A stretch of DNA of 64,000 nt, taken from positions 1-64,000 of the forward strand of contig CACWPM010000008.1 of assembly GCA_902762795.1 (NCBI GenBank), read 5' to 3'. The position numbers were made by a program, and so were the translations under genes. Below are positions 1-64,000 of the stretch, in pieces (within the stretch, counting starts at the first letter, position 1; every line of letters begins with the position of its first letter). The stretch comes from Fibrobacter succinogenes. GTDB taxonomy: Bacteria > Fibrobacterota > Fibrobacteria > Fibrobacterales > Fibrobacteraceae. The notes under the pieces are model-generated. The model did not search any database, was not told the origin of the DNA, and was given only the letters and a program-made list of their open reading frames with translations.

Positions 1-1115
<1,115 letters not shown>

Positions 1116-1181
1116 TTAACGGTTGTAAAGATAGTAAAGGGTGTTAGAAAAATGTGAAAAAGGAGTAAAAATCTTCAATTT

Positions 1182-1328
1182 CTTACATTTTTGTAAGTTA
1201 GTTTTTCGGCAGTTTTGTCAATTGTTTTTTTTCGCGAAAAAACGGGGGTCACCAAAGCAAAGACTTACATTTTTGTAAGTTTATACATTTTACCAATTTT
1301 AGTAAACAACATTTTACATTCATGTAAA
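1182..1328. promoter_or_regulatory. Three TTACA-N4-TGTAA palindromes upstream of gdhA
   Basis: Three perfect inverted repeats with the form TTACA-N4-TGTAA lie between the lipid operon and gdhA, at 1182-1197, 1263-1280 and 1313-1328. The first two read CTTACATTTTTGTAAG and the third TTTACATTCATGTAAA. They sit 106 to 252 bases upstream of the gdhA start. Repeated, identically built dyads ahead of a nitrogen-assimilation gene look like binding sites of a dimeric transcription factor. Which factor is unknown. The rest of 1077-1455 is AT-rich and shows no gene. Confidence 0.55.
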
Positions 1329-1381
1329 TATTTTTCGCGATACAAGACGGTGTCCCCTGCTCTACAGCCGAGTCGACCATG

Positions 1382-1407
1382 TAAAAACTCCCAGCTCAAA
1401 AGCCGGG
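1382..1407 (-). terminator. Rho-independent terminator of the lipid operon
   Basis: On the minus strand the sequence reads CCCGGCT, a 4-base loop, AGCTGGG and then a run of T. The 7-bp stem has one G-T pair. It lies about 50 bases beyond the patatin stop codon, so it closes the ACP-to-patatin transcript before gdhA. Confidence 0.7.
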
Positions 1408-1455
1408 AAAAATGTATTCCCGCCCCAAAATAACACGGGAAATCATTAAAGTCCA

Positions 1456-2304
1456 TTAAATTTCCATGAACGTCTTGAGGTCGTTCATGCGACGCTTGGC
1501 ATATTCGTAGCCCATGTTGTAGGTTTCATCAAGCTTGGTACGGTCGGTTTCAAAAAGATCGCAAACGGCGCGTTCCGGTCGGAATATCAAAAGGTTTCCC
1601 TTTTTCTCAAGTTTTTCCATATCCGCAAACATCTTTTCGTAGCGTTTGTAACGCAACATCAGCGCGCGGAAAAAGTCCGGATACTTGCGCTTGAACACAG
1701 GATTCAACACCATGCGGTACTTGCGGAAATCCGTGACGATTTCACCAGGATAATGCGTCGAAACGACAACCACCTTGTCGCAGCCTTTTTCAAATGCACG
1801 CTTGTAAGGAATCGGAGCGGTCACGCAGCCATCTGCATAGTGCTTGCCGTCAATTTCTGCAATCGGAAAAAGGAGCGGGAGAGCACTACTCGCATTCACG
1901 ATATCAAGTAAACGCTTTTCGCTCATATATTCCTGGAAAAATTCCGGTCGGCCCGTTTCGCAGCACGTGAGGCCAAATTCGCATTCTACCTCAGAACCGA
2001 AAAACAGGTGAAAATCGAACGGAATATCGCCATACGCAGCATTGTAATGGAGCGCATGGCATTCCTTCTGGATACCATCGAGAATGCGGTTGGCATGGTC
2101 CATCCCCTGTTGGATTTTTGTCGGCTGGATGATATGGCGGAAACGCCCGCGCTGGCGCGTGATAAAGTTCATCGCCGCATGGCATCCGGCACTCACGCCC
2201 GAAAAATACGAGAAGTAGATACCCTCGTCCATCCAGGCATCCAGAACGCCCGCCGAAAAAATGGTCTGACGCGACCCACCCTCTAGAGCCAAGCCTATCT
2301 TCAC
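1456..2304 (-). CDS. Patatin-like phospholipase
   Basis: A 282-residue patatin-family acyl hydrolase. The protein begins with the oxyanion-hole segment LALEGGSRQ, then has the nucleophile elbow GVSAG near residue 39 and the catalytic aspartate in a YADGC segment near residue 157. This gives the Ser-Asp dyad of the family. No signal peptide is seen, so it is probably cytosolic or on the inner face of the membrane. The ATG overlaps the stop of the upstream acyltransferase as ATGA, so the two are translationally coupled. As last gene of a fatty-acyl cluster it may release or remodel acyl chains made by the cluster; that role is inference. Confidence 0.85.
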   Translation of the reverse strand: MKIGLALEGGSRQTIFSAGVLDAWMDEGIYFSYFSGVSAGCHAAMNFITRQRGRFRHIIQPTKIQQGMDHANRILDGIQKECHALHYNAAYGDIPFDFHLFFGSEVECEFGLTCCETGRPEFFQEYMSEKRLLDIVNASSALPLLFPIAEIDGKHYADGCVTAPIPYKRAFEKGCDKVVVVSTHYPGEIVTDFRKYRMVLNPVFKRKYPDFFRALMLRYKRYEKMFADMEKLEKKGNLLIFRPERAVCDLFETDRTKLDETYNMGYEYAKRRMNDLKTFMEI

Positions 2305-3002
2305 GACTTGCTCTCCTCGGGAATTATTTCCTCAGGAGTTTCAGCAGCGACAGGAAGGATTGCCCCCATCTGCCCCAAAGCTTGTTGCTTCAAGTTCCAA
2401 ACCTTCTGACGGAAATATTCACTTTTTTCGGTGAGGTATTCCGACGACGAAACGCCCTTCACCCGCTCAATTTTTTCCTTGCCGCTAACGCAAAGAACAG
2501 GGCGATGTCCGCGTTTGTTGTAAATGCCGTCAATACCGATCGATACAACCGGAAGCCCCGTGCTGCGAGCGAGCATGGCAAAACCCGACTTGAACTCGTT
2601 CAAGAGTCCGTCTTCACGGCATTTGCCTTCGGGGAAAATGATAATGGAATAGCCGTTTGCAATATTTTTCTTGGTCACCGAGAGCCAGGACGCATCGAGC
2701 GGGTTATAGCGATTTATAGGAATCGCATTAAAACGCTTCAAGAGCCAATGGAACTTGGGCATTTCATACCAATCTTTCGCGACCAGAATATTGCGTTTGC
2801 TCTTGATAAGAGCGAGCAGCATGAGCGGGTCAAATGTCGTCGTATGGTTTGCGATAACGATGCACGGTTCATCGAACCTCAGACTTTGAACAGAAGCATC
2901 GTTAAAAACAATTTTCGGACGCACAAGGAACGCCACTTTAAAGCGGACGATATACTCGACCACCTTTACCGCGAGCATAATGAACGGTTCAAAAATGATC
3001 AA
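2301..3002 (-). CDS. 1-acyl-glycerol-3-phosphate acyltransferase family (PlsC-like)
   Basis: A 233-residue lysophospholipid acyltransferase. It has the catalytic NHTTTFD box (HX4D) near residue 52 and the FPEGK phosphate-binding box near residue 120. An N-terminal hydrophobic stretch suggests membrane attachment. It starts 2 bases after the fabZ stop and overlaps the patatin start by 4 bases, so it belongs to the same transcript. Members of this family move an acyl chain from ACP or CoA to a glycerol or other lipid hydroxyl. In this cluster it is the likely step that places the dedicated acyl product on a lipid. The acceptor cannot be read from sequence. Confidence 0.9.
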   Translation of the reverse strand: MIIFEPFIMLAVKVVEYIVRFKVAFLVRPKIVFNDASVQSLRFDEPCIVIANHTTTFDPLMLLALIKSKRNILVAKDWYEMPKFHWLLKRFNAIPINRYNPLDASWLSVTKKNIANGYSIIIFPEGKCREDGLLNEFKSGFAMLARSTGLPVVSIGIDGIYNKRGHRPVLCVSGKEKIERVKGVSSSEYLTEKSEYFRQKVWNLKQQALGQMGAILPVAAETPEEIIPEESKS

Positions 3003-3004
3003 TT

Positions 3005-3448
3005 CTACTTACCCAGGGATTCCTTAGGAATGGACGTAAACGTAAGCGAGCCCTTAGCATGGACATTGCCATTCACCTTGACAATGCAGTCAAAACCGAC
3101 GATGACTCCACCGCCCTTCGTCTTGTTGACGGAAATTTCGAGCTGGTCGCCCGGAATTACAGGCTTCACGAATTTGAAACCGTCAATTTTGAGGAGAACG
3201 TACAAATTTTTTTCAAGATCTTCAGCCGGCTTCTCGATTACAAGCGAGCAAAGCTGTGCGCAGGCTTCGCAAATGAGGACGCCCGGCATAATCGGTGTGC
3301 CCGGAAAGTGGCCCATGAAGTACGGTTCGTTCACGGAAACATTCTTGATGCCCGTTGCAGATTCGTTCGGGACGAGTTCCGTGACCTTTTCGATCATCTG
3401 GAACGGCGGACGTTGGGCAATTTTTTCGCTGATCTGGTAAATATTCAT
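3005..3448 (-). CDS. fabZ: 3-hydroxyacyl-ACP dehydratase (FabZ/hotdog family)
   Basis: A 147-residue hotdog-fold dehydratase that removes water from 3-hydroxyacyl-ACP. The catalytic helix region is clear: YFMGHFPGTPIMPGVL followed by an EACAQ segment with the conserved Glu. The usual HRxPFLLID opening is altered to QRPPFQMIEK, so the His of that outer motif is replaced while the active-site His in GHFPG remains. The ATG at 3448 overlaps the FabG stop as TGATG; a GTG one codon earlier is also possible. It acts with FabG and the ketosynthase fusion encoded just upstream. Confidence 0.9.
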   Translation of the reverse strand: MNIYQISEKIAQRPPFQMIEKVTELVPNESATGIKNVSVNEPYFMGHFPGTPIMPGVLICEACAQLCSLVIEKPAEDLEKNLYVLLKIDGFKFVKPVIPGDQLEISVNKTKGGGVIVGFDCIVKVNGNVHAKGSLTFTSIPKESLGK

Positions 3449-4179
3449 CACAGGGAAAGACCTCCATCCATCACGAACACTTGACCGGTCACGTAGGCAA
3501 ACTGGTCAGAGACAATGGCGGAAACGAGATTAGCGACTTCATCAGGAGTACCGAAGCGCTTGAGCGGAATTTTTTCCACATAGCCATTGCGGGTTTCTTC
3601 CGGAATAGCTTCAATCATTTCCGTTGCGATAAAGCCCGGAGCGACAGCATTTACGCGAATACCGTAGCCACCAAGTTCTTTTGCCAGCGTCTGCGTGAGG
3701 GAATTCACGGCGCCCTTTGTTGCGCTATAGACAGCCTGGCCGGCGAGAGCGAACTTGGAAGAAACCGAAGACATGTTGACGATAACACCGGACTTTTGCT
3801 TGAACATCTTGACCGCGACTTGCTGAGCGCAGTAGAAGTAGCCCTTAACATTCAAGTCCATGCACTTGTCGAGCGTATCCGGATTCATCATGAGAAGGTA
3901 TTCGTCACGGACGATACCGGCATTGTTCACAAGAACATCTATACGGCCATAGGCCTTGAAAACATCGCGGACCATCTGTTTGACTTCGGCAAGCACCGCG
4001 ACGTTCGCCTTATAGACCATGCCGTCGCCACCTTCGGCCTTGATTTGGTCAAGCGTTTTGAGTGCAGCTTCATCAGAGCTGGAGTAGTTTACGACGACCG
4101 TGTAGCCGTCACGAGCAAGGCGCAAGGCACAAGCCTTGCCAATCCCCTTAGAAGAACCAGTAACGATTGCAACTTTCAT
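3448..4179 (-). CDS. fabG: 3-oxoacyl-ACP reductase FabG
   Basis: A 243-residue short-chain dehydrogenase/reductase. It has the TGSSKGIGKA nucleotide site at residues 7-16, NNAG near residue 86, a catalytic Ser in NMSSVSS and the YSATKGA Tyr-Lys pair near residue 150. The C-terminal VTGQVFVMDGG is typical of FabG. It reduces 3-oxoacyl-ACP using NADPH. A clear AAGGAG ribosome site precedes the ATG. The gene sits directly downstream of the ketosynthase fusion and overlaps fabZ, giving a complete elongation set apart from the enoyl reductase, which is not in this window. Confidence 0.95.
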   Translation of the reverse strand: MKVAIVTGSSKGIGKACALRLARDGYTVVVNYSSSDEAALKTLDQIKAEGGDGMVYKANVAVLAEVKQMVRDVFKAYGRIDVLVNNAGIVRDEYLLMMNPDTLDKCMDLNVKGYFYCAQQVAVKMFKQKSGVIVNMSSVSSKFALAGQAVYSATKGAVNSLTQTLAKELGGYGIRVNAVAPGFIATEMIEAIPEETRNGYVEKIPLKRFGTPDEVANLVSAIVSDQFAYVTGQVFVMDGGLSL

Positions 4180-4199
4180 TATAAATTCTCCTTGATAAA

Positions 4200-6596
4200 T
4201 TATTTTCCAAGAACCACAGCGCTATAGGAACCGCCTGTAGCAAAGGAAGTGACCAAAATTTTCTTAAAGCCAGCTGCAGAGACCTTCTTCTTGGAAACGC
4301 TACCGTCATTTGCTATAAAGTAAGCGTTTTCTTCGGCAAGTTCACCACCAAGCATGAGAGCGGCTTCGGCAGCGGCAAGCGTTGCGGATGCGGCACGCCC
4401 CTCGCCCACGCGTTCCTTCACCTGGAAAAGCGGGAGGGTAACAAGTTTGTCGCCAAATACGCGTGCATATGCGGCCTTTTCGATATCGTCAAGTTTCTTG
4501 AGGCCATTGGCAAAACCACAGACAGCATCAATTTCGTTTGCTGAAATCCCAGCATCCTTGAGAGCTTCGTTAATAGCGATGTCGAGAGCTTCGCCAGAAC
4601 CGGAGATGTGGCCGAACTTCACGTTCTTGCGGCCATTACCGTAACCGAGAGCATAACAATAAACCCTTGCGTCACGGGACTTCGCATAATCCTCAGTCTC
4701 CAGCATAACGGAAACGGAGCCATCGCCCACCACAAAGCCGTTAGAGTTCGAATAAGGTTCCACGACCTTATCTGCAGCAACATTCAACTTCTGGCAGAGT
4801 TCCGTGATGATCGGCAGGTTTTCGTCCGTGCCCGTAGCCATCATGACCTGTTCCTGACCATCGTGGATGACGTTCATAGAATAGCCGATGCTGTCGAGAC
4901 CGGAGAGCGGCCCCGTCGTGATGGTGACGCCGTAGCCCTTGATTCCGGAGAGGATCGAGAGATAGCCACCGGCGGCATTATAAACGGTATGGGGGAACTT
5001 GAAAGCACTGCCGCCAGCATTACCCGCTTCAGCAATGAGTTCCTCGAAATCGTAAGTGGCACCAAGACCACCTTCACTGGTACCCACGATGATACCGATC
5101 TGCTTGGCATTTTCTTCGGTGACTGTCAAATTCGCATCTTTGAGGGCACGCATACCGGACACAGTCTGGAGCTGACCCAGATTGTCAAGCTTGCGGTAGA
5201 ACGCCATCTTGATGCCTAATTCCTTGTAGTCATCATTAGAAACAGTCGAACAGATAGAAGCGGTTTCAGGAAGTTTGTTGTTCTTGACAGATTCAAGATA
5301 AACTTCTTTGCTGTTGCCGATAGGACTTACGATGCCGATACCGGTGACAGCGATTTTCTTGTCCTTCGCAACCTGGCTCTGCACATCGCCCGGCTTCTTG
5401 CTGAACACGATGCTGGCGTTCGTACCACCGAAAGCGACGTTGTTGCTCATGACGCATTCAAGTTCCTTCCCGCGCGGAGCGTTCTGCACGTAGTCCATCG
5501 AACCGACCTTGGCCTTGATGGCCTCGGAATCCTCGGCTGTGTAATGGAGCGTCGGGAGAACGGTGTTCGTCGTAAGGGCTTTGATGCTAAACACGGCCTC
5601 GATCGCACCGGCTGCGCCGAGACAGTGACCGGTCATCACCTTGGTCGAACTAACACTCAAGGTCGGATTTTCTTCACCAAAGAACTTGAGGAACGCATTG
5701 ATTTCAGCATTGTCGTTCTTGCCCGTACCCGTACCGTGTGCGTTCAAGTAACCGATGTCCGATTTCTTGATGCCGGAGTTCTTGACGGCACGGTCCATCG
5801 CTTCGAGAAGGCAAACACCATCTTCGCGAGGAGCGGTGATGTGGTGCGCATCGCTTGTGACTCCAGCACCGAGCACTTCACAATAACGCTTCGCGTTACG
5901 CTTTTCGGCATGTTCCAAGGATTCGACAATCACGATGCCGGCGCCTTCACCGAGGGTGATGCCGTTGCAGTGGTTAAACGGAGAGCATCCATTTTCGTCC
6001 AATGCGTGAAGCGAAAGGAAGCCTGAATACGGGACAGAAGCAAAAGAGTCGGAGCCACCGGCAATCACGACATCGGCCTTGCCCGCGCGGATAAGGTCGC
6101 AAGCAAGGGCAATGGAAATCGTACCGGCAGCGCAAGCGTTACCCACGTTCGTGACAATGCCTCCAGCATGGCAGGATTCCGCCACCTGGGATGCGATTGC
6201 AGCGATAGGCATTTTCGGAATTTCATTGGCATCTTTACCGCCACGATGGTATTTCTCAATGCTGAGAACTCCACCCACGCAACTACCGATAATGACGCTT
6301 ACACGACTGCTATCGGCAAAGTCACCAAGACCAGCATCGTTCAGGGCTTCTTTCATAGCCTTGATGCAGAGCTTGGAGGCGCGGTCCTTTTCGTCCGGGC
6401 ATTCAATATCGTCCAGCGTATCACAGTTCACTTCGGCAGCGAGGTCTGCATAGCAGTTCTTGGTATCGAGAGAAGTGGTCTTGTGAATACCGGAGACGGA
6501 ATTCAGGGCGTTTTTCCAGGTTTCTTCAACATTGTTGCCTACAGCGCAGATGACGCCAAGGCCAGAAACAACACAACGACGATTATTAGATGTCAT
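4200..6596 (-). CDS. Fused ketosynthase and chain-length-factor-like protein
   Basis: A 798-residue fusion of two beta-ketoacyl-ACP synthase folds. The first half (about 1-400) looks catalytic: a Cys nucleophile in GNACAAGT, His in NAHGTGTGKND and His in MTGHCLGAAGA. The second half (about 410-798) keeps the fold but has lost all three: the Cys position reads TTGPLSG, the first His region reads CGFANGLKK and the second reads VKERVGEGRA. This is the pattern of a chain length factor, as in type II polyketide and aryl-polyene systems, where the two are usually separate genes. An in-frame TTG lies five codons upstream, but the ATG starts the usual RRCVVSGLG opening. The neighbours ACP, FabG, FabZ and acyltransferase suggest a dedicated acyl or polyene product. 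Confidence 0.88.
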   Translation of the reverse strand: MTSNNRRCVVSGLGVICAVGNNVEETWKNALNSVSGIHKTTSLDTKNCYADLAAEVNCDTLDDIECPDEKDRASKLCIKAMKEALNDAGLGDFADSSRVSVIIGSCVGGVLSIEKYHRGGKDANEIPKMPIAAIASQVAESCHAGGIVTNVGNACAAGTISIALACDLIRAGKADVVIAGGSDSFASVPYSGFLSLHALDENGCSPFNHCNGITLGEGAGIVIVESLEHAEKRNAKRYCEVLGAGVTSDAHHITAPREDGVCLLEAMDRAVKNSGIKKSDIGYLNAHGTGTGKNDNAEINAFLKFFGEENPTLSVSSTKVMTGHCLGAAGAIEAVFSIKALTTNTVLPTLHYTAEDSEAIKAKVGSMDYVQNAPRGKELECVMSNNVAFGGTNASIVFSKKPGDVQSQVAKDKKIAVTGIGIVSPIGNSKEVYLESVKNNKLPETASICSTVSNDDYKELGIKMAFYRKLDNLGQLQTVSGMRALKDANLTVTEENAKQIGIIVGTSEGGLGATYDFEELIAEAGNAGGSAFKFPHTVYNAAGGYLSILSGIKGYGVTITTGPLSGLDSIGYSMNVIHDGQEQVMMATGTDENLPIITELCQKLNVAADKVVEPYSNSNGFVVGDGSVSVMLETEDYAKSRDARVYCYALGYGNGRKNVKFGHISGSGEALDIAINEALKDAGISANEIDAVCGFANGLKKLDDIEKAAYARVFGDKLVTLPLFQVKERVGEGRAASATLAAAEAALMLGGELAEENAYFIANDGSVSKKKVSAAGFKKILVTSFATGGSYSAVVLGK

Positions 6597-6633
6597 AAAA
6601 ATTCCAAACAATACTCAAATAAAAAGGCTTTAA

Positions 6634-6879
6634 TTAAGCCTTGTTCTTTTCAATAAAGGCGGCGATGGTATCGATGCTCTGGAAGTTTTCCTTAGCAACG
6701 CCAGTCATGGAAACGCCAAAGTTGTCATCGACGAAGGAAATGATTTCAAGGGAGTCCACGGAGTCAAGACCGATTTCTTCGCCAAAAAGCGGAGTATCGT
6801 AGTTCAGGACATCGCCATCTACGCCGAGATCGGACATAAAGAATGCCTTGAGTTTGCTCTTGATTTCTTCGTTAGCCAT
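6634..6879 (-). CDS. Acyl carrier protein
   Basis: An 81-residue acidic carrier protein. The phosphopantetheine attachment Ser is in GLDSVDSLE near residue 40, and the four-helix layout and length fit the family. It is the first gene of the minus-strand lipid operon, 37 bases ahead of the ketosynthase fusion, so it is probably the dedicated carrier for that enzyme set rather than necessarily the main ACP of the cell. Its start lies about 240 bases from the divergent fabD, so the shared intergenic region holds both promoters. Confidence 0.93.
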   Translation of the reverse strand: MANEEIKSKLKAFFMSDLGVDGDVLNYDTPLFGEEIGLDSVDSLEIISFVDDNFGVSMTGVAKENFQSIDTIAAFIEKNKA

Positions 6880-7121
6880 ATTATTGTATCCTCTTTTGAT
6901 AAAATTTTAGCACAAAGATAGAAAAATATTCTTTCGTAAATTGCAGTTTTCACAAAAATCGTACAAAATGCAAATATTGGAGATGAGCGGTAAAGTCCCC
7001 ATACACCTATATTAAATATCCTTCGGAGATAGAGTTCCGTATTGTAAACTTTTTCAAAATGAAAGCATTCCAACACACAAAAATATCATTTAGAGAAACA
7101 TTATTTACTAAATTTCCGCTC

Positions 7122-7970
7122 ATGATTTCATACGTATTTCCCGGTCAGGGTTCTCAGTTCCCAGGAATGGGCAAAGATTTATTCGATACGAACGCCGATG
7201 TAAAGTCGATGTTCCTCAAGGCAAACGAAATTCTCGGCTTTGACATTACTGACGTAATGTTCAACGGCACCGCAGAAGACCTCAAGCAGACGAAAGTCAC
7301 GCAGCCGGCTGTGTTCCTGCTTTCTGTAGCTATGGCAAAGGTCCAAGGTGGTAAGCCGGACATGGCCGCTGGGCACTCGCTCGGCGAATTTTCAGCACTT
7401 ACCGCTACGGGCGCCATCACTTTTGAAGCAGGCCTCAAGCTCGTTGCAAAGCGCGCTGAAGCCATGCAGAAGGCTTGCGAACTCCGCCCGGGTACGATGG
7501 CCGCTGTTCTCGGCGGTTCCGATGAACTCGTTGAAGAAGCTTGCGCACAAGTCAAAGACGCAGCAGTGGTTCCGGCAAACTTCAACAGCCCGGGACAGGT
7601 CGTGATTTCTGGCGAAAAGGCCGGCATTGACGAAGTTGCCGCTTATCTCACCGGAAAAGTAAAGCGCGTCGTTCCGCTGCAAGTCGGTGGAGCATTCCAC
7701 TCCCCGCTCATGGAAAGCGCCCGTGCAGAACTCGCCAAGGCTATCGAAGAAACTGAATTTTCGACTCCGGTCTGCCCGGTCTACCAGAACGTAGATGCCA
7801 AGCCGCACACGGATCCAAGCGAAATTAAGGCAAACCTTCTCACTCAGCTCACCTCCCCCGTCCGTTGGACACAGACGGTCAAGAACATGATTGCAGATGG
7901 CGCCACAGAATTTAAAGAACTTGGCCCCGGCGAAGTTCTCACCAACCTTATCAAGCGCATTCAGAAGTAA
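7122..7970 (+). CDS. fabD: Malonyl-CoA:ACP acyltransferase
   Basis: A 282-residue malonyl transferase that loads malonyl units onto ACP. It starts with the standard YVFPGQGSQFPGMG segment, has the nucleophile in GHSLGEFSAL near residue 87 and the catalytic His in GAFHSPLM near residue 195. An upstream in-frame ATG at 7059 would add 21 residues not seen in the family, so the ATG at 7122 is preferred although no strong ribosome site precedes either. It is divergent from the ACP/ketosynthase operon and followed after 21 bases by an acyl-CoA carboxylase gene, linking precursor supply to loading. Confidence 0.95.
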   Translation: MISYVFPGQGSQFPGMGKDLFDTNADVKSMFLKANEILGFDITDVMFNGTAEDLKQTKVTQPAVFLLSVAMAKVQGGKPDMAAGHSLGEFSALTATGAITFEAGLKLVAKRAEAMQKACELRPGTMAAVLGGSDELVEEACAQVKDAAVVPANFNSPGQVVISGEKAGIDEVAAYLTGKVKRVVPLQVGGAFHSPLMESARAELAKAIEETEFSTPVCPVYQNVDAKPHTDPSEIKANLLTQLTSPVRWTQTVKNMIADGATEFKELGPGEVLTNLIKRIQK

Positions 7971-7991
7971 TCGCAAACACACAGGAATACT

Positions 7992-9533
7992 ATGTGGGAT
8001 AAATCGTATTTAGAAAAGTTGAGCGAACGCAATGCCAAGGCCCAGGCCGGTGGCGGCGCCGCTCGTGTAGAAAAGCAGCATTCCCAGGGCAAGCTCACCG
8101 CTCGCGAACGTCTCGAAATCCTTTTTGACAAGGGCACGTTCAAGGAAATCGGTGCCATGCGCCTCTCCCAGAGCATCGAGCTCCCGGAATCCAAGCGCAT
8201 TTACGGTGACGGTGTCGTGACGGGTTACGGCAAAATCAATGGTCGCCCGGTTTACGCTTGCTCCCAGGACTTCACGGTGAGCGGCGGTTCTCTCGGTTCC
8301 GCACACGCAAAGAAGATTTGCCACGTGATGGACCTCGCCCTTGATTCCATGGTGCCGTTCATCAGTATCAACGATGGCGGTGGCGCACGTATCGAAGAAG
8401 GCGTGAGCTCCCTCGACGGTTACAGTGGCATTTTTGCCCGTAACACTTGGGCAAGCGGCGTGATTCCGCAGATTTCCGTGATTCTCGGACCGTGCGCCGG
8501 TGGTGCATGCTACTCCCCGGCTATTACAGACTTTATCTTCATGACCGAAAAGACGAGCCAGATGTTCATCACGGGCCCGGCAGTCGTGAAGGCTGTGACT
8601 GCTGAAGTCGTGACCCCGGACCAACTTGGTGGCGCAGGCGTTCATTCTTCCAAGTCCGGTGTCGCACACTTCGTGTACAAGGACGACAAGGAATGCCTCG
8701 AAGGCGTGCGTAACCTGCTCAAGTATCTCCCGCAGAGCAACGTCGACAAGTCCGTCGCTCAGGCCGGTACGATCGTAGACAAGTCCGCCGACATCGAAGA
8801 AATCATTCCGGACAACTTCAAGCGCGCTTACGATGTTCGTGACGTGCTCAACTGCTTTGCCGACAAGGATTCCTTCCTCGAAATCCAGCCGGAATTTGCA
8901 AAGAACGTCGTCATCGGCTTTATCCGCCTCGACGGTAACGTGATTGGCGTTGTCGCGAACCAGCCGAAGTACCTCGCCGGTTCTTTGGACGTGGATGCTA
9001 GCGACAAGGCTGCACGCTTTGTCCGCTTCTGCGACAGCTTCAACATTCCTATCCTTACGCTCGAAGACGTTCCGGGTTACATGCCGGGCACGAAGCAGGA
9101 ACACAACGGTATTATCCGCCACGGCGCAAAGCTCCTCTTTGCTTACGCCGAAGCAACAGTGCCGCGCGTGACGCTCATTTTGCGCAAGGCTTACGGTGGC
9201 GCATACATCGCCATGAACAGCAAGAACCTCGGTGCAGACTGCGTGTTCGCTCTCCCGATTGCTCAGATTGCTGTGATGGGTGCTGAAGGCGCTGTCGACA
9301 TTCTCCGCAGAAAGGAAATCGCCGCATCCGCTGAACCGGCCAAGCTCCGCGAACAGTACATCGCTCAGTACGAAGAAAAGTACTTGAACCCCTACATCGC
9401 CGCCGGTAACGGATTCATCGACGAAGTCATTGAACCGAAGAGCGTCCGCGACCGCCTTGTTTCCGCGTTCGAAAACTTGAAGAACAAGAAGAAAGCAATC
9501 CTCTGGAAGAAGCACGGAAACATTCCGCTGTAA
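7992..9533 (+). CDS. Acyl-CoA carboxylase carboxyltransferase subunit (PccB/AccD5-like)
   Basis: A 513-residue crotonase-fold carboxyltransferase of the propionyl-/acetyl-CoA carboxylase beta family and close to methylmalonyl-CoA decarboxylase/transcarboxylase subunits. It shows the N-terminal KLTARERLEILFDKGTF segment, the oxyanion motif NDGGGARIEEGV, GPCAGGACYSPA and, in the C-terminal half, PGYMPGTKQEHNGIIRHGAK and RKAYGGAY. It moves carboxyl from biotin to acyl-CoA. No biotin carboxylase or biotin carrier is in the window. Whether the substrate is acetyl- or propionyl-CoA is not decided by what can be seen. Position behind fabD suggests supply of malonyl or methylmalonyl units. Confidence 0.9.
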   Translation: MWDKSYLEKLSERNAKAQAGGGAARVEKQHSQGKLTARERLEILFDKGTFKEIGAMRLSQSIELPESKRIYGDGVVTGYGKINGRPVYACSQDFTVSGGSLGSAHAKKICHVMDLALDSMVPFISINDGGGARIEEGVSSLDGYSGIFARNTWASGVIPQISVILGPCAGGACYSPAITDFIFMTEKTSQMFITGPAVVKAVTAEVVTPDQLGGAGVHSSKSGVAHFVYKDDKECLEGVRNLLKYLPQSNVDKSVAQAGTIVDKSADIEEIIPDNFKRAYDVRDVLNCFADKDSFLEIQPEFAKNVVIGFIRLDGNVIGVVANQPKYLAGSLDVDASDKAARFVRFCDSFNIPILTLEDVPGYMPGTKQEHNGIIRHGAKLLFAYAEATVPRVTLILRKAYGGAYIAMNSKNLGADCVFALPIAQIAVMGAEGAVDILRRKEIAASAEPAKLREQYIAQYEEKYLNPYIAAGNGFIDEVIEPKSVRDRLVSAFENLKNKKKAILWKKHGNIPL

Positions 9534-9615
9534 TTTAGACGAGAGACGAAAGACTAGAGACGAGAGAATCGTCAATAGTCATTGGCCAATGCTAAAAGCT
9601 GTCAGAAATGAAAAA

Positions 9616-9648
9616 GTCCCGGTTCCGGCGCGGAATCGGGATGTTTTT
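9616..9648 (+). terminator. Rho-independent terminator after the carboxylase gene
   Basis: An 11-bp stem, TCCCGGTTCCG paired with CGGAATCGGGA (one G-T pair) around a 3-base loop, is followed by TGTTTTT. It lies about 80 bases after the carboxylase stop. Between the stop and the stem is a short GACGAGAGACGAAAGA-type repeat that also occurs near 43650. Confidence 0.85.
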
Positions 9649-9705
9649 ATAAGATAAGGTCGCAAAAGGACTAAAAAAGAGCAATTACGGGTATCCCCAA
9701 GTGCT

Positions 9706-9955
9706 ATTTTCGGTGTTTTATGCTACCATTTTTCAATTTTTTTCGAATTTGGTAACATATTTTATACTTTATTCGTATTTATTTTGCGTAAAGCACAATA
9801 TAACGTGTTGCCAAATCAGCTAATTTTTCAATTTTGGTAACACTAGCTCAGCAAATAAGCACGAATTCCGCCCTACTTTTGGTTAATTTATTCAAAATTT
9901 ATAATACCAAATTGTATTTTTTCACTGAATTGGTATCATATTTTCGCATTTTAGC
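9706..9955. repeat. Three-unit 39-bp palindrome element, copy 1
   Basis: This AT-rich intergenic stretch holds three inverted-repeat units, each exactly 39 bases: 9720-9758, 9805-9843 and 9901-9939. The arms follow ATGNTACCAAA and TTTGGTANCAY around a 15-base or slightly longer centre. Unit centres are 85 and 96 bases apart. A second copy with the same unit length and almost the same spacing lies at 47957-48207. Parts of the spacers are also shared (TTCGTA between units 1 and 2, TTAATTTAT before unit 3). It sits between two convergent genes, so it is not an ordinary promoter. Function unknown. Confidence 0.8.
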
Positions 9956-10008
9956 CTCTTTTTGCCTCCTTAGCCTCGAGAATCAACAGGCCAGCGAGGC
10001 ATTTCATT

Positions 10009-10803
10009 TTACGCAAGCGTTTTCACGAGCGTATCGTGCAGCAAGCCGTTGGTGAAAATCACTTGTTCTCCATCAACGAACTGCATGGGCGTTCCGTCAA
10101 TGTGCGTTGATTTGCCACCCGCTTCTTCTACGAGGAGAGCTATGGCTGCAATATCCCACGGGTAACTCATCGTCATCACAAAGCAGTCGATGCGACCACA
10201 TGCCGTAAAGCAGCCTTCGATTACCGCAGATCCCAAGCACTTCACACGCTCGAACGTTTCGGCCTCGCGCGCGAAGTTATGAGAATTCTGCGCATTGATT
10301 TTAGCGGCATCCCCCACGTTAAAATCACCATTTGAAACAATCGCATGCATTGCATTAGTTTCACGGCTCACACGAATCGGCTTGCCGTTCATAAAAGCAC
10401 CTTGGCCTTTTGCAGCAGTGTAGAGTTCACCGAGCTTCGGCAAGTTCACGACAGCAACAAGCGGCCTGCCCTCAAAATGCAAAGCAATCGAAATTCCCCA
10501 CAGCGGAATGCCTCGACTAAAGTTCACCGTCCCATCGACAGGATCGATAATCCAACGATAACGCGGATCCGAGCCTTCGATAATACCCGCCTCTTCTGTA
10601 CGAATGGAATGATTCGGGAAAGCCGCTCGAAGCCCATCAACAATAAGCTTTTCGCTTGAAACATCGGCAATGGTCACGACATCCTTCACGGATTTGTAGC
10701 GCACATCGCCCAAGTTGTTTTGAAGTTCTAAGCAAAGGTCGCCCGCCTTGCGGGCAAGTTCCCTTGCGACATTCAAAAAATCTTCTGTATTCATTTCTTT
10801 CAT
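10009..10803 (-). CDS. Inositol-monophosphatase-family phosphatase
   Basis: A 264-residue Mg-dependent sugar/inositol phosphatase. The metal-binding motifs are clear: an EEAG segment near residue 70, DPVDGTVNFSRGIP near residue 90 and WDIAAIALLVEEAGG near residue 215. Members include inositol-1-phosphatase (SuhB) and the HisN-type histidinol-phosphate phosphatase, and the sequence alone does not separate them. The first ATG and one three codons later are both possible starts. The gene stands alone, convergent with the carboxylase gene across the palindrome element. Confidence 0.9.
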   Translation of the reverse strand: MKEMNTEDFLNVARELARKAGDLCLELQNNLGDVRYKSVKDVVTIADVSSEKLIVDGLRAAFPNHSIRTEEAGIIEGSDPRYRWIIDPVDGTVNFSRGIPLWGISIALHFEGRPLVAVVNLPKLGELYTAAKGQGAFMNGKPIRVSRETNAMHAIVSNGDFNVGDAAKINAQNSHNFAREAETFERVKCLGSAVIEGCFTACGRIDCFVMTMSYPWDIAAIALLVEEAGGKSTHIDGTPMQFVDGEQVIFTNGLLHDTLVKTLA

Positions 10804-10906
10804 TTTTTTTAAAGGATATCCACTCAGCAGGAGCTAGACGAAAAATTATAGATGGGGCAAGTCCCAACCTCTTTGGCCCGGTTCATAAAATATACAAGCG
10901 TATTCA

Positions 10907-10942
10907 GAACTGTATGAATCCTCCTATCGGAGGATGACCGTG
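10907..10942. repeat. CCTCC/GGAGG palindromic repeat, copy 1
   Basis: This short dispersed repeat has the core ATCCTCCTATCGGAGGAT followed by GAC and preceded by GAACTGTATG. Related copies lie at 25021-25053, 34424-34455, 55928-55965 and (partial) 55985-56030. The rest of 10804-11046 shows no gene. Confidence 0.75.
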
Positions 10943-11046
10943 GATGCGACTCTTGCCTTATGAGGTTGAGCCGCGCTTCGCTCGCAAAGACGTGGAAACC
11001 GAAAGCAACGAGCAATCTTATTTGTTCATTGTTAAGGCGAACCAGA

Positions 11047-13449
11047 TTATTTCTTATAAGCACAGCAACGGAAGCCAATTGACGAGGACTTGTAGAAAGA
11101 AGCCGCTTGACGATAATAGAACTTTTCGCCAGTGAGGAATACAGCCTCCTTACTCGTCGGTTTATACGTAAGCCCATTAGAAATTGAATCAAGCCAAGTT
11201 TTTCCACCCTTCTTGTATTCTGAATAAAGCGAGAAATCCTTGCCAATGACATTGCCTTTTGCATCAATCACATCATAGAACTGAAGAGTATCCTTGAAGT
11301 CCTTTTTCGTGAGTATTTTGTACAAAGTTCTTGTAGTATCGGCTGAATAAATCGTATCGACCATAGTCCCTTCACGGTAGAGATAAACAGTATCTTGTGT
11401 ATAGCCCAGACGTGTGTAGAACGGGAACGCGCGGTTGGTACAATAAGCGATGGATTCCTGGTCTATGCCCTGAAACACCTTGTAACTAGCACCTTTCAGC
11501 ACAGCTATAGTATCTTCGGAACGTCCCATAACCCATTCCTGGTACTGCCCCGGTAAATCCCTCACGCCCATCGGGTTCATACAATACGGGCTACGCTTGA
11601 CAATACTTGCAGCAGATACAGAATCATTCGTACTCACATTGCAGAACCTGAACAAGAAACCAGAAGATATTGAATCATTCTCTTCAATAAAGCCATACGG
11701 AAGCGTTCCACCCGACAAACAAACCAGTTCCCAATCTCGTTCACGGCAAAGCGAAACATCAAAGCCACTCGCAGAAACAGCCTCACACGCAGCCACGGCT
11801 TCGGAGTGCAAAACATTTGTCATAAATTTTCCGTCTGCACCACGATGTTCGAACTGCTCCATGCAGAACGATGTTGTATCCGAAGTCGAAACGGCAACAA
11901 ATCCTTTAGGACAATTGAGTTTTGTAGACAAAATTCCCGGAGAGATAAACAGCGTATCAACCAACGCATTCGAATAATATTTAGAGCTGTCAACTGCGCG
12001 AATACGCAAGATAATGGTGTCCCCTGGAGCCACCCAACGAAGTGTATCCGTCACAAAGACACCGCTCACTTCAGAATTTGCACTAGCCGACGGATAGAAA
12101 TCGCCATCAGCATTTCGTTTGTAGAAATCTACATAACGGCTTGCGACACCACCAACACCATAGGGGAATGCATTCCATGATTTATCTAACTTGTTGTAAT
12201 ATTCAATAACATAACGGCTTATAAGTTCAGTACTAAAGCAAGTACCCATGTTACAACCACTGGGAACAGTCAATTGAGTATCCACGTCAATTCCATGTTT
12301 GAACATAAGGGGATCAACGCTACGGTTCCAGAAAATCGCCACCCTGTTATTACTGTCAAGCCTTGTATATCCAGGGAAAAGAGAATCCTCTATCGTATAA
12401 ATTTTAGTCGGCACCAACGGGGCAATGGAATCTGTTGTCATGAATTCCTTGCTTTTCGTAGGATCAAAAGATGTAATTTCAGGGCTGGCGTTGCCGGAAA
12501 TATCCCAAGACACTATGCCAATCGAATAAGACTTATCACCTTTATTTGATTGCGTGCGAAGGCCATTAATTGTCAAGCGGAAACGATTATTATCAACATT
12601 ATCGGGATCATAGCTATTGCCATCTAAAACGACAATGTCCAAGTAATTTCGTCCACGGATTCCAGGGGCGATTTCTTCAACTTTCAATTCACGCAAATTA
12701 CCAGAAGTATTCTTCTTGATTTGCGCATTGCGTTTGTAAAACTTGTTACCCTGATAATCAAAACCAGACGGAGTTTGGACAATCACGTCCAAATCACGCA
12801 GATCTTCATCAGAGTCCTTCGCGTAAATGACAATCCAATAGCCATAGATAGGACCATAGCCTTCACTTACCGTTTGCACATTCGCAATGTCTGTCGGACG
12901 GAACCATTCAAACCACGCTCCCGTCGACCAAACTGAATCGCTGCGGAACGTTACAACGCCAGGCGGCTCGACATCACGGAAAGGGAGAGACGTGTGCAGC
13001 ACAAGTCCAGCCTTGCCTCCGTCAGAATATTCGCAGAACAAGGCTACGTGAAGACTGTCGTACTTTTTTTCCAGAAATTCGCCTATGTAATCCGTAAGAT
13101 CCAACGTATCGAATTCGCGATCCGTTTTCTCATATTTTTTAAAGAAAGCATGATTTTCTTCTTTATGGGCCTTTTCTATTTGCCTGTCGTTTACAGAAAG
13201 TGCAGAGGAATCCACAACATCATGATCCAGCCAGACACACAGCCCAGAATAATCATCCCGGCGAATAGGATAATGATACCTAATTTTAAAGCAAGTCTTG
13301 CCTTCGGGCGCCCCCGGAGAACATTCTTTGATAATGGTATAATCGAATACTTCCCTATCAAAGCTGTATTCGGCTTCATCATCATCGTCTGAACAGGCGA
13401 AGAGGAAGAACGCAAGAACGGATATGAGATATATTTTAAAATAACGCAT
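11047..13449 (-). CDS. Surface lipoprotein with C-terminal formylglycine-generating-enzyme-like domain
   Basis: An 800-residue exported lipoprotein. The hydrophobic leader ends in a lipobox (AFFLFAC) followed by SDDDDEAE, so Cys near position 19 is the likely lipidation site. The middle of about 450 residues is rich in beta-strand and contains fibronectin-like segments. The last ~280 residues resemble the FGE-sulfatase/C-type-lectin fold: CPKGFVAV, a CRERDWELVC segment, a GQYQEWV segment, GASYK and a final GFRCC. In most bacterial relatives this fold binds ligands or is a non-catalytic adhesin module, so enzymatic activity should not be assumed. A GTG three codons upstream is an alternative start. 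It lies just after a similar lipoprotein gene on the same strand. Confidence 0.8.
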   Translation of the reverse strand: MRYFKIYLISVLAFFLFACSDDDDEAEYSFDREVFDYTIIKECSPGAPEGKTCFKIRYHYPIRRDDYSGLCVWLDHDVVDSSALSVNDRQIEKAHKEENHAFFKKYEKTDREFDTLDLTDYIGEFLEKKYDSLHVALFCEYSDGGKAGLVLHTSLPFRDVEPPGVVTFRSDSVWSTGAWFEWFRPTDIANVQTVSEGYGPIYGYWIVIYAKDSDEDLRDLDVIVQTPSGFDYQGNKFYKRNAQIKKNTSGNLRELKVEEIAPGIRGRNYLDIVVLDGNSYDPDNVDNNRFRLTINGLRTQSNKGDKSYSIGIVSWDISGNASPEITSFDPTKSKEFMTTDSIAPLVPTKIYTIEDSLFPGYTRLDSNNRVAIFWNRSVDPLMFKHGIDVDTQLTVPSGCNMGTCFSTELISRYVIEYYNKLDKSWNAFPYGVGGVASRYVDFYKRNADGDFYPSASANSEVSGVFVTDTLRWVAPGDTIILRIRAVDSSKYYSNALVDTLFISPGILSTKLNCPKGFVAVSTSDTTSFCMEQFEHRGADGKFMTNVLHSEAVAACEAVSASGFDVSLCRERDWELVCLSGGTLPYGFIEENDSISSGFLFRFCNVSTNDSVSAASIVKRSPYCMNPMGVRDLPGQYQEWVMGRSEDTIAVLKGASYKVFQGIDQESIAYCTNRAFPFYTRLGYTQDTVYLYREGTMVDTIYSADTTRTLYKILTKKDFKDTLQFYDVIDAKGNVIGKDFSLYSEYKKGGKTWLDSISNGLTYKPTSKEAVFLTGEKFYYRQAASFYKSSSIGFRCCAYKK

Positions 13450-13544
13450 AGAATTCACGTGAACAATTTAGAAAATTCACGAAAAACAAACACAGTAAAT
13501 ATAAAATATGGGCCAAGAAAACGCCTATAAAAAGCCTTTATCAT

Positions 13545-13573
13545 AACAAAACGCCGCTGCACTAGGCAGCGGC
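13545..13573 (-). terminator. Terminator behind the Fn3 lipoprotein gene
   Basis: An 8-bp perfect stem, GCCGCTGC and GCAGCGGC around a 5-base loop, lies 24 bases past the stop of the 13597-15090 gene. On the minus strand it is followed by GTTTTGTTA. Confidence 0.75.
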
Positions 13574-13596
13574 ATTTCATATTCTTTTAGCGATTA

Positions 13597-15090
13597 TTAT
13601 TTAGAATTGCATATTGCATCTGCACCACTGATTTCGCTGATGTTGAACGGTTGAGTCCATTCGCTCCAATCAGTTTCTCCATTCTTGTCTTTCCAGACAA
13701 TACGAAGTTGTACATAATATCCGCAAATACCCCTAACATAACTACTAACGCACAGCGCAGTACTAAATTCACTATTCATGATTTTTTGCCATTCAGCTTT
13801 ATGTGCAGCCGATGTATCGGGATCATAAAGCTTAAAATGATTACTCGCGTCATAGCCATATGTACTGGCACAAGCGCTAAAGACAGTCGTTTTCTTATCA
13901 GAGCCGTTAAAATCGGATCCAGCACTGAAGCTCTTCGAAATAGAAGGTTCCTGATAGGGGAACTTTTCATCCCAATAGCAACTGTCACATCTGTCGGACG
14001 CCTTCTTTCCTTGGCAGGAGCCCTTATAGAAGTTGTAATTTTCCAAAGATGTAAACCAGCGAGCCTCATAATAAACGGTATCCGTATATTCCGACTCATA
14101 GATGTACTTGCTGATAAAGTTTTCCGTTATAGTATAAGTCGCCACGGCGCCTGTATAAGTTACATCTTCCTTCGTTGATGTATCTCTATCCGCTTCAAAG
14201 GCCGTTGTATAAACCATTGTAATCTTAGTCGTCGGAGTCGGAACGTTAAGCGCCATGTATTCGCGGTACGGGATATCCGGAGTCAACTGGATAGCCTCCG
14301 TAAAGGCGGACGTATCACCGCTATTGACGACTGCCACACGGTAATACGTTTCAATTTTATCGCGGCCCTGGATGTAGTAGTTGCGAACGTTGCCACTAAT
14401 TTTAAAATCCTTACCATCTTTCTTGAGTGTTGTCCATTTGAAATCCTTGAGCTTGGAGGTCTGGACAAGGAAGAACCTATTGGGGTCTTCTTTCAAATCA
14501 TTGTATTTCCAGCTAAGCTCCCAAATGCTCGGTGCAATACGGCTTATCGCAAGATCTGTCGGGACATTGCTGGTCACCAGGTTCGAATCAATATCGGAAT
14601 AGCCGTCCGCCTTAATTTGCAGACGGTTACTTTCCTTGGACCTGCCGCATTTGTCAACGGCAACAACGCGGTAATACTTGCCCGCCTTTTTCACACCTTT
14701 TAACCTATAGATGGTTACATCGGCATTGGTGGCGCCTTCATTTTCCCATTCCGGAGATTTGGCATCCATATCCAGGAATTCGACTTCAAAACTCGATTCA
14801 GGACGGGCATCATTGCGCGAATAATCCCAAGCAAGAATCCAGGAAGAATCCGATTCCTTGGTCACACTGAAATTCGACGGAGCAGCAAGAGATTCCTTAA
14901 GGGCTTCACATGCAAAGGCGTTAGCAGTGGAAGCACTTGACTTTTTGGACGATGATGAATTAGAGGACGTGTTCGAGGTAGGCTCATTAAAATCATCTAA
15001 ATCATCCGGCGAGGAAGAATTAGAGCAAGCACCCAGAGACCACAGGAATGCCGCAGTTACCGTAAATTTCCAAATCATGTTTTTTTTCAT
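13597..15090 (-). CDS. Lipoprotein with fibronectin type III-like domains
   Basis: A 497-residue lipoprotein. After a signal segment, the lipobox LGAC is followed by a Ser/Thr/Asn-rich linker (about residues 22-55), a common surface-anchor design in this lineage. Two or three Fn3-like repeats follow, each with a WILAWDY- or WELSWKYND-type strand and a YYRVVAVD- or YYRVAVVNSGD-type strand. The remainder (about 290-497) is Cys-containing and was not recognised. It likely acts at the cell surface in adhesion or carbohydrate handling; that is inference from architecture and from the neighbouring lipoprotein of similar style. Confidence 0.8.
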   Translation of the reverse strand: MKKNMIWKFTVTAAFLWSLGACSNSSSPDDLDDFNEPTSNTSSNSSSSKKSSASTANAFACEALKESLAAPSNFSVTKESDSSWILAWDYSRNDARPESSFEVEFLDMDAKSPEWENEGATNADVTIYRLKGVKKAGKYYRVVAVDKCGRSKESNRLQIKADGYSDIDSNLVTSNVPTDLAISRIAPSIWELSWKYNDLKEDPNRFFLVQTSKLKDFKWTTLKKDGKDFKISGNVRNYYIQGRDKIETYYRVAVVNSGDTSAFTEAIQLTPDIPYREYMALNVPTPTTKITMVYTTAFEADRDTSTKEDVTYTGAVATYTITENFISKYIYESEYTDTVYYEARWFTSLENYNFYKGSCQGKKASDRCDSCYWDEKFPYQEPSISKSFSAGSDFNGSDKKTTVFSACASTYGYDASNHFKLYDPDTSAAHKAEWQKIMNSEFSTALCVSSYVRGICGYYVQLRIVWKDKNGETDWSEWTQPFNISEISGADAICNSK

Positions 15091-15290
15091 AAAAACTCCC
15101 TTTGGGGAAAATTTGTTTTACAATCAAATATATTTTTTTTGTGAAAAAAAGGGATACAAAAAATAATATTCAATAAAAATACGGGCCAAAATGTGCGAAA
15201 AAGCATGAAAAAAGCTTTTTTGGGACAAAAACCCCCTCCCGAATCAAATCCAAAAAAAGCTATTGAAGAGACAAGACTGTTTTTAAAAAA

Positions 15291-17291
15291 TTACCGGCGA
15301 ATACGAAGATGAAAGTTGCCCGAACGGGCCAAATAAAAGCCACGATGCAGACCGCGCATGTGAATTTCACTCCCGTAACCGCCCTTGACCAAAACACCGT
15401 TCATGTCGAACAACGACCAAGAAGCTTCGATTGTTAAACGGACAATTTGGGCTTCACGGTCAAACGTTATACCACGTTGAAAAGATTCTATAGCAGAACC
15501 AGGATGTGCACGAAATTCATCGGAAATCGCAGTCTTACTCGTGTCCTTCACACCTTCGTCGAACTTGATGTTGCCGATGAGCGTTTCGCCGCCAAGGCCT
15601 TCCGCCGTCAAGTAGAAGTCCTGCACGCCCGAAAGTTCCGGCATGTTGGAGCAGCGCACGTCAATCCACTTGTTCGCATCGCCCGCCAAGGGCAACTCGC
15701 ACTTGGAAATCACGTTGCCCTTCTTGCTTTCCTTGCGGATGTTCAAGGTGCCGCCCGTGCCGTTTTTCACCTGCACAAGCACGCCCGGGCCCACGATAGA
15801 ATCCGTAATCACGTTCTCGAAAATCGCGTAACCGCCGTCCTTGATGGCGAGCTCGTCCTTATCCGTCAAACGCACGCGGATGCCGTTATCGAAACCGTTC
15901 GCCGGAATCGTATCGCGGATGATACGCAAGAAGTCGAGACGGTCGAGTTCCGCATAATGCTTGCCCTTCGTAATCTCGATGAAGTTCGAACCGCGCTTGA
16001 GTTTTGTGGGGATGTACACCACAGACTTCTCGGGGAAAGCGCTCCACGCACCCGTCAGCGGCAACTGAATTTCCTGTTTCTTGCCGTTGATGCTCACAAA
16101 GTGAGAGCTACCGTTCGCACCGTCTTCGGTCCAGTTGTTGTCATAGCGGTAACGGATAAGGTAATCACCCGCCTGCGGGATAATCATCGGCAGGCGGATC
16201 TTGCTATCGTCGTAATTGATGTAGGCGCAAAATTCTCCGTTCGAAGCCTTGGAACTGCTCGAAATATCCACATGCGTCAAGGCGCCGTGTTCAGCCTCGG
16301 CACTCAGATAACGCCCGAGGAACGGTTGCCCGAGTTCCGGCCAGCCGTCATCGGTATAGACGATATCGCGAACTTGGATGTAAGAATTACCGCCGTCGTT
16401 CTTGTCGTAGTAATGGTTCACAAAGCGCTGGCGGTTCACGTCCTGGAACGCCTCGCCACCCGCAGGTCCGTAGTAGCGCCCGTAACGACTCAACAGGATC
16501 GTACCGCCGCCATCCAGCAGCCTCTTGCCCGACTTGTCGACATAGCCGCTCGTAATCGTTTTGGAACGCCCGACCGTCGTCTTGTAAGAATTGTTCTCGA
16601 GGTCCGCACCCTTCTTGCAGCAGTTGTCCCACGCCGTAAACAAATAGTAATAGCCATTATGCTCAATGAGACTTGCGCCCTCGATGCCCGAGCCACCGCG
16701 GTTCGCGATGTTGATCATCTTCGCACCATTCTTCACCTTGCCCGTTTTCTCGTCGAGTTCAAGAATGTGGATGCCCGTGCCCCACGAACCGAACGCCATC
16801 CAGACCTTGCCATCGTTGTCCTTCAGCACCGCCGCATCAATCGCATTGTACGAATCGCTCTTGACCGTGTGAATCACCTCGCCCATGTCCGTCCAGCCAT
16901 AATCCGGCTTTGTCGGGTCGATTTCCTTGCTTGCCATGAAGCCCATGCCCGACGAGCGTATGCCCATCTCGGAACCGCAATAGTACATGCGGTATTCCCC
17001 GCCGATGTAATGGATATCAGGCGCCCAGATGTCAATCATGTTCGGCGCGTACTTGTAAAGCCACTGCGAAAACTTCGGCATGGCCTGTTCGCCTTTCTTC
17101 CAGTTCAGCGCATCTTCGGAAAACTGCATCAGCATGTGGTTATCCGTCGTCGCGAGCGCATAGCCGTCCTCGTAACGGATAATGTCCGGGTCATGCCCCG
17201 CCCAGCGCGTCTCCTTCGCGTACCAATCGGCCGCAAAAACCTGCCCCGCCAGCAGTGCAGAAAATACAAAAAACACGTTGAATCTTTTCAT
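15291..17291 (-). CDS. Secreted GH43 arabinan/xylan hydrolase with CBM6-like modules
   Basis: A 666-residue exported enzyme with signal peptide MKRFNVFFVFSALLAGQVFA. The five-bladed GH43 catalytic domain spans about 22-325, with the expected acids at D34 (GHDPD), D152 (YNAIDAAV) and E204 (GIEGAS), closest in style to the endo-arabinanase-like subfamilies. Next is a CBM6-like beta-sandwich (about 330-465, starting YLSAEAEHG). A second sandwich (about 480-590) matches the same region of the paralogue at 22867. A short basic C-terminal tail with SLFDMNGVLVKGG and GFYLARSG resembles a type IX secretion sorting tail. The substrate is inferred as arabinan or arabinoxylan. Confidence 0.9.
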   Translation of the reverse strand: MKRFNVFFVFSALLAGQVFAADWYAKETRWAGHDPDIIRYEDGYALATTDNHMLMQFSEDALNWKKGEQAMPKFSQWLYKYAPNMIDIWAPDIHYIGGEYRMYYCGSEMGIRSSGMGFMASKEIDPTKPDYGWTDMGEVIHTVKSDSYNAIDAAVLKDNDGKVWMAFGSWGTGIHILELDEKTGKVKNGAKMINIANRGGSGIEGASLIEHNGYYYLFTAWDNCCKKGADLENNSYKTTVGRSKTITSGYVDKSGKRLLDGGGTILLSRYGRYYGPAGGEAFQDVNRQRFVNHYYDKNDGGNSYIQVRDIVYTDDGWPELGQPFLGRYLSAEAEHGALTHVDISSSSKASNGEFCAYINYDDSKIRLPMIIPQAGDYLIRYRYDNNWTEDGANGSSHFVSINGKKQEIQLPLTGAWSAFPEKSVVYIPTKLKRGSNFIEITKGKHYAELDRLDFLRIIRDTIPANGFDNGIRVRLTDKDELAIKDGGYAIFENVITDSIVGPGVLVQVKNGTGGTLNIRKESKKGNVISKCELPLAGDANKWIDVRCSNMPELSGVQDFYLTAEGLGGETLIGNIKFDEGVKDTSKTAISDEFRAHPGSAIESFQRGITFDREAQIVRLTIEASWSLFDMNGVLVKGGYGSEIHMRGLHRGFYLARSGNFHLRIRR

Positions 17292-17344
17292 AACGCCTCA
17301 CTTTTCCACACTGCCAAACCAGTTTAAATATATAATAAAAAATA

Positions 17345-17812
17345 TTACGCTAATCCAAAATATAATGGAATGTATATCGAAACTCCCATTAGCCATTTTG
17401 CCCTGTACAAATAGGCGGCTTCAAATTCTACAAAAGCAAAACCAACTCTTGCGGACCATCCACAATCAAAATTTAAGTCAGTCAACCCGATTTCTGGACC
17501 TGAATCAATATGAGCTGAACCAAAATCCCAAGTGTAATCCAAAGCCGGGCTTATATACAAAGAAAAACTACTCTTGTTGAAAAGAGTTTCAACTCTAACA
17601 AAAGCATTTAGCATATGCATTGGAAAACAGGGACCTTCATCAGGATTCTTCCTTTCTGATTGTAATAATGTGGAACCAGGAAGAAGTCCAATATCCAAGC
17701 CTATATTCGTTCTTCCATAATTAATCTTATGGCCTGCAAAGAACGAATAGGGAAATACCGCCGCTGCAGAAATTCCAATAGAAAACAGTAATGTCAATAA
17801 TATAAGACGCAT
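17345..17812 (-). CDS. Predicted small outer-membrane beta-barrel protein
   Basis: A 155-residue protein not assigned to a family. It has an N-terminal signal peptide (about 18 residues, ending SAAAVF) and then alternating hydrophobic/polar stretches with many aromatic residues, ending in FGLA, as in small outer-membrane barrels. It starts right after the stop of the 17813-18799 gene, so the two are probably co-transcribed. Confidence 0.6.
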   Translation of the reverse strand: MRLILLTLLFSIGISAAAVFPYSFFAGHKINYGRTNIGLDIGLLPGSTLLQSERKNPDEGPCFPMHMLNAFVRVETLFNKSSFSLYISPALDYTWDFGSAHIDSGPEIGLTDLNFDCGWSARVGFAFVEFEAAYLYRAKWLMGVSIYIPLYFGLA

Positions 17813-18799
17813 TTATTCTCTTACACCTCGTATATTTTTCGCAAATTCGCGGGCAGCACATTTTTCCGCAACTTCCTTGTTAGAAAGTGTTGTATAAGTT
17901 TCACGCGGGGGCATAAAACTTTCAAACGTCTTTTCAATTGTCACGGCATCGTACACATGAGAATGTATAGCATTCGGAAAATACAGGCGGCGGAGCGTTT
18001 TGCGCTTGTAGTCTTTGAGAACGACCGAAGACGCATAGCCATCAAGAACCTCAGCTGTAGAAAGTTCCTGGCTGTAATCTTCAACTGATTTTTTCAATTT
18101 TCGGACGACCGCCGATTTTTCTGGGTCCAGCAAAGTCCACTTGCCATCTGGAGCGCCACCGAGTTGGCTTTTTAATTTCCGTTCAGCATAATCATAGTCG
18201 GTATTGGCACACATGTCGTAGGTAAACTGGAAAAATACGGAGTCGTTCCTTTCGCGGAAAGAGACTGTTTTGCTATCGTCGCCCCACGCATCAAATTCAG
18301 ACAAAAACATTTCATAATCCACACCCTGGGAGGCTGCCAAGTAGTCTTGTTCCAAAGGTTCATCGAAGATTTCCCCATAAGGATGAACGATGCAACACCA
18401 GCCGAAGAGCAAGAAAATAAAGAGTGGGAGAATCACGACAAGGGGAACACAAAACCGATGCCAGATTTTTTTCGTATCGAAAGCCCGACCAAAAAATCCA
18501 CATACAATAAAAGAGAAAATATAGGATAACATCATCGCAAGGGACATCGCCAGCGAGAACAAGCTATCGAACGCTTCGTCTCTGAGTCTATAGACCAAGA
18601 AAACATAGCCGCAAATAAGAGCGCAGAAAAGAACAATCCATAGGCCAAGCCAAAGCATTTTAAAGCGAAATTTTTTATAAAACAAGCCAAGCAAAAAACT
18701 CAGCAAATGCGGCAAAATAAACAGGGATATCACGAACAGGATTTCCGACAATTGAGGATCACCGAAAAGTTCAAGCATTTGCCACAGGAAATTTATCAT
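17813..18799 (-). CDS. Unrecognised membrane protein with C-terminal soluble domain
   Basis: A 328-residue protein with about four hydrophobic segments in the first 145 residues (including LFVISLFILPHLLSFLLGL, an LWIVLFCALICGYVFLVY-type segment and VPLVVILPLFIFLLFGW). A charged domain of about 180 residues follows. A TTG three codons upstream is an alternative start. No family is recognised. It is followed without a gap by the barrel-like gene, suggesting a two-gene envelope operon. Confidence 0.6.
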   Translation of the reverse strand: MINFLWQMLELFGDPQLSEILFVISLFILPHLLSFLLGLFYKKFRFKMLWLGLWIVLFCALICGYVFLVYRLRDEAFDSLFSLAMSLAMMLSYIFSFIVCGFFGRAFDTKKIWHRFCVPLVVILPLFIFLLFGWCCIVHPYGEIFDEPLEQDYLAASQGVDYEMFLSEFDAWGDDSKTVSFRERNDSVFFQFTYDMCANTDYDYAERKLKSQLGGAPDGKWTLLDPEKSAVVRKLKKSVEDYSQELSTAEVLDGYASSVVLKDYKRKTLRRLYFPNAIHSHVYDAVTIEKTFESFMPPRETYTTLSNKEVAEKCAAREFAKNIRGVRE

Positions 18800-18896
18800 A
18801 AGGTTCAATATATAATTTTTTGATCATCAAGAGTCTTTAGAAAGCGGAATCGACCTAGCGAGACATATTACGGGTCTTAGAAACCCTTTTGCCAAA

Positions 18897-19028
18897 GGGG
18901 GATGCCTCCCCCTCGCTTCTGCCCCATGTCATCCCCGCCACCATTTTGTCATCCCCGCGAAGGCGGGGATCTTCCTGTGGCATACGCTACCCCCTCGCCT
19001 AAGGGGCTCCACCCCCTAAAACCCCCGA
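18897..19028. repeat. Composite intergenic repeat with inserted GTCATCCCC element
   Basis: The outer parts (GGGGATGCCTCCCCCTCGC at the left, GCTACCCCCTCGCCTAAGG with CCCCTAAAACCCC at the right) recur at 32433-32553. The inner part differs: here it is two copies of a GTCATCCCCGC element with a GCGGGGAT return arm. In the other copy it is a GTCATTGCGAGGAAC element. This suggests one repeat nested within another. No gene is seen in 18800-19061. Confidence 0.65.
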
Positions 19029-19061
19029 ATTGTCATGCCAAGTTCAACCCGGCATCAACCT

Positions 19062-20159
19062 TTAATGAAGAATCTTTTTTCCAATATCGGTTATAATATT
19101 TTTCAGGACTTCTTTTTCTGCTTTTGAAAACTTGTCGATAGACAAAACCCTTGTTTTCCAATGCTCAAAATGTTGTTGAGGCAATTCTTTTTCATTAAAG
19201 ATATTTATTAAATCGTCCTTCCAACTAGCGATATTATATATGATTTTAGGGACCCTTATTCCTGCGAGGTCTTGTCGACCACCAGCAGAAAAAGTATCTC
19301 GAAAAGATGGATTTATGACGCCCTGCGTCTGAAGAAGCCATTTCGACGCGTCATTATAGTTTCCCTCAATAATGTTTGGAAAAGATGTTAATAAATAAGC
19401 CCGAAGGAAATGCTGTTCTTCTCTTGAAAGTTGGTTCCAAAACTGCATTTCAAGACCAACCATTTCATTTGCAAATTTTTGATCTTCTAGTTCTAATGAG
19501 TTAATTTGGTTGGAATTTGGGGAATACCACCAGAAATCATCATCTACTTTTCGCTTTTTTAAATTTGATTTTCGTTGTTTTACGATGAAATCTTTAAATG
19601 CATCAAATGGATTTTTCATTTGACGAATTTCTTCGTATGTTTTTCCCAGTTTGCTGAACAAGGAATCTTGCTCTGATGCCTCCATGTCAAGCATATAACG
19701 GGGGCTATGCGTAACGGCTACGTTTTCAACACATTCTTCAAAAGGCTTGTATATTATTTTGAAAGGCTTTTGCTTAGCGCAAAAAATATGAATACGACTG
19801 ACATCTGGAATTCTTGTGGATTCCATAATGCTTCCGCCCATTACCTTCCAAGATTTGTTGCGGGTGCTGATAGTCTTTACTTCTATTCCCAATGCTTGTT
19901 TTTCGTTTATACGTGCAACGATGTCTGGAAATTTGTGACCGCTTATATATTCTATTTTCCACGGAATATGCAAATCCTTTGATGACTCTAATAAAGCGAC
20001 ATGCACATCTTCTTCAAAAGATTTCCAAAAATCCTTTTTTTGAGAAACTGCTGGTTGCGATTCTAATTTATCTTTAGCAAGACTTAACAGATTATCAAAA
20101 GTTTTCTTGACCTTCGCCTCATTGATGTTAATATTTTCGCCAATAGCAAAAGAGTTCAT
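19062..20159 (-). CDS. Type II restriction endonuclease (PD-(D/E)XK), partner of the adjacent methyltransferase
   Basis: A 365-residue protein assigned as the restriction enzyme from position and motif. It follows the cytosine methyltransferase by 2 bases on the same strand. It contains a PD-(D/E)XK signature: FPDIVARIN near residue 76 and GIEVKTI near residue 92, giving Asp, Glu and Lys at family spacing. The sequence is Lys-rich and the gene is more AT-rich than the flanking GH43 genes, consistent with horizontal transfer. The cut site cannot be read from the sequence. Confidence 0.75.
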   Translation of the reverse strand: MNSFAIGENININEAKVKKTFDNLLSLAKDKLESQPAVSQKKDFWKSFEEDVHVALLESSKDLHIPWKIEYISGHKFPDIVARINEKQALGIEVKTISTRNKSWKVMGGSIMESTRIPDVSRIHIFCAKQKPFKIIYKPFEECVENVAVTHSPRYMLDMEASEQDSLFSKLGKTYEEIRQMKNPFDAFKDFIVKQRKSNLKKRKVDDDFWWYSPNSNQINSLELEDQKFANEMVGLEMQFWNQLSREEQHFLRAYLLTSFPNIIEGNYNDASKWLLQTQGVINPSFRDTFSAGGRQDLAGIRVPKIIYNIASWKDDLINIFNEKELPQQHFEHWKTRVLSIDKFSKAEKEVLKNIITDIGKKILH

Positions 20160-20161
20160 TT

Positions 20162-21388
20162 TTATTCTCCAAACAAATCATTCCAAAGCGTTTCGAGTCT
20201 TTTTCCTATGGAGTAACCCAACAATGGCGGGACTGCGTTTCCAATGACTTTATAGGCATCAGATGAATTGACTTTGTTTATTCCGTCGTTAAAGATGAAT
20301 TCGTAATCGTCTGGGAAAGTCTGAATTCTTGCGCATTCGCGTACGCTTAAGCGACGTTCCTGTAATCCTTTTTCTAATTCAGACGATATTTTCCCTCCAT
20401 GTTCTTCGCTCAATCTGCGATATTCAATATTACCATGATGTTCGCTTCGTATAGTAGGACCAACACCATTCATATCGATTTCGGAACTGCCCTGCATTTT
20501 GCCGTAGTATTTCGCTTTTGAATAAGCTTTTTGTGCGGCATCGGTGCTTTCGTCGGGCTCCTTCAATCCAACGAAGGCATCCTTGCAGGTAACGATTTTT
20601 TGAAGACCTTCTCCATGCGTCTTTATCGGGTATGGATAATACGCCGATTTTTCGGAGTTCTTTTCAATGTCAGCAAGAATTTTGGGATTGGCATATTTTC
20701 TTGAAATGCCTATGAAAACAACACGTTCTCGACTTTGTGGAACGCCATATTCCCAAGCTTTCAAAACTTGAGCGTCAACAACGCAATAACCTTTATCGAT
20801 GTTTCGAAAATCTGTTTCGATAATCTTCTTTGCGTCGCCTAATGAAACAAGCCCTTTCACATTTTCAGCAATAAAAATTTTAGGCTTGACAATTTCGATG
20901 ACTTGTTTCATCCAAAGATACAAGGTACCTCTAGATTCATTTTCAGCATGTTCTTCGTTAACTCCATTATGACTTTTGGCAGAATCAAAGCCAAGACGTT
21001 TTCCTGCAACCGAGAAATCTTGGCAAGGGAACCCTCCCGTAACCACATCGATATTTTTGGGAAATTGAAAAGTTCCTTGCCTACTTTCTTTTACTAAATC
21101 CACTATGGATTTGAGTCGATAAACATCTTCAATATTCTTTCGATTACCAAAAAAGTGATTCCACGCCTTTTGTGCACATGGTAGAATGTCATTTGCAAAG
21201 ACCGTCTCAAAACGGTTCTTTTTCAACCGAACAAAATTTCTATTAACGTTATATTCAATCCAATCTGGATGGATGTTTTCGTTAACGGATTTCTTGAGAG
21301 TGACAAAACCACCCTCGAGCCCAAGATCAAGTCCTCCACAACCGGAGAACAAAGAAAGCACACGAAGTGCGTTCTTGCCAGAAGCCAT
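20162..21388 (-). CDS. DNA (cytosine-5-)-methyltransferase
   Basis: A 408-residue C5 methyltransferase. The motifs appear in order: [14 protein letters not shown] (motif I, SAM binding), [12 protein letters not shown] (motif IV, catalytic Cys), ENVKGL (motif VI), [10 protein letters not shown] (motif VIII) and the C-terminal VIGNAVPP (motif X). The target recognition region lies between motifs VIII and IX, about residues 230-345. It protects the host site against the endonuclease encoded immediately downstream. Two TGTT...AACA-type dyads lie just upstream of the start. Confidence 0.95.
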
Positions 21389-21398
21389 AACGCCTCGA

Positions 21399-21413
21399 TG
21401 TTCCTACGGAACA
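21399..21413. promoter_or_regulatory. TGTTCC-TAC-GGAACA operator-like dyad upstream of the methyltransferase
   Basis: A perfect 6-3-6 inverted repeat lies 11 bases upstream of the methyltransferase ATG. A related dyad, TGTTCACGAAACA, lies about 35 bases further upstream. Restriction-modification genes are often autoregulated through dyads at the start. No separate controller gene is present, so the methyltransferase itself or a host factor would be the binder. A further 9-bp hairpin, GAACTCACC/GGTGAGTTC, lies at 21483-21507. Confidence 0.4.
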
Positions 21414-21537
21414 GGTGAAATGTTCTGTTTTCACTTCTGTTCACGAAACATCGATATGCTTCGACAAGAGAATGCCCAAATAGAACTCACCCCAAAGAGG
21501 TGAGTTCCATTTGTCCAATTCCTGCTGCGTTAAAAAA

Positions 21538-21780
21538 TTGGTCGTATTTTAAGGACGCAAGAACGGGAGCAAAAACGTTTGTCTTTGTTCCTACCCTCAA
21601 TATTCAATAAAACAAAAAAGCGTGGTATCGAATACCTGTTCGTCCTTAGGCAACGACCAAGAAGCCCTACGCAAAACAAGCAAACGACCCACGCCCTAAT
21701 TCGGGTGTGCGTTGTAAGCCTTATTCTTATTACGTAAAACTTTGGTCGTGTTTTAAGGACGCGAGAATAAGAGCAAAAAC
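21538..21780. ncRNA. Candidate structured element with three copies of one motif in alternating orientation
   Basis: Two direct 39-base copies lie at 21538-21576 and 21742-21780 and agree at 34 of 39 positions by eye. An inverted copy of the first 20 bases lies between them at 21641-21660. TTGGTCGT and TAAGGACG in the direct copies are perfectly complementary to CGTCCTTA and ACGACCAA in the middle copy, with a 4-by-4 internal loop. The middle copy can therefore pair with either outer copy. Further hairpins are seen at 21624-21636 (GGTAT/ATACC) and 21690-21709 (CACGCCC/GGGTGTG). No convincing protein is encoded. It lies between the restriction-modification pair and the KilA-N gene; strand is not known, and a terminal-inverted-repeat element is an alternative reading. 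Confidence 0.45.
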
Positions 21781-22013
21781 TGTAAAACCGGACGCTCCGA
21801 ACCATTCGGTACGGGGCTATGTCAACTGCAATATAGATTATTAGAACGGCAAAAGATGACACACACCCCGTCCAAAAGGAAAAAAGCCATATTTTCCAAA
21901 AATCTCTTGACATTCCCCCCTTGAGGAACTACATTTATTAGTGAACAAATGTTCTAGTGCTCAAAATTTCAAAACATTGCGGTTTTACGCTTGTCCGCAG
22001 GGAGGTAAAAAAA

Positions 22014-22817
22014 ATGAAGTTGAATGTGAAGGACCAGGAAATTCGCCTAATCAAGCATCTTGAAGAAGATTACATCTGCCTCACCGATATCGCCAAATGG
22101 AAAAATCCAGATGCCAACGCCGTAATTGCGAATTGGATGCGAAATAGAAACGTCTTGGAATACCTAGGACTTTGGGAAAAGCTGTATAATCCCGATTTTA
22201 AACCCCTCGAATTCGAGGGGTTTAAAAAGGAGGCCGGGCTCCATGCCTTTACTTTGTCTCCCCAAAAATGGATTTCAGCAACCAAAGCAATCGGTATCAT
22301 CTGCAAATCCGGACGATACGGGGGAACCTACGCAAACAAGGACATTGCGTTTCACTTCGCAAATTGGATTTCGGTTGAATTCGAATTGTATATATCACAT
22401 GAGTTCCAGCGCCTCAAGGCTGCGGAACAGGCTCAATTAGGATGGTCGCTACGTCGTGAACTCTCAAAAATCAACTACCATATCCATACAGACGCCATCA
22501 AGCGGAATTTGATTCCGGCAACACTTAAAAAGCAACAGATGAGCATGGTTTATGCAAATGAAGCCGATGTTTTAAATGTTGCATTATTCGGATTTACTGC
22601 TAAGGAATGGCGCGATGCGCATGCCGATTTACAGGGCAATGTACGAGACTATGCGACGGTAAACCAGCTTATATGCCTTTCGAATATGGAATCGCTGAAT
22701 TCCGTCCTGATCAAGGAAGGTTTGCCGCAGCCAGAAAGGTTGATAAAATTGAATCAGATTGCGATAAGCCAGATGACGGTACTAGAATCCATCGGAGAGA
22801 ACAAACAGCTGAAATAA
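22014..22817 (+). CDS. KilA-N domain DNA-binding protein
   Basis: A 267-residue KilA-N-family protein. The N-terminal domain (about 1-145) shows YICLTDIAKWKNP, a VIANWMRNRN segment, the KEAGLHAFTLSPQKW segment, GRYGGTYANKDIAFHFANW and ISHEFQRLK, all typical of the family seen in phages and bacterial islands. The C-terminal half is helical and unassigned. The start at 22014 is set by a strong GGAGG site eight bases upstream; an earlier ATG at 21957 lacks one. It probably binds DNA; its role next to a restriction-modification pair is unknown. Confidence 0.85.
   Translation: MKLNVKDQEIRLIKHLEEDYICLTDIAKWKNPDANAVIANWMRNRNVLEYLGLWEKLYNPDFKPLEFEGFKKEAGLHAFTLSPQKWISATKAIGIICKSGRYGGTYANKDIAFHFANWISVEFELYISHEFQRLKAAEQAQLGWSLRRELSKINYHIHTDAIKRNLIPATLKKQQMSMVYANEADVLNVALFGFTAKEWRDAHADLQGNVRDYATVNQLICLSNMESLNSVLIKEGLPQPERLIKLNQIAISQMTVLESIGENKQLK
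22196..22227. repeat. 32-bp perfect palindrome inside the KilA-N gene
   Basis: Sixteen bases (TTTTAAACCCCTCGAA) are followed directly by their exact reverse complement, with no spacer. The palindrome encodes DFKPLEFEGFK, a segment that is conserved in KilA-N relatives at the protein level. It could form a long hairpin in the mRNA or a cruciform. Confidence 0.9.
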
Positions 22818-22825
22818 AAAAAGGA

Positions 22826-22848
22826 GGTGGACAAAAATTTTGACCACC
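22826..22848. terminator. Hairpin between convergent KilA-N and GH43 genes
   Basis: GGTGG-A-CAAAA pairs with TTTTG-A-CCACC around a single base, giving a ten-pair stem with one A-A mismatch. It lies between two converging stop codons. The T-rich tract is inside the stem rather than after it, so termination in either direction is plausible but not certain. Confidence 0.5.
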
Positions 22849-22866
22849 TTGCCAAACTGATAACCC

Positions 22867-24909
22867 CTAGAACATCACCCGGTACGGGATTTGCTTGTCG
22901 AAGCGACGGCCTTTGAGGTCGTGATAGCCCTTGCGAGTGGGCAACACAGCATTTTCAGAGCGAACGGTGCGCGGAGTAATCGCGGTCGTACCCGAGGAAC
23001 TCGAGGTAATGTCTTTGCCGCTGGAACTGGAACTCGGGTCGCCACATGGTTCCTGATTGCAGACAATCTCCCCCGACGAATTCGCGAACACGATGTTCCT
23101 GACAATAGCTTCACCCGAAACACCGGATGCCGTCAGGTAAAAATCCTTCACGCCGCCAAGGCTCTTGAGGTTCGAGCAGTTCACCGTCATCCAGCCGTCA
23201 GCATTCGATTTCGCGTTGGCCGCCATCAGTTCGCATTCCGAAAGAACGGCCCCGTCCTTCTTGCCGTCACGAATGCTGAGTTTGCCGCCTGTAAGGCTCT
23301 TCACCTCGATCGCCACTTCCATGGACTTGAGCGAATCCGTCACCACGTTCTCGAAAATCGCATAGCCGCCATCCTTGATAGCGAATTCATCTTTGTCAGT
23401 AAGGCGCACGCGGATACCGTTGTCAAAACCGTTCGCCGGAATCGTATCGCGAATCACGCGCAAGAAATCAACGCAATCAAGTTCCGCGAAGTTGCCGTTC
23501 GGAGAAGGTTCCAGCTCGATGAAGTTGCCACCGCGCTTAAGCGTTGCAGGCACCATCACCACAGACTTTTCGGGAAACGTTCCCCAGGAACCCGTGGGCG
23601 GGAGCGTCACCGTCTGCGACTTGCCATTCACCGTCACCTTGTGCGTCGCGGCAGCATCGCCACCGTTGGCGTAGCGGTAACGCAACAGATACTCCCCTGC
23701 TTGCATGATATTCATCGGCAAACGAATCTTGGAGCCCGCAGTATTCACGTACGCGAGGTATTCGCCGTTCGAAGCGGTATTGCTACGAGTAATCGCAAGG
23801 TCGCCCGATACCGCACGTGTCAAAATGCCGTGCTCGACTTCGGCACTCAAATAACGCCCGAGGAAAGGCTGTCCCATCTCAGCCCAGTTATCCTCGGTAA
23901 ACACGACATCACGGATATGAATGTGGTTGAACTTGTCGCCATTCAAATCGTAATAGTGATGCACAAAGCGCACACGGTTCAAGTCCTGGAAAGCCTCGCC
24001 GCCGCCAGGCCCCACGTAGCGCCCGTAGCGTTCCAAAAGAATCGTGCCACCTCCATTAGCCATATCATAGCCAGCACGGTCTTTATACGGACCTGTTACT
24101 TTATCAGCACGACCATAAGCAGTTTTGTAAGTCGTCTTTTCAATATCGTTGCCCTGCTGGCAGCACTTGTCCCAAGCCGTAAAGAGGAAATACTGGCCCC
24201 CATGTTCAATGAGGCTCGGGCCTTCTTCGGCGCCTTCGCTCGCCTTGCTTGTACGCCGTGCGATATTGTAAACCGTCTTGTCATCGCTCGCCTGGTAACC
24301 CGTCTTTGCGTCTAGCTTGATCAGCTGGATTCCAAGTCCGAACGAGCCGAACGCCATCCAGTAATTGCCCTGCGTGTCGCGAACAACATCGGCATCAATC
24401 GCATTGTACTTGTCCGATGCCACCGTGTGGAAAACGTGACCATGGTCCGTCCAGCCATAGTCCGAAGTTCCCGGCATAATGGATTTGGTTGATTGATAGC
24501 CTATCGCAGACGTGCGCTTGCCAAAGACGGACACACAATAATACACACGGTATTCGCCGTTCATGTAGTAAATGTCAGGTGCCCAAATACCTTCGGTTGT
24601 AGGTGCATATTGGTAGGCCCACTGCGGGATTTTACTCACCGTCAATTTGTGATTTTGCCAATTGTAGGCGTCTTCCGATGTCCACAGTTGCAAATTGTTG
24701 TTCGTACTCATGAGGGCGTAACCGTCCTCGAAGCGTACCATGCTCGGGTCATGACCCGGCTGCAAGTTGTCCTTGGCGTACCAATCGGCAGCCGATACTG
24801 CGGAGACGCCAAAAGTCACAAGAGTCGCAAAGTTCGCGAGAGTCGCGCATTTCACGAAAGTCACTAAATTAGCAAGTTTCGCACGATTCACAAAATTCCA
24901 AACATTCAT
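22867..24909 (-). CDS. Secreted GH43 hydrolase with CBM6-like modules, paralogue of the 15291 gene
   Basis: A 680-residue enzyme with the same layout as the gene at 15291-17291. The GH43 catalytic acids are D54 (GHDPS), D172 (YNAIDAD) and E229 (EEGPSL). The CBM6-like domain starts at YLSAEVEHG and is followed by the second sandwich with GIRVRLTDKDEFAIKDGGYA. It differs at the end: after a Cys-containing segment comes a Ser-rich linker (SSSSSGKDITSSSS) and a short basic tail. The signal region is unusually long (about 40 residues) and repetitive, with LANLVTF, VKCATLANF and ATLVTF in series. The substrate is again probably an arabinose- or xylose-containing hemicellulose. Confidence 0.9.
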   Translation of the reverse strand: MNVWNFVNRAKLANLVTFVKCATLANFATLVTFGVSAVSAADWYAKDNLQPGHDPSMVRFEDGYALMSTNNNLQLWTSEDAYNWQNHKLTVSKIPQWAYQYAPTTEGIWAPDIYYMNGEYRVYYCVSVFGKRTSAIGYQSTKSIMPGTSDYGWTDHGHVFHTVASDKYNAIDADVVRDTQGNYWMAFGSFGLGIQLIKLDAKTGYQASDDKTVYNIARRTSKASEGAEEGPSLIEHGGQYFLFTAWDKCCQQGNDIEKTTYKTAYGRADKVTGPYKDRAGYDMANGGGTILLERYGRYVGPGGGEAFQDLNRVRFVHHYYDLNGDKFNHIHIRDVVFTEDNWAEMGQPFLGRYLSAEVEHGILTRAVSGDLAITRSNTASNGEYLAYVNTAGSKIRLPMNIMQAGEYLLRYRYANGGDAAATHKVTVNGKSQTVTLPPTGSWGTFPEKSVVMVPATLKRGGNFIELEPSPNGNFAELDCVDFLRVIRDTIPANGFDNGIRVRLTDKDEFAIKDGGYAIFENVVTDSLKSMEVAIEVKSLTGGKLSIRDGKKDGAVLSECELMAANAKSNADGWMTVNCSNLKSLGGVKDFYLTASGVSGEAIVRNIVFANSSGEIVCNQEPCGDPSSSSSGKDITSSSSGTTAITPRTVRSENAVLPTRKGYHDLKGRRFDKQIPYRVMF

Positions 24910-25020
24910 ACCAAACTCCTTAAAAATTCAATCTATAAAGACTGCAATTAAATATTTTAAAATATCATAATAATCAGTCATTCTCCGAAAGAGAACCCAT
25001 ACATCTCGTAAGCGCAGTTA

Positions 25021-25053
25021 GAACCGTATGGTTCCTCCTAGCGGAGGATGACT
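25021..25053. repeat. CCTCC/GGAGG palindromic repeat, copy 2
   Basis: The core TTCCTCCTAGCGGAGGAT is preceded by GAACCGTATGG and followed by GAC. It lies just downstream of the GH43 gene at 25062-26735, inside the short gap between two minus-strand glycosidase genes. Confidence 0.75.
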
Positions 25054-25061
25054 CAACCACA

Positions 25062-26735
25062 TCATTTCACCATAACCTTTGCGGTTGCACGGTCAGTGCG
25101 AACAAAGTACATTCCCGAGCAAACGGAATGTACTTGGATTTCACGACCGAAACCGCGACGCACAACAACACCATTCACATCAAGCAATGTCCACCTCGTT
25201 TCATGCTCCAAACGAATCACACGCGCGCTAGCATCGTAACGAACCTGTTGCATGGTCTGCGCATTCAGCGCCCCCGCAGAACCGCGCGATTCCCGCACAA
25301 TTCCCGTCGGCGGTTCCACTTTCGGAAGTTCCGCCTTCGCAAATTGCACTTTCTGGTTGTCCGTTCCCGTGCGCACCCACGTAATCAGCGGCATTCCCAC
25401 ATCCTTCGAGATGTTCAGCACATCGCCGAGGTAATCGCTATCGTAATCGGCAAACAAGAAGTAACCCTTCTTCGCCGATGCATTTTCGATGCGGATTTCG
25501 CAAGCTTTTTCAGACGTTTTCACAGTATCCAACAAAATCTTGGACGGGCAATAGTAGCGGCCCGTTGCAAAATTTTTGAGCGTATAATAACGCGCGGAAT
25601 CGCCCTTCGCAAGCACCCAAAGTTGCGCTTCGTTCTTTTCGTCCGCTGTCTGCTGCATCACGACACCTTCGCTATCTTCAAGCGCCAAATTGCTATGCGA
25701 AACCGTCAAACGGTAACCGCCTTCTTCAATAAGCGCATTATTGACAGGATCCACGCCATCCGTATGCTTAATTTTCTGAATCAAGCCATCGCGATCGTAA
25801 TAGAGGTAATCGATGTTCACGGAACGGCGGTATGTCCAGCCACCCGGAGAATTTGCACCGTGGTACATGAAATACCAGTGCCCAAGATACTTGAAAATCG
25901 CCTGATGGTTCGTCTCGGAATTGTCCATCTTGTCGTTGATAACGCCTTTTTGCGTCCACGGTCCGTTCAGGCTCGGCGCCATGGAATAATTCGTCGTCGA
26001 AGGGTAACCCGAAGCATAGCTGAAGTAGTAATTGCCGCGGAAATAGTGCATCCACGGAGCTTCAAAAAAATCCTTGATCTTGATATCTTCGGGCGTACTT
26101 GCAAGCTCAATCATATTATCCTTGAGCTTCACGCGGCGGCCCGCATTCCACGAGCCCCAATACATCCAGATATCGTCACCATCGTAAAAAATGGCGGGGT
26201 CAATGTTCAATTTTACATCGTTCGGCGTATTGTCGGTGATAAGCGCTTGCCCGATAGCGTCCTTCCACGGTCCAGACGGATGATCTGCCACGGCAACGCC
26301 AATTGCAAAGCCTTCACTCCCGTTTTCCTTGATTGTACCATGATGGACAGCCACGTACCAGTAAAACTTGCCATTTCGGTATTCGCAGTGGCCCGCAAAA
26401 GCGCTCGCATTCGCCCATTTGAACGTCTTGACGCTCAAAACAGCCCCGTAATCGTGATAATGTTCCATATCATCGGTCACGAGCACGTGCCAGTCGTTCA
26501 TAATGAACGATTTATTGTTATTGCCCTGCGGTCCCTGTTCATCGTGCCCCGCAAAAATGAAAAGCGAATCGTTATGCACGAGCGCAGCGGCATCGGCAGA
26601 ATAAAAATCAGTCGTGAGCGGATTAGCGGCCCTGGCAAACGCAAAGCACAAAGCCACAACAAGGCTTACGCAAAAACACGCATCACAAACAACGCGCTTC
26701 AACATAGCGAGAAATACAAAACTCCTAGTTCCCAT
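25062..26735 (-). CDS. Secreted GH43 glycosidase with ricin-like module and type IX-like sorting tail
   Basis: A 557-residue enzyme. A start at 26735 is chosen because GGAG lies 7-8 bases upstream; it gives a signal peptide ending near CFAFARAA. The GH43 domain covers about 37-330, with acids in YSADAA, NIDPAIF and FFEAPWM. A module of about 130 residues follows with QLWVLAKGD and YYTLKNFATGRYY, resembling a ricin/CBM13 beta-trefoil. The C-terminus reads TRWTLLDVNGVVVRRGF and later GMYFVRTD ending in VMVK, like a type IX sorting domain. It is likely a xylosidase or arabinofuranosidase, distinct in subfamily from the two other GH43 genes. Confidence 0.88.
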   Translation of the reverse strand: MGTRSFVFLAMLKRVVCDACFCVSLVVALCFAFARAANPLTTDFYSADAAALVHNDSLFIFAGHDEQGPQGNNNKSFIMNDWHVLVTDDMEHYHDYGAVLSVKTFKWANASAFAGHCEYRNGKFYWYVAVHHGTIKENGSEGFAIGVAVADHPSGPWKDAIGQALITDNTPNDVKLNIDPAIFYDGDDIWMYWGSWNAGRRVKLKDNMIELASTPEDIKIKDFFEAPWMHYFRGNYYFSYASGYPSTTNYSMAPSLNGPWTQKGVINDKMDNSETNHQAIFKYLGHWYFMYHGANSPGGWTYRRSVNIDYLYYDRDGLIQKIKHTDGVDPVNNALIEEGGYRLTVSHSNLALEDSEGVVMQQTADEKNEAQLWVLAKGDSARYYTLKNFATGRYYCPSKILLDTVKTSEKACEIRIENASAKKGYFLFADYDSDYLGDVLNISKDVGMPLITWVRTGTDNQKVQFAKAELPKVEPPTGIVRESRGSAGALNAQTMQQVRYDASARVIRLEHETRWTLLDVNGVVVRRGFGREIQVHSVCSGMYFVRTDRATAKVMVK

Positions 26736-27213
26736 AAACATCTCCAAATACACCATTCTATAACAAACCCAGTATGTTAAATATACACTTAACAAAAATA
26801 AAAGTCCACATATTTATTTATGGCAACGCACATTTTTGATAAAAACCGGCACATTTTTATAAATATTTACGAATTAAAAGTCAACACTACCATTACCGCA
26901 ATATCGAAAAAGCATAATTACCAGTCAATAGCGAATTTAGAACTAATTTAAAGTTTCAGTTTTACAGAAGGAAACCGGAAATAGACAGAAGCCAATAAAC
27001 AGGATTGCAATGAATACGTTTTTACTTATCAAACTCGACACATCTCATCTAGCAACTAAAGACAAACAACAAAAAAACAAACAAAGCGTATCATAAAAAC
27101 GCTATATGATTCACGCAGCTTCAAAATTCATTTATTTATAATATTTTTATAGTGAATAATCAAAAAAAATTATTAAATTTCATGTTGGGTAAAAATAAAT
27201 TAGGAGAGTGTTT
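26736..27213. other. AT-rich divergent intergenic region
   Basis: No gene is seen. It separates the divergent GH43 gene and the first of three CBM-like genes and must hold both promoters. Two spaced direct copies of GCACATTTTT followed by ATAAA occur at about 26828-26862. A TATAAT hexamer at 27137-27142 lies about 75 bases ahead of the CBM-like gene start but has no convincing -35 partner. Confidence 0.4.
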
Positions 27214-28188
27214 ATGGAAAAAATTTCGTTGGCCGCACTTTGCGCCGCGTCAGCGGTTTATGCTGGCCCATTCGAAACCTGGAACGGAGCTGACGGAAAT
27301 CCACAAGTTCAAACCGGACTTGGGAACGAAACAGAAACAAACGGTTACTGGTACACCTACGAAGACTATGCTTCTTTTTCATGCGTAACAGACGCTATAG
27401 ATCCACCCTTTATCACTTGCACGGATGCAACGCTTGACATATGTAAAGGATTTTGCGGAACTGCACGCCTCCACCAAGGAACTTCGGCTACAAAAGCTTT
27501 TATAGGCGTCGGCTTCAACATTGTTGGCGAAACGTCTACTACCAACAATACTCCAGCCGCAGGCGACGCATCCTCCTGGGGCGGACTTTGTGTTACTTAC
27601 ACTTCAGATGTTGATTTACAACTTGAACTCGGCCTTGGGGACATCGTTGATTCAACCATTTCCTACGCCAATCCAGCAGTAACACTCCCTGCAGCAAAAT
27701 CCGCAGACATTCTATCGCCCAACGGAACTAACGGCAACAAAGTAGTCGTCAGTTGGTCTGACTTTAAACAACCTTCCTGGTATGACGGAGCCGTAAAAAT
27801 TGATGGCGAAACCGCAGTCAAGCAACTCGTCGCCATTCACTTCAAGCTTCAAGCAGACCCCGGTAACTACGACTTCAATATCTGCGCGGTCGGTCCGAAA
27901 GATGGGACATGCCCAGAGAAATGCGGAATGCCATCTTCGTCGCAAGCCATCAAGATTGCTCGCGGAACATCCGCAGTCAAAGCCATTTTAAATGGACGCT
28001 CACTTGGATTTACAGGAATCAAGTCCACCGCCGCCATCGAAGTATTGAACTCGCTTGGGCAAGTCGTGATGAAGGGCACCATTGGTTACGCCGCAACGCT
28101 CAACCTTGCATCGCTCGATGCAGGAATTTATATGGTGCGTGTAAGCGGGACAAATATCGATTTCGCAAAGAAGATCATGCTGAGATAA
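27214..28188 (+). CDS. Secreted CBM11-like protein with type IX-like C-terminus (paralogue 1 of 3)
   Basis: A 324-residue exported protein; an AGGAG site 7 bases ahead of 27214 fixes the start. The signal peptide is followed by GPFETWNGADG. The ~220-residue core has GVGFNIVGE, SWGGLCVTY, ELGLGD, VSWSDFKQPSWYDG and VKQLVAIHFKLQ, a jelly-roll pattern resembling CBM11 or related cellulose-binding sandwiches. Four to six cysteines suggest disulfides. The last ~75 residues contain LNSLGQVVMKG, SLDAGIYMVRVSG and FAKKIMLR, matching type IX sorting tails. No catalytic domain is present, so it is a stand-alone binding or scaffold protein (inference). Confidence 0.78.
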   Translation: MEKISLAALCAASAVYAGPFETWNGADGNPQVQTGLGNETETNGYWYTYEDYASFSCVTDAIDPPFITCTDATLDICKGFCGTARLHQGTSATKAFIGVGFNIVGETSTTNNTPAAGDASSWGGLCVTYTSDVDLQLELGLGDIVDSTISYANPAVTLPAAKSADILSPNGTNGNKVVVSWSDFKQPSWYDGAVKIDGETAVKQLVAIHFKLQADPGNYDFNICAVGPKDGTCPEKCGMPSSSQAIKIARGTSAVKAILNGRSLGFTGIKSTAAIEVLNSLGQVVMKGTIGYAATLNLASLDAGIYMVRVSGTNIDFAKKIMLR

Positions 28189-28200
28189 TTTGGAGAGTCG

Positions 28201-29175
28201 ATGATGAAAAATATTACACTGGCAGCACTTTGCGCAGCATCAGCGGTTTATGCTGGCCCATTCGAAACCTGGAACGGAGCCGATGGAGCCCCCAAAGTAG
28301 AAACCGGACTAGGCAACGAAACAAATACCTACGGAACATGGTACGATTATAACGACAACTTTAGTGGTGGTGAATCAAAAATCATATATCCAGTTGATCC
28401 ATGCCACGAATACTCCACATGCGCTCCTCACTATATGGATTCGGTTATTGAACATTGCGAAGGAGTATGCGGAACGGCCAATCTCTATAGAGGCTCATCG
28501 ACAACAAAACCGTTCTCCGGCATGGGATTCAACATAGTCGGGGAAGCATCCCCCACCGACAACACGATAGTCGCGGGTGACGCCTCCGCCTGGGGCGGGT
28601 TCTGCGTAACCTACACATCAGATACAGATATATCCCTGGAACTCGGCCTTGGTGACGAAATCGATTCAACGATGAATTACGCAAATCCAGCCGTAAACCT
28701 TCCGGCATCTAAAACGGACAAGAAGGTTGTAGTGTCGTGGTCCGACTTTAAACAACCTTCATGGTATGAAGGCTCTGTCAAATTTGACGGTGAAACGGCA
28801 GCAAAGCAACTTGTCGGAGTACATTTTAAAATTCAGGCGGAACCCGGTGAATACAAATTCAGAATTTGCGCCGTTGGGCCGAAAGACGGAACATGCCCGG
28901 AAAAATGCGGAATTCCTAGTTCCGAACAGAGAATTAAAGTCGCTCGCGGTGTTACAACAATCAAGACGATTTTGAACGAGCGCACGCTTAGATTTACAGG
29001 GATCGAATCTGCCACTACCGTTGAAGTCATAAATTCTCTTGGGCAAGTTGTGATGAATAGCGTTATTGACAAAACAGACGCAAAGCTCAACCTCGCTCCG
29101 TTCGATGCGGGAATTTATATGATACGCGTCGAAGGGAACAACGTCAACTTTGCAAAGAAGATTGTTCTGAAATAA
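28201..29175 (+). CDS. Secreted CBM11-like protein with type IX-like C-terminus (paralogue 2 of 3)
   Basis: A 324-residue close paralogue of the preceding gene, starting 12 bases after it behind a GGAGAG site, so both are on one transcript. The first ~35 residues (LAALCAASAVYAGPFETWNG) are nearly identical. The core keeps GMGFNIVGE, AWGGFCVTYTSD, ELGLGD and SWSDFKQPSWYEG, and the tail keeps INSLGQVVM, DAGIYMIRVEG and FAKKIVLK. Differences cluster in the Cys-containing loop around residues 55-80. ATG codons at 28201 and 28204 are both possible. Role as for paralogue 1. Confidence 0.78.
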   Translation: MMKNITLAALCAASAVYAGPFETWNGADGAPKVETGLGNETNTYGTWYDYNDNFSGGESKIIYPVDPCHEYSTCAPHYMDSVIEHCEGVCGTANLYRGSSTTKPFSGMGFNIVGEASPTDNTIVAGDASAWGGFCVTYTSDTDISLELGLGDEIDSTMNYANPAVNLPASKTDKKVVVSWSDFKQPSWYEGSVKFDGETAAKQLVGVHFKIQAEPGEYKFRICAVGPKDGTCPEKCGIPSSEQRIKVARGVTTIKTILNERTLRFTGIESATTVEVINSLGQVVMNSVIDKTDAKLNLAPFDAGIYMIRVEGNNVNFAKKIVLK

Positions 29176-29426
29176 TTCTGTACGGAGAGCAGCCCCGGGA
29201 CACATTCGAGAGGCTCAGGGAGGCTCTAACGCAAGGCAACAGCGCTATCCGAAAAACACGAATTTTCCTTACGGAAGGCCACTCGCATCCTATACAGTAC
29301 ATATCGTATCATTAATACAACAAACATTCATACATTTACTTTAAAAATGTGATTTGAAAGTTTTTTATATCAATCTCTTCAAAAAAAACAGCATATATTA
29401 GTTAGTAAGGATTAGGAGAGTTGATT

Positions 29427-29462
29427 ATGCTTATACAAAAGATAAAAGTTACAACAAACTAG
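29427..29462 (+). pseudogene. Vestigial leader: ribosome site and start of a lost paralogue
   Basis: GGATTAGGAGA followed by an ATG at 29427 matches the leader ahead of the third CBM-like gene (GGATTAGGAGA before 29729). It opens only an 11-codon frame ending in TAG. It may be the remains of a deleted or diverged copy in the tandem family, or a short leader peptide. The rest of 29176-29728 shows no gene. Confidence 0.35.
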
Positions 29463-29613
29463 AAAACATTAGATAATTCGAAAAAGTTCTTTCTATAAAG
29501 AGCGAGATAAAAACAGAATTTATCTATACTAATAAAAGTTTCGAGCCTAACTCGAGAATCATTTTTCACAGTACAACAGTCATCACCACAAACACGGAGA
29601 CGACCTATTACGT

Positions 29614-29670
29614 TTTGTTGTTGACCCAGCTTCGGTTTTGGGGGTGTACCTTCATGTACCTTACAACAAA
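29614..29670. other. Candidate multi-stem hairpin ahead of the third CBM-like gene
   Basis: An 8-bp closing stem, TTTGTTGT and ACAACAAA, encloses two possible inner helices (CCCA with TGGG, and two copies of GTACC). It lies about 60 bases upstream of the 29729 start. It could be a terminator-like, regulatory or processed RNA structure. It was seen by eye only. Confidence 0.3.
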
Positions 29671-29728
29671 GTAGCGTTTAGAACAAATTTACTTTCACAA
29701 ATCAACATTAGGATTAGGAGAACAAATC

Positions 29729-30664
29729 ATGAATACCAAAATCACATGGGCAGCGGCATTTCTTGCGGCCTCTGCAGTATACGCAGCAAGTACATTCACA
29801 ACTTGGGATGGCAATGACGGTCTGCCCCAAGTTCAAACCGGGCTTGACAACGGTACTCAAACATCAGGTTACTGGTTCAGCTATGGCGACACAGATGACG
29901 GTGGCGGATCCAAAGTCGTTTGGCCCGTAAAAATAGGCACCGATGACTCCGATCAAGCCCTGGACTCTGTTATTACTCATTGCAAAGGCGTTTGCGGTAC
30001 AGCATCATTAGTCAGGGGAACATTGACTTACCCACCATTTGTAGGCATAGGCTTTAACATCGTCGGTGAAGGCGACAACGGCAATCCGGAAGCAGCCGAT
30101 GCAACACCTTGGGGAGGACTCTGCATTACTTACGAATCTCAATACGGTCCGGAGCTTGAACTAGGTCTTGGCGACTTCGATACAGAAATTCAATACGCAA
30201 ACCCGGTAGTATCTCTCGCCAAAGCAACAACTGCACCCTTAACAAAAGCCATTCCATGGTCCGAATTCAAACAACCTGTTTGGTACCGCGGTGATACAAA
30301 AATCACTGGACCTGAAGCAGCCAAGCGACTTGTCGCAATCAAGTTCAAAATACAAGCTAATGAAGGTGATTACACATTCAACATCAAAAAAATCGGTCCA
30401 TACGTTGATTGCTCCTTAGATGATATCAAGACTATCCGTAGCGCATCTTCTGCAAAAGCAATACTTTCTGGAAGAACTCTCGGCTTCACAGGCGTAAATA
30501 CAGCAACCGCCGAAGTCATAAACCTCCAAGGACAAGTTGTTGCCAAGCAAGCAATCAACAATAAGGCATCGACAATCAATCTTAAAACACTCGATGCCGG
30601 AATCTACATGGTTCGGGTCACAGGAAAATCCGTCAATTTCTCGAATAAAATTGTGTTGAAGTAA
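29729..30664 (+). CDS. Secreted CBM11-like protein with type IX-like C-terminus (paralogue 3 of 3)
   Basis: A 311-residue, more divergent member of the trio. The signal peptide ends near SAVYAAS and is followed by TFTTWDGNDG. The core keeps GIGFNIVGEGD, PWGGLCITY, ELGLGD, WSEFKQPVWYRG and AKRLVAIKFKIQ. The tail has VINLQGQVVAKQ, LDAGIYMVRVTG and FSNKIVLK. It lacks the C-terminal CPEKCG segment of the other two. A 553-base gap and its own leader suggest separate expression, and a strong terminator follows. Confidence 0.78.
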   Translation: MNTKITWAAAFLAASAVYAASTFTTWDGNDGLPQVQTGLDNGTQTSGYWFSYGDTDDGGGSKVVWPVKIGTDDSDQALDSVITHCKGVCGTASLVRGTLTYPPFVGIGFNIVGEGDNGNPEAADATPWGGLCITYESQYGPELELGLGDFDTEIQYANPVVSLAKATTAPLTKAIPWSEFKQPVWYRGDTKITGPEAAKRLVAIKFKIQANEGDYTFNIKKIGPYVDCSLDDIKTIRSASSAKAILSGRTLGFTGVNTATAEVINLQGQVVAKQAINNKASTINLKTLDAGIYMVRVTGKSVNFSNKIVLK

Positions 30665-30700
30665 TCAATATGAGATAGTGGATTCACCACTACGACTCAA

Positions 30701-30745
30701 AAAAAACACCCTTGGGTTTTGTTCATTTACCCAAGGGTGTTTTAC
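30701..30745 (+). terminator. Strong terminator after the third CBM-like gene
   Basis: AACACCCTTGGG and CCCAAGGGTGTT form a 12-bp perfect stem with a 13-base loop, followed by a short T run. It lies about 40 bases beyond the stop codon. Confidence 0.9.
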
Positions 30746-30760
30746 ATCCAATTTCCTGAT

Positions 30761-31378
30761 CGTGAGCCGTAAGCGACCGGTACTAACCGGTCGTGTTCGT
30801 GGGAGCGAGGCGATGACGGAGTCCCCGCCTTGCTTAAGAGCCGAGCGGTCTCATTAACCGTGAGCGAGAAACGCCTGGCATTAGCCAGGCGTTTTCGCGA
30901 GAGTGAGCGTCGCTCACATATTTCTATGGATTCTAGACGCGAACGGTCTTTCGTGAGCCGTAAGCGACCGGTATTAACCGGTCGTGTCGGCGAGAGTGAG
31001 CGTCGCTCACATATTTCTTTTTGATTCTAGACGCGAACGGTCTTTCGTGAGCCGTAAGCGACCGGTACTAACCGGTCGTGTCGGCGAGAGTGAGCGTCAC
31101 TCACATATTTCTATTGATTCTAGACGCGAACGGTCTTTCGTGAGCCGTAAGCGACCGGTATCAACCGGTCGTGTTCGTGACCTTTGGCCACTTAGCGCTT
31201 TAGCGCTTATGTGGACATGGCCACCTTTAGGTGGTAGCGAGGCGATGACGGAGTCCCCGCCTTGCACAAGAGCCGAGCGGTCTGATTTCCCGTGAGCGAG
31301 AAACGCCTGGCATTAGCCAGGCGTTTTCGCGAGAGTGAGCGTCGCTCACATATTTCTATGGATTCTAGACGCGAACGG

Positions 31379-31380
<2 letters not shown>
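30761..31380. repeat. Tandem hairpin array, six units
   Basis: Six related units start with CGTGAGC at 30761, 30859, 30952, 31046, 31139 and 31291. Three consecutive steps are 93-94 bases long, the others 98 and 152 because of inserted segments. Each unit has a first hairpin (CGACCGGT...ACCGGTCG in four units, CGCCTGGC...GCCAGGCG in two). Four units have a second one built as GTGAGCG-T-CGCTCAC or a near copy. The shared segment GATTCTAGACGCGAACGGT ends the units. The two stem types differ on both arms in a compensatory way. The array fills the gap between a plus-strand gene and the converging mdh, and its last base pairs run into the mdh stop codon. Confidence 0.85.
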
Positions 31381-32335
<955 letters not shown>

Positions 32336-32432
32336 TTAAGGTATTTAAAATTTTACGTACCAAATATAGCAAAAGAAATGTAAAACCGGCAATATGAACC
32401 AATGTTACATATTATTTATTTGAGGAGGAAAT

Positions 32433-32553
32433 GGGGAAAGCCTTCCCCTCGCTCCAGCCCCGGCATACGTCATTGCGAGGAACATGGTGACGAAGCAATC
32501 TATGCCGGGTCTTCCGCTACCCTTTCGCCTAGGGGCTCCGCCCCTAAAACCCC
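32433..32553. repeat. Composite intergenic repeat with inserted GTCATTGCGAGG element
   Basis: The outer flanks match the repeat at 18897-19028 (GGGGAAAGCCTTCCCCTCGC and CTTTCGCCTAGGGGCTCCG with CCCCTAAAACCCC). The inner part is a different dispersed element, GTCATTGCGAGGAAC with the return arm GTGACGAAGCAATC. No gene is seen in 32321-32667. Confidence 0.65.
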
Positions 32554-32667
32554 ATAAGACAAGTGCCGCGCCAAATGTGCTTGCACAAATTGGCATAGTC
32601 GAGTCGCAGGGGATTCTACAAAAAAACATTGAAAAGCAAAAATATACATTATTGCTATATTAACCGC

Positions 32668-32985
32668 ATGAAGTTTTTGGCAATTATTGTGTTGAGCATT
32701 TCCCTACTTACATCGAGTAGTTTTGCAATATCGCTTACCCCACCGCAAGTTTATGCCGTTAACGAAAACAAACCAATAACACCATCCGAAGATCCAAAGG
32801 ACCTCACAAGTCTATACATATTTATAGCACGATTCTTTTCTGTATATATTACAGCTGGAGGCGTTGTTACAACAATTGCAGCGAGTTGTCTCTATAGTGC
32901 AGGCTCTAAAAAATCCAACATATCCATTGCCGCTGGTATCGGAATAACGATTTTAGGCGGATTCGGCATTTACTGGTCATTCTAA
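32668..32985 (+). CDS. Small exported or membrane protein, unrecognised
   Basis: A 105-residue protein. The ATG at 32668 gives a clean signal-like N-terminus (MKFLAIIVLSISLLTSSSFA). After about 35 polar residues two hydrophobic segments follow (YIFIARFFSVYITAGGVVTT and SIAAGIGITILGGFGIYW). An earlier in-frame ATG at 32629 would add 13 residues ahead of the signal and is less likely. No family is recognised. Confidence 0.55.
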   Translation: MKFLAIIVLSISLLTSSSFAISLTPPQVYAVNENKPITPSEDPKDLTSLYIFIARFFSVYITAGGVVTTIAASCLYSAGSKKSNISIAAGIGITILGGFGIYWSF

Positions 32986-33087
32986 TTGCGCACCTCTGAA
33001 TAACTTTTTTTCTAACAGCATTTTCCAATGCATTTCAGCAACCAATAACTAGTAACCAGTAACCAAAAAACTATATTTGTGCCCACT

Positions 33088-34392
33088 ATGAGTATTGCTA
33101 TTCCTCAACTGCCTAAGGGCACACGCGATTTTTATCCGGAAGCCGAACGCATCCAGAATTATATTTTTGACACCTGGCGCAAAGTCGCCGAAAGCTTTGC
33201 CTACGAAGAATACGAAGGCCCGATGTTTGAACATCTGGAACTTTACACCGGAAAGTCCGGCGAAGAAATCGTAAGCCAGCTCTACAACTTTAAAGACAAG
33301 GGCGACCGCGAAATTGCGCTCCGTCCCGAAATGACCCCGACACTTGCACGTCTCGTTATCCAGAAGGCCCGCGAACTGAAGAAACCGTTCAAGTGGTTCT
33401 CCATGCCGCGTCTGTTCCGCTACGAAAAAGCTCAGAAGGGTCGCCTCCGCGAATTTTTCCAGCTGAACATGGACATCATCGGTACCGAAAGCATCTACGC
33501 CGAAGCCGATTTACTCGCTTCTATCGCCACGATGTTGCGCAAGTTCGGCCTCAAGGACAGCGATTTTGCAATTGGCGTTTCGAGCCGCAAGCTCCTCGCC
33601 ACCTACCTCGAAGAAATTGGCGCGCCGAATCCGGCGCTTGTGTACCCAGTTCTTGACCGTCGCCTGAAAATCGGTCCGGAAGCTTTTGCAAAGGCTCTCA
33701 CCGAAGCAGGCCTCACCGAAGCGCAGATCAAGCAGCTCGATGACTTTATGAGCTGCAAGTCCATCGAAGAAGTTCGCGCCGCCGTGAAAAGCGAAAATGC
33801 AACGGCCGCCCTCAAGGAAATCGAAGACCTCTTTGCAACGCTTGCCGCAGCAGGCTTTAGCGAATGCGTGAACCTCGACCTTTCCATTGTGCGCGGCCTC
33901 GCCTACTACACGGGCATCGTTTTCGAAGTGTTCGACAAGGGCAAATCCATGCGCGCTATCGCAGGCGGCGGACGTTACGACAGCCTCACCGAAAAGCTCG
34001 GTGGCGACCGCATCCCGGGTGTCGGCTTTGGCATGGGCGACGTCGTACTCGCCGACCTCCTCCGCGAACGTGGACTTTTGCCGAGCCCGAAGCAGCATGT
34101 GGACTTTTACATCGCAAGCTTCACGAACGACATGAAGAAGATTTTCGAAACGGCCCAGGTGTTCCGCGCAAACGGCAATTCAGTTTCTCACCCGCTCGCC
34201 ACGATGAAGATGGGCAAACAGCTGGAACAGGCCAACTACCAGGGCGCCTCCATTGTCGTTTATGTCGATGGTGACAAGGCCCAAGCCGGTCAGTTCGAAT
34301 ACAAGGACCTCCGCGACGGCACCATGCACGTGGGCGATGTCGCCGCAATCGTTGAACGCAGCAAGATGGTTATCGAACCGAAGAAAGTCTAG
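33088..34392 (+). CDS. hisS: Histidyl-tRNA synthetase
   Basis: A 434-residue class II synthetase that charges tRNA-His. Motif 1 region KGTRDFYPEA is at the start, motif 2 reads FRYEKAQKGRLREFFQ, the histidine-specific segment is GLAYYTGIVFEVF, and motif 3 lies around GGGRYDSL and VGFGMGD. The C-terminal anticodon-binding domain covers about 335-430. A GTG three codons earlier is an alternative start. It is a single gene; a CCATACAAG/CTTGTATGG hairpin and a dispersed palindrome follow its stop. Confidence 0.95.
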   Translation: MSIAIPQLPKGTRDFYPEAERIQNYIFDTWRKVAESFAYEEYEGPMFEHLELYTGKSGEEIVSQLYNFKDKGDREIALRPEMTPTLARLVIQKARELKKPFKWFSMPRLFRYEKAQKGRLREFFQLNMDIIGTESIYAEADLLASIATMLRKFGLKDSDFAIGVSSRKLLATYLEEIGAPNPALVYPVLDRRLKIGPEAFAKALTEAGLTEAQIKQLDDFMSCKSIEEVRAAVKSENATAALKEIEDLFATLAAAGFSECVNLDLSIVRGLAYYTGIVFEVFDKGKSMRAIAGGGRYDSLTEKLGGDRIPGVGFGMGDVVLADLLRERGLLPSPKQHVDFYIASFTNDMKKIFETAQVFRANGNSVSHPLATMKMGKQLEQANYQGASIVVYVDGDKAQAGQFEYKDLRDGTMHVGDVAAIVERSKMVIEPKKV

Positions 34393-34406
34393 TTTTCCTA
34401 ACGACT

Positions 34407-34455
34407 CCATACAAGCCCCAAAACTTGTATGGATCCTCCTTTGGAGGATGACTGC
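34407..34455. repeat. Hairpin plus CCTCC/GGAGG palindromic repeat, copy 3
   Basis: A 9-bp stem (CCATACAAG at 34407-34415 with CTTGTATGG at 34424-34432) overlaps the start of a GGATCCTCCTTTGGAGGAT palindrome followed by GAC. It lies between hisS and the SGNH operon. It may also end hisS transcription, but no T run follows. Confidence 0.65.
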
Positions 34456-34505
34456 ACGGGAAAAATTCTAGTAACTAGTAACTCAGAACTAATAGCTTAA
34501 TCTGC

Positions 34506-36143
34506 ATGACACCTGTAAAAGTACTACTCAGCATCCTTTCGTTGTTCTTAACTCTCGGGGTGATGGCTCTTGCATACCCCGAAGACGGAATCCACGTTGG
34601 CGATACAACGCTGCGCTACCCTAAGCTTTCCCAAATTTTCGAGAAGGCCGAGACAACAACGGACTCTGCCGGAAACGAAGTCAAAGTCGAACAAGTCGAT
34701 CCGGAAGAAGCAATCCGCCAGATGATGGAAGAGACTAAGGCGAAGCAGTTTGCAGCGTATTCGGATTCGCTCAAGTACTACGAGGATTTCTTCAGGGAAG
34801 GTCGCACTCGTTTTGAACTTCCAAATGACGACCCCACGTGGTTTGACCGTTTCTTCACAAACCTGCAGCAGGCCAAGAAAGATTCAAGCGTGGTTCACGT
34901 GATTCATTACGGAGACTCTCAGCTCGAAGAAGACCGCATTTCATCTACGATCCGCGAGGATTTGCAGACAGAATTTGGCGGTAACGGTCCGGGGATGCTC
35001 CCTGCCGTGATGCACATTCCATCACAGTCGACATCACAATGGAACAACGGCAACTTGCAGCGCTACATTATTTTTGGCCCCAAGGAAGAACACGCTACAC
35101 ACAACCGCTACGGCCCCTTGGCGCAGGTGGGAGAACTCAACGGTTCTGCGGTTATTGGAGTCAAGAAACGCGAAAACAAAAAAGATATGTTCCCGCATGT
35201 CGGCGGCTATTCGACCATCAAAGTCCTTGCAGGCAAGCGCGGAAAGCTCAAGCTAAGCCTCACCTACGAACACATGGTTAGCGATTCCGTGGGCGTCAAT
35301 GCAGACGGGACGACCAAGTACAAACTAAAAAACAAGAAAGAAACAGCCGAAGCCCCAACCGTAGATAGCCTCACGAAATTAAACGTTTATACGTGGAAAC
35401 TCCCGGATACGACTTCGAACATCAAAATTCATTTAAGCGGTCGCACAGAAATCTACGCAATATCCGTTGACGGTGCTTATGGAGTCGCCGTAGACAACGT
35501 GGCCATGCGCGGTAGCTCGGGTACGATTTTCCATAAAATCGATAACGAATTGCTAGCCGAATCCTACAAGGCGATGAACGCTAAGCTCATCATTATGGAA
35601 TATGGCGGAAACATGGTCCCGAGCATGACACCCAAAGTTTTGGACTGGAGCAAGAAACTCATTACCAGACAAATTCAAGCCGTCCAAAAAGCGAACCCGG
35701 ATGCAGATATCTTGTTCATCGGCCCGGCAGACATGGCAAAACAAATTAACGGAAGATGGCAAACTTATCCAGGTCTCGGCATTACGATAAAAATGCTTAA
35801 AGAAGTGGCTCTTGAAAATGGTCTTGCCTACTGGGACATGCATCGCGTGATGGGTGGTGAAAACGCCATGATCAAGTGGGTGAAAAAATCCCCGCCGCTA
35901 GGTTTCACTGACCATGTCCACTTTACTCGCCGTGGTGCAGCCTACATGGGCGACCTGTTCTGTTCTTCGCTCCACATGTACTACGATTACTTCCAGTTCC
36001 GCAACAGGCACAACCTGAACGACAACAAGCTCAAGGATATCCGACAGTTCTCGGGCAAGAAAAAAACAGACTCGGATACAACTAAAATAATTGACTTGAA
36101 CGAAGAAAAAGCTAAATCCACAGAAACCGGAGGGGGTTTATAA
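34506..36143 (+). CDS. Exported SGNH-hydrolase-like protein (AlgJ/PatB-type partner 1)
   Basis: A 545-residue protein with one N-terminal hydrophobic signal or anchor segment. The SGNH fold starts around residue 125 with the nucleophile block HYGDSQ (Ser near 138). The catalytic pair is in FTDHVHFTRRGAAYMGD near 468-472. A possible block III is in IIMEYGGNM. The middle (about 220-330) is an inserted beta-rich region. Together with the next SGNH gene and the MBOAT protein this is the layout of AlgI/AlgJ- or PatA/PatB-type machinery, in which the MBOAT protein carries acyl groups across the membrane and the SGNH protein attaches them to a polysaccharide or peptidoglycan. The acceptor is unknown. 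Confidence 0.82.
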   Translation: MTPVKVLLSILSLFLTLGVMALAYPEDGIHVGDTTLRYPKLSQIFEKAETTTDSAGNEVKVEQVDPEEAIRQMMEETKAKQFAAYSDSLKYYEDFFREGRTRFELPNDDPTWFDRFFTNLQQAKKDSSVVHVIHYGDSQLEEDRISSTIREDLQTEFGGNGPGMLPAVMHIPSQSTSQWNNGNLQRYIIFGPKEEHATHNRYGPLAQVGELNGSAVIGVKKRENKKDMFPHVGGYSTIKVLAGKRGKLKLSLTYEHMVSDSVGVNADGTTKYKLKNKKETAEAPTVDSLTKLNVYTWKLPDTTSNIKIHLSGRTEIYAISVDGAYGVAVDNVAMRGSSGTIFHKIDNELLAESYKAMNAKLIIMEYGGNMVPSMTPKVLDWSKKLITRQIQAVQKANPDADILFIGPADMAKQINGRWQTYPGLGITIKMLKEVALENGLAYWDMHRVMGGENAMIKWVKKSPPLGFTDHVHFTRRGAAYMGDLFCSSLHMYYDYFQFRNRHNLNDNKLKDIRQFSGKKKTDSDTTKIIDLNEEKAKSTETGGGL

Positions 36144-38048
36144 GTGAGAAAAAAGCTTGCCGTCATAGCTGCGGTTCTCGGCATATTTAGCATCGGCTTC
36201 AACGAGGTTTCCGCCAAAGATATGGAAATCACGCCAGGCTATTATGACGTGGACTTTGCGAAATACGATTTTATCGACACATCGTTAAACACCATCCAGT
36301 TCCCGCAAGGTAGCGCTAGTTTCGAACCGTTTTTTAAAAAGCTCGACACGCTTGTTTTCGAGAACAGGGGAAAAGTGAGAATCCTCCATATTGGAGGTTC
36401 TCACTTGCAGGCAGATGTCATCTCGGGCAGAATTCGCGAACACCTGATTAAAGAATATCCGGGCGCTTCCGCAGGTCGAGGCTTTGTTTTTCCATATTCG
36501 GCAGCAAGGACAAATACACCGGCAAGTTACGCAAGTTCATACAAGGGCATTTGGGACAAAAATAAAAACGTCCAGCGAGAAATCACGAAACAACTAGGCC
36601 TCCTTGGCATCGCCGTAAGCACAAGTGACCCGCGCGCAGAAATCACGCTTCTCTTGGATAAATACAATAGCGAACCGATTTGGGGTGAAACGAGCTTTAG
36701 ACTCTTCGGATTCAGCGATAGCAACAACGTGGAACCAGTTCTTCGCATCGATTCCATGGACGTTTACGGGACTCTCGATACAGCAAGTCAAAGCTATGTG
36801 TTCACGAGCCCGCGCCCAATCGATACCATACAAATAGCATTCCGCTGGTCCGATACGACAAAACAAGCCGAGGTCGCAGCGTTCATCATAGATTCTCTTT
36901 TCAAGGATTCCGTTGCTAGAGCGGATTCCCTCGCCCGCGTGGCAGATTCGATGCGTCTAGATTCGTTGGGTCTATTGCCATCTTCAAATTCAGCGGAACA
37001 AGCCGCAGCGGATTCCATGTTCCAAGGAGACTGCGAAGACGTTCTCGACACGAACTGCCTCAACCGCGACGAAGAACTGTACGGCGCCATGAAGGATTCC
37101 TCCGCCATCGATACCGTTCCGCCACGCCCGCGCTTTACACTCACGGGAATTTTGGCCGAAAATAACGCCCCGGGAATCACGTATACAAACGTAGGGATCA
37201 ACGGAGCGAAAGTTTCTCATTACTTCGAAGAGACATGTCCGCTGTTCGAAAAAGAAATGTCCTATTACAAACCGGACCTCGTGATTTTTGCCATAGGCAT
37301 AAACGATGCCAACGTCGAAGTGTTTAACGATAAACTATTCCGCGAAGATTACGACATGCTCATCAAGCGCATTCGTAAAGTAAGTCCAAAAACAGCCTTC
37401 ATTTTCGAGACGAATAACGATTCTTACCGCAAAGTCCGCAAGAGAAAGTACGTACAGCATCCGAACGGTGAAGTCGCACGCAAATCTTTCTTTATGCTCG
37501 CCGACAAGCACAAGGCTGGTGTTTGGGACAAATTCTCCATCATGGGGGGCTTAGGCTCCATGGCCAAATGGGAAAAGGCCGACCTTGCTAAAAAAGACAA
37601 AGTCCACTTCAAGACCGCCGGTTACCAATTGCTCGGCGACATGTTCTACAAGGCTTTGATGCAGGCTTACTTTGAACACATCGCAAATCTCCCTGCAGAA
37701 GTCCCTGTAGCAGAGCCCACCCCCGTCATCCAATCGCCCGAACTAAAACTGCCAACACCGCAAGCAGCAACACCGCAAACAGCACCCGTGGCAGCAAGAA
37801 GCAATCCTGCCCAGACGCAAACCGTCAAATCGGCGCCATCTCAGGCAACGACCGTGCCCATAGCTAAAAAAGCTCAAACAGTAACAATTTCAACAAAAAA
37901 ATCGACAACGACGGCACCACAAATGCCCAAAGTGGTATCAGCCGCACATGCAGATGTCCCTATGCCCAAGGTTTTAAAGCAAACAGCACAACCCTCTCAA
38001 CCCAAAATTCAAGTTCCGCTAAAACCCGAAGCCCAAGAAAAAAAATAG
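36144..38048 (+). CDS. Exported SGNH-like protein with Pro/Lys-rich tail (partner 2)
   Basis: A 634-residue protein starting with GTG right after the previous stop, behind a GGAGGGGG site. The signal peptide ends near VSAKD. The SGNH blocks are altered: block I reads HIGGSHLQAD (Ser kept, the usual Asp of GDS replaced by Gly), block III reads FAIGINDAN, and the final block reads DKVHFKTAGYQLLGD with Asp and His kept. An Asp/Ser-rich insert lies near residues 255-330. The last ~110 residues are low-complexity Pro/Thr/Gln/Lys, probably a wall-spanning or disordered tail. It probably works with the preceding SGNH protein and the MBOAT protein on the same transcript. Confidence 0.82.
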   Translation: MRKKLAVIAAVLGIFSIGFNEVSAKDMEITPGYYDVDFAKYDFIDTSLNTIQFPQGSASFEPFFKKLDTLVFENRGKVRILHIGGSHLQADVISGRIREHLIKEYPGASAGRGFVFPYSAARTNTPASYASSYKGIWDKNKNVQREITKQLGLLGIAVSTSDPRAEITLLLDKYNSEPIWGETSFRLFGFSDSNNVEPVLRIDSMDVYGTLDTASQSYVFTSPRPIDTIQIAFRWSDTTKQAEVAAFIIDSLFKDSVARADSLARVADSMRLDSLGLLPSSNSAEQAAADSMFQGDCEDVLDTNCLNRDEELYGAMKDSSAIDTVPPRPRFTLTGILAENNAPGITYTNVGINGAKVSHYFEETCPLFEKEMSYYKPDLVIFAIGINDANVEVFNDKLFREDYDMLIKRIRKVSPKTAFIFETNNDSYRKVRKRKYVQHPNGEVARKSFFMLADKHKAGVWDKFSIMGGLGSMAKWEKADLAKKDKVHFKTAGYQLLGDMFYKALMQAYFEHIANLPAEVPVAEPTPVIQSPELKLPTPQAATPQTAPVAARSNPAQTQTVKSAPSQATTVPIAKKAQTVTISTKKSTTTAPQMPKVVSAAHADVPMPKVLKQTAQPSQPKIQVPLKPEAQEKK

Positions 38049-38075
38049 ATTTCCTAATTTACAAGCCAAAAAATC

Positions 38076-39926
38076 ATGCTTGACTACATCATCCCCTATC
38101 TGACCCGCACATTCGCATTTGACCCGAACTCCCCGTTACTTTTCACCCAGTTCTACTTCTGGGGATTCTTCGCGGTCGTATTCGCCATATTCTCACTCGT
38201 ACACAGCAAGCTTCTGCTCCGCAACGCGTTCCTGTTCGCAACCAGCTTGTTCTTCTATTACAAGACGAGCGGCAGCTACGTGTGCATCCTCATCTTCTGC
38301 GTGATAGCGAACTTCTTCATCGGCAAATGGATCGAAAAGTCCGAGGTCAAGTGGAAAAAGAAACTTTTGATGATTATAGTCGTGATTATCGACTTGTTAG
38401 TGCTCTGCTATTACAAATACTCTTACTTCTTCCTGGATGCGCTTTACGACTTTACCGGCATTGAACTCCACGTGTACAACTTCTTTGCAGCCGCAAGCAA
38501 CGCGATGTTCAATACGCACTCGCTCGTCGATACGATTATACTCCCGGTGGGTATCTCGTTCTTCACGTTCCAGGCGATGAGCTACTGCATCGACATTTAC
38601 CGCGGTAAGATCAAGGCCGTCGATAACATTCTAAACTTCGGCTTTTACCTTTCGTTTTTCCCGCAACTCGTGGCGGGCCCGATTGTGCGTGCAGACAAGT
38701 TCGTGCCGCAGCTCTACAAGCCGTATTTCCTCCCCCGCCGCGCATTCGGCATGGCAGTGTTCTGGATTTTGAACGGCCTTGCCAAGAAGATTATCTTGAG
38801 CGACTACCTCGCCACAAACTTTGTGGACCGCGTTTTCGACACACCGCTCCTGTTTACCGGCCTTGAAAACCTCATCGCGCTTTTCGCTTATTCGTTACAG
38901 GTTTACGCCGACTTCTCGGGTTACACGGATATCGCTATTGGCGTTGCGCTTTTGATGGGCTTCCGCTTGCCGCAAAACTTCAACAGCCCGTACAAGGCAA
39001 AGAGCCCAACCGAATTCTGGCGCCGTTGGCACATTTCGCTTTCTAGCTGGTGGCGCGATTACTTGTACATTCCTCTTGGCGGTAACAGAAACGCAACCGT
39101 CGGCACGTTCTTCTGGATGGGCTTCTTGAGCCTTGTGGCAATACTCCTTTCGGGTAGCATGTGGGTAGGCATTTCGCTCGGCGTGTTCTTCCTCTACATT
39201 GCGATTTTCGCATACTTCAAGCCGGAATCCCGCAAGACGATTACCACGAACATGAACGCCATGGCAACGCAGATTGTTGGCGGTTGGTGGCATGGCGCAA
39301 GCTGGAACTTCATCATCTGGGGCGGCTTGAACGGCTTTGGCCAGGTGTTCAATAAGCTCTGGGTCAAGCGCAGCGCAACCGTCCGCGCATCGATTGCACT
39401 CGGGTTCTTTGCTCTGAGTGCCATTCTCTACAAGCATTACACGATTCCTATATGCGCAATTACCGCCGTGTGGTTCGGCGTGCTCTTCGTGGGCATCTAC
39501 TCGACAATCATTTACCACTTGTTCTGCAACAAAGCTTTACCATGGTTAACGACCGCATGGAATGTGACTCTCACGTTCGTGTTCATCACGTTCACGCGCC
39601 TCTTCTTCCGCGCAGGCTCGAACCTCGACCCGGCAGAAGCAAACGAAGTCGCGTGGAATACGGCAAAGAACATGGTGCACCAGATGGGTACCGCTTGGCG
39701 CTGGGATACAATTTACCCCATCGCAATGGAACATATCAACATTATTCTCGTGTTTATCGCAGGCATGCTTATCCACTGGATTCCGAAGCGCGTGAAGTCC
39801 CGCTACCGCATCACGTTTGCATCGCTCCCAATTCCGGCGATGGTGGCGGCGACGGCGTTCATCATCTTCGTAATTTACCAGTTCATGAGCGCAGATAGCT
39901 GCCCGTTCATTTATTTCCAATTCTAG
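38076..39926 (+). CDS. MBOAT-family O-acyltransferase (AlgI/PatA-like)
   Basis: A 616-residue multi-spanning membrane protein, longer than the ~470-520 usual for AlgI. Family landmarks are FPQLVAGPIVRAD, YADFSGYTDIAIG, the FWRRWHISLSSWWRDYLYIPLGG block with one conserved His, and the second catalytic His in WWHGASWNFIIWGGLNG. It is predicted to pass acyl groups across the inner membrane to the two upstream SGNH proteins. A 27-base gap and the same strand place all three in one operon, closed by a strong terminator. Confidence 0.93.
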   Translation: MLDYIIPYLTRTFAFDPNSPLLFTQFYFWGFFAVVFAIFSLVHSKLLLRNAFLFATSLFFYYKTSGSYVCILIFCVIANFFIGKWIEKSEVKWKKKLLMIIVVIIDLLVLCYYKYSYFFLDALYDFTGIELHVYNFFAAASNAMFNTHSLVDTIILPVGISFFTFQAMSYCIDIYRGKIKAVDNILNFGFYLSFFPQLVAGPIVRADKFVPQLYKPYFLPRRAFGMAVFWILNGLAKKIILSDYLATNFVDRVFDTPLLFTGLENLIALFAYSLQVYADFSGYTDIAIGVALLMGFRLPQNFNSPYKAKSPTEFWRRWHISLSSWWRDYLYIPLGGNRNATVGTFFWMGFLSLVAILLSGSMWVGISLGVFFLYIAIFAYFKPESRKTITTNMNAMATQIVGGWWHGASWNFIIWGGLNGFGQVFNKLWVKRSATVRASIALGFFALSAILYKHYTIPICAITAVWFGVLFVGIYSTIIYHLFCNKALPWLTTAWNVTLTFVFITFTRLFFRAGSNLDPAEANEVAWNTAKNMVHQMGTAWRWDTIYPIAMEHINIILVFIAGMLIHWIPKRVKSRYRITFASLPIPAMVAATAFIIFVIYQFMSADSCPFIYFQF

Positions 39927-39971
39927 CGGCTGCCGCAGTAGAAAGTAGACTGGTTAGGGGTAGACAAAAGG

Positions 39972-39998
39972 GGCGTGCAAAGCACGCCTTTTTCTTTT
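39972..39998 (+). terminator. Terminator of the acyltransferase operon
   Basis: A 7-bp perfect stem GGCGTGC/GCACGCC with a 3-base loop is followed by TTTTTCTTTT, 45 bases after the MBOAT stop. Confidence 0.92.
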
Positions 39999-40078
39999 AG
40001 TCAAAACAAGACTCCCGCCAAAGTAAAGAGTCCCATTCTTTTTAAGTAAGGAACACAAATTAGATTCCTTTATCTATA

Positions 40079-40108
40079 ACAAAAAGCACCCTGCCGCAAA
40101 GCAAGGTG
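40079..40108 (-). terminator. Terminator of adk
   Basis: On the minus strand CACCTTGC, a 6-base loop and GCAGGGTG (one T-G pair) are followed by CTTTTTGTT. It lies 28 bases past the adk stop. Confidence 0.75.
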
Positions 40109-40135
40109 TAATCTGAACAAAGTTCAATGAACGGA

Positions 40136-40732
40136 TTAAGCGTTCTTCGTGAAGTCCACGTATGCCTTGAGCACGTCGAGGAAGACTTCGTCCGGAGTGT
40201 TGTCGCCAACGATGTGGCTGATGATCTTCGGATCGTACTTTTCGAGAACCTTAGCGGTGGATTCCTTGTAAACCTTGAGACGGTTCTTGATGACGTTTTC
40301 GTCAGCGTCGTCCTTACGGCCTTCGATTTTGGCGCGGTTGAGGAGGCGGGCAACGATCGTAGCTTCGTCCTTGATGTCGAGAACGAAGATGTGCTTCACG
40401 TCGACAATCGGCTTGATGAGATCGACCTGAGCAACCGTGCGAGGAATACCGTCGAGGAGGAGGGTGTCCTTTTCCGGATTGAGCTTGTTCGTGTTCACGA
40501 GACCTTCGACAAAGCGGCCGAAAATTTCAACGGTAGCTTCGTCCGGGACGAGGAGGCCCTTGCTGGAGTAAGAAGCAAGGAGCTTGCCGGATTCGCTAGA
40601 CGGAGCGATGCCACGGAAAATGTCACCCGTGGAGAGGTGCTTGAGAGCGGTCGTTGCAGCGAGCTTTGCGCCCACAGTGCCCTTGCCAGAACCCGGAGCA
40701 CCGAAGATAAGAACAGCAGAAATCTGAGACAT
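40136..40732 (-). CDS. adk: Adenylate kinase
   Basis: A 198-residue nucleoside monophosphate kinase. The P-loop is GAPGSGKGT at residues 11-19, the AMP-binding segment is LSTGDIFR, the LLDGIPRT segment is near residue 93, and the LID region is short (NRAKIEGRKDDADENVIKNRL), without the zinc-binding form. It balances ATP, ADP and AMP. It is a single gene with its own terminator. Confidence 0.93.
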   Translation of the reverse strand: MSQISAVLIFGAPGSGKGTVGAKLAATTALKHLSTGDIFRGIAPSSESGKLLASYSSKGLLVPDEATVEIFGRFVEGLVNTNKLNPEKDTLLLDGIPRTVAQVDLIKPIVDVKHIFVLDIKDEATIVARLLNRAKIEGRKDDADENVIKNRLKVYKESTAKVLEKYDPKIISHIVGDNTPDEVFLDVLKAYVDFTKNA

Positions 40733-40784
40733 TTATAACCTCATAGGTTGATTGTTAAAATTCCGAGGCAAATATAGAATTTTT

Positions 40785-41073
40785 AGAACTTAGAGCTTAG
40801 AGCTTAGAACTTAGAAAAAGATGATTTTCAGCTATGTGCTATGGGGTTTAGTTGGTAGTGCTTAGGGACGTCATCCTGAAGCCTGTAGGGCTGAAGGATC
40901 CAGTGAAGGAATGGGCTATTGTAATAAGAAATGCCCAAAGTCTTGCAAAGCAAGGCGACCTCATAGCCCAAAGCGAAGCGTGCTCAAAGGAGCTTTAGCT
41001 CCGTGCTCATAGCCCAGAGGCACAACGTGCCGACCTCAGAGCGAGTTTACGAGCGTGCTCATAGCCCCAAGCT
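40785..41073. repeat. Intergenic repeat cluster between adk and clpC
   Basis: From left to right: tandem 9-base copies of AGAGCTTAG-type sequence at 40785-40814, a GTCATCCTGAAG...GAAGGATCCAGT element at about 40870-40907, and two members of the CTCATAGCCC hairpin family, with stems GGAGC/GCTCC and GGCAC/GTGCC, in 40960-41073. No gene is seen. The last repeat runs up to the clpC stop. Confidence 0.7.
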
Positions 41074-43587
41074 CTACGACTTGATTTTCTCGCACTTGAA
41101 GGACAGCTTCCCGTTTTCGACATCTACAGTAATCGTGGAAAAATCGGTCATCGTTCCGAGCAAAAGACCCTCGGCGATTTCGTCTTCGACCAAATTCTGG
41201 ATAGAGCGGCGAATCGGGCGCGCACCTAAAGAAGAATCGTAATTGTGATTGACAATAAATTCCTTGGCATTCTGGCTCATTTCCAAGAGAATTCCACGAT
41301 CGGAAAGGTTCTTCTGCAAGAACCCCATCTGGATATCCACGACAGAAACGAGATCATGCTTAGAAAGGGCCCGGAACACAATCTGTTCATCCACACGGTT
41401 CAAAAATTCCGGCGAAAACACGCGCTTGACTTCTTCGCGAATAGCCGTTTCCATGCGTTCGTAATCATCCGTCTCGCCCATCTTGGTAAAGCCCATGCCA
41501 CTGCTATGGCGGACCTCGCGGGCGCCGGCGTTACTCGTCATGATGATAATCGTATTCTTGAAGTTGATTTTGCGGCCATAGCTATCGGTCAAAATGCCAT
41601 CGTCCAAAATCTGCAAAAGCAAGTTGTAAATGTCCGGATGCGCTTTTTCGATTTCATCCAAAAGCACAACAGAATACGGATGCTTGCGCACCTTTTCGCT
41701 GAGCTGACCCCCGCCATCTTCAAAGCCCACGTATCCCGGAGGCGCTCCAATCAAGCGGCTCACGCTATGCTTTTCCATATATTCGCTCATGTCGATACGT
41801 ACAAGCGAGTCCTCGCTACCGAAAAGTTCTCGACAAAGCACCTTCGCCAGTTCCGTCTTGCCAACCCCCGTCGGTCCAAGGAACAAGAAACTTCCCATCG
41901 GACGCTTGTTGTTACGAATGCCTGCACGACTGCGGCGGATGGATTTTACAATCGCATCGACAGCCGAATCCTGGCCGATTACGCGTTGCTTGATTTCGTC
42001 GCCGAGGTGGATGAGCTTTTGCGCTTCTTCGCCTCCCAGCCTGCGGACCGGAATTCCCGTCATCTTGCTGATAACATCACGGATAACATTTTCATCGACA
42101 ATAGGAGTTTCTGTCTCTTCGTTTTGCAGTTGCTTTTTACGTTCAGCAATGCTGTTCTGCAATTCTTCTTCGCGGGCACGAAATTCAGCGGCTGAACCGT
42201 AATCCTGATTAGCGACAGCTTCTTCCTTTTTCTGGAGACATTCGGCAAGTTCATCTTCCATATTCTGCAAATCTTGCGGAATCTTGATGGAATTGAGACG
42301 CACGCGCGCACCCGCTTCGTCGAGCACGTCAATCGCCTTGTCTGGCAAGAATCTTTCGTTAATATAGCGTTCGCCCAACTCTACTGCGGCTCGCACGGCA
42401 TCCGGCGTGTAATGCACATTATGATGTTGTTCATACTTCGGGCGGAGTCCATCAAGAATTTGTATAGAATCTTCAACCGTCGGCGGATTCACGACAATCG
42501 TCTGGAAACGGCGTTCGAGCGCGGCATCCTTTTCGATATACTTGCGGTATTCATCAAATGTCGTGGCGCCAATGCACTGGAGTTCACCACGCGCAAGAGC
42601 GGGCTTAAAGATGTTAGATGCATCGAGGCTGCCTTCGGAACCGCCTGCGCCCACAATCGTATGAAGTTCGTCAATAAAGAGAATCACGGAATTGCCAACA
42701 CGCTGGAGTTCCATGATGAGGCCCTTTACGCGTTCTTCAAACTGACCGCGATACTTTGTACCAGCAACCATAGCAGCCACATCAAGCGTCACAACGCGCT
42801 TGTTCGCAAGCAAATCAGGAATCTTGCGTTGCACAATTTTCTGCGCAAGCCCTTCGATAATCGCAGTCTTACCCACGCCCGGTTCACCAATGAGCGCCGG
42901 ATTGTTCTTTTTGCGGCGGCAAAGAATTTGTATCAAGCGTTCAATTTCTTCTTCACGACCGATAATCGGGTCGAGCTTTCCTGCGCGGGCCATAGCCGTC
43001 AAATCGCGACCGAAATGTTCGAGAATCGGAGTCTTGGAACGAGACGGAGAAGCTTGACGCGTTTGCGCATAACGTTCACGCGGTTCATCATCAGGCTGGC
43101 TATCATCCAATGGCTGACCATCGGCCTGACGCTTGATCTGCATCAGCATTTCCTGGTAGTTTTCAAACGTAACATTGTACGTCGAAAGCGTTGCCGCCGC
43201 CGGAGAATCAGTCTGCTGCAAAATCGCAAGCATCAAATGCTCAGGGCCAATGAACTGGACACCCTCTTCTTTGGCAATCTTAGCGGCATTGTAAAGCACA
43301 GCCTTGCACTGCGCCGTAAACGTCAAAAGACCGCCGTGAGCATCGCCACCGACCGTCATGAGGCCGCCGCTCGTACTAAGCGCGCGCTGGATGGTTTCGC
43401 TGAGTTCCGTCAAGTTGACTTTCAGCGCTTTCAAAGTCTCGGACGCAAAACCAGAATCCTCGCGGACGAGTCCGAACAAAAGATGTTCTACTGTAACGCA
43501 GTCGCTCCCTAAATTGCGGGCCGCAATACGTGCCGCCTGCAGCGCTGCTTTTGCCTTAGCCGAAAAAATACCGTTGATATCTGCCAT
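41074..43587 (-). CDS. clpC: ATP-dependent Clp protease ATPase subunit ClpC
   Basis: An 837-residue Hsp100 ATPase that unfolds proteins for ClpP. It has the double Clp-N domain (about 1-145), AAA module 1 with GEPGVGKT, a middle UVR-type coiled segment (about 430-470) and AAA module 2 with [15 protein letters not shown] and a [13 protein letters not shown] Walker B. The UVR segment and length identify ClpC rather than ClpA or ClpB. ClpP is not in this window. It is a single gene, flanked by repeats on both sides. Confidence 0.95.
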
Positions 43588-43589
43588 AG

Positions 43590-43745
43590 TTAGGTTATAG
43601 GTTGTAGGTTATGATTAGACGAAAGACCGCTTCGCTGGTAGACGAGAGACGAAAGAGTAATAATCGTGGCGTAGCCACCTTATGTTGATAAATATAATGC
43701 ATTCTCTCGTCTTTCGTCTGTAGGACCGTAGGTCCGTTCTTTCGT
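43590..43745. repeat. TAGGT heptamers and GACGAAAGA inverted repeats
   Basis: TAGGTTATAGGTTGTAGGTTA-type low-complexity sequence is followed by GACGAGAGACGAAAGAG. About 60 bases later its inverted form (CTCTCGTCTTTCGTC) appears, then a small GGACC/GGTCC hairpin. The same GACGAGAGACGAAAGA string is found after the carboxylase gene at about 9540. Confidence 0.55.
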
Positions 43746-44423
43746 CTACTGTATCACTCCGCCGTGCATCACGACTCTGCGTTTTGCAAAACTAGCCAAT
43801 TTTTCGTCATGCGTCACAATCAAGAAAGCCTGATGGAACTTTTCATTGAGTTCGCCAAAAAGTTCGTTCAATTTCGCCGAATTCGCCTCGTCCAGGTTGC
43901 CGCTCGGTTCATCCGCAAACACAAGAGACGGGTTGTTCATGAGCGCACGTGCGATCGCAATACGCTGGCGTTCGCCGCCCGAAAGTTCACGCGGCAAATG
44001 CTTGAGGCGTTCCTTGAGCCCGACCGTTTCCAAGAGCATTTCTGCACGCTCGCGACATTCCTTTTCGGGAGTCCCGAGAATGCGGCCCGGCACGCAAACG
44101 TTTTCAAGTGCTGTAAATTCCGTAAGCAAGTGATGGAACTGGAACACAAACCCCACATGCGAGCGGTGATACATGTCACGCTCTTCGCTATTGAACTTGC
44201 TAAGCGGCTTGCCCTTGAACAAAATCTCGCCCGAAGTCGGCGTATCGAGCATTCCGACCAAATTCAAGAACGTTGATTTGCCAGAGCCCGACGAACCCGT
44301 GAGCGCCACAAGTTCGCCCGCATCCATCGAAAAATTCACGCCCTTGAGGATTTCAAGTTCTTCACCCGTCTCGGAGAAAGCCCTGCGAAGGTTTACAGTT
44401 TTCAATAGAGGTTCTAATTCCAT
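43746..44423 (-). CDS. lolD: Lipoprotein-releasing ABC transporter ATPase
   Basis: A 225-residue ABC ATPase of the LolD/MacB type. Walker A GSSGSGKST is near residue 42, the Q-loop region is FQFHHLL, the signature is LSGGERQRIAIARAL and Walker B is LVFADEPSGNLD. It powers extraction of lipoproteins from the inner membrane. It follows the permease gene on the same strand, separated by a 189-base repeat-filled gap. Confidence 0.92.
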   Translation of the reverse strand: MELEPLLKTVNLRRAFSETGEELEILKGVNFSMDAGELVALTGSSGSGKSTFLNLVGMLDTPTSGEILFKGKPLSKFNSEERDMYHRSHVGFVFQFHHLLTEFTALENVCVPGRILGTPEKECRERAEMLLETVGLKERLKHLPRELSGGERQRIAIARALMNNPSLVFADEPSGNLDEANSAKLNELFGELNEKFHQAFLIVTHDEKLASFAKRRVVMHGGVIQ

Positions 44424-44450
44424 AATTTGACCTCACCTTTTCTTTCACCT

Positions 44451-44612
44451 TTTAGGTATGAGCACGGACCTTCGGTCCTTTGGGGTATGGGCTCGTGCCT
44501 ACGGCACTCTGAGGTAAAAATGTTATATACAAAATCACGAACCTCAAAGCGAAGCGAGCTCAAAGGGGCTTTAGCCCCGACCTCATAGCCCATAGCGAGC
44601 CTGCGAGCGTTC
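44451..44612. repeat. CTCATAGCCC/GGTATGGGC hairpin repeats between lolC/E and lolD
   Basis: Small hairpins with different stems share the same flanks: GGACC/GGTCC and GTGCC/GGCAC around 44460-44510, and GGGGC/GCCCC near 44564-44577. They are joined by CTTTGGGGTATGGGCT or its complement. Other members occur at 40960-41073, 45861-45910, 46256-46315, 54880-54915 and 55140-55240. Confidence 0.7.
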
Positions 44613-45860
44613 TTATTCATGTCTAATCGCTCCCACGGGATCCAAGCGGCTTGCTTTCCATGCCGGCAAAAGCGTTGCGGACACGCACAAAACAATACCA
44701 ATTACAAAAATCAAAATCACGTCAATTGCATGCACCGAAATCGGGAAATACGGAATCACGTACACATCGCCCGGCAACTTGATGAAATGGTAAGCCTCTT
44801 GCAGTTTGCACAAGATAAGCCCAATCGAGCCACCCACAACAGTGCCGCCCACGCCAATGAAACTGCCCATCAGCATGAACACACGCATGATGCCCGCCTT
44901 GCTAAAGCCCATGCTACGCAAGATGCCAATTTCCTTTGTCTTGTCAATCACGACCATGATGAGCGAACTGATGATGTTGAACGCCGCGACCAGAATAATC
45001 AGGCAGATCACCGCCGCCACAATGAACTTTTCGTAATTCATCCACTTGAGAAGCGTGATATTCTTGGACTTCCAATCCATCCCGTAGTACGGATAAGAGA
45101 GCCAAGTAGCCATGCTATCGACCGCCTCGCCCGCTTTCCAGTGATCCTTGATGCGGAACTGGATGCCGGTCACGGTGTTCCCCATGCCAAGCAACTTCTG
45201 CAAATCCGAGATGCCAACATACGCAAGGTTACCATCGTACTCGTAAGTGCCCGTCTCGAAGATGCCGCTCACCACGCACATCATCATCTTCGGACCACCC
45301 GCAGACATCGCCTCGTCTGGACTCTGGAACGTCTGCAACACGAGTTTGTCACCAACGACAACGCGCAAACGCGCTGCAAGCCCAGTCCCGAGAATAACAC
45401 CCGGACGGCGTTTGCCACCCATGTCTTCAAGACTGTCGACCGAGTATTCTCCCCACTTGATGTACTTGTGGATGTCCGTCACGCCCTTCGCCGTCGCCGG
45501 ATCAATGCCGTAAATGACAATGCCATCGTTCACCTTCTTGGAGCTGATGCCCACCTTGTAAACGATAAACGGCGACGAAGCAACAACGTCAGGCACGCGC
45601 TTTTGCACCTCCTGCGTGAGGCTATCGTACGGACCAATCGGATTGCCATTGTACGCCATCAGTTCAAAGTGAGCATCCTTCCCAATCATCTGGGCCGTGA
45701 CCTCTTCTTCGAAACCGTTGACCGCCGCAAGCGCCACCACCAGCGCAAACACGCCAATGGAAACACCAAGCATACTGAAAATACCAATAAGCGAAACAAA
45801 GAGACTCTTCCGTTGAGCCCCCAAATAACGCCAAGCGATGAGAAGTTCGAGTTTGTTCAT
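44613..45860 (-). CDS. Lipoprotein-releasing system permease (LolC/LolE family)
   Basis: A 415-residue membrane protein with one N-terminal transmembrane segment, a large periplasmic domain (about 50-270) and three C-terminal segments, the standard LolC/E topology. The opening LLIAWRYLGAQRKSLFVSLI and the segment DKTKEIGILRSMGFS are typical. Only one permease gene is present, so the transporter may use a homodimer as in single-permease (LolF-like) systems. Its ATG overlaps the stop of the upstream four-helix-bundle gene (ATGA), so translation is coupled. Confidence 0.92.
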   Translation of the reverse strand: MNKLELLIAWRYLGAQRKSLFVSLIGIFSMLGVSIGVFALVVALAAVNGFEEEVTAQMIGKDAHFELMAYNGNPIGPYDSLTQEVQKRVPDVVASSPFIVYKVGISSKKVNDGIVIYGIDPATAKGVTDIHKYIKWGEYSVDSLEDMGGKRRPGVILGTGLAARLRVVVGDKLVLQTFQSPDEAMSAGGPKMMMCVVSGIFETGTYEYDGNLAYVGISDLQKLLGMGNTVTGIQFRIKDHWKAGEAVDSMATWLSYPYYGMDWKSKNITLLKWMNYEKFIVAAVICLIILVAAFNIISSLIMVVIDKTKEIGILRSMGFSKAGIMRVFMLMGSFIGVGGTVVGGSIGLILCKLQEAYHFIKLPGDVYVIPYFPISVHAIDVILIFVIGIVLCVSATLLPAWKASRLDPVGAIRHE

Positions 45861-46249
45861 TTTGGGGTATGGGGTCGTGCCTTCGGCACTTTGGGGTATG
45901 GGCTATGGGCAATAAAAGTTGTCATCATTTTTCTAATCATCACAACTTTCGAACTAAGTTTTTCAAAACAGACATCATCTATATAATTCAAATCATGAGC
46001 TAACTGCAATTGATATTCTACTTCAGAAGATGAACCAATTGCAATCTGCAAGAACTGGTTGAATTCAGCTTGAGTTTTTCGACCACAGCCCTCAGCTATA
46101 TTTGTAGGGATAGAAGCAGAAGCCCTTCGTATCTGAGATGTCAAGCCATAGAGTTCTTCTCGAGGAAAACATTTTCCAGTAACTTGATAAATGTCCAGAG
46201 TCAAAGAATGCCCCTGGTTCCAAATCTCAAGTGATCGAAAATCTCTCAT
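45857..46249 (-). CDS. Four-helix-bundle protein (S23/IVP family) with a repeat-derived tail
   Basis: A 130-residue member of the four-helix-bundle family first known from 23S rRNA intervening sequences, here between lysS and the lol genes. Typical segments are FRSLEIWNQG, SQIRRASASIPTNIAEGCGR and EFNQFLQIAIGSSSEVEYQL. The last ~17 residues (SPYPKVPKARPHTPK) are encoded by the dispersed GGTATGGGC hairpin repeat at 45861-45910. The repeat therefore supplies the C-terminus and overlaps the lol permease start. Its cellular role is unknown. Confidence 0.85.
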   Translation of the reverse strand: MRDFRSLEIWNQGHSLTLDIYQVTGKCFPREELYGLTSQIRRASASIPTNIAEGCGRKTQAEFNQFLQIAIGSSSEVEYQLQLAHDLNYIDDVCFEKLSSKVVMIRKMMTTFIAHSPYPKVPKARPHTPK

Positions 46250-46255
46250 AGCATA

Positions 46256-46315
46256 ACCTCAAAGCGAAGCGCCCCCAAAGGGGCTAAGCCCCGACCTCAT
46301 AGCCCATAGCTAAAC
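46256..46315. repeat. CTCATAGCCC hairpin repeat between lysS and the four-helix-bundle gene
   Basis: The order is AACCTCAAAGCGAAGCGCC, a GGGGC/GCCCC hairpin and GACCTCATAGCCCATAG, nearly matching the copy near 44540-44600. It fills the gap between the two minus-strand genes. Confidence 0.65.
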
Positions 46316-46329
46316 GCCCGTTCTCTCGT

Positions 46330-47835
46330 CTAAACTTCCGGCTTCATGAGCGGGAAGAGCTGCACGTCGCGGATGGTCTGCTGGTTCGTGAGGAGCATGA
46401 CCATGCGGTCGATGCCGAAGCCCACGCCACCCGTCGGCGGCAGGCCAGATTCGATAGCATGCATGAAGTTTTCGTCCATCGGGTGCGTTTCACCTTCGCC
46501 ACCGCGGCCACGGCGGACCTGATCTTCCAAAAGTTCGCGCTGACGGATTGGGTCGTTAAGTTCGGTGTAAGCGTTACCAAGTTCCCAGCCGTTGGCATAC
46601 GGTTCAAACTGTTCGATAAGGCCTTCGATTGTGCGGTGCTTCTTGCAGAGCGGAGTGCTTTCCGTCGGCATGTCCTTGATGAACGTCGGCTGGATGAGCT
46701 TGTCTTCAACAGTGAGTTCGAAGAGTTCCAAGATGCCACGACCGCGAGAGAATTCGCCATCAAGATGACCGCCGAGTTCTTCCATCTTGGCCTTGATTTC
46801 GTCGTCGCTCATTTCGTTGACCTTGAGGCCGCCGAACTTTTCAATGGCTTCAATCATGCTGTAGCGCGGCCACGGGGCCTTGAAGTCGATTTCCTTGCCC
46901 TGATACTGAATCTTCGTTGTGCCGTTTGCTGCAATGCAAGCGCGTTCGTAGATGTTTTCGAAGTGCACCATCATGTCGTTGTAGTCGGCATAAGCTTCGT
47001 AGAATTCGAGGCCAGTGAATTCCGGGCTGTGCGTGCGGTCCATGCCTTCGTTGCGGAAGTTCTTCGAGAATTCAAAGACCTTTTCCATGCCGCCCACGAT
47101 GCAGCGCTTGAGATAAAGTTCCGGAGCGACGCGCAAGTAAAGCGTCATGTCGCAAGCGTTGTGGTGCGTGGTAAACGGACGAGCGTTCGCGCCACCGTAA
47201 ATCGGCTGGAGCGTCGGCGTTTCCACTTCGATGAATCCCTTTTCAATCAGGTATTCGCGGATAGCCTGCATGATCTTGGAACGCTTGATGAAGACTTCCT
47301 TCACGTCGTCGTTCAAAGCCATGTCGATATAGCGCTGACGGTAGCGGGTATCCACGTCGGCAAATTCGTTGAACACAACCTTGTTGCCGTTTTCGTCAAT
47401 CTTTTCCTTAGCGACCGGAAGCGGGCGCACAGCCTTCGAAAGCATCGTCACCTTTTCGGCACGCACAGAGTATTCACCGCTCTGCGTTTCGAACATCGTA
47501 CCGTTCACACCGATGAAGTCACCGAGGTCGGTCATCTTCACAATTTCGTAGTTTGCCTCGCCCACTTCGTCACGGGCAACCACAACCTGCAAGCGACCAT
47601 AGCGGTCCTTGAGGTGCATAAAGCACATCTTGCCCTTGCGATTGAAACGCACCACGCGGCCGGCAAATGCAACCGGTTCCTTAGAAGCCATCAAAGCTTC
47701 CTTATTTTCCTTCAAAACCTTGGAATCATGGGTCCTGTTAAACTTGTGAGGATAAGCCTCTACACCCATTTCCTTGAACTTGTCGAGCTTTGCCAAGCGA
47801 GCCTGCACCTGGTCATTCATATCTTGCATTGCCAT
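46330..47835 (-). CDS. lysS: Lysyl-tRNA synthetase (class II)
   Basis: A 501-residue class II synthetase that charges tRNA-Lys. The N-terminal OB-fold anticodon domain (about 55-150) contains GRVVRFNRKGKMCFMHLKD. Motif 2 is in FRNEGMDRTHSPEFT and motif 3 in GVGFGIDRMVMLLTN near the end. The ATG is preceded by a GAGGT site. It probably leads an operon with the four-helix-bundle and lol genes downstream on the same strand. Confidence 0.96.
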   Translation of the reverse strand: MAMQDMNDQVQARLAKLDKFKEMGVEAYPHKFNRTHDSKVLKENKEALMASKEPVAFAGRVVRFNRKGKMCFMHLKDRYGRLQVVVARDEVGEANYEIVKMTDLGDFIGVNGTMFETQSGEYSVRAEKVTMLSKAVRPLPVAKEKIDENGNKVVFNEFADVDTRYRQRYIDMALNDDVKEVFIKRSKIMQAIREYLIEKGFIEVETPTLQPIYGGANARPFTTHHNACDMTLYLRVAPELYLKRCIVGGMEKVFEFSKNFRNEGMDRTHSPEFTGLEFYEAYADYNDMMVHFENIYERACIAANGTTKIQYQGKEIDFKAPWPRYSMIEAIEKFGGLKVNEMSDDEIKAKMEELGGHLDGEFSRGRGILELFELTVEDKLIQPTFIKDMPTESTPLCKKHRTIEGLIEQFEPYANGWELGNAYTELNDPIRQRELLEDQVRRGRGGEGETHPMDENFMHAIESGLPPTGGVGFGIDRMVMLLTNQQTIRDVQLFPLMKPEV

Positions 47836-47956
47836 ATTATTTTACCTCGTGAATATATCACGTCTTAAATTTGAACGCGGTAAAGATAGCTTTTTAGCAG
47901 ACAGTAGGAAGTAGGAAGTAGGAAGTTTGCGACCATAAAAAAGAACAGACAGGCCC

Positions 47957-48207
47957 ATTTTGCCGGTTTTATGCTACCAAAAACCATATTTTTCCCATTT
48001 TGGTATCACAAATTTTAACTTGTTCGTACAATTTCAAGGAAGGTTGAACTATACTATGCTACCAATTCGCCACTTTTAGCCAACTTGGTAGCACAAACAG
48101 CGCTACAAAGCCTCCAAATCAGCCAATTTCGATTAATTTATATAAAAAACATGATACCAAAAAGCACTTTTTTCAGCTTTTGGTAGCACTTTTTAGCATT
48201 TTCGGGC
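47957..48207. repeat. Three-unit 39-bp palindrome element, copy 2
   Basis: Three 39-base inverted-repeat units lie at 47971-48009, 48056-48094 and 48151-48189, with centres 85 and 95 bases apart. Arms are ATGCTACCAAAA/TTTTGGTATCAC, ATGCTACCAA/TTGGTAGCAC and ATGATACCAAAA/TTTTGGTAGCAC. It matches the element at 9706-9955 in unit length, spacing and parts of the spacers. It lies between the divergent lysS and 48529 genes. Nearer lysS, at 47903-47926, are three tandem AGTAGGA copies. Confidence 0.85.
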
Positions 48208-48386
48208 TTTTGAGACAATGAAAAATCAGCAAACAGCCCACAAGCGCGCCGGTTTTTTCGCCATTTGATAAGCCATCCGTTGACCCACTAAAAAAATTCA
48301 CACACACCGCGCACTTAAAGCGAGAGTATATCTCCAAATACGCGATCTTAGCTTTTATAAAAGCATCTGTTTTTGCTGAATGACGG

Positions 48387-48497
48387 ATGGTTCTTCAGTC
48401 AAAAGGATATATATTATATTTAACAAAAAATGTAGAAACGGTATTTCCAAAATTGATTGTAGAACTAATTCAGGAAAAGTTAAAGGGTGATGAATAA
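48387..48497 (+). CDS. Possible 36-codon ORF ahead of the 1200-residue gene
   Basis: A short frame starts at ATG 48387 (MVLQSKGYILYLTKN...) and ends in two stops 31 bases before the large gene. It has no clear ribosome site. It may be a real small protein, the 3' remnant of a lost upstream gene, or chance. It is listed because nothing else explains this stretch. Confidence 0.22.
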   Translation: MVLQSKGYILYLTKNVETVFPKLIVELIQEKLKGDE

Positions 48498-48528
48498 TAA
48501 GGCTTGAAGATGAAAAGAGGAAAACATA

Positions 48529-51500
48529 ATGATAGATGATTATATTTTACAGAGAGATTGTAATTTAATAAATTCATATTTGAACAAAAATGAATCTCTC
48601 CCCAAAGAGAAGTATATTGATTTTTCTTGGAATCCCGCCTTATTCTTTGCAAAAATCATTCTTGCTTCGCAAAATCATACTGCGTTAACCGAAACGATCA
48701 TACAAGCGGATATTGCAGAATATAATCAAGCTAAGGGAACGAATGTCTCGCTAGATTATTTGTTAAACCGATTCTGGTTAAGAAAAGTTTTGGGACAAAT
48801 AAAAATCTCTGAAGCAATATTGCGATTATTCTCGAACGATAAAATTGTAGAAATACCGGAAGAACTTAATGACGACGAATTGACAGAAAACTTCCATTTT
48901 ATGGAATTTTTGGTAAAAAAATACAAATACGAAGATTCAAGAACCTGTGAGATTTCCTCGGAAGTATTTGACTCAATATACATGGAATTCAAGACTTTTT
49001 ATCCTAAAATGCCTGAATTACAAGCTCTTTTGCAAGAATATTTAATAACAAAAGAAAAGGATAAATATGTCTTTGTGTTGTGGAGGCTAGAACTAAAAGT
49101 CAATAAAGAGTTTTTATCATCGTACATTTTATACTCATTGTTCCAAAATAGAGATCCCTCACAGGATGCAGAATCACTAAAAGAATGGTTGGTTGCCACA
49201 AAGTTTATTTTTTGTCCAGAAGCTTTTGAGTCTCTATCTGAATGGCATAAAGAACGTTATATAAAAACAGCAGTGGAATTGTTGAAGAATGAATATGATT
49301 TAGAAGATGGTCATGAGAGCGAAAAATTTTTATTGAATGAAGATTTGAGTTTTTGTTCTTTTTATTCAGCAAAAGACATTATATTGAGAAATGGATTGTC
49401 TGATTATACTATAGAATCAAAAGAACCTCTTGTTCGGTGGTTGAAATTCTTTTCAAATCGAGAGAGAAGGGTAGATCTTTTAGATTATCATATTCGAGAG
49501 GACTGCATAAAGCTTTTGCAATCATTGCTGATTTATTTGATAAAGAATCCTAAAGCTATAGCTCTTTTAGATTTATTTGAAAATAAATCGTATTTACTAT
49601 ATCAAACAATTTTTTATTTAGCGCGAATTAATCCGGCCTATCTGCTAGCATTTGTTGACAATAAACAATATGGGTTAATTTTCTTTTGTTCGTTCCTTAT
49701 ATTGTGCGAGGATTCGTTTAATAAAAAGATTGCTGATGAACATTTTCCTTTCAAGCTAATCGATAAATATACAAGTCTATTTTGTGAAAAAAATTTAATT
49801 AGCAAAGAGAATTATCGAGACGCGTCTTTGCTTTTGATGTTTTTAATTGAGGGTGTATATAATAGTAGATGGCCGGCTTTATACAAAAATGTTTATGAAA
49901 AAGTATGCTCTTTTCCTATATACGAGAAGCCAACAAATTTTTTTACATCAGAGGCGTTAGACTGTAGTAAAAAGAATGCTAAAGATATATGGATTCAACT
50001 TATTCGACAGATAAAAATATGTGAATTTAAATATTTATTTTTCTTTTATACAAAGACCGAATCCGTTGAGAAAAATCAATGTTTTGGTTTGATAAAGGAC
50101 TTATATGAAAACTCTGTTCTAAAAAACGAAAAGTTTGATTATTGGAGTGAATGGAATGAAATTGATTCGCTTGAATGGGGACTCTTTTTTAATCAACTCT
50201 GTGAATCTGGACTATTAAGAGATTTTTGCTTAAGTATTTTTGGTTATCTCAGTTTTGATGAAAACGAAAGTGATTTTGGAAAAAAATATTCTGGTCCAAA
50301 AAAGCTTCGCTTACATCTAAAATTATTGTGCTCAGTCTATTCTGAATGGTGTAAGTATGAAAGCAATGAGAAAGTGGAAATATTGGAAGAATGTATTGTT
50401 GTAATTCTTCAAAATTGCTTTGTAAATAGAATTGAAGAGAAAAAGATTGCTGTTTTTGATTTGTTGTATGAATCGCACTGGGGTGTTGGTTTTAAAACAG
50501 AGTTGTTTCCGCAGGTAATTGATGTGTTGATGTCTTTTTCTGAAGCAAATAGAAAACGTGTTCTTTTGGCGATGTCAAAGGGCGATGATTTAAAGCTGAT
50601 GATAAAGGCCTATAATTTAATAGATAATGAAAATGATCAAAAACTATTAAAGGAATTGATGGATTTTTCAATAGATGTTGAACGCTCAATTTCATTTTTT
50701 GATGATTACATCTCCTTCTTGCGTGATTTGTATAATTCGCATATTAATAATGAGCTTGCGGATAAGCTTTATGAGAAATTGGAGAAAAATGTTGAACAAC
50801 GGGCGAATGGTCAAATTGTTGCCTCATTTGTGCTTAATGCTCAAATTTTGAAATTGTATAGCATGTTTTGGCACGGTGATGAAAAAAGTTTAAGTGATTA
50901 TAAATGTCCTTATAAGGATGTCGATGGCCGGTTCAAGGATGGCTTGAACAATTTGGAAAATGAGCGCTGTTTTTTGTTGACGCTAATGTATATCAAGAAT
51001 GGAAAAAATGAGGATGCCCAGAGAATTGTAAAAAGGATTAGATGTCAAGACTCTGATTTTTTTGCTTTGAAATATAAGTCGTTTGCTCTATACTTGTCTG
51101 TTTTTGATTCAAAAAATAGTTCCAACTATGCAGAATTATTAAAACAGTGTGATGCACTAATTGATTTGTCAAAAAATAAAATGTGGGCGAAAGAAAAAAT
51201 ATCCTATGATGGACTTCAATATCTGTATTATGCAAAGGTGCGCCTTTTAGAAAAAATTGGGGATTGTGATAAACTCTATCGATTCTATAATTCTGTAGAA
51301 GATGACTATCATGCTGTTTTTGAATTTGCGAAACCGGTTATGGCTTGCCTGCTCAATCAGGGCCGGAATGTGGAGGCCATTAAAGTATGTAATACGATTC
51401 GTCCATCTGAAAAGGAAATGCTGGAATATGAAAAACTAAAGAAAAGTATTCCAGTAGAAAATGAAATTTCTCGCTTAGCTAATTCCTATAAGGATATCCT

Positions 51501-52131
51501 ATGTTTAAGTAAAGAAGATCGATTCAAAGTCTTGCCGGATGTCGTGTGTAAACATCGAGAAAATGTCAGCAGTTTTGTTATTCATTCAGTATATTTTTGC
51601 TTGGAAAAAATTCTTCGAAAGATTAAAACACTAAAACTTTTGCCAGAAGATAATAAAACTGATTTAATTCAGATAACAATTGAAGCATATCTAAAGACTT
51701 TAAATTACGAAAACGATAAGGATCAACCGCATCGAGGTCTTTCGTCATCGAAGAAACAAGCCGGTGAGTTGGATTTTGTATTAGATTTTGATACATTTTC
51801 CGTTGTTTTTGAAGCCGTAAGGTGTGATTCGTTTAGTCAAAATGTAAGAGAACATATCTTAAAAATATTCCATTATGATTCGTCAAAAAGAATTTTCGTT
51901 AACTTGTTGTATTATGAAGGAAACAATTCTGATTTCTTGAATCATTGGGAAATAATTACTCAAAAAACATCCAATAATTCAGATGTCGTGTATCCACAAA
52001 ATTTTAAATGTTTGTCTTGTAAAGATATCTCTAATGAATTTGGGAATGCTTCAATTAAAGTTTTGAAAAATACTCATGAAAACGAATTAGAATTTTATCA
52101 TATATTTGTCAATTTAAGTTATGCGGATTAA
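48529..52131 (+). CDS. Unrecognised 1200-residue helical protein, candidate defence protein
   Basis: A very large, mostly alpha-helical protein with no transmembrane segment and no family recognised over residues 1-1050. The gene is visibly more AT-rich than its neighbours, with many AAA, TTT and ATT codons, and lies between housekeeping genes, which suggests transfer. An AGAGG site precedes the ATG. The C-terminal ~150 residues contain SSSKKQAGELDFVLD at about 1072-1086 and SVVFEAVR near 1091-1098. A GELDF aspartate followed 13 residues later by a Glu in a beta-strand resembles a degenerate PD-(D/E)XK nuclease core as found at the ends of some large anti-phage proteins. That reading, and a defence role, are inference. 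Confidence 0.85.
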   Translation: MIDDYILQRDCNLINSYLNKNESLPKEKYIDFSWNPALFFAKIILASQNHTALTETIIQADIAEYNQAKGTNVSLDYLLNRFWLRKVLGQIKISEAILRLFSNDKIVEIPEELNDDELTENFHFMEFLVKKYKYEDSRTCEISSEVFDSIYMEFKTFYPKMPELQALLQEYLITKEKDKYVFVLWRLELKVNKEFLSSYILYSLFQNRDPSQDAESLKEWLVATKFIFCPEAFESLSEWHKERYIKTAVELLKNEYDLEDGHESEKFLLNEDLSFCSFYSAKDIILRNGLSDYTIESKEPLVRWLKFFSNRERRVDLLDYHIREDCIKLLQSLLIYLIKNPKAIALLDLFENKSYLLYQTIFYLARINPAYLLAFVDNKQYGLIFFCSFLILCEDSFNKKIADEHFPFKLIDKYTSLFCEKNLISKENYRDASLLLMFLIEGVYNSRWPALYKNVYEKVCSFPIYEKPTNFFTSEALDCSKKNAKDIWIQLIRQIKICEFKYLFFFYTKTESVEKNQCFGLIKDLYENSVLKNEKFDYWSEWNEIDSLEWGLFFNQLCESGLLRDFCLSIFGYLSFDENESDFGKKYSGPKKLRLHLKLLCSVYSEWCKYESNEKVEILEECIVVILQNCFVNRIEEKKIAVFDLLYESHWGVGFKTELFPQVIDVLMSFSEANRKRVLLAMSKGDDLKLMIKAYNLIDNENDQKLLKELMDFSIDVERSISFFDDYISFLRDLYNSHINNELADKLYEKLEKNVEQRANGQIVASFVLNAQILKLYSMFWHGDEKSLSDYKCPYKDVDGRFKDGLNNLENERCFLLTLMYIKNGKNEDAQRIVKRIRCQDSDFFALKYKSFALYLSVFDSKNSSNYAELLKQCDALIDLSKNKMWAKEKISYDGLQYLYYAKVRLLEKIGDCDKLYRFYNSVEDDYHAVFEFAKPVMACLLNQGRNVEAIKVCNTIRPSEKEMLEYEKLKKSIPVENEISRLANSYKDILCLSKEDRFKVLPDVVCKHRENVSSFVIHSVYFCLEKILRKIKTLKLLPEDNKTDLIQITIEAYLKTLNYENDKDQPHRGLSSSKKQAGELDFVLDFDTFSVVFEAVRCDSFSQNVREHILKIFHYDSSKRIFVNLLYYEGNNSDFLNHWEIITQKTSNNSDVVYPQNFKCLSCKDISNEFGNASIKVLKNTHENELEFYHIFVNLSYAD

Positions 52132-52206
52132 TTTTTTAATGGGCATGAAAACAACCTTTTAAAAAGCCAATTTTCACAAAAAATCGGAAGACAGAAACGT
52201 AGAGTT

Positions 52207-52241
52207 TAGAGGTCCGCCGGTATCCCGCAATCGGCCCTCTA
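52207..52241. repeat. Inverted repeat downstream of the large AT-rich gene
   Basis: TAGAGGTCCG and CGGCCCTCTA form a 10-base arm pair with one mismatch around a 15-base centre that itself is GC-rich. It lies 75 bases after the stop, in otherwise AT-rich sequence. It could be part of a terminator or an end of the inserted island. Confidence 0.4.
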
Positions 52242-52327
52242 GGCGTAAAAATTGTGGTCTGACGCCGCATTTTATCCCCCCCCAACGCAGCAAGGAACTC
52301 CAGTACAATTTGACAAATCAAAAAAAT

Positions 52328-52491
52328 CCATTTTGTCATTTTGTGACAAAATGGGAATGTATATTTTGCAGTGTAGTAATCTTGCGTTTTTTTTGCTTGT
52401 AACGCAAAGGAGTTGATGATGAAAGAAATGAAAAGCGTCCCATAAACTTGTTGATGGAACCTGGTTGCAAATTGTGACCGGTTCCTTTTTT
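52328..52491 (+). other. Candidate short transcript: dyad, hairpin, ribosome site, 9-codon ORF and terminator
   Basis: A perfect 11-bp inverted repeat (CCATTTTGTCA/TGACAAAATGG, 5-base loop, 52328-52354) is followed by a TATATT hexamer at 52360. Next is a TTGCGTT/AACGCAA hairpin (52382-52407) touching an AAGGAG site, then a tiny frame MMKEMKSVP at 52416-52445. A terminator follows: GGAACCTGGT with ACCGGTTCC, then six T, at 52456-52491. It may be a small RNA or leader, or the scar of a deleted gene. No partner is known. Confidence 0.4.
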
Positions 52492-52501
52492 AATACGGAG
52501 G

Positions 52502-52530
52502 TTGACAAGTAATAAAAAGTAATATATATT
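52502..52530 (+). promoter_or_regulatory. Sigma-70-type promoter of the toxin-antitoxin locus
   Basis: TTGACA at 52502-52507 is followed after exactly 17 bases by TATATT at 52525-52530, 20 bases ahead of the toxin ATG. The AT-rich palindrome-like sequence around the -10 may be the antitoxin operator. Confidence 0.7.
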
Positions 52531-52549
52531 TATTATATACAATATTTTC

Positions 52550-52778
52550 ATGTCGAGAAGAGTTTCTCGGGCTGTTTCCGCAATGCCCCAAAAGCAGCAA
52601 GAAAAACTTGCATTGCTTGTTGACGACATACGGCTGAACGGCTCCGTCAGAACAAATTGGCCAAATTACGGAATATTGGCAGGAACATCTATTCATCATT
52701 GTCACCTATCCCACAAATGGGTGGCAGGAGGTTACTTATGCAGGCAGTCGTGGAAGCGCCCCCTATGCAGAACACTGA
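52550..52778 (+). pseudogene. Frameshifted HigB/RelE-type toxin gene
   Basis: The first frame reads through AMPQKQQEKLALLVDDI, SVRTNWPNYG and HCHLSHKWVA, typical of HigB-like mRNA interferase toxins. Right after WVA the frame is wrong. Shifted by one base, the sequence continues VTYAGSRGSAPYAEH and stops at 52778, matching the family C-terminus. The residues normally between these two segments (roughly a dozen) are missing. A short deletion has therefore removed a strand and shifted the frame. The toxin is probably inactive, while the antitoxin start inside its 3' end is intact. Confidence 0.78.
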
Positions 52779-53148
52779 TGAACCGGTGTCTTTCAAGGTT
52801 TCGGGCAAGAATATTCCGAAACCAGTCATTGCCTTTTTGGACGCGCTGTTCCCCAATTCCGTCCGTATCGAAGACGACGATGACGTTCTAGAGCCAGTGG
52901 AAGAAATGGACTGGTACAAGAAGGCGAAAAAAAATATTAATCCAGCCAAGACCTTGAAAATAATGCGTGTAAATGCGGGACTTACGCAGGCCCAGCTAGC
53001 CCAAAAAGTTGGTCTCGCAAAACAGAATTACAATTCGCTTGAACGGGGGGCCAGACCCATTTCTATGCTTATGTCAAAGAAGTTAGCCGATGCGCTCGGG
53101 ACATCTTATTTGATGTTTTTTCGAGAAAATAAAAGTCGTGCGCCTTAA
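52738..53148 (+). CDS. higA: HigA-type antitoxin with XRE helix-turn-helix
   Basis: A 136-residue protein; an AGGAGG site 6 bases upstream fixes the ATG at 52738, inside the toxin 3' end. An acidic N-terminal part is followed by an XRE helix-turn-helix (about 74-128: TLKIMRVNAGLTQAQLAQ, then QNYNSLERGARPIS). It would neutralise the toxin and repress the promoter. With the toxin gene broken, it may persist as an orphan regulator or anti-addiction gene; that is inference. Confidence 0.85.
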   Translation: MQAVVEAPPMQNTDEPVSFKVSGKNIPKPVIAFLDALFPNSVRIEDDDDVLEPVEEMDWYKKAKKNINPAKTLKIMRVNAGLTQAQLAQKVGLAKQNYNSLERGARPISMLMSKKLADALGTSYLMFFRENKSRAP

Positions 53149-53174
53149 ATCTGTCGCATTTTTTTTATACACCA

Positions 53175-53209
53175 ATAAAAAAACGACAACTTAACTAAAA
53201 GTTGTCGTT
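53175..53209 (-). terminator. Terminator of prfC
   Basis: An 11-bp perfect stem, AACGACAACTT with AAGTTGTCGTT and a 6-base loop, is followed on the minus strand by TTTTTTATTG. The T run is only on the prfC side. It may also slow plus-strand transcription from higA. Confidence 0.85.
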
Positions 53210-53218
53210 AAAAAAGGT

Positions 53219-53244
53219 GATTCCCGCTCGGAGGCGGAAATGAC
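53219..53244. repeat. GTCATTTCCGC dispersed repeat
   Basis: Reading on the minus strand, GTCATTTCCGCCTCCGAGCG is followed by GGAATC. It belongs to the same GTCAT-starting hairpin style as copies at 18928, 32470, 40870, 54924 and 55279. Confidence 0.55.
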
Positions 53245-53282
53245 AAAAGCATAACCAAGAAGCAATCTCTTCCTACTCCCCA

Positions 53283-54848
53283 CTACCCTTGCGAGGTTTC
53301 GGCGAAGCTCAAGCGTTCGTAGTTTTTGAGCGCAAGATTCAGGCGGTATTCGTTCGGGAACAAGCAAACGAGATTGCGTTCCTTGTCCATCATGCAGTCA
53401 CCGGCGTATTCGTCGGCAAACTTGCCCACATCTTCTTCGGGGCCGTTCACCCAGCGAATGCAATGAGCAGGCACGCGATCGAGTTGCACATCGGCGCCGT
53501 ATTCGCTCTGCAAGCGGAACTTGAGCACATCGAACTGGAGTTCACCCACGACGCCCACGACAGGCACGGCGGACTTGAGCGGTTCATAGAGCTGCGTTGC
53601 GCCTTCTTCCGAAAGTTCGGCAAGGCCCTTCGCCATCTGCTTGGACTTGAGCGGATTCAAGAGCGTCACGCGGGCAAAGTGTTCCGGAGCAAAGTCCGGG
53701 ATACCCGTGAAGTTCATCTTTTCGCCGTCCGTGAGCGTATCGCCAATGCGGAAAAGTCCCGGGTCGTTGATACCCACGATGTCGCCCGCCCAGGCGTGGT
53801 CAATGACTTCCTTGTCCTTCGCGAGGAATGCGGTCGGAGCAGCCAAGCGGATGTCACGGCCGGTACGCACATGGAAAACCTTTTCGCCACGGGTAAAGCT
53901 TCCCGAGCAAATGCGGAGGAATGCCGTGCGGTCGCGGTGTTTCGGGTCCATGTTGGCCTGAATCTTAAAGACAAACGCGCTGAAAGCGTCTTCGTCCGGC
54001 TTGACCGGGCGCTTGTCGGTGTCGCGGATCATCGGCGGCGGAGCGAGTTTTGCAAAAGCGTTCAAAAGCTGGCGCACACCGAAGTTGTTCACGGCAGAAC
54101 CGAAGAACACCGGGCACATTTCGCCCTTGAGGAACTTTTCGTGGTCGAACGGATCCATACCGCCCGTGACCATTTCATATTCTTCGCGGAATTGCGCGAC
54201 CCAGTTTTCACCGCAAAGTTCAACGAGACGCGGATCATCCGGGCCTTCCATCTGGATAATTTCTTGCTTGCCATCGTCCGGGTTGAACGTGTGGAACGTA
54301 TTTTCGGCAATGGAGTAGACGCCCTTGAAAAGCTTACCGACGCCAATCGGGAGCGTAAACGGAGCCGTCTTAATCTGCAAAACGCTTTCAATCTGGTCGA
54401 GCAAGTCGAGCACATGGCGACCATCCAAGTCCATCTTGTTGATGAACGTGATAATCGGCGTATGGCGCATGCGGCAAACATTCATCAAGCGAATCGTCTG
54501 CTTTTCAACACCGTTCACGCTATCGATAAGCACGAGAGCGGCGTCCACGGCGGTAAGCGCACGGTACGTGTCTTCGCAGAAGTCCTGATGCCCCGGGGTA
54601 TCGACGAGGTTGAACATGCAACCTTCGAACGGGAAGTTCAGCACGGAACTCGAAACAGAAATACCACGCTGCTGTTCAATCTTCATCCAGTCACTGACCG
54701 TGTAGCTCTTGTTGGCCTTCGCGCGCACGTGACCAGCCTCGCGAATCACATTCCCGTACCACAGGAATTTTTCGGTGATGGTGGTTTTACCGGCGTCAGG
54801 GTGGCTGACGATGGCGAAAGTGCGGCGTTTTTCAATTTCTGGATTCAT
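53283..54848 (-). CDS. prfC: Peptide chain release factor 3
   Basis: A 521-residue translational GTPase that recycles release factors 1 and 2. G motifs are SHPDAGKTT near residue 15, DTPGHQDF near residue 87 and NKMD near residue 141. The domain after the GTPase and the C-terminal RF3 domain are complete, and length matches the family. It is a single gene with its own terminator. Confidence 0.95.
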   Translation of the reverse strand: MNPEIEKRRTFAIVSHPDAGKTTITEKFLWYGNVIREAGHVRAKANKSYTVSDWMKIEQQRGISVSSSVLNFPFEGCMFNLVDTPGHQDFCEDTYRALTAVDAALVLIDSVNGVEKQTIRLMNVCRMRHTPIITFINKMDLDGRHVLDLLDQIESVLQIKTAPFTLPIGVGKLFKGVYSIAENTFHTFNPDDGKQEIIQMEGPDDPRLVELCGENWVAQFREEYEMVTGGMDPFDHEKFLKGEMCPVFFGSAVNNFGVRQLLNAFAKLAPPPMIRDTDKRPVKPDEDAFSAFVFKIQANMDPKHRDRTAFLRICSGSFTRGEKVFHVRTGRDIRLAAPTAFLAKDKEVIDHAWAGDIVGINDPGLFRIGDTLTDGEKMNFTGIPDFAPEHFARVTLLNPLKSKQMAKGLAELSEEGATQLYEPLKSAVPVVGVVGELQFDVLKFRLQSEYGADVQLDRVPAHCIRWVNGPEEDVGKFADEYAGDCMMDKERNLVCLFPNEYRLNLALKNYERLSFAETSQG

Positions 54849-55353
54849 AGATAGGTTACAGGCTATAGGTAATAGGTATTAGGTCGTTCGCCTTCGGCGC
54901 CCTCTGAGGTATGAGAATTGTGTCATCCTGAGCAAAACGCAGTGAAGTCGAAGGATCCATAAGAATGTTAATTTTACGCGGCAAATATAGTAACTTTAGG
55001 GGGGATATTCAATGTTTTAGAGTAAGTGGTTAGTGGTTGACGTCTTCGACGTCCGCGGCTGCATTCGGACATAAAAATAAGCAAGCTTATTTTTGCGTCA
55101 CTCATTTGGCACGCTCTTGGTGGTTAGTAAACAGTAGGCAGTGGACTATGGGGTATGGGGTGTGAGGCATGAGGTCATGCCTTCGGCACTTTGAGGAATG
55201 AGGTATGGGGTGAGAAGTGTGAAGTGTGGGGTGTGAACGTAATGTAATAAGAAATGTTAGTGATTGGTGGTTAGTGGTCAGGCATCGTCATTCTGACACC
55301 GTAGGTGGAAGAATCCAGTAAATTGAAAAAAATTAAATTACATTCTAGAAGTT
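54849..55353. repeat. Repeat-filled intergenic region between prfC and the DNA glycosylase
   Basis: No gene is seen in these 505 bases. In order: TAGGTAATAGGTATTAGGT low-complexity sequence, a GCC/GGC hairpin of the GGTATG family, a GTCATCCTGAGC...GAAGGATCCAT element at about 54924-54962, a GACGTC-TTC-GACGTC dyad, a 10-bp palindrome AAAAATAAGC/GCTTATTTTT at 55073-55094, GGTATGGGGTGTGAGGCAT-type sequence with a TGCC/GGCA hairpin, and a GTCATTCTGAC...GAAGAATCCAGT element at about 55279-55317. Confidence 0.65.
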
Positions 55354-55881
55354 ATGGCAACGAAAAAGACTCTCGCAAAAACATCCAAGAACACGCGGAC
55401 GTTCGTCACGCATGAGTTTCCCGCACTTTTCGACGCAAAATCGGAAGTTCTTTTGCTCGGTTCCATCCCCTCGCCCAAATCGCGCGAACAGGGATTCTAC
55501 TACGGCCACCCGCAAAACCGTTTCTGGAAAGTTCTCGCAAGCGTCTTGGACGAGCAACTCCCCGCAACCATCGACGAGAAAAAAACGATGCTTTTGAAGC
55601 ACCACATTGCACTCTGGGACGTTCTCGACAGTTGCACCATCATTGGCGCAAGCGACACGAGCATCGAAGACGTCGTGCCAAACGACATCGCATCGCTCCT
55701 CGCCAAAACGAAAATCAAGCGCATCTTTTGCACAGGCGCCACCGCCCACAAGCTCTACGAAAAATACTGCGAAAAATCGACCGGCATCAAGGCGGTCAAA
55801 CTGCCCTCCACCTCCCCCGCCAACTGCGCCGTCAAATTCGAAACGCTCGTGGAAGCGTATGAGGAAATTAGTAGGTATTAG
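55354..55881 (+). CDS. Uracil-DNA-glycosylase-superfamily hypoxanthine/deoxyinosine glycosylase
   Basis: A 175-residue DNA glycosylase of the small hypoxanthine-DNA-glycosylase-like family. The catalytic region LLGSIPSPKSREQGFYYGHP and PQNRFWKVL is near the N-terminus, the CTGATAHKLYEKY strand is in the middle and the LPSTSPAN loop is near residue 149. It removes deaminated bases such as hypoxanthine from DNA. The first ~18 residues are basic. It is a single gene surrounded by repeats. Confidence 0.88.
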   Translation: MATKKTLAKTSKNTRTFVTHEFPALFDAKSEVLLLGSIPSPKSREQGFYYGHPQNRFWKVLASVLDEQLPATIDEKKTMLLKHHIALWDVLDSCTIIGASDTSIEDVVPNDIASLLAKTKIKRIFCTGATAHKLYEKYCEKSTGIKAVKLPSTSPANCAVKFETLVEAYEEISRY

Positions 55882-55927
55882 GTAGTAGGTTGTAGGGATT
55901 AGGAATAAAAAAATTCCGTATCAGCAA

Positions 55928-56035
55928 TTAGAACTGTATGGATCCTCCTAACGGAGGATGACAGTGTACGCGACGCTCGCCTTGAAGGGAGTCTTCCTAA
56001 CGGAGGATGACAGTGTACGCGACGCTCGCCGCATA
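55928..56035. repeat. CCTCC/GGAGG palindromic repeat, two adjacent copies
   Basis: One full copy, GAACTGTATGGATCCTCCTA then ACGGAGGATGAC, is followed by AGTGTACGCGACGCTCGCC. About 55 bases on comes a truncated copy that keeps TCCTAACGGAGGATGACAGT and the same GTACGCGACGCTCGCC extension. The repeated extension shows that the unit is longer than the palindrome. TAGGTATTAGGTAGTAGGTT low-complexity sequence precedes it at 55870-55900. Confidence 0.75.
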
Positions 56036-56080
56036 ACGCAACACACCCCTTCCTACCGCCTACTTCTAACTTCCTACTAA

Positions 56081-56114
56081 ATCAAAAACGCCCCGCGGCT
56101 TTAACCACGAGGCG
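56081..56114 (-). terminator. Terminator of the giant repeat-protein gene
   Basis: On the minus strand CGCCTCGTGG and CCGCGGGGCG form a 10-bp stem with two G-T pairs and a 6-base loop, followed by TTTTTGAT. It lies 24 bases after the stop codon. Confidence 0.85.
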
Positions 56115-56137
56115 CTCTTCATTTTACAAGGAAAAAC

Positions 56138-59100
56138 TTATTTCTTTTTCTTGTTCGCGCTATTGCCGCGGACATCCTTCGGCTTGAACGTCACATTAAT
56201 TTCAACGTTCGTCACCTTGGAGCCAAGGCCAGCCGGGTCAAACACCTTGTACGTAAACTCGTCAATTCCAGAGAAACCCTTGTTCGGGGTGTACTCGAAA
56301 GAACCGTTCGTTTCGTTCAAGATGATTCTACCGTTGCGCGGTTTCATCACCGTCTTCACAGACTGAAGCTTATCGCCATCCGGATCCTTAGCAGCAGACA
56401 TAAGACCGGTAGAGGCAGGAACTTTGAGCACTTCACCTTCGCGAGTCTGGTAAGAGAGAGGTTTCGTTTCAGGCGGATTGTTCACGGCAACCACCGTAAA
56501 TGTAGCCGTCTTATGAGCGGTTCCGCCATCCGGGTCCGTCACCGTGAAAGTAATGCGTTCCGGCTTGCCCTTCCAATGAGAATACGGCTGAGCCACAATC
56601 ACAGTCTTCTTCGCCTTATCATAAGTCACCTGCAACTGCTTCTGGCCCGTAAATTTCCACTTGAGGTCATCGAAGTTGTGGTCCTTATCGCGGGCGTACT
56701 GGTCGAGCTTAATCGTTGCAATTACACCTTCATTCTGATTTTCCCTGATAGTAAAGTCAGGAATATCACGCATGACAGGAGGTGCATTCACATGCTTAAC
56801 AACAAACTTCACGACAGACTTGTCCGAGGCTCCGGCCGGGTCCGTTGCGGTAAAGACGATCGTTTCTTCACCGAACCAGTTGTCCCTTCTCGGCTTGATT
56901 TCAGCAACGTGGTTAGCATTGATTCTCACATCAATGTTCTTTGCGCCAGAAACGCTCCACCTGATTTCATTCTTCTTGTGGTCCGGATCGCTAACAAAAT
57001 CATCCAAGTTAACGGACTTGAAAGCCTTGCCTTCAAGCGTTGTCTGCCCCGGAATTTCCTTAACAACCGGAGGGTCATTCACCGACTTCACGGTAAAGCG
57101 AACATCGACAGAAGCCTTTTCCTTGCTTGGGTCAAACACATTGATTGTCACTGTTTCGCTACCATTCCAGAATTTGTCCGGAATTTCGACAGTGAGAACA
57201 CCTCTATCGCTGATGTTGTACTTGAGTTCATGCTTTGACTTTTCGGCAGGAGCTTCATCTTCATGCTTCCTGCCCTTCTTGTTCTTTTTGTTATGCTTGG
57301 ACTTTGCAGAAGCAGCCGAAGCAAATGGATTTTCGCCATCAATCGACCACTTGAGTTCGCTAACGCTGTTATCCGGGTCTGTCACAAACTTAGTCAAGTC
57401 AATCGACGGGAAGGTCTTCTTTTCATCGATAACCTGAGCCGGGATGGGCTTAAACTTAGGCGGATCGTTTACAGGAACAACCTCGAACGTTGCCTTGGTA
57501 GACTGTTTGTCACCAGACGGATCCATCACAGTAAACGTAAGTGTTTCCTTACCAAACCAGTTCGGGTTCGGAGTCGTGATAGAAGCACGACCATTCTTGA
57601 TATCTACAACAAGTTCGTTGTTGCCAGAAACAGACCACTTGAGTTCATTCGGCTTGTTATCCGGGTCATTCACAATCTTCGCAAGATCTACCGGAGCAAA
57701 TCTTTCCTTTTCCTTGATTTTCTGGTTGCCAGGTTCCTTGGTAATCACAGGCGGATCATTCACCGGGGTCACTTCAAAGTCAATCTGTTGAGAAGCCCTA
57801 GCGCCTTCCGGGTCCGTCACATCAATTCGAATCTTTTCCGAACCGTTCCAGTATTTTTCCGGAGTCGTCACCACGAGCTGCTTTTTCGCATTGATAGAAG
57901 CCTTGAGGGCGCGAGTCGGAGCGACCTCGATCTTGAGAGAACTCAGCGGATGGTCAGGATCAGAAACAAACGTCGAGAGGTCTATCGGTTCAAAACGTTC
58001 CTTTTCCTTGATTTTCTGAGCCAAAATCGGTCTAATAGTCGGAGGATCATTCACGGATTCAACAATAAAGTTGACAGTCTTGGAATCCGAGGCGCCTTCC
58101 GGATCCTTCACGGTAAACACCACATTGCGTTCGCCATGCCAATGCGGATCGGCAACCTTGATCTGGGCAAGTCCACCCTTATAAATCACGACACTGAAGG
58201 GATCCTTTACATCATCTTCTTCATCGTCATCGCTCTTACTCTTCTTGCCTTTCTTGCCCTTCTTGGTATTTTCAGTCCCAACCTTCAATACCTTGACACC
58301 CCAAGAAAGCTGTTCCATGCTATTATCCGGGTCACGGACAAACTTGCTCAAATCGATATCCTTGAAAGAACCCTTTTCGCGAATCTTCTGCGGCGGGATA
58401 TCCCTCAAGACCGGCGGATCGTTCACCGACACGATTTCAAACGTAATGGTCTGGGAAGTCTTCGCACCATCCGGATCGCTCACTTCGAGCATCATCATTT
58501 CAGGAGCACACCAGAAATCCTTGTTGGGAGCCGTGACCGTAAGCACGCGACTCGGGGAAATTTCAGCCTTGAGTTTCTTCGCGCCAGAAATTTTCCAGCG
58601 GAGTTCAGTCGGCTTATTGTCCGGATCCTTCACAAATTCATCAAGCTTAATTTGCTTGAATGTTTCCTTTTCCTTAATTTTCTGGTCAGGAATCCTATTC
58701 ACGAATACAGGAGGATCGTTCACGCGGGTCACTTCAAAGACCATCTTGTGGCGAGCGTAAGCACCTTCCGGGTCCGTCACGGAGAACGTGAGAGACTCTT
58801 TTCCACTCCACTGTTTGTCCGGGACTGAGATAATCACGGTGTTGTCCCTGCGAACATCCACCTTGAGTTCCCTATTGCCAGAAACTTCCCATTTCAAGGA
58901 AGAAGCCGGGTGGTCCGGGTCTTCGGCGAGAGTCGAGAGGTCGATTGTCTTGAAACGACCGCCTTCAAGTATTGTTTCACCAGTCGGAGCATTAGCTGCA
59001 ATTACCGGAGCATCGTTCACGGAGCGCACTTCAAAGCGAGCAGTCTTGCTTGCAGAAGCACCTTCCGGGTCCGTTACCGTAAACGTAATGTTTGCCGCAC

Positions 59101-62100
59101 CATGCCAATACTTGTTCGGGATAACAATGTTTGCCACCTGATCCGCACCGACCTGAACGCGGAGATTTTCTCCAGCCATATCATCATCGCCCTTGCCCTT
59201 CTTCTTGGAAGAACCCTGACTAATCGGGCTTACCTTGAAAGTCCACTTGAGATCGCTAATCTTGTGATCCGGATCCTTGACAAAGTCAGCAAGCTTGATC
59301 GGCTGGAACTGTTTCTTTTCGTCAATAACCTGGTCGCGGAGATCACGGACAAATTCAGGGACATCGTTCACGGAAAGCACCGTAAAGGTCACTTCCTTGC
59401 TATCCGAGGCGCCATCCGGGTCCGTTACCGTAAAGCGGATCTTTTCAGAACCGTTCCAGCTTGCGCTCGGCGGCGTCACCGTCACCTTGTGTGCAGCATC
59501 CATGGCAACGCGAAGTTCCTTGTGGCCTTCCATCTTCCACTTGAGGCGATTCTTGGCATGGTCCAAATCTTCGACAAAGTTGTCAAGTTCAATCGGCTTA
59601 AACGATTCCTTTTCCTTAATCGTCTGGCTTGCAATTTCCTTCATGATCGGAGGATCATTCACAGAAACAACCGTAAAGGTCGCCGTTGTACGAGCCTTCG
59701 CGCCAGAAGGATCCGTCACCGTGAACGTGATCTTTTCGGAACCGTTCCACATCTTGGTCGGCGTCTTTACAGTCACAAGACCAGTCTTCGACATATCGAC
59801 CTTGAGGTCCTTATTGCCCGTAAAGTCAATCTTCAAACTTTCAAAACGGTCATCCGGGTCAGACACGAGTTCAGCTACGTTGAACGCCGTGAATTCACCC
59901 TTTTCCTGAATAGTCTGGTCGGCAACCTGCTTAATTTCCGGGAGATCGTTCACGGATTCCACCGTGAAGAGAGCCGAAGAAGAAGCCTTGGCACCTTCCG
60001 GATCCGTTACCGTAAACGTAATTTCTTCAGCTCCGTTCCAGAACTTGTTCGGAATAACAATCGTTGCAACCTTGTTAGCGTCTATATCGACCTTGAGTTC
60101 AGATTCCCTCTTCTTGGAACCGGCGGCCGGCTTGCTAGAAACGGAGAACGTGAGTTCAGAGAGCTTGTTGTCCATGTCCTTCACCATGTCGCCAAGCTTG
60201 ATCGGCTGGAACTGTCCTTTTTCACGAATCGTCTGCGGCATCACCTGCTTTACAAACATCGGCACGTCATTCACGGATTCGACCGTGAAGTTCACCGTGC
60301 GTTCATCGCACGCGTTATCCGGGTCACAGACCTTGAAGGTCAACGCTTCGGCACCATGCCACTGCGGTGATGGAGGCGTGATACGCGCAACGTGCGCACC
60401 GTCCATGGCAACCTTGAGTTCCTTGTTTCCAGTAATCGTCCACTTGAGGCGATTCTTGGCGTGGTCAAGATCTTCGACAAAGTTATCAAGTTCAATCGGC
60501 TGGAATTCACCCTTTTCCTTGATGGTCTGTTCACGAATGTCCTTCATGACCGGCGGATCGTTGATAGCCTTTACAGTAAACTTCGCAGAAGACGTTGCAC
60601 GGGCGCCTTCCGGGTCAGTCGCCGTAAACGTCAACGTTTCGGTACCGTTCCACTGTTCATGCGGAATCTTCACTGAAACTTCGTGAGACTTGGAATCGAT
60701 ATTGACCTTGAGATCCCTGTTGCCCGTCACTTCAACCTTCAGCTTGGAGAAGTCGTGGTCAGCATCACTCAAGTAGTCATCCAGAATAAACGATGAAAAT
60801 TCATTCTTTTCGTCAATAGCCTGGTCCGGGATTTTCTTGAATACCGGCGGATCGTTCACAGAACGGACATTGAGAGCGACATCCTGCTTGGCAGAACCGC
60901 CTTCCGGGTCCATCACGGTAAATGTTGCAACAGTGTTGCCGAACCAGCTCGGATCCGGGATTTCAACCGTAGCGACATGATTATCGTCAATAGAAACGTT
61001 AAGAGTTCCCAATTCAGGCATCGGGCCCTGGTGCTTGACTTCGACATCCCAGGAAAGTTCGGAATTCTTGTGATCTTCGTCCTTGACAAATTCATCAAGT
61101 TTAATCTTGGTGAACTGCTGTTTTTCGTTGATGTTCTGGTTCGGAATCGGACGAACGAATTTCGGCAAATCGTTCACGGAATTGACCGTAAACATAGCTT
61201 CACATTCTGCAGAGGCGCCATCCGGGTCCGTTGCGGTAAACTTGATGGATTCGGAACCGTTCCAGAGTTTATTCGGAATGCGAATCGTAGCGACTCCGCC
61301 TGAAACAGAAACCTTCAAGTCCTTGGCACCCGAAATAGCCCACTTGAGCATTTCAACACGATGATCGGGATCCTTCACATACTGACCGAGCTGGATAGGT
61401 GCAAATTCCTGTTTTTCCTCGATCGTCTGGTCAGGAATATTCTGAACAAATTCAGGAGCATCGTTAATGGATTTCACCTTGAAAAGAACATCCTGCGTTG
61501 CGGTCGCACCGGCAGCATCAGTCACCGTAAATGTCACGCGTTCCTGACCGTTCCAGAATTCATTCGGGATTGTCACGATCGCAGAACCGTAATTATCGAT
61601 TTCAATCTTAAGGTCCTTGTTGCCCGAAACAGTCCACTTGAGTTTCATGACATCATCATCAGGGTCCGAGACAAAATCAGCAAGAGAAATCATGTCAAAC
61701 TGATTTTTTTCTTCAATGACCTGGTCAGGAATCTTTTTTGTGAACTTCGGGGGATCATTGACCGGCTGGACTGTAAAGGCGGCCGTCTTGTTGTCACTTC
61801 CGTAATCAGGGTCATTTGCAATAAACTTAATTCTTGCAGCACCATACCAATGTGCATCCGGAACGACAATCGTCGCCACGCGGTTACCGTCAATCGTTAC
61901 AGACAAATCACCATCAGCCTGCGGACCGCCGGCAGGGACAATTTCGGTATCCCACGTAATCTGGTCTTTCTTGTGGTCCGGGTCATTCACAAAATCATCT
62001 AGGCGAATCTTGGCAAACTGCTTGCCTTCCGTAATCACCTGGCTTGGAATTTGGGAGACCACGGGAGGATTGTTCACGGATTCAACGGAGAAATTCACCG

Positions 62101-62545
62101 TTTCAGAAGAGCTTGCGCCCTTGGAGTCCGTTGCCGTAAAAGTCAAATCTTCAGAACCGTTCCAAAGCGCATTCGGAGTCGCAATTTCAACCGTATGGTC
62201 CGGAGCAATCGTTACCTTGAGGTTTTTGTTACCACTTACCTTCCAACGGATTTGCGAAGGTTGGTCCGTGTCGTCCGTGACAAAATTATCAAGTTTAAAT
62301 TTCGAAAAAGTCCCGCCCTCCTGAATAGATTCGCCAGGGATTCCGCTAACTTGAGGCGGTTCATTCGCCGGTGCAGGTTCTGCAACGGGCTCGCTTACAG
62401 GCGCAACAGGAGCTGTTGCCGCTTGTGGTACCGGTGCTGCTTGAGGAGCAGGAGCCGCTGGTGCCGGATTTTGTGCAAACGATGACGTTGCTATCACACT
62501 AGCAGACGCAAGCAAAGTCGCCATGGACCTTTTAAATTTTTTCAT
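56138..62545 (-). CDS. Giant secreted protein of about 20 cadherin/Ig-like repeats
   Basis: A 2135-residue exported protein. The ATG at 62545 is placed 7 bases after GGAG and gives signal peptide MKKFKRSMATLLASASVIAT ending near SSFA. A Pro/Ala-rich stretch (about 26-60) follows, then about 19 repeats of ~100 residues. Each starts with an NDPPV-type motif and contains I-x-EK, a DPDH-type acidic loop, LKW or LRW, WNGSE and FTVTDPEGA, a cadherin-like calcium-binding pattern. A final different domain (about 2030-2120) with FEYTPNKGFSG and FTYKVFDPAG ends in a Lys-rich tail. Three repeats carry long Lys/Asp-rich inserts. It is likely a surface adhesin or matrix protein. Confidence 0.9.
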   Translation of the reverse strand: MKKFKRSMATLLASASVIATSSFAQNPAPAAPAPQAAPVPQAATAPVAPVSEPVAEPAPANEPPQVSGIPGESIQEGGTFSKFKLDNFVTDDTDQPSQIRWKVSGNKNLKVTIAPDHTVEIATPNALWNGSEDLTFTATDSKGASSSETVNFSVESVNNPPVVSQIPSQVITEGKQFAKIRLDDFVNDPDHKKDQITWDTEIVPAGGPQADGDLSVTIDGNRVATIVVPDAHWYGAARIKFIANDPDYGSDNKTAAFTVQPVNDPPKFTKKIPDQVIEEKNQFDMISLADFVSDPDDDVMKLKWTVSGNKDLKIEIDNYGSAIVTIPNEFWNGQERVTFTVTDAAGATATQDVLFKVKSINDAPEFVQNIPDQTIEEKQEFAPIQLGQYVKDPDHRVEMLKWAISGAKDLKVSVSGGVATIRIPNKLWNGSESIKFTATDPDGASAECEAMFTVNSVNDLPKFVRPIPNQNINEKQQFTKIKLDEFVKDEDHKNSELSWDVEVKHQGPMPELGTLNVSIDDNHVATVEIPDPSWFGNTVATFTVMDPEGGSAKQDVALNVRSVNDPPVFKKIPDQAIDEKNEFSSFILDDYLSDADHDFSKLKVEVTGNRDLKVNIDSKSHEVSVKIPHEQWNGTETLTFTATDPEGARATSSAKFTVKAINDPPVMKDIREQTIKEKGEFQPIELDNFVEDLDHAKNRLKWTITGNKELKVAMDGAHVARITPPSPQWHGAEALTFKVCDPDNACDERTVNFTVESVNDVPMFVKQVMPQTIREKGQFQPIKLGDMVKDMDNKLSELTFSVSSKPAAGSKKRESELKVDIDANKVATIVIPNKFWNGAEEITFTVTDPEGAKASSSALFTVESVNDLPEIKQVADQTIQEKGEFTAFNVAELVSDPDDRFESLKIDFTGNKDLKVDMSKTGLVTVKTPTKMWNGSEKITFTVTDPSGAKARTTATFTVVSVNDPPIMKEIASQTIKEKESFKPIELDNFVEDLDHAKNRLKWKMEGHKELRVAMDAAHKVTVTPPSASWNGSEKIRFTVTDPDGASDSKEVTFTVLSVNDVPEFVRDLRDQVIDEKKQFQPIKLADFVKDPDHKISDLKWTFKVSPISQGSSKKKGKGDDDMAGENLRVQVGADQVANIVIPNKYWHGAANITFTVTDPEGASASKTARFEVRSVNDAPVIAANAPTGETILEGGRFKTIDLSTLAEDPDHPASSLKWEVSGNRELKVDVRRDNTVIISVPDKQWSGKESLTFSVTDPEGAYARHKMVFEVTRVNDPPVFVNRIPDQKIKEKETFKQIKLDEFVKDPDNKPTELRWKISGAKKLKAEISPSRVLTVTAPNKDFWCAPEMMMLEVSDPDGAKTSQTITFEIVSVNDPPVLRDIPPQKIREKGSFKDIDLSKFVRDPDNSMEQLSWGVKVLKVGTENTKKGKKGKKSKSDDDEEDDVKDPFSVVIYKGGLAQIKVADPHWHGERNVVFTVKDPEGASDSKTVNFIVESVNDPPTIRPILAQKIKEKERFEPIDLSTFVSDPDHPLSSLKIEVAPTRALKASINAKKQLVVTTPEKYWNGSEKIRIDVTDPEGARASQQIDFEVTPVNDPPVITKEPGNQKIKEKERFAPVDLAKIVNDPDNKPNELKWSVSGNNELVVDIKNGRASITTPNPNWFGKETLTFTVMDPSGDKQSTKATFEVVPVNDPPKFKPIPAQVIDEKKTFPSIDLTKFVTDPDNSVSELKWSIDGENPFASAASAKSKHNKKNKKGRKHEDEAPAEKSKHELKYNISDRGVLTVEIPDKFWNGSETVTINVFDPSKEKASVDVRFTVKSVNDPPVVKEIPGQTTLEGKAFKSVNLDDFVSDPDHKKNEIRWSVSGAKNIDVRINANHVAEIKPRRDNWFGEETIVFTATDPAGASDKSVVKFVVKHVNAPPVMRDIPDFTIRENQNEGVIATIKLDQYARDKDHNFDDLKWKFTGQKQLQVTYDKAKKTVIVAQPYSHWKGKPERITFTVTDPDGGTAHKTATFTVVAVNNPPETKPLSYQTREGEVLKVPASTGLMSAAKDPDGDKLQSVKTVMKPRNGRIILNETNGSFEYTPNKGFSGIDEFTYKVFDPAGLGSKVTNVEINVTFKPKDVRGNSANKKKK

Positions 62546-62639
62546 TTTCATTCTCCGATGCCATACACGCAATCAAAATTTCCCTATGAAATTTTTCAAA
62601 CGTCATTAAAAACGTATTTAAATATAACGCTTTTTCCCA

Positions 62640-62755
62640 AAAAACATTCAAAAAAGCCAAAAATGTTTTTCATAACAAAATTGACATTTTCATTCACTAA
62701 GTCTGTCAAATTTATGTAACTAATCCAATGTCAAAGAGTTACATAACATTTGACA
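62640..62755. promoter_or_regulatory. Large inverted repeats in the divergent region of the giant gene
   Basis: TGTCAAATTTATGTAACT at 62704-62721 is mirrored by AGTTACATAACATTTGACA at 62737-62755, differing by a single one-base insertion. A smaller pair, AAAAACATT at 62640-62648 and AATGTTTTT at 62662-62670, lies nearer the giant gene. These look like an operator or a long hairpin between divergent promoters. No gene is seen in 62546-62957. Confidence 0.5.
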
Positions 62756-62957
62756 ATCAACCCCCCAAAATAGCCCTCCTTTCAAAAAAAATGATTTTCT
62801 ATAAAAATGCCCGTTATAAAAACAATCTATTGTAAATTTTTTGTAAAAGGCTGCATTTTTTTGATATTCAACCCCAAAAGAGTCCCTTAAAATGTGACAA
62901 AAAGCGCCAAAAAAAACTAATTTTGGGAAATAAAAACTAATCTAACCAGGAAAAACA

Positions 62958-63365
62958 ATGAAATTCGTATTTCTCTGCGACGCCAACTATCTCAAAGGCG
63001 ACATGGTCAACTTCCAGAATAATTTTCCCACCAATCATGAACTCGTGACGATGACCTCTGAAGACCTTCTCCAGAGCAAATCCATCATCGAAGGGACATT
63101 CGCAATCTTGGCAGAACGCACCACATGGCAGAAAAACTTCAGCCTTTTCCGCTACTTCGGTCTTTTGCCGCTTCTCGAAGTGCTTCCGCTCGGCATTGTC
63201 AGCCGTGGACGCCGCAACGAACCCATCAAGGGCCGCAGCCAGAACAGGAACCAGGAAATTTTCTTCAATCCGGCAGCATCTGCTGAAGAACTCTATCTCC
63301 AGGTTGACAAGTTCGTCGCAGCCCCACCTTCCGGCTACACCTATCCGCGCGGTGCCGCCAAGTAA
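62958..63365 (+). CDS. Unrecognised 135-residue cytosolic protein
   Basis: No family is assigned. The protein starts KFVFLCDANYLKGD and has alternating predicted strands and helices, faintly like a receiver-type fold. It has a hydrophobic segment YFGLLPLLEVLPLGIVS near residues 70-86 and a basic Arg/Asn-rich stretch GRRNEPIKGRSQNRNQE. No signal peptide is seen. It ends 3 bases before the next start codon, so the two genes form an operon. Confidence 0.6.
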   Translation: MKFVFLCDANYLKGDMVNFQNNFPTNHELVTMTSEDLLQSKSIIEGTFAILAERTTWQKNFSLFRYFGLLPLLEVLPLGIVSRGRRNEPIKGRSQNRNQEIFFNPAASAEELYLQVDKFVAAPPSGYTYPRGAAK

Positions 63366-63368
63366 GGC

Positions 63369-64000
63369 ATGCAGAAGAAAGTTCTAGAAAGCCTTTACAA
63401 TCAAGGCGGGCTTACGCTTTTCGCCATTTCTGACGAAGAAACTTTGCCAAAAGACGCCTTGAAGAAATTCGCACTGGCGCTCAATGCCGGTGCGCGTTTT
63501 ATTGTAATTGACTTTACCGGGAAACACCCTCTCGAAGGGAACGCACCTTTCCTTGCGACAGACCTTTCGCAAAAAGTCTTCACAACAGAAGAAATCGAGA
63601 AGATTTCGTCATCTTTTGACGACGACAGAAGCCTTACATTCACGGGCTCAAAGCCCCTCCCCTCCTCGGACACGCAATTCCGCACGCTCTATCATAACAT
63701 CAAGATTCTCGAAAAAATAGCCCCGCAAGTCATCGGCATCATTTCGACAGAGCAAGTCGAGAACGTCGGAAAGCTAGTCGCCATGGCACGCCTCTTGATT
63801 GTGCATGTGACCCCGATATCCATGAAATCGGCAGCATCATTTATCGAAGACGTCAAGGAGGCACAAAAAATCGAGATTTTATGGCTTTCCAAGGAACTTC
63901 CTGCTCGCCGCAGCTACCCGAGAGCGCGCAAAGCCATCCGCAAAAACGCGAGCGCCACCAAGGAAGCCTTCGCCCTGGATTTCCAGAAAAAACCAGAAGA
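63369..64000 (+). CDS. Unrecognised protein, cut by the right window edge
   Basis: An open frame of 210 codons runs from ATG 63369 to the window end without a stop. It begins MQKKVLESLYNQGGLTLFAI. Segments such as NAGARFIVIDFTG, APQVIGIISTEQVENVGKL and RLLIVHVTPISMKSAASF suggest an alpha/beta fold with parallel strands. The last part is basic (ARRSYPRARKAIRKN). It lies 3 bases after the previous gene and shares its codon style. No function is assigned. Confidence 0.6.
   Translation, partial: MQKKVLESLYNQGGLTLFAISDEETLPKDALKKFALALNAGARFIVIDFTGKHPLEGNAPFLATDLSQKVFTTEEIEKISSSFDDDRSLTFTGSKPLPSSDTQFRTLYHNIKILEKIAPQVIGIISTEQVENVGKLVAMARLLIVHVTPISMKSAASFIEDVKEAQKIEILWLSKELPARRSYPRARKAIRKNASATKEAFALDFQKKPE

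Follow-up and report, generated by a model that had tools for sequence, protein, structure and literature searches.

In RAYT/REP systems, one gene with adjoining palindromic elements is accompanied by many dispersed intergenic copies, and the element varies with the protein between lineages. Among replication terminators, RTP has a Ter consensus, TACYAAAT, that is similar to the half-site described here, a likeness which we do not use as evidence. Tus/ter of E. coli comprises 10 sites spanning ~43% of the chromosome (PMC13220808), and in both tus and rtp a site lies in the promoter area of the terminator protein's own gene (PMC10331603). Insertions of the Tn7 TnsE pathway and of IS200/IS605 show a replication orientation bias and prefer the termination region (PMC5371812). 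Here, we describe arrays of long palindromes in a 64,000-nucleotide stretch of Fibrobacter succinogenes DNA (the window) and across related genomes; in the literature searched, we found no paper describing such arrays in Fibrobacter and no fork trap for this genus. Our explanation, to which we assign an overall probability of roughly 0.6, is that the array is read by a candidate sequence-specific protein whose C-terminal domain resembles PD-(D/E)XK nucleases.

Array architecture and distribution

The pattern TACCA-N10..40-TGGTA has six matches in the window versus 0.54 expected, a number reached in 0 of 100 shuffles. All but one of them are exact palindromes of 31 bp, and the six are arranged as two triplets, starting at 9724, 9809 (one mismatch) and 9905, and at 47975, 48060 and 48155. 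The first element (copy 1, 9706-9953) consists of three palindromes of the form TGNTACCAAA-N17-TTTGGTANCA, whose starts lie 85 and about 95 bp apart, equivalent to whole helical turns. It matches our profile R1 with 133 bits (E 1.5e-38) on the minus strand of the window, which corresponds to the plus strand of the family consensus, with its spacing of 95 followed by 85. In this orientation, pal1 (TAATACCAAATTGTATTTTTTCACTGAATTGGTATCA) occupies 9902-9938, pal2 (TGTTGCCAAATCAGCTAATTTTTCAATTTTGGTAACA, with one core mismatch) 9806-9842, and pal3 (TGCTACCATTTTTCAATTTTTTTCGAATTTGGTAACA) 9721-9757, as located by pattern search, genome-wide for pal2, and by the sequence itself. The interstitial motif AYAAANTAA, conserved in alignment A1, lies beside pal3 at 9764-9773 (AATAAAGTA on the minus strand), and ATAAATTAA (TTAATTTAT on the plus strand) lies between pal1 and pal2 at 9883-9891, again on the minus strand. 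Copy 2 (47956-48203; 143.6 bits, E 8.7e-42), situated between lysS and a divergent gene, also reads on the minus strand, with pal1 at 48152-48188, pal2 at 48057-48093 and pal3 at 47972-48008, all found by pattern search; sequence and alignment place its interstitial motifs on the minus strand at 48133-48141 (ATAAATTAA; TTAATTTAT on plus) and 48015-48023 (ACAAGTTAA; TTAACTTGT on plus). The first-pass annotation had reported spacer pieces shared at equal positions, which is correct for TTCGTA (offset 48 in both copies) but not quite for TTAATTTAT, found at offset 159 in copy 1 and 158 in copy 2, with one extra base in the copy 1 spacer.

In the consensus of 49 ungapped copies, read pal1-95-pal2-85-pal3, pal1 takes the form TTGCGAAAAnTGCTACCAAA-N17-TTTGGTANCA and is followed by AYAAATTAA, while AYAAAGTAAAAA immediately precedes pal3. 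The palindrome centres are A-rich, the loops and remaining spacer positions are free, and the 85/95 geometry holds strictly in these 49 copies. Across all dialects, that is, arrays with different half-sites, the only spacings are 61-64, 74, 84-87 or 94-96 bp, corresponding to 6-9 turns of 10.5 bp. Arrays adjoining genes ('home' arrays, see below) were detected within a spacing window of 82-98 bp, inside which values between the two peaks are nearly absent; arrays with GTACCTATAAA half-sites were found without such a limit.

The genome from which the window derives (G000; 3.93 Mb, 89 contigs) contains 34 exact 31-bp palindromes, compared to 1 match for a reversed control pattern. They form 18 loci with 85/95/180 geometry (95 + 85 = 180 bp, either orientation), and the profile model yields about 21. 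Intact arrays of this genome belong to the TACC dialect; degenerate TACT-dialect remnants of one or two palindromes are seen at C13:12503 and C9:136425. Within the genus, profile matches occur in 37 of the 80 genomes; we therefore abandoned the genome count of the strict pattern, which had given 8. About half of the genus genomes have no detected array, which counts against our explanation and implies that array function is dispensable. The phage DNA and viral contigs searched yielded no relatives.

The window holds further repeats of other kinds: a block at 30760-31360, flanked by two ORFs, in which ~93-bp units recur nearly in tandem and contain inverted repeats of their own (GACCGGTA..TACCGGTC, GCCTGGCATTAGCCAGGC), ~47-bp dispersed repeats bearing TCGTGCCTTCGGCACTTTGGGG hairpins at 44452-44527, 45863-45909 and 55163-55209, and a surface-protein-like ORF of 2144 aa with many ~97-aa repeats at 56138-62572.

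The nuclease-domain protein family and its arrays

A gene at C13:10222-11028 of G000 has one of the copies in its 5' region as a home array, and home and dispersed copies match in half-site dialect. Genes of the same family adjoin an array in 13 genomes and several dialects; their transcription invariably leads away from the array, and this holds also where the other neighbour is a different gene. Some family genes have arrays on both sides. The encoded protein has ~276 aa, of which the N-terminal ~150 are variable and without Pfam match. For two family members, Pfam returned no family above cut-off, Tus or RTP domain included; an NCBIfam search gave no match, and a PDB profile search weak matches alone (Cfr10I at E 0.79). 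The C-terminal part matches the end of PADLOC PDC-S68 (7e-30) and HEAT_CxxC_PDDEXK, as well as, weakly, a phage Holliday-junction resolvase family; phage and plasmid proteins gave C-terminal-domain or distant matches alone. Residues E166, D198 and W212-E213-H214 are invariant in 70 of 70 family proteins, and, judged by sequence, E166, D198 and E213 are the conserved acidic triad of a putative PD-(D/E)XK nuclease. The family profile is present in 51 of 126 genomes of the class, in 1-8 copies each.

Of 69 family genes, 33 have an array of at least three palindromes in their 5' region, versus 0 of 69 after shuffling. Beside paralogues, the half-sites differ, being GTACCTATAAA, TACGTACTAA, GTACAGGCCAAA, TGGGCTCCATT, TTTGTCACTAA or AATGGGGATAAA, and TTGCTTATAAAA in another genus, and solo arrays in other genomes carry dialects known beside family genes. 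Protein identity correlates with half-site similarity (Mantel r 0.645, 0 of 5000 permutations), which is consistent with pairing and no proof of it, because protein and half-site are inherited together. A second G000 paralogue (C37) has GTACCTATAAA as its half-site, for which the counts are 39 in G000, 18 in G088, 14 in G074 and 11 in G042, all four of which possess the cognate paralogue, versus none in G065, G066 and G086, which all lack it (Fisher p 0.029); the control pattern gave 0. Across the genus, genomes with R1 matches tend to have family genes as well (odds ratio 5.4, p 0.001), with exceptions both ways: seven genomes with profile matches, the complete G062 among them, have no family gene, and 19 gene-bearing genomes have no match, which counts against our explanation. 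A two-component pairing of the nuclease-domain protein with dispersed cognate arrays nonetheless appears very probable to us.

Conservation, orientation and chromosomal layout

Between the members of 23 orthologous pairs, identity is 96.4% for half-sites, scored only at positions that played no part in detection, 91.3% for interstitial motifs, 77.1% for spacers and 60.9% for the free N position; the difference between half-sites and spacers is highly significant (p 6e-31). By this sequence comparison, the half-sites are under purifying selection. The named lysS loci that match the window's at 95-99% identity come from Fibrobacter MAGs. At the lysS locus, the element is present in relatives of the same dialect, and in G065 and G066 it has TGCTACTAAA half-sites and palindromes one base shorter. 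For five such cross-dialect loci, the array was closer to its orthologue than to other arrays in 9 of 10 comparisons, and most 80-bp flanks were no longer alignable. Half-site and length have thus changed together and in place in this sister lineage, in all three palindromes and at several loci; the G065 copy at 1246954 retains the TACC form. In two lineages (G024 C1:803128 and G091 C28:9752), a precise deletion of ~85 bp has fused pal2 with pal3 in the lysS copy.

The first-pass annotation had suspected a chromosome-level role or a mobile miniature element and had suggested mapping the copies by replichore and strand. Array orientation indeed follows GC skew: all 20 copies of the near-complete relatives G065, G066, G062 and G024 agree with it locally (9/9 in G065), as do 14 of 15 solo arrays in other dialects, judged on short flanks, and 13 of 18 copies of G000, or 14 if the second window copy is judged at larger scale; these counts include orthologous copies, which are not independent. 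The four or five opposing copies of G000 count against our explanation, as does the GTACCTATAAA family, which is not clearly polar (about 8/13, judged by eye). Reversed A-tracts were seen in copies opposing the skew, in a sample too small for a claim.

On contig C1 of G065, the skew flips sign near 600 kb, a change that gene-strand bias does not follow, and parS is located on C2 at 620-624 kb; on these grounds we take 600 kb on C1 as the terminus. The DNA examined had no convincing dif site, and parS was used instead to place the origin. C1 carries copies at 140 and 393 kb (plus) and at 738, 1247, 1366 and 1544 kb (minus), and C3 three more. The 0.8 Mb of C1 nearest the origin and the 0.65-Mb parS contig, ~1.45 Mb together, contain none of the nine (p about 0.013, for a region picked post hoc in a draft assembly). 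In this one mapped genome, the copies appear to flank the terminus and to avoid the origin side. The earlier suspicion is thus partly supported, in that the arrays are polar with replication and appear to flank the terminus where mapped; it had been formed without the cognate nuclease-domain gene, the helical phasing and the coordinated half-site change between species. In each Fibrobacter genome searched (G065, G066, G062, G000), a pair of genes encodes a DnaA C-terminal domain; in G065 they are at C1:749342 and 953122, neither on the parS contig.

Possible roles and relation to described systems

Their palindromic shape and intergenic location would suit transcription-factor operators of a regulon, or RNA hairpins and terminators. 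As annotated at first pass, copy 1 lies between convergent genes (a carboxylase gene, plus, 7992-9533, and an inositol-phosphatase family gene, minus, 10009-10803) and copy 2 between divergent genes (lysS, minus, 46330-47835, and a plus-strand gene, 48529-52131), from which it had been argued that the element is no promoter operator, unless all genomic copies lay upstream of one regulon. Across the genome copies, the neighbours are unrelated (lysS, ispD/pheT, argG, miaB, gatA and others, named by sequence), and the first neighbours of 99 copies are in same and opposite orientation 51 and 47 times upstream (p 0.76) and 51 and 45 times downstream (p 0.61), with no consistent position relative to target genes. 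Because the neighbours are unrelated and randomly oriented, the element is not a regulon operator, and the argument has been borne out. An RNA hairpin was tested by covariation and rejected, as the signal was weak: the pairing excess is slight at position -1 and absent from the inner arms, the loop sequences are unconserved, and an Rfam search of the window gave no match. Operators and RNA structures are thus most improbable. That the array serves solely as an autoregulatory operator of the nuclease-domain gene, with dispersed copies as decoys or relics titrating the protein, would fit the position of the home array in the gene's 5' region; titration, however, leaves both the replication polarity and the apparent terminus-flanking layout unexplained, and we regard this reading as very unlikely.

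More weight attaches to mobility. The GTACCTATAAA arrays, which have four palindromes, form a dispersed repeat family of ~300 bp, 66-81% identical and with defined boundaries, as the first-pass suspicion of a mobile element would have it; such sharp boundaries were observed for this sister dialect, as distinct from the TACCAAA family of the window. Five relatives compared with L412 all lack its array copy at the corresponding locus, where the intergenic flanks are too diverged for reading target-site duplications. At L442, L443, L444 and L450, another intergenic repeat, TCATCCTGAGTCCGTAAGGACGAAGGATCCAGTTAA, occupies the locus of a G000 GTACCTATAAA array. Given a dispersed repeat family, a copy absent in relatives, and arrays on both sides of some genes, the arrays have likely spread. 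They could then be selfish satellites, MITE-like units duplicated through the action of the cognate nuclease-domain protein, with orientation and terminus preference reflecting insertion bias and no host function, a reading which also accommodates that copies are numerous only where the genome has the gene, and that TnsE and IS200/605 insertions share orientation bias and terminus preference (PMC5371812). Spread alone, however, does not explain why old copies retain their half-sites while spacers and flanks decay, nor why the dialect switched in place at five loci, so that selection after insertion is needed. Moreover, no terminal inverted repeat or target duplication was found, no transposase motif was recognised, and the youngest-looking family is the least polar. 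We consider purely selfish satellites unlikely; replication-coupled spread of the TnsE or IS200/605 kind is nevertheless the main rival to our explanation, and a fork or terminus role and spread may both hold.

In our explanation, a protein dimer would occupy each palindrome through the variable N-terminal part, helical phasing would align three (or four) dimers along the same side of the double helix, joined into one complex, and the AYAAANTAA motifs would aid this complex by DNA bending. The home array would provide autoregulation of the nuclease-domain gene, and dispersed arrays would spread as short satellite copies, of which the persisting ones would act as polar sites for passing forks or for the terminus half of the chromosome. 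We hold this last role tentatively, at somewhat below even odds; it fits the orientation, the layout and the upstream array, the last of which parallels tus and rtp (PMC10331603). Likewise tentative, and below even odds, is the reading that the arrays constitute a third, convergently evolved bacterial fork or terminus system, in which a PD-(D/E)XK-domain protein assembles on phased triple palindromes and is polar to replication; its recognition code would shift rapidly and jointly across dozens of chromosomal sites, and a single genome would contain several orthogonal codes. If this is true, Fibrobacter gains a candidate polar chromosome system, and more than 20 pairs of protein and recognised DNA, all from one protein family, form a natural series whose code would be readable from sequence because the target sites are already written in the genomes. 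It would also show how dispersed sites can track a drifting DNA-binding protein in place.

The nuclease domain itself is homologous to the C-terminal domain of PADLOC PDC-S68 and HEAT_CxxC_PDDEXK, to which the Fibrobacter protein adds an N-terminal part of ~150 aa and the link to palindrome arrays. With Tn7 (TnsE) and IS200/IS605, the arrays share replication orientation bias and an apparent preference for termination regions, but neither transposon ends nor a transposase nor target duplications are recognisable in them, and the dispersed units are gene-free. RAYT/REP (REPtron, BIME) resembles them in the gene with adjacent palindromes, the dispersed intergenic copies and the lineage-specific sequence that tracks the protein. 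Beside the Fibrobacter elements, however, there is no recognised HUH/Y1 transposase gene but that of a PD-(D/E)XK-like protein without Pfam match, GTAG at the hairpin foot is not common to the dialects, the units are three or four palindromes of 31-43 bp in fixed helical phase, and most families are polar with replication. As in Tus/ter of E. coli and RTP/ter of B. subtilis, polar sites appear to surround the terminus, in the one genome mapped, and a site lies by the protein's gene, and, as in a fork trap, the sites are oriented to the terminus on both replichores (9/9 in G065; 20/20 in the four relatives). They differ in being arrays of ~250 bp with three palindromes, in their protein, for which Pfam detected no Tus- or RTP-family domain in two members, in the several orthogonal dialects per genome, and in that copies also spread. 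The system is therefore organised like RAYT/REP or tus/ter, and is related to neither.

Follow-up and report, generated by a model that had tools for sequence, protein, structure and literature searches.

What is a very large, AT-rich gene doing between two housekeeping genes of Fibrobacter succinogenes? The question arose from a stretch of 64,000 nucleotides (contig CACWPM010000008.1 of assembly GCA_902762795.1, hereafter the window), for which a preliminary description, made from the letters alone, had proposed a single-gene anti-phage factor: a long helical sensor ending in a possible nuclease. The features on which the first part of the analysis relies are:

46330-47835: lysS, the upstream flank of the gene, named from sequence
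48529-52131, plus strand: the 1200-residue gene, a helical body followed by a C-terminal PD-(D/E)XK-like domain, from sequence and alignment
53283-54848: prfC, the downstream flank of the gene, named from sequence
47884-53178, unstranded: approximate extent missing from the same site of genome G072, by comparison with that genome

An intact, compositionally foreign gene at a variable site

The gene is an uninterrupted reading frame of 1200 residues, without internal stops, whose ATG start is preceded by a AGAGGAAAA-type ribosome site, and it is present once in its own genome. It had been described as AT-rich and compositionally foreign, and this was confirmed: its GC content is 31% as compared to about 50%, GC along the window is 30-34% between 48 and 52 kb and 48-53% in the flanks, and third-position GC is 0.28, versus 0.69 in lysS and 0.70 in prfC. 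The genome of a sister species (G084) keeps the gene in the same lysS-prfC place, with 82% identity across all 1200 residues. Comparison of the two copies gave a dN of 0.094 and a dS of 0.553 (dN/dS about 0.17); the gene is real and under purifying selection.

Divergence between these two copies is uneven along their length. Differences at fourfold sites amount to 16/67 in residues 1-300, 52/125 in residues 301-980 and 6/63 in residues 981-1200, and the contrast between the last two segments has a Fisher P of 4e-6, which is descriptive only, because the segment boundaries were picked after inspection of the data. Recombination is the simplest reading of this mosaic. The 95% identity of the C-terminal part was also considered as a sign of special constraint, and this was ruled out because synonymous sites are alike there as well (dS 0.10, versus 0.71).

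Insertion among housekeeping genes, also part of the preliminary description, was borne out by comparison with relatives. The G072 site matches the window to about position 47884 and resumes at about 53178, leaving approximately 5.3 kb extra in the window, and in G072 and four other genomes the lysS-prfC gap is short and does not contain the gene. The site is therefore a presence/absence locus for the gene, through either gain or loss. The gap was then compared in the 15 genomes in which it was readable, in addition to the window's own, and its size ranged from 237 bp to 10 kb. The 1200-residue gene occupies it in its own genome (G000) and in G084; proteins with HD-CE and HATPase domains are found there in G004 and G101, the latter also carrying a KAP NTPase (PADLOC class PDC-S49) with SocA/Panacea; G098 has a SocA-like gene and G086 an ATPase-like reading frame; G072, G083, G001, G014 and G082 hold nothing notable. 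Overall, the gap (window 47836-53283; loci L024, L025, L030 and L061-L071) is a variable hotspot, with differing defence-type genes or nothing.

Next to the gene lies a toxin-antitoxin pair:

52553-52737, plus strand: remnant of a HigB-like toxin gene, put out of frame by a deletion, by comparison with G084
52738-53148, plus strand: intact XRE-type antitoxin gene (HTH_3, E 2.7e-12)

This pair had been called decayed, which is true of one partner only: a loss of about 32 bp relative to G084 has put the toxin gene out of frame, while the antitoxin reading frame is intact. G084 and G004 have an undamaged pair.

Some further observations concern the surroundings of the gene. Upstream, positions 47836-48237 also occur in several relatives without the gene, and a short stretch of this segment is found again elsewhere in the gene's own genome (G000 C4). 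At the 3' side, an element of approximately 100 bp (52209-52306) is single-copy in its own genome and occurs as copies spaced by kilobases in G030, G083 and G087; no Rfam match was found for it, and it is possibly a cassette-type recombination site. Beside the locus, positions 56138-62572 encode a repeat protein of 2144 residues with a cadherin-like look.

A rare and dispersed family

The preliminary description had regarded the protein as an orphan, and this did not hold. A direct search with the whole protein against phage and plasmid records and viral and genome contigs gave no match, no model in Pfam, NCBIfam, PADLOC (2023) or PHROGs matched it, and a sequence search of the PDB was likewise negative. 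Profile searches for homologues and their neighbourhoods, as had been proposed, gave relatives in Fibrobacterota, Proteobacteria, plasmids and a contig from a viral collection. With a C-terminal profile run over 168 Fibrobacterota genomes, three matched at E below 1e-30; three weaker matches (G063, G147 and G087) were dropped as short or repeat proteins. One further strong Fibrobacterota relative, in G090, is full length (1205 residues, 27% identity), and it was from this copy that the family was reached stepwise: it led to plasmid copies in Edwardsiella, Burkholderia and Salmonella records, and a further step led to 14 loci in Beta- and Gammaproteobacteria and to the viral-collection contig. 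Altogether, about 18 proteobacterial, plasmid or viral contigs encode proteins of 1200-1290 residues with the same C-terminal domain, some of them broken; the full-length ones measure 1252-1291 residues, the other loci being frameshifted or truncated. Among 398 Pseudomonadota genomes, four have a copy, one of these being the centre genome itself, and no DNA match to the Salmonella homologue was found among 5,426 E. coli genomes. The gene is a horizontally spread, accessory and patchily distributed one.

Not all homologues sit in core-genome settings: several have defence or mobile genes next to them, as observed locus by locus. In G090, 58 bp separate the end of hsdS from the start of the gene, and the type I restriction operon to which hsdS belongs also encodes a YhcG/DUF1016 nuclease; the Burkholderia copy lies about 84 bp downstream of an OLD-like ATPase gene, with a reverse transcriptase nearby. 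Near the Salmonella copy is a HATPase/HSDR_N gene, and near that on the Edwardsiella plasmid are a PIN/HTH pair and a recombinase. The copy in Pseudomonas L051, which is frameshifted, lies close to CBASS-type NucC, TRIP13 and HORMA genes. At other loci the neighbours include a NERD-domain gene (L048), TnsB (L050), integrases (L055 and L059) or IS elements (L056 and L060). Several homologues have ordinary neighbours only. A separate observation is that of a protein starting MEFSEYYVAYFDVLG, seen inside a type I restriction-modification operon (L039:5933-6883) and again near a toxin-antitoxin pair in G094 (L026:1367-2437); the L039 copy has no Pfam match.

The C-terminal domain resembles PD-(D/E)XK nucleases

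Alignment, structure prediction and profile comparison delimit the following domain and motifs:

51637-52128, plus strand: C-terminal nuclease-like domain, residues 1037-1200
51646-51651, plus strand: E1040-D1041, motif I, in the first core helix, invariant in the alignment
51772-51774, plus strand: D1082, motif II (GELDF), invariant and kept in G423 and G527
51811-51813, plus strand: E1095, motif III (FEAVR), invariant and kept in G423 and G527
51853-51864, plus strand: H1109-x-x-K1112, motif IV, putative migrated catalytic lysine, in every copy not truncated there

The GELDF and FEAVR motifs pointed out earlier are both present, and their acidic residues are among those identical in 16/16 aligned full-length homologues (E1040, D1041, G1070, S1072, G1079, E1080, D1082, E1095 and A1096), across both Fibrobacterota and Proteobacteria. 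H1109, K1112, Y1116 and D1117 are kept in 15 of the 16, the exception being a copy truncated by an insertion. Moreover, the D, the EA and the HxxK are retained even in a remote stand-alone form (G423) and in a remote fused one (G527). Comparison of the Fibrobacterota and proteobacterial C-terminal profiles (E 5.8e-8, probability 94.7%) indicates that these domains are homologous.

With respect to the PD-(D/E)XK superfamily, the invariant D1082 lies on a predicted strand, as the motif II aspartate should, and E1095 provides the acidic residue of motif III on the next predicted strand. Position E+2 of motif III is V or F, not K. The basic residue would instead come from motif IV, K1112 lying on the following helix, as in described variants whose motif III lysine is displaced to the helix following the third strand (PMC1913061). 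Since the HxxK pattern fits this documented variant, the domain is probably best read as a PD-(D/E)XK nuclease whose catalytic lysine has migrated. The earlier proposal of a degenerate PD-(D/E)XK core stands as to the superfamily; the core appears to be a migrated-lysine variant (K1112) and not a degenerate one. The families DUF506, DUF790 and DUF1626 (PMC1913061) share with it the acidic residues in the first helix, the D on a core strand, the E on the next and the basic residue in the following helix. Unlike PD-(D/E)XK families, the window domain has no sequence family match, and its pattern is GxSxS...GExD, FEA, HxxK, YD, YHxxxN; unlike those three variants, it is fused to about 1000 residues of putative helical repeat.

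The predicted structure is compatible with this assignment. The model of residues 1037-1200 (mean pLDDT 59, pTM 0.52) has the order H-E-E-H-E-H-E-E-E, with an a-b-b-a-b core in which the first strand is weak, D and E on adjacent strands and H/K on the next helix; the Sideroxydans homologue (L047) has the same core order, its C-terminal domain being predicted at a pLDDT near 80. Plain Foldseek with the window model gave no match at E 0.001, and its tyrosine phosphatase matches (E above 3e-3, rmsd around 10) were set aside as chance. In a structural second look at the Foldseek candidates (VIA), McrC came first (Z 6.9, 107 aligned residues, rmsd 4.3), followed by RPB5, the nuclease region of Cap4, EcoT38I, Kpn2I, OkrAI, EndoMS, MspJI and BamHI, mixed with unrelated chains; 'Upx' (9wuf) also turned up. 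The fold matches are thus dominated by nucleases, though weak, and do not point to an unrelated fold. As every Z is below 8, the fold alone is unconvincing, and it is motif conservation that carries the nuclease case.

The body may be a helical-repeat sensor

48529-51627, plus strand: helical body, residues 1-1033, a putative sensor and TPR-like alpha-solenoid, from the transferred L047 model

The L047 model (residues 58-1257) has a mean pLDDT of 73, with most of residues 380-960 at 80-90 and a poorly predicted N-terminal 300 residues. For residues 544-962, TPR and PPR proteins were matched with a VIA Z of up to 12.7, a level common for helical repeats, and the L047 body is accordingly predicted to be a TPR-like solenoid. 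Because homology between Fibrobacterota and proteobacterial bodies is weak (body-to-body profile match at E 0.013, probability 3%), this model is transferred to the Fibrobacter body, which by its equal size and order would also be a TPR-like alpha-solenoid; a TPR_19 match in the window protein (E 0.0097) is below cut-off. The helical remainder of the preliminary description is thereby supported by prediction in L047 and by analogy in Fibrobacter.

No GxxxxGK[ST] Walker A motif was found in proteins P0001-P0003, and no P-loop in the body. Some homologues do contain GxxxxGK[ST], solely within the nuclease loop; their GxSxSGKS was rejected as a P-loop, being missing from the Fibrobacterota copies and others.

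A probable one-gene defence, and its alternatives

Taken together, the purifying selection, the conserved motifs, the models, the accessory distribution and the defence or mobile neighbours at several loci suggest that the 1200-residue protein is probably an undescribed one-gene antiviral defence. The preliminary proposal is largely supported in this form. That it is both an active nuclease and anti-phage we consider reasonably likely, the nuclease fold of the C-terminal domain being the more secure part of this model-based claim. The helical body would act as a sensor or autoinhibitor, and on sensed infection the C-terminal, metal-dependent nuclease would be activated and cut nucleic acid of the phage, the host or both. 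The domain order and the absence of an ATPase would favour activation through direct binding or through a conformational release, as in DSR2.

Several known systems are comparable. STAND nuclease-sensor proteins (Avs) combine a PD-(D/E)XK-type effector and a repeat sensor in one chain, as the window protein partly is predicted to do; unlike Avs, its body lacks the ATPase motif (Walker A), and the domain order is reversed. McrC, the best structural match in the second look (Z 6.9 over 107 residues), differs in requiring the McrB GTPase, and the window has no McrB. As a mode of action, DSR2 is similar, being a large single protein with a long sensing part, one toxic enzyme and no P-loop (PMC11087589). 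However, the DSR2 effector is an NADase at the opposite end, no sequence relation was seen, and the window protein has no Pfam match to the N-terminal Sir2 domain that is the hallmark of DSR2. The PD-(D/E)XK systems validated in E. coli with DefensePredictor, a TPR label among them, have, as predicted for the window protein, a nuclease core within an otherwise unassigned protein (PMC13092281).

A broader reading, which we regard as tentative, is that of a modular immune family in which a single nuclease domain, so far uncatalogued, serves both as the end of one chain with a fast-diverging helical sensor and as a separate subunit with an ATPase partner. The sister alleles, alike at both ends and divergent in the middle (residues 301-980), would as part of this reading look as if sensor segments had been swapped by recombination, an equally tentative suggestion.

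Among the alternatives, the protein might be an effector dependent on a partner, either an ATPase or a restriction-modification system, and not a stand-alone system. In G423 the related domain is encoded by a gene of its own (335 residues) that directly adjoins one for an AAA/SMC-type ATPase; these lie next to an SRA-HNH gene and an integrase, and the nuclease-domain and ATPase genes (L085:8257-11016) are likely a two-gene system; the spacings of 84 bp after the OLD-like ATPase gene in Burkholderia and 58 bp after hsdS in G090 point the same way. Nevertheless, most copies, including that of the window, have no adjacent partner, and partners vary by locus, so that dependence on one seems rather unlikely. 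Somewhat less likely still is a nuclease serving repair, the upkeep of an element or competition between elements (plasmid, prophage, island) in place of anti-phage defence: the plasmid, viral-collection and island copies agree with it, but the gene is a patchy accessory one (3/168 Fibrobacterota at E below 1e-30; 4/398 Pseudomonadota, including the centre genome), several neighbours are of defence type, and no linkage with replication or repair genes is seen in the window.

It is also improbable that the domain is nuclease-like in fold yet catalytically dead, binding only nucleic acid or protein. RPB5, a structural, non-catalytic domain of the restriction-endonuclease-like fold, is among the fold matches, and the lysine is absent at E+2; nevertheless, very divergent copies, the stand-alone form included, retain the acidic and basic residues of the motifs, which would be unusual in a dead enzyme, and lysine migration is documented in the superfamily (PMC1913061). 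Finally, a pseudogene or passenger DNA, to which the AT-richness, the broken adjacent toxin and the frameshifted or truncated homologues might point, is very improbable given two full-length 1200-residue orthologues with a dN/dS of about 0.17.

If the one-gene defence reading is correct, this would be a widespread yet rare defence family missed by current libraries, for which four catalytic residues can be named and of which the culturable genera Citrobacter, Pseudomonas and Burkholderia carry intact, closely related copies. In addition, the lysS-prfC gap would stand out as a hotspot of defence genes in a fibre-degrading lineage that has been little studied.
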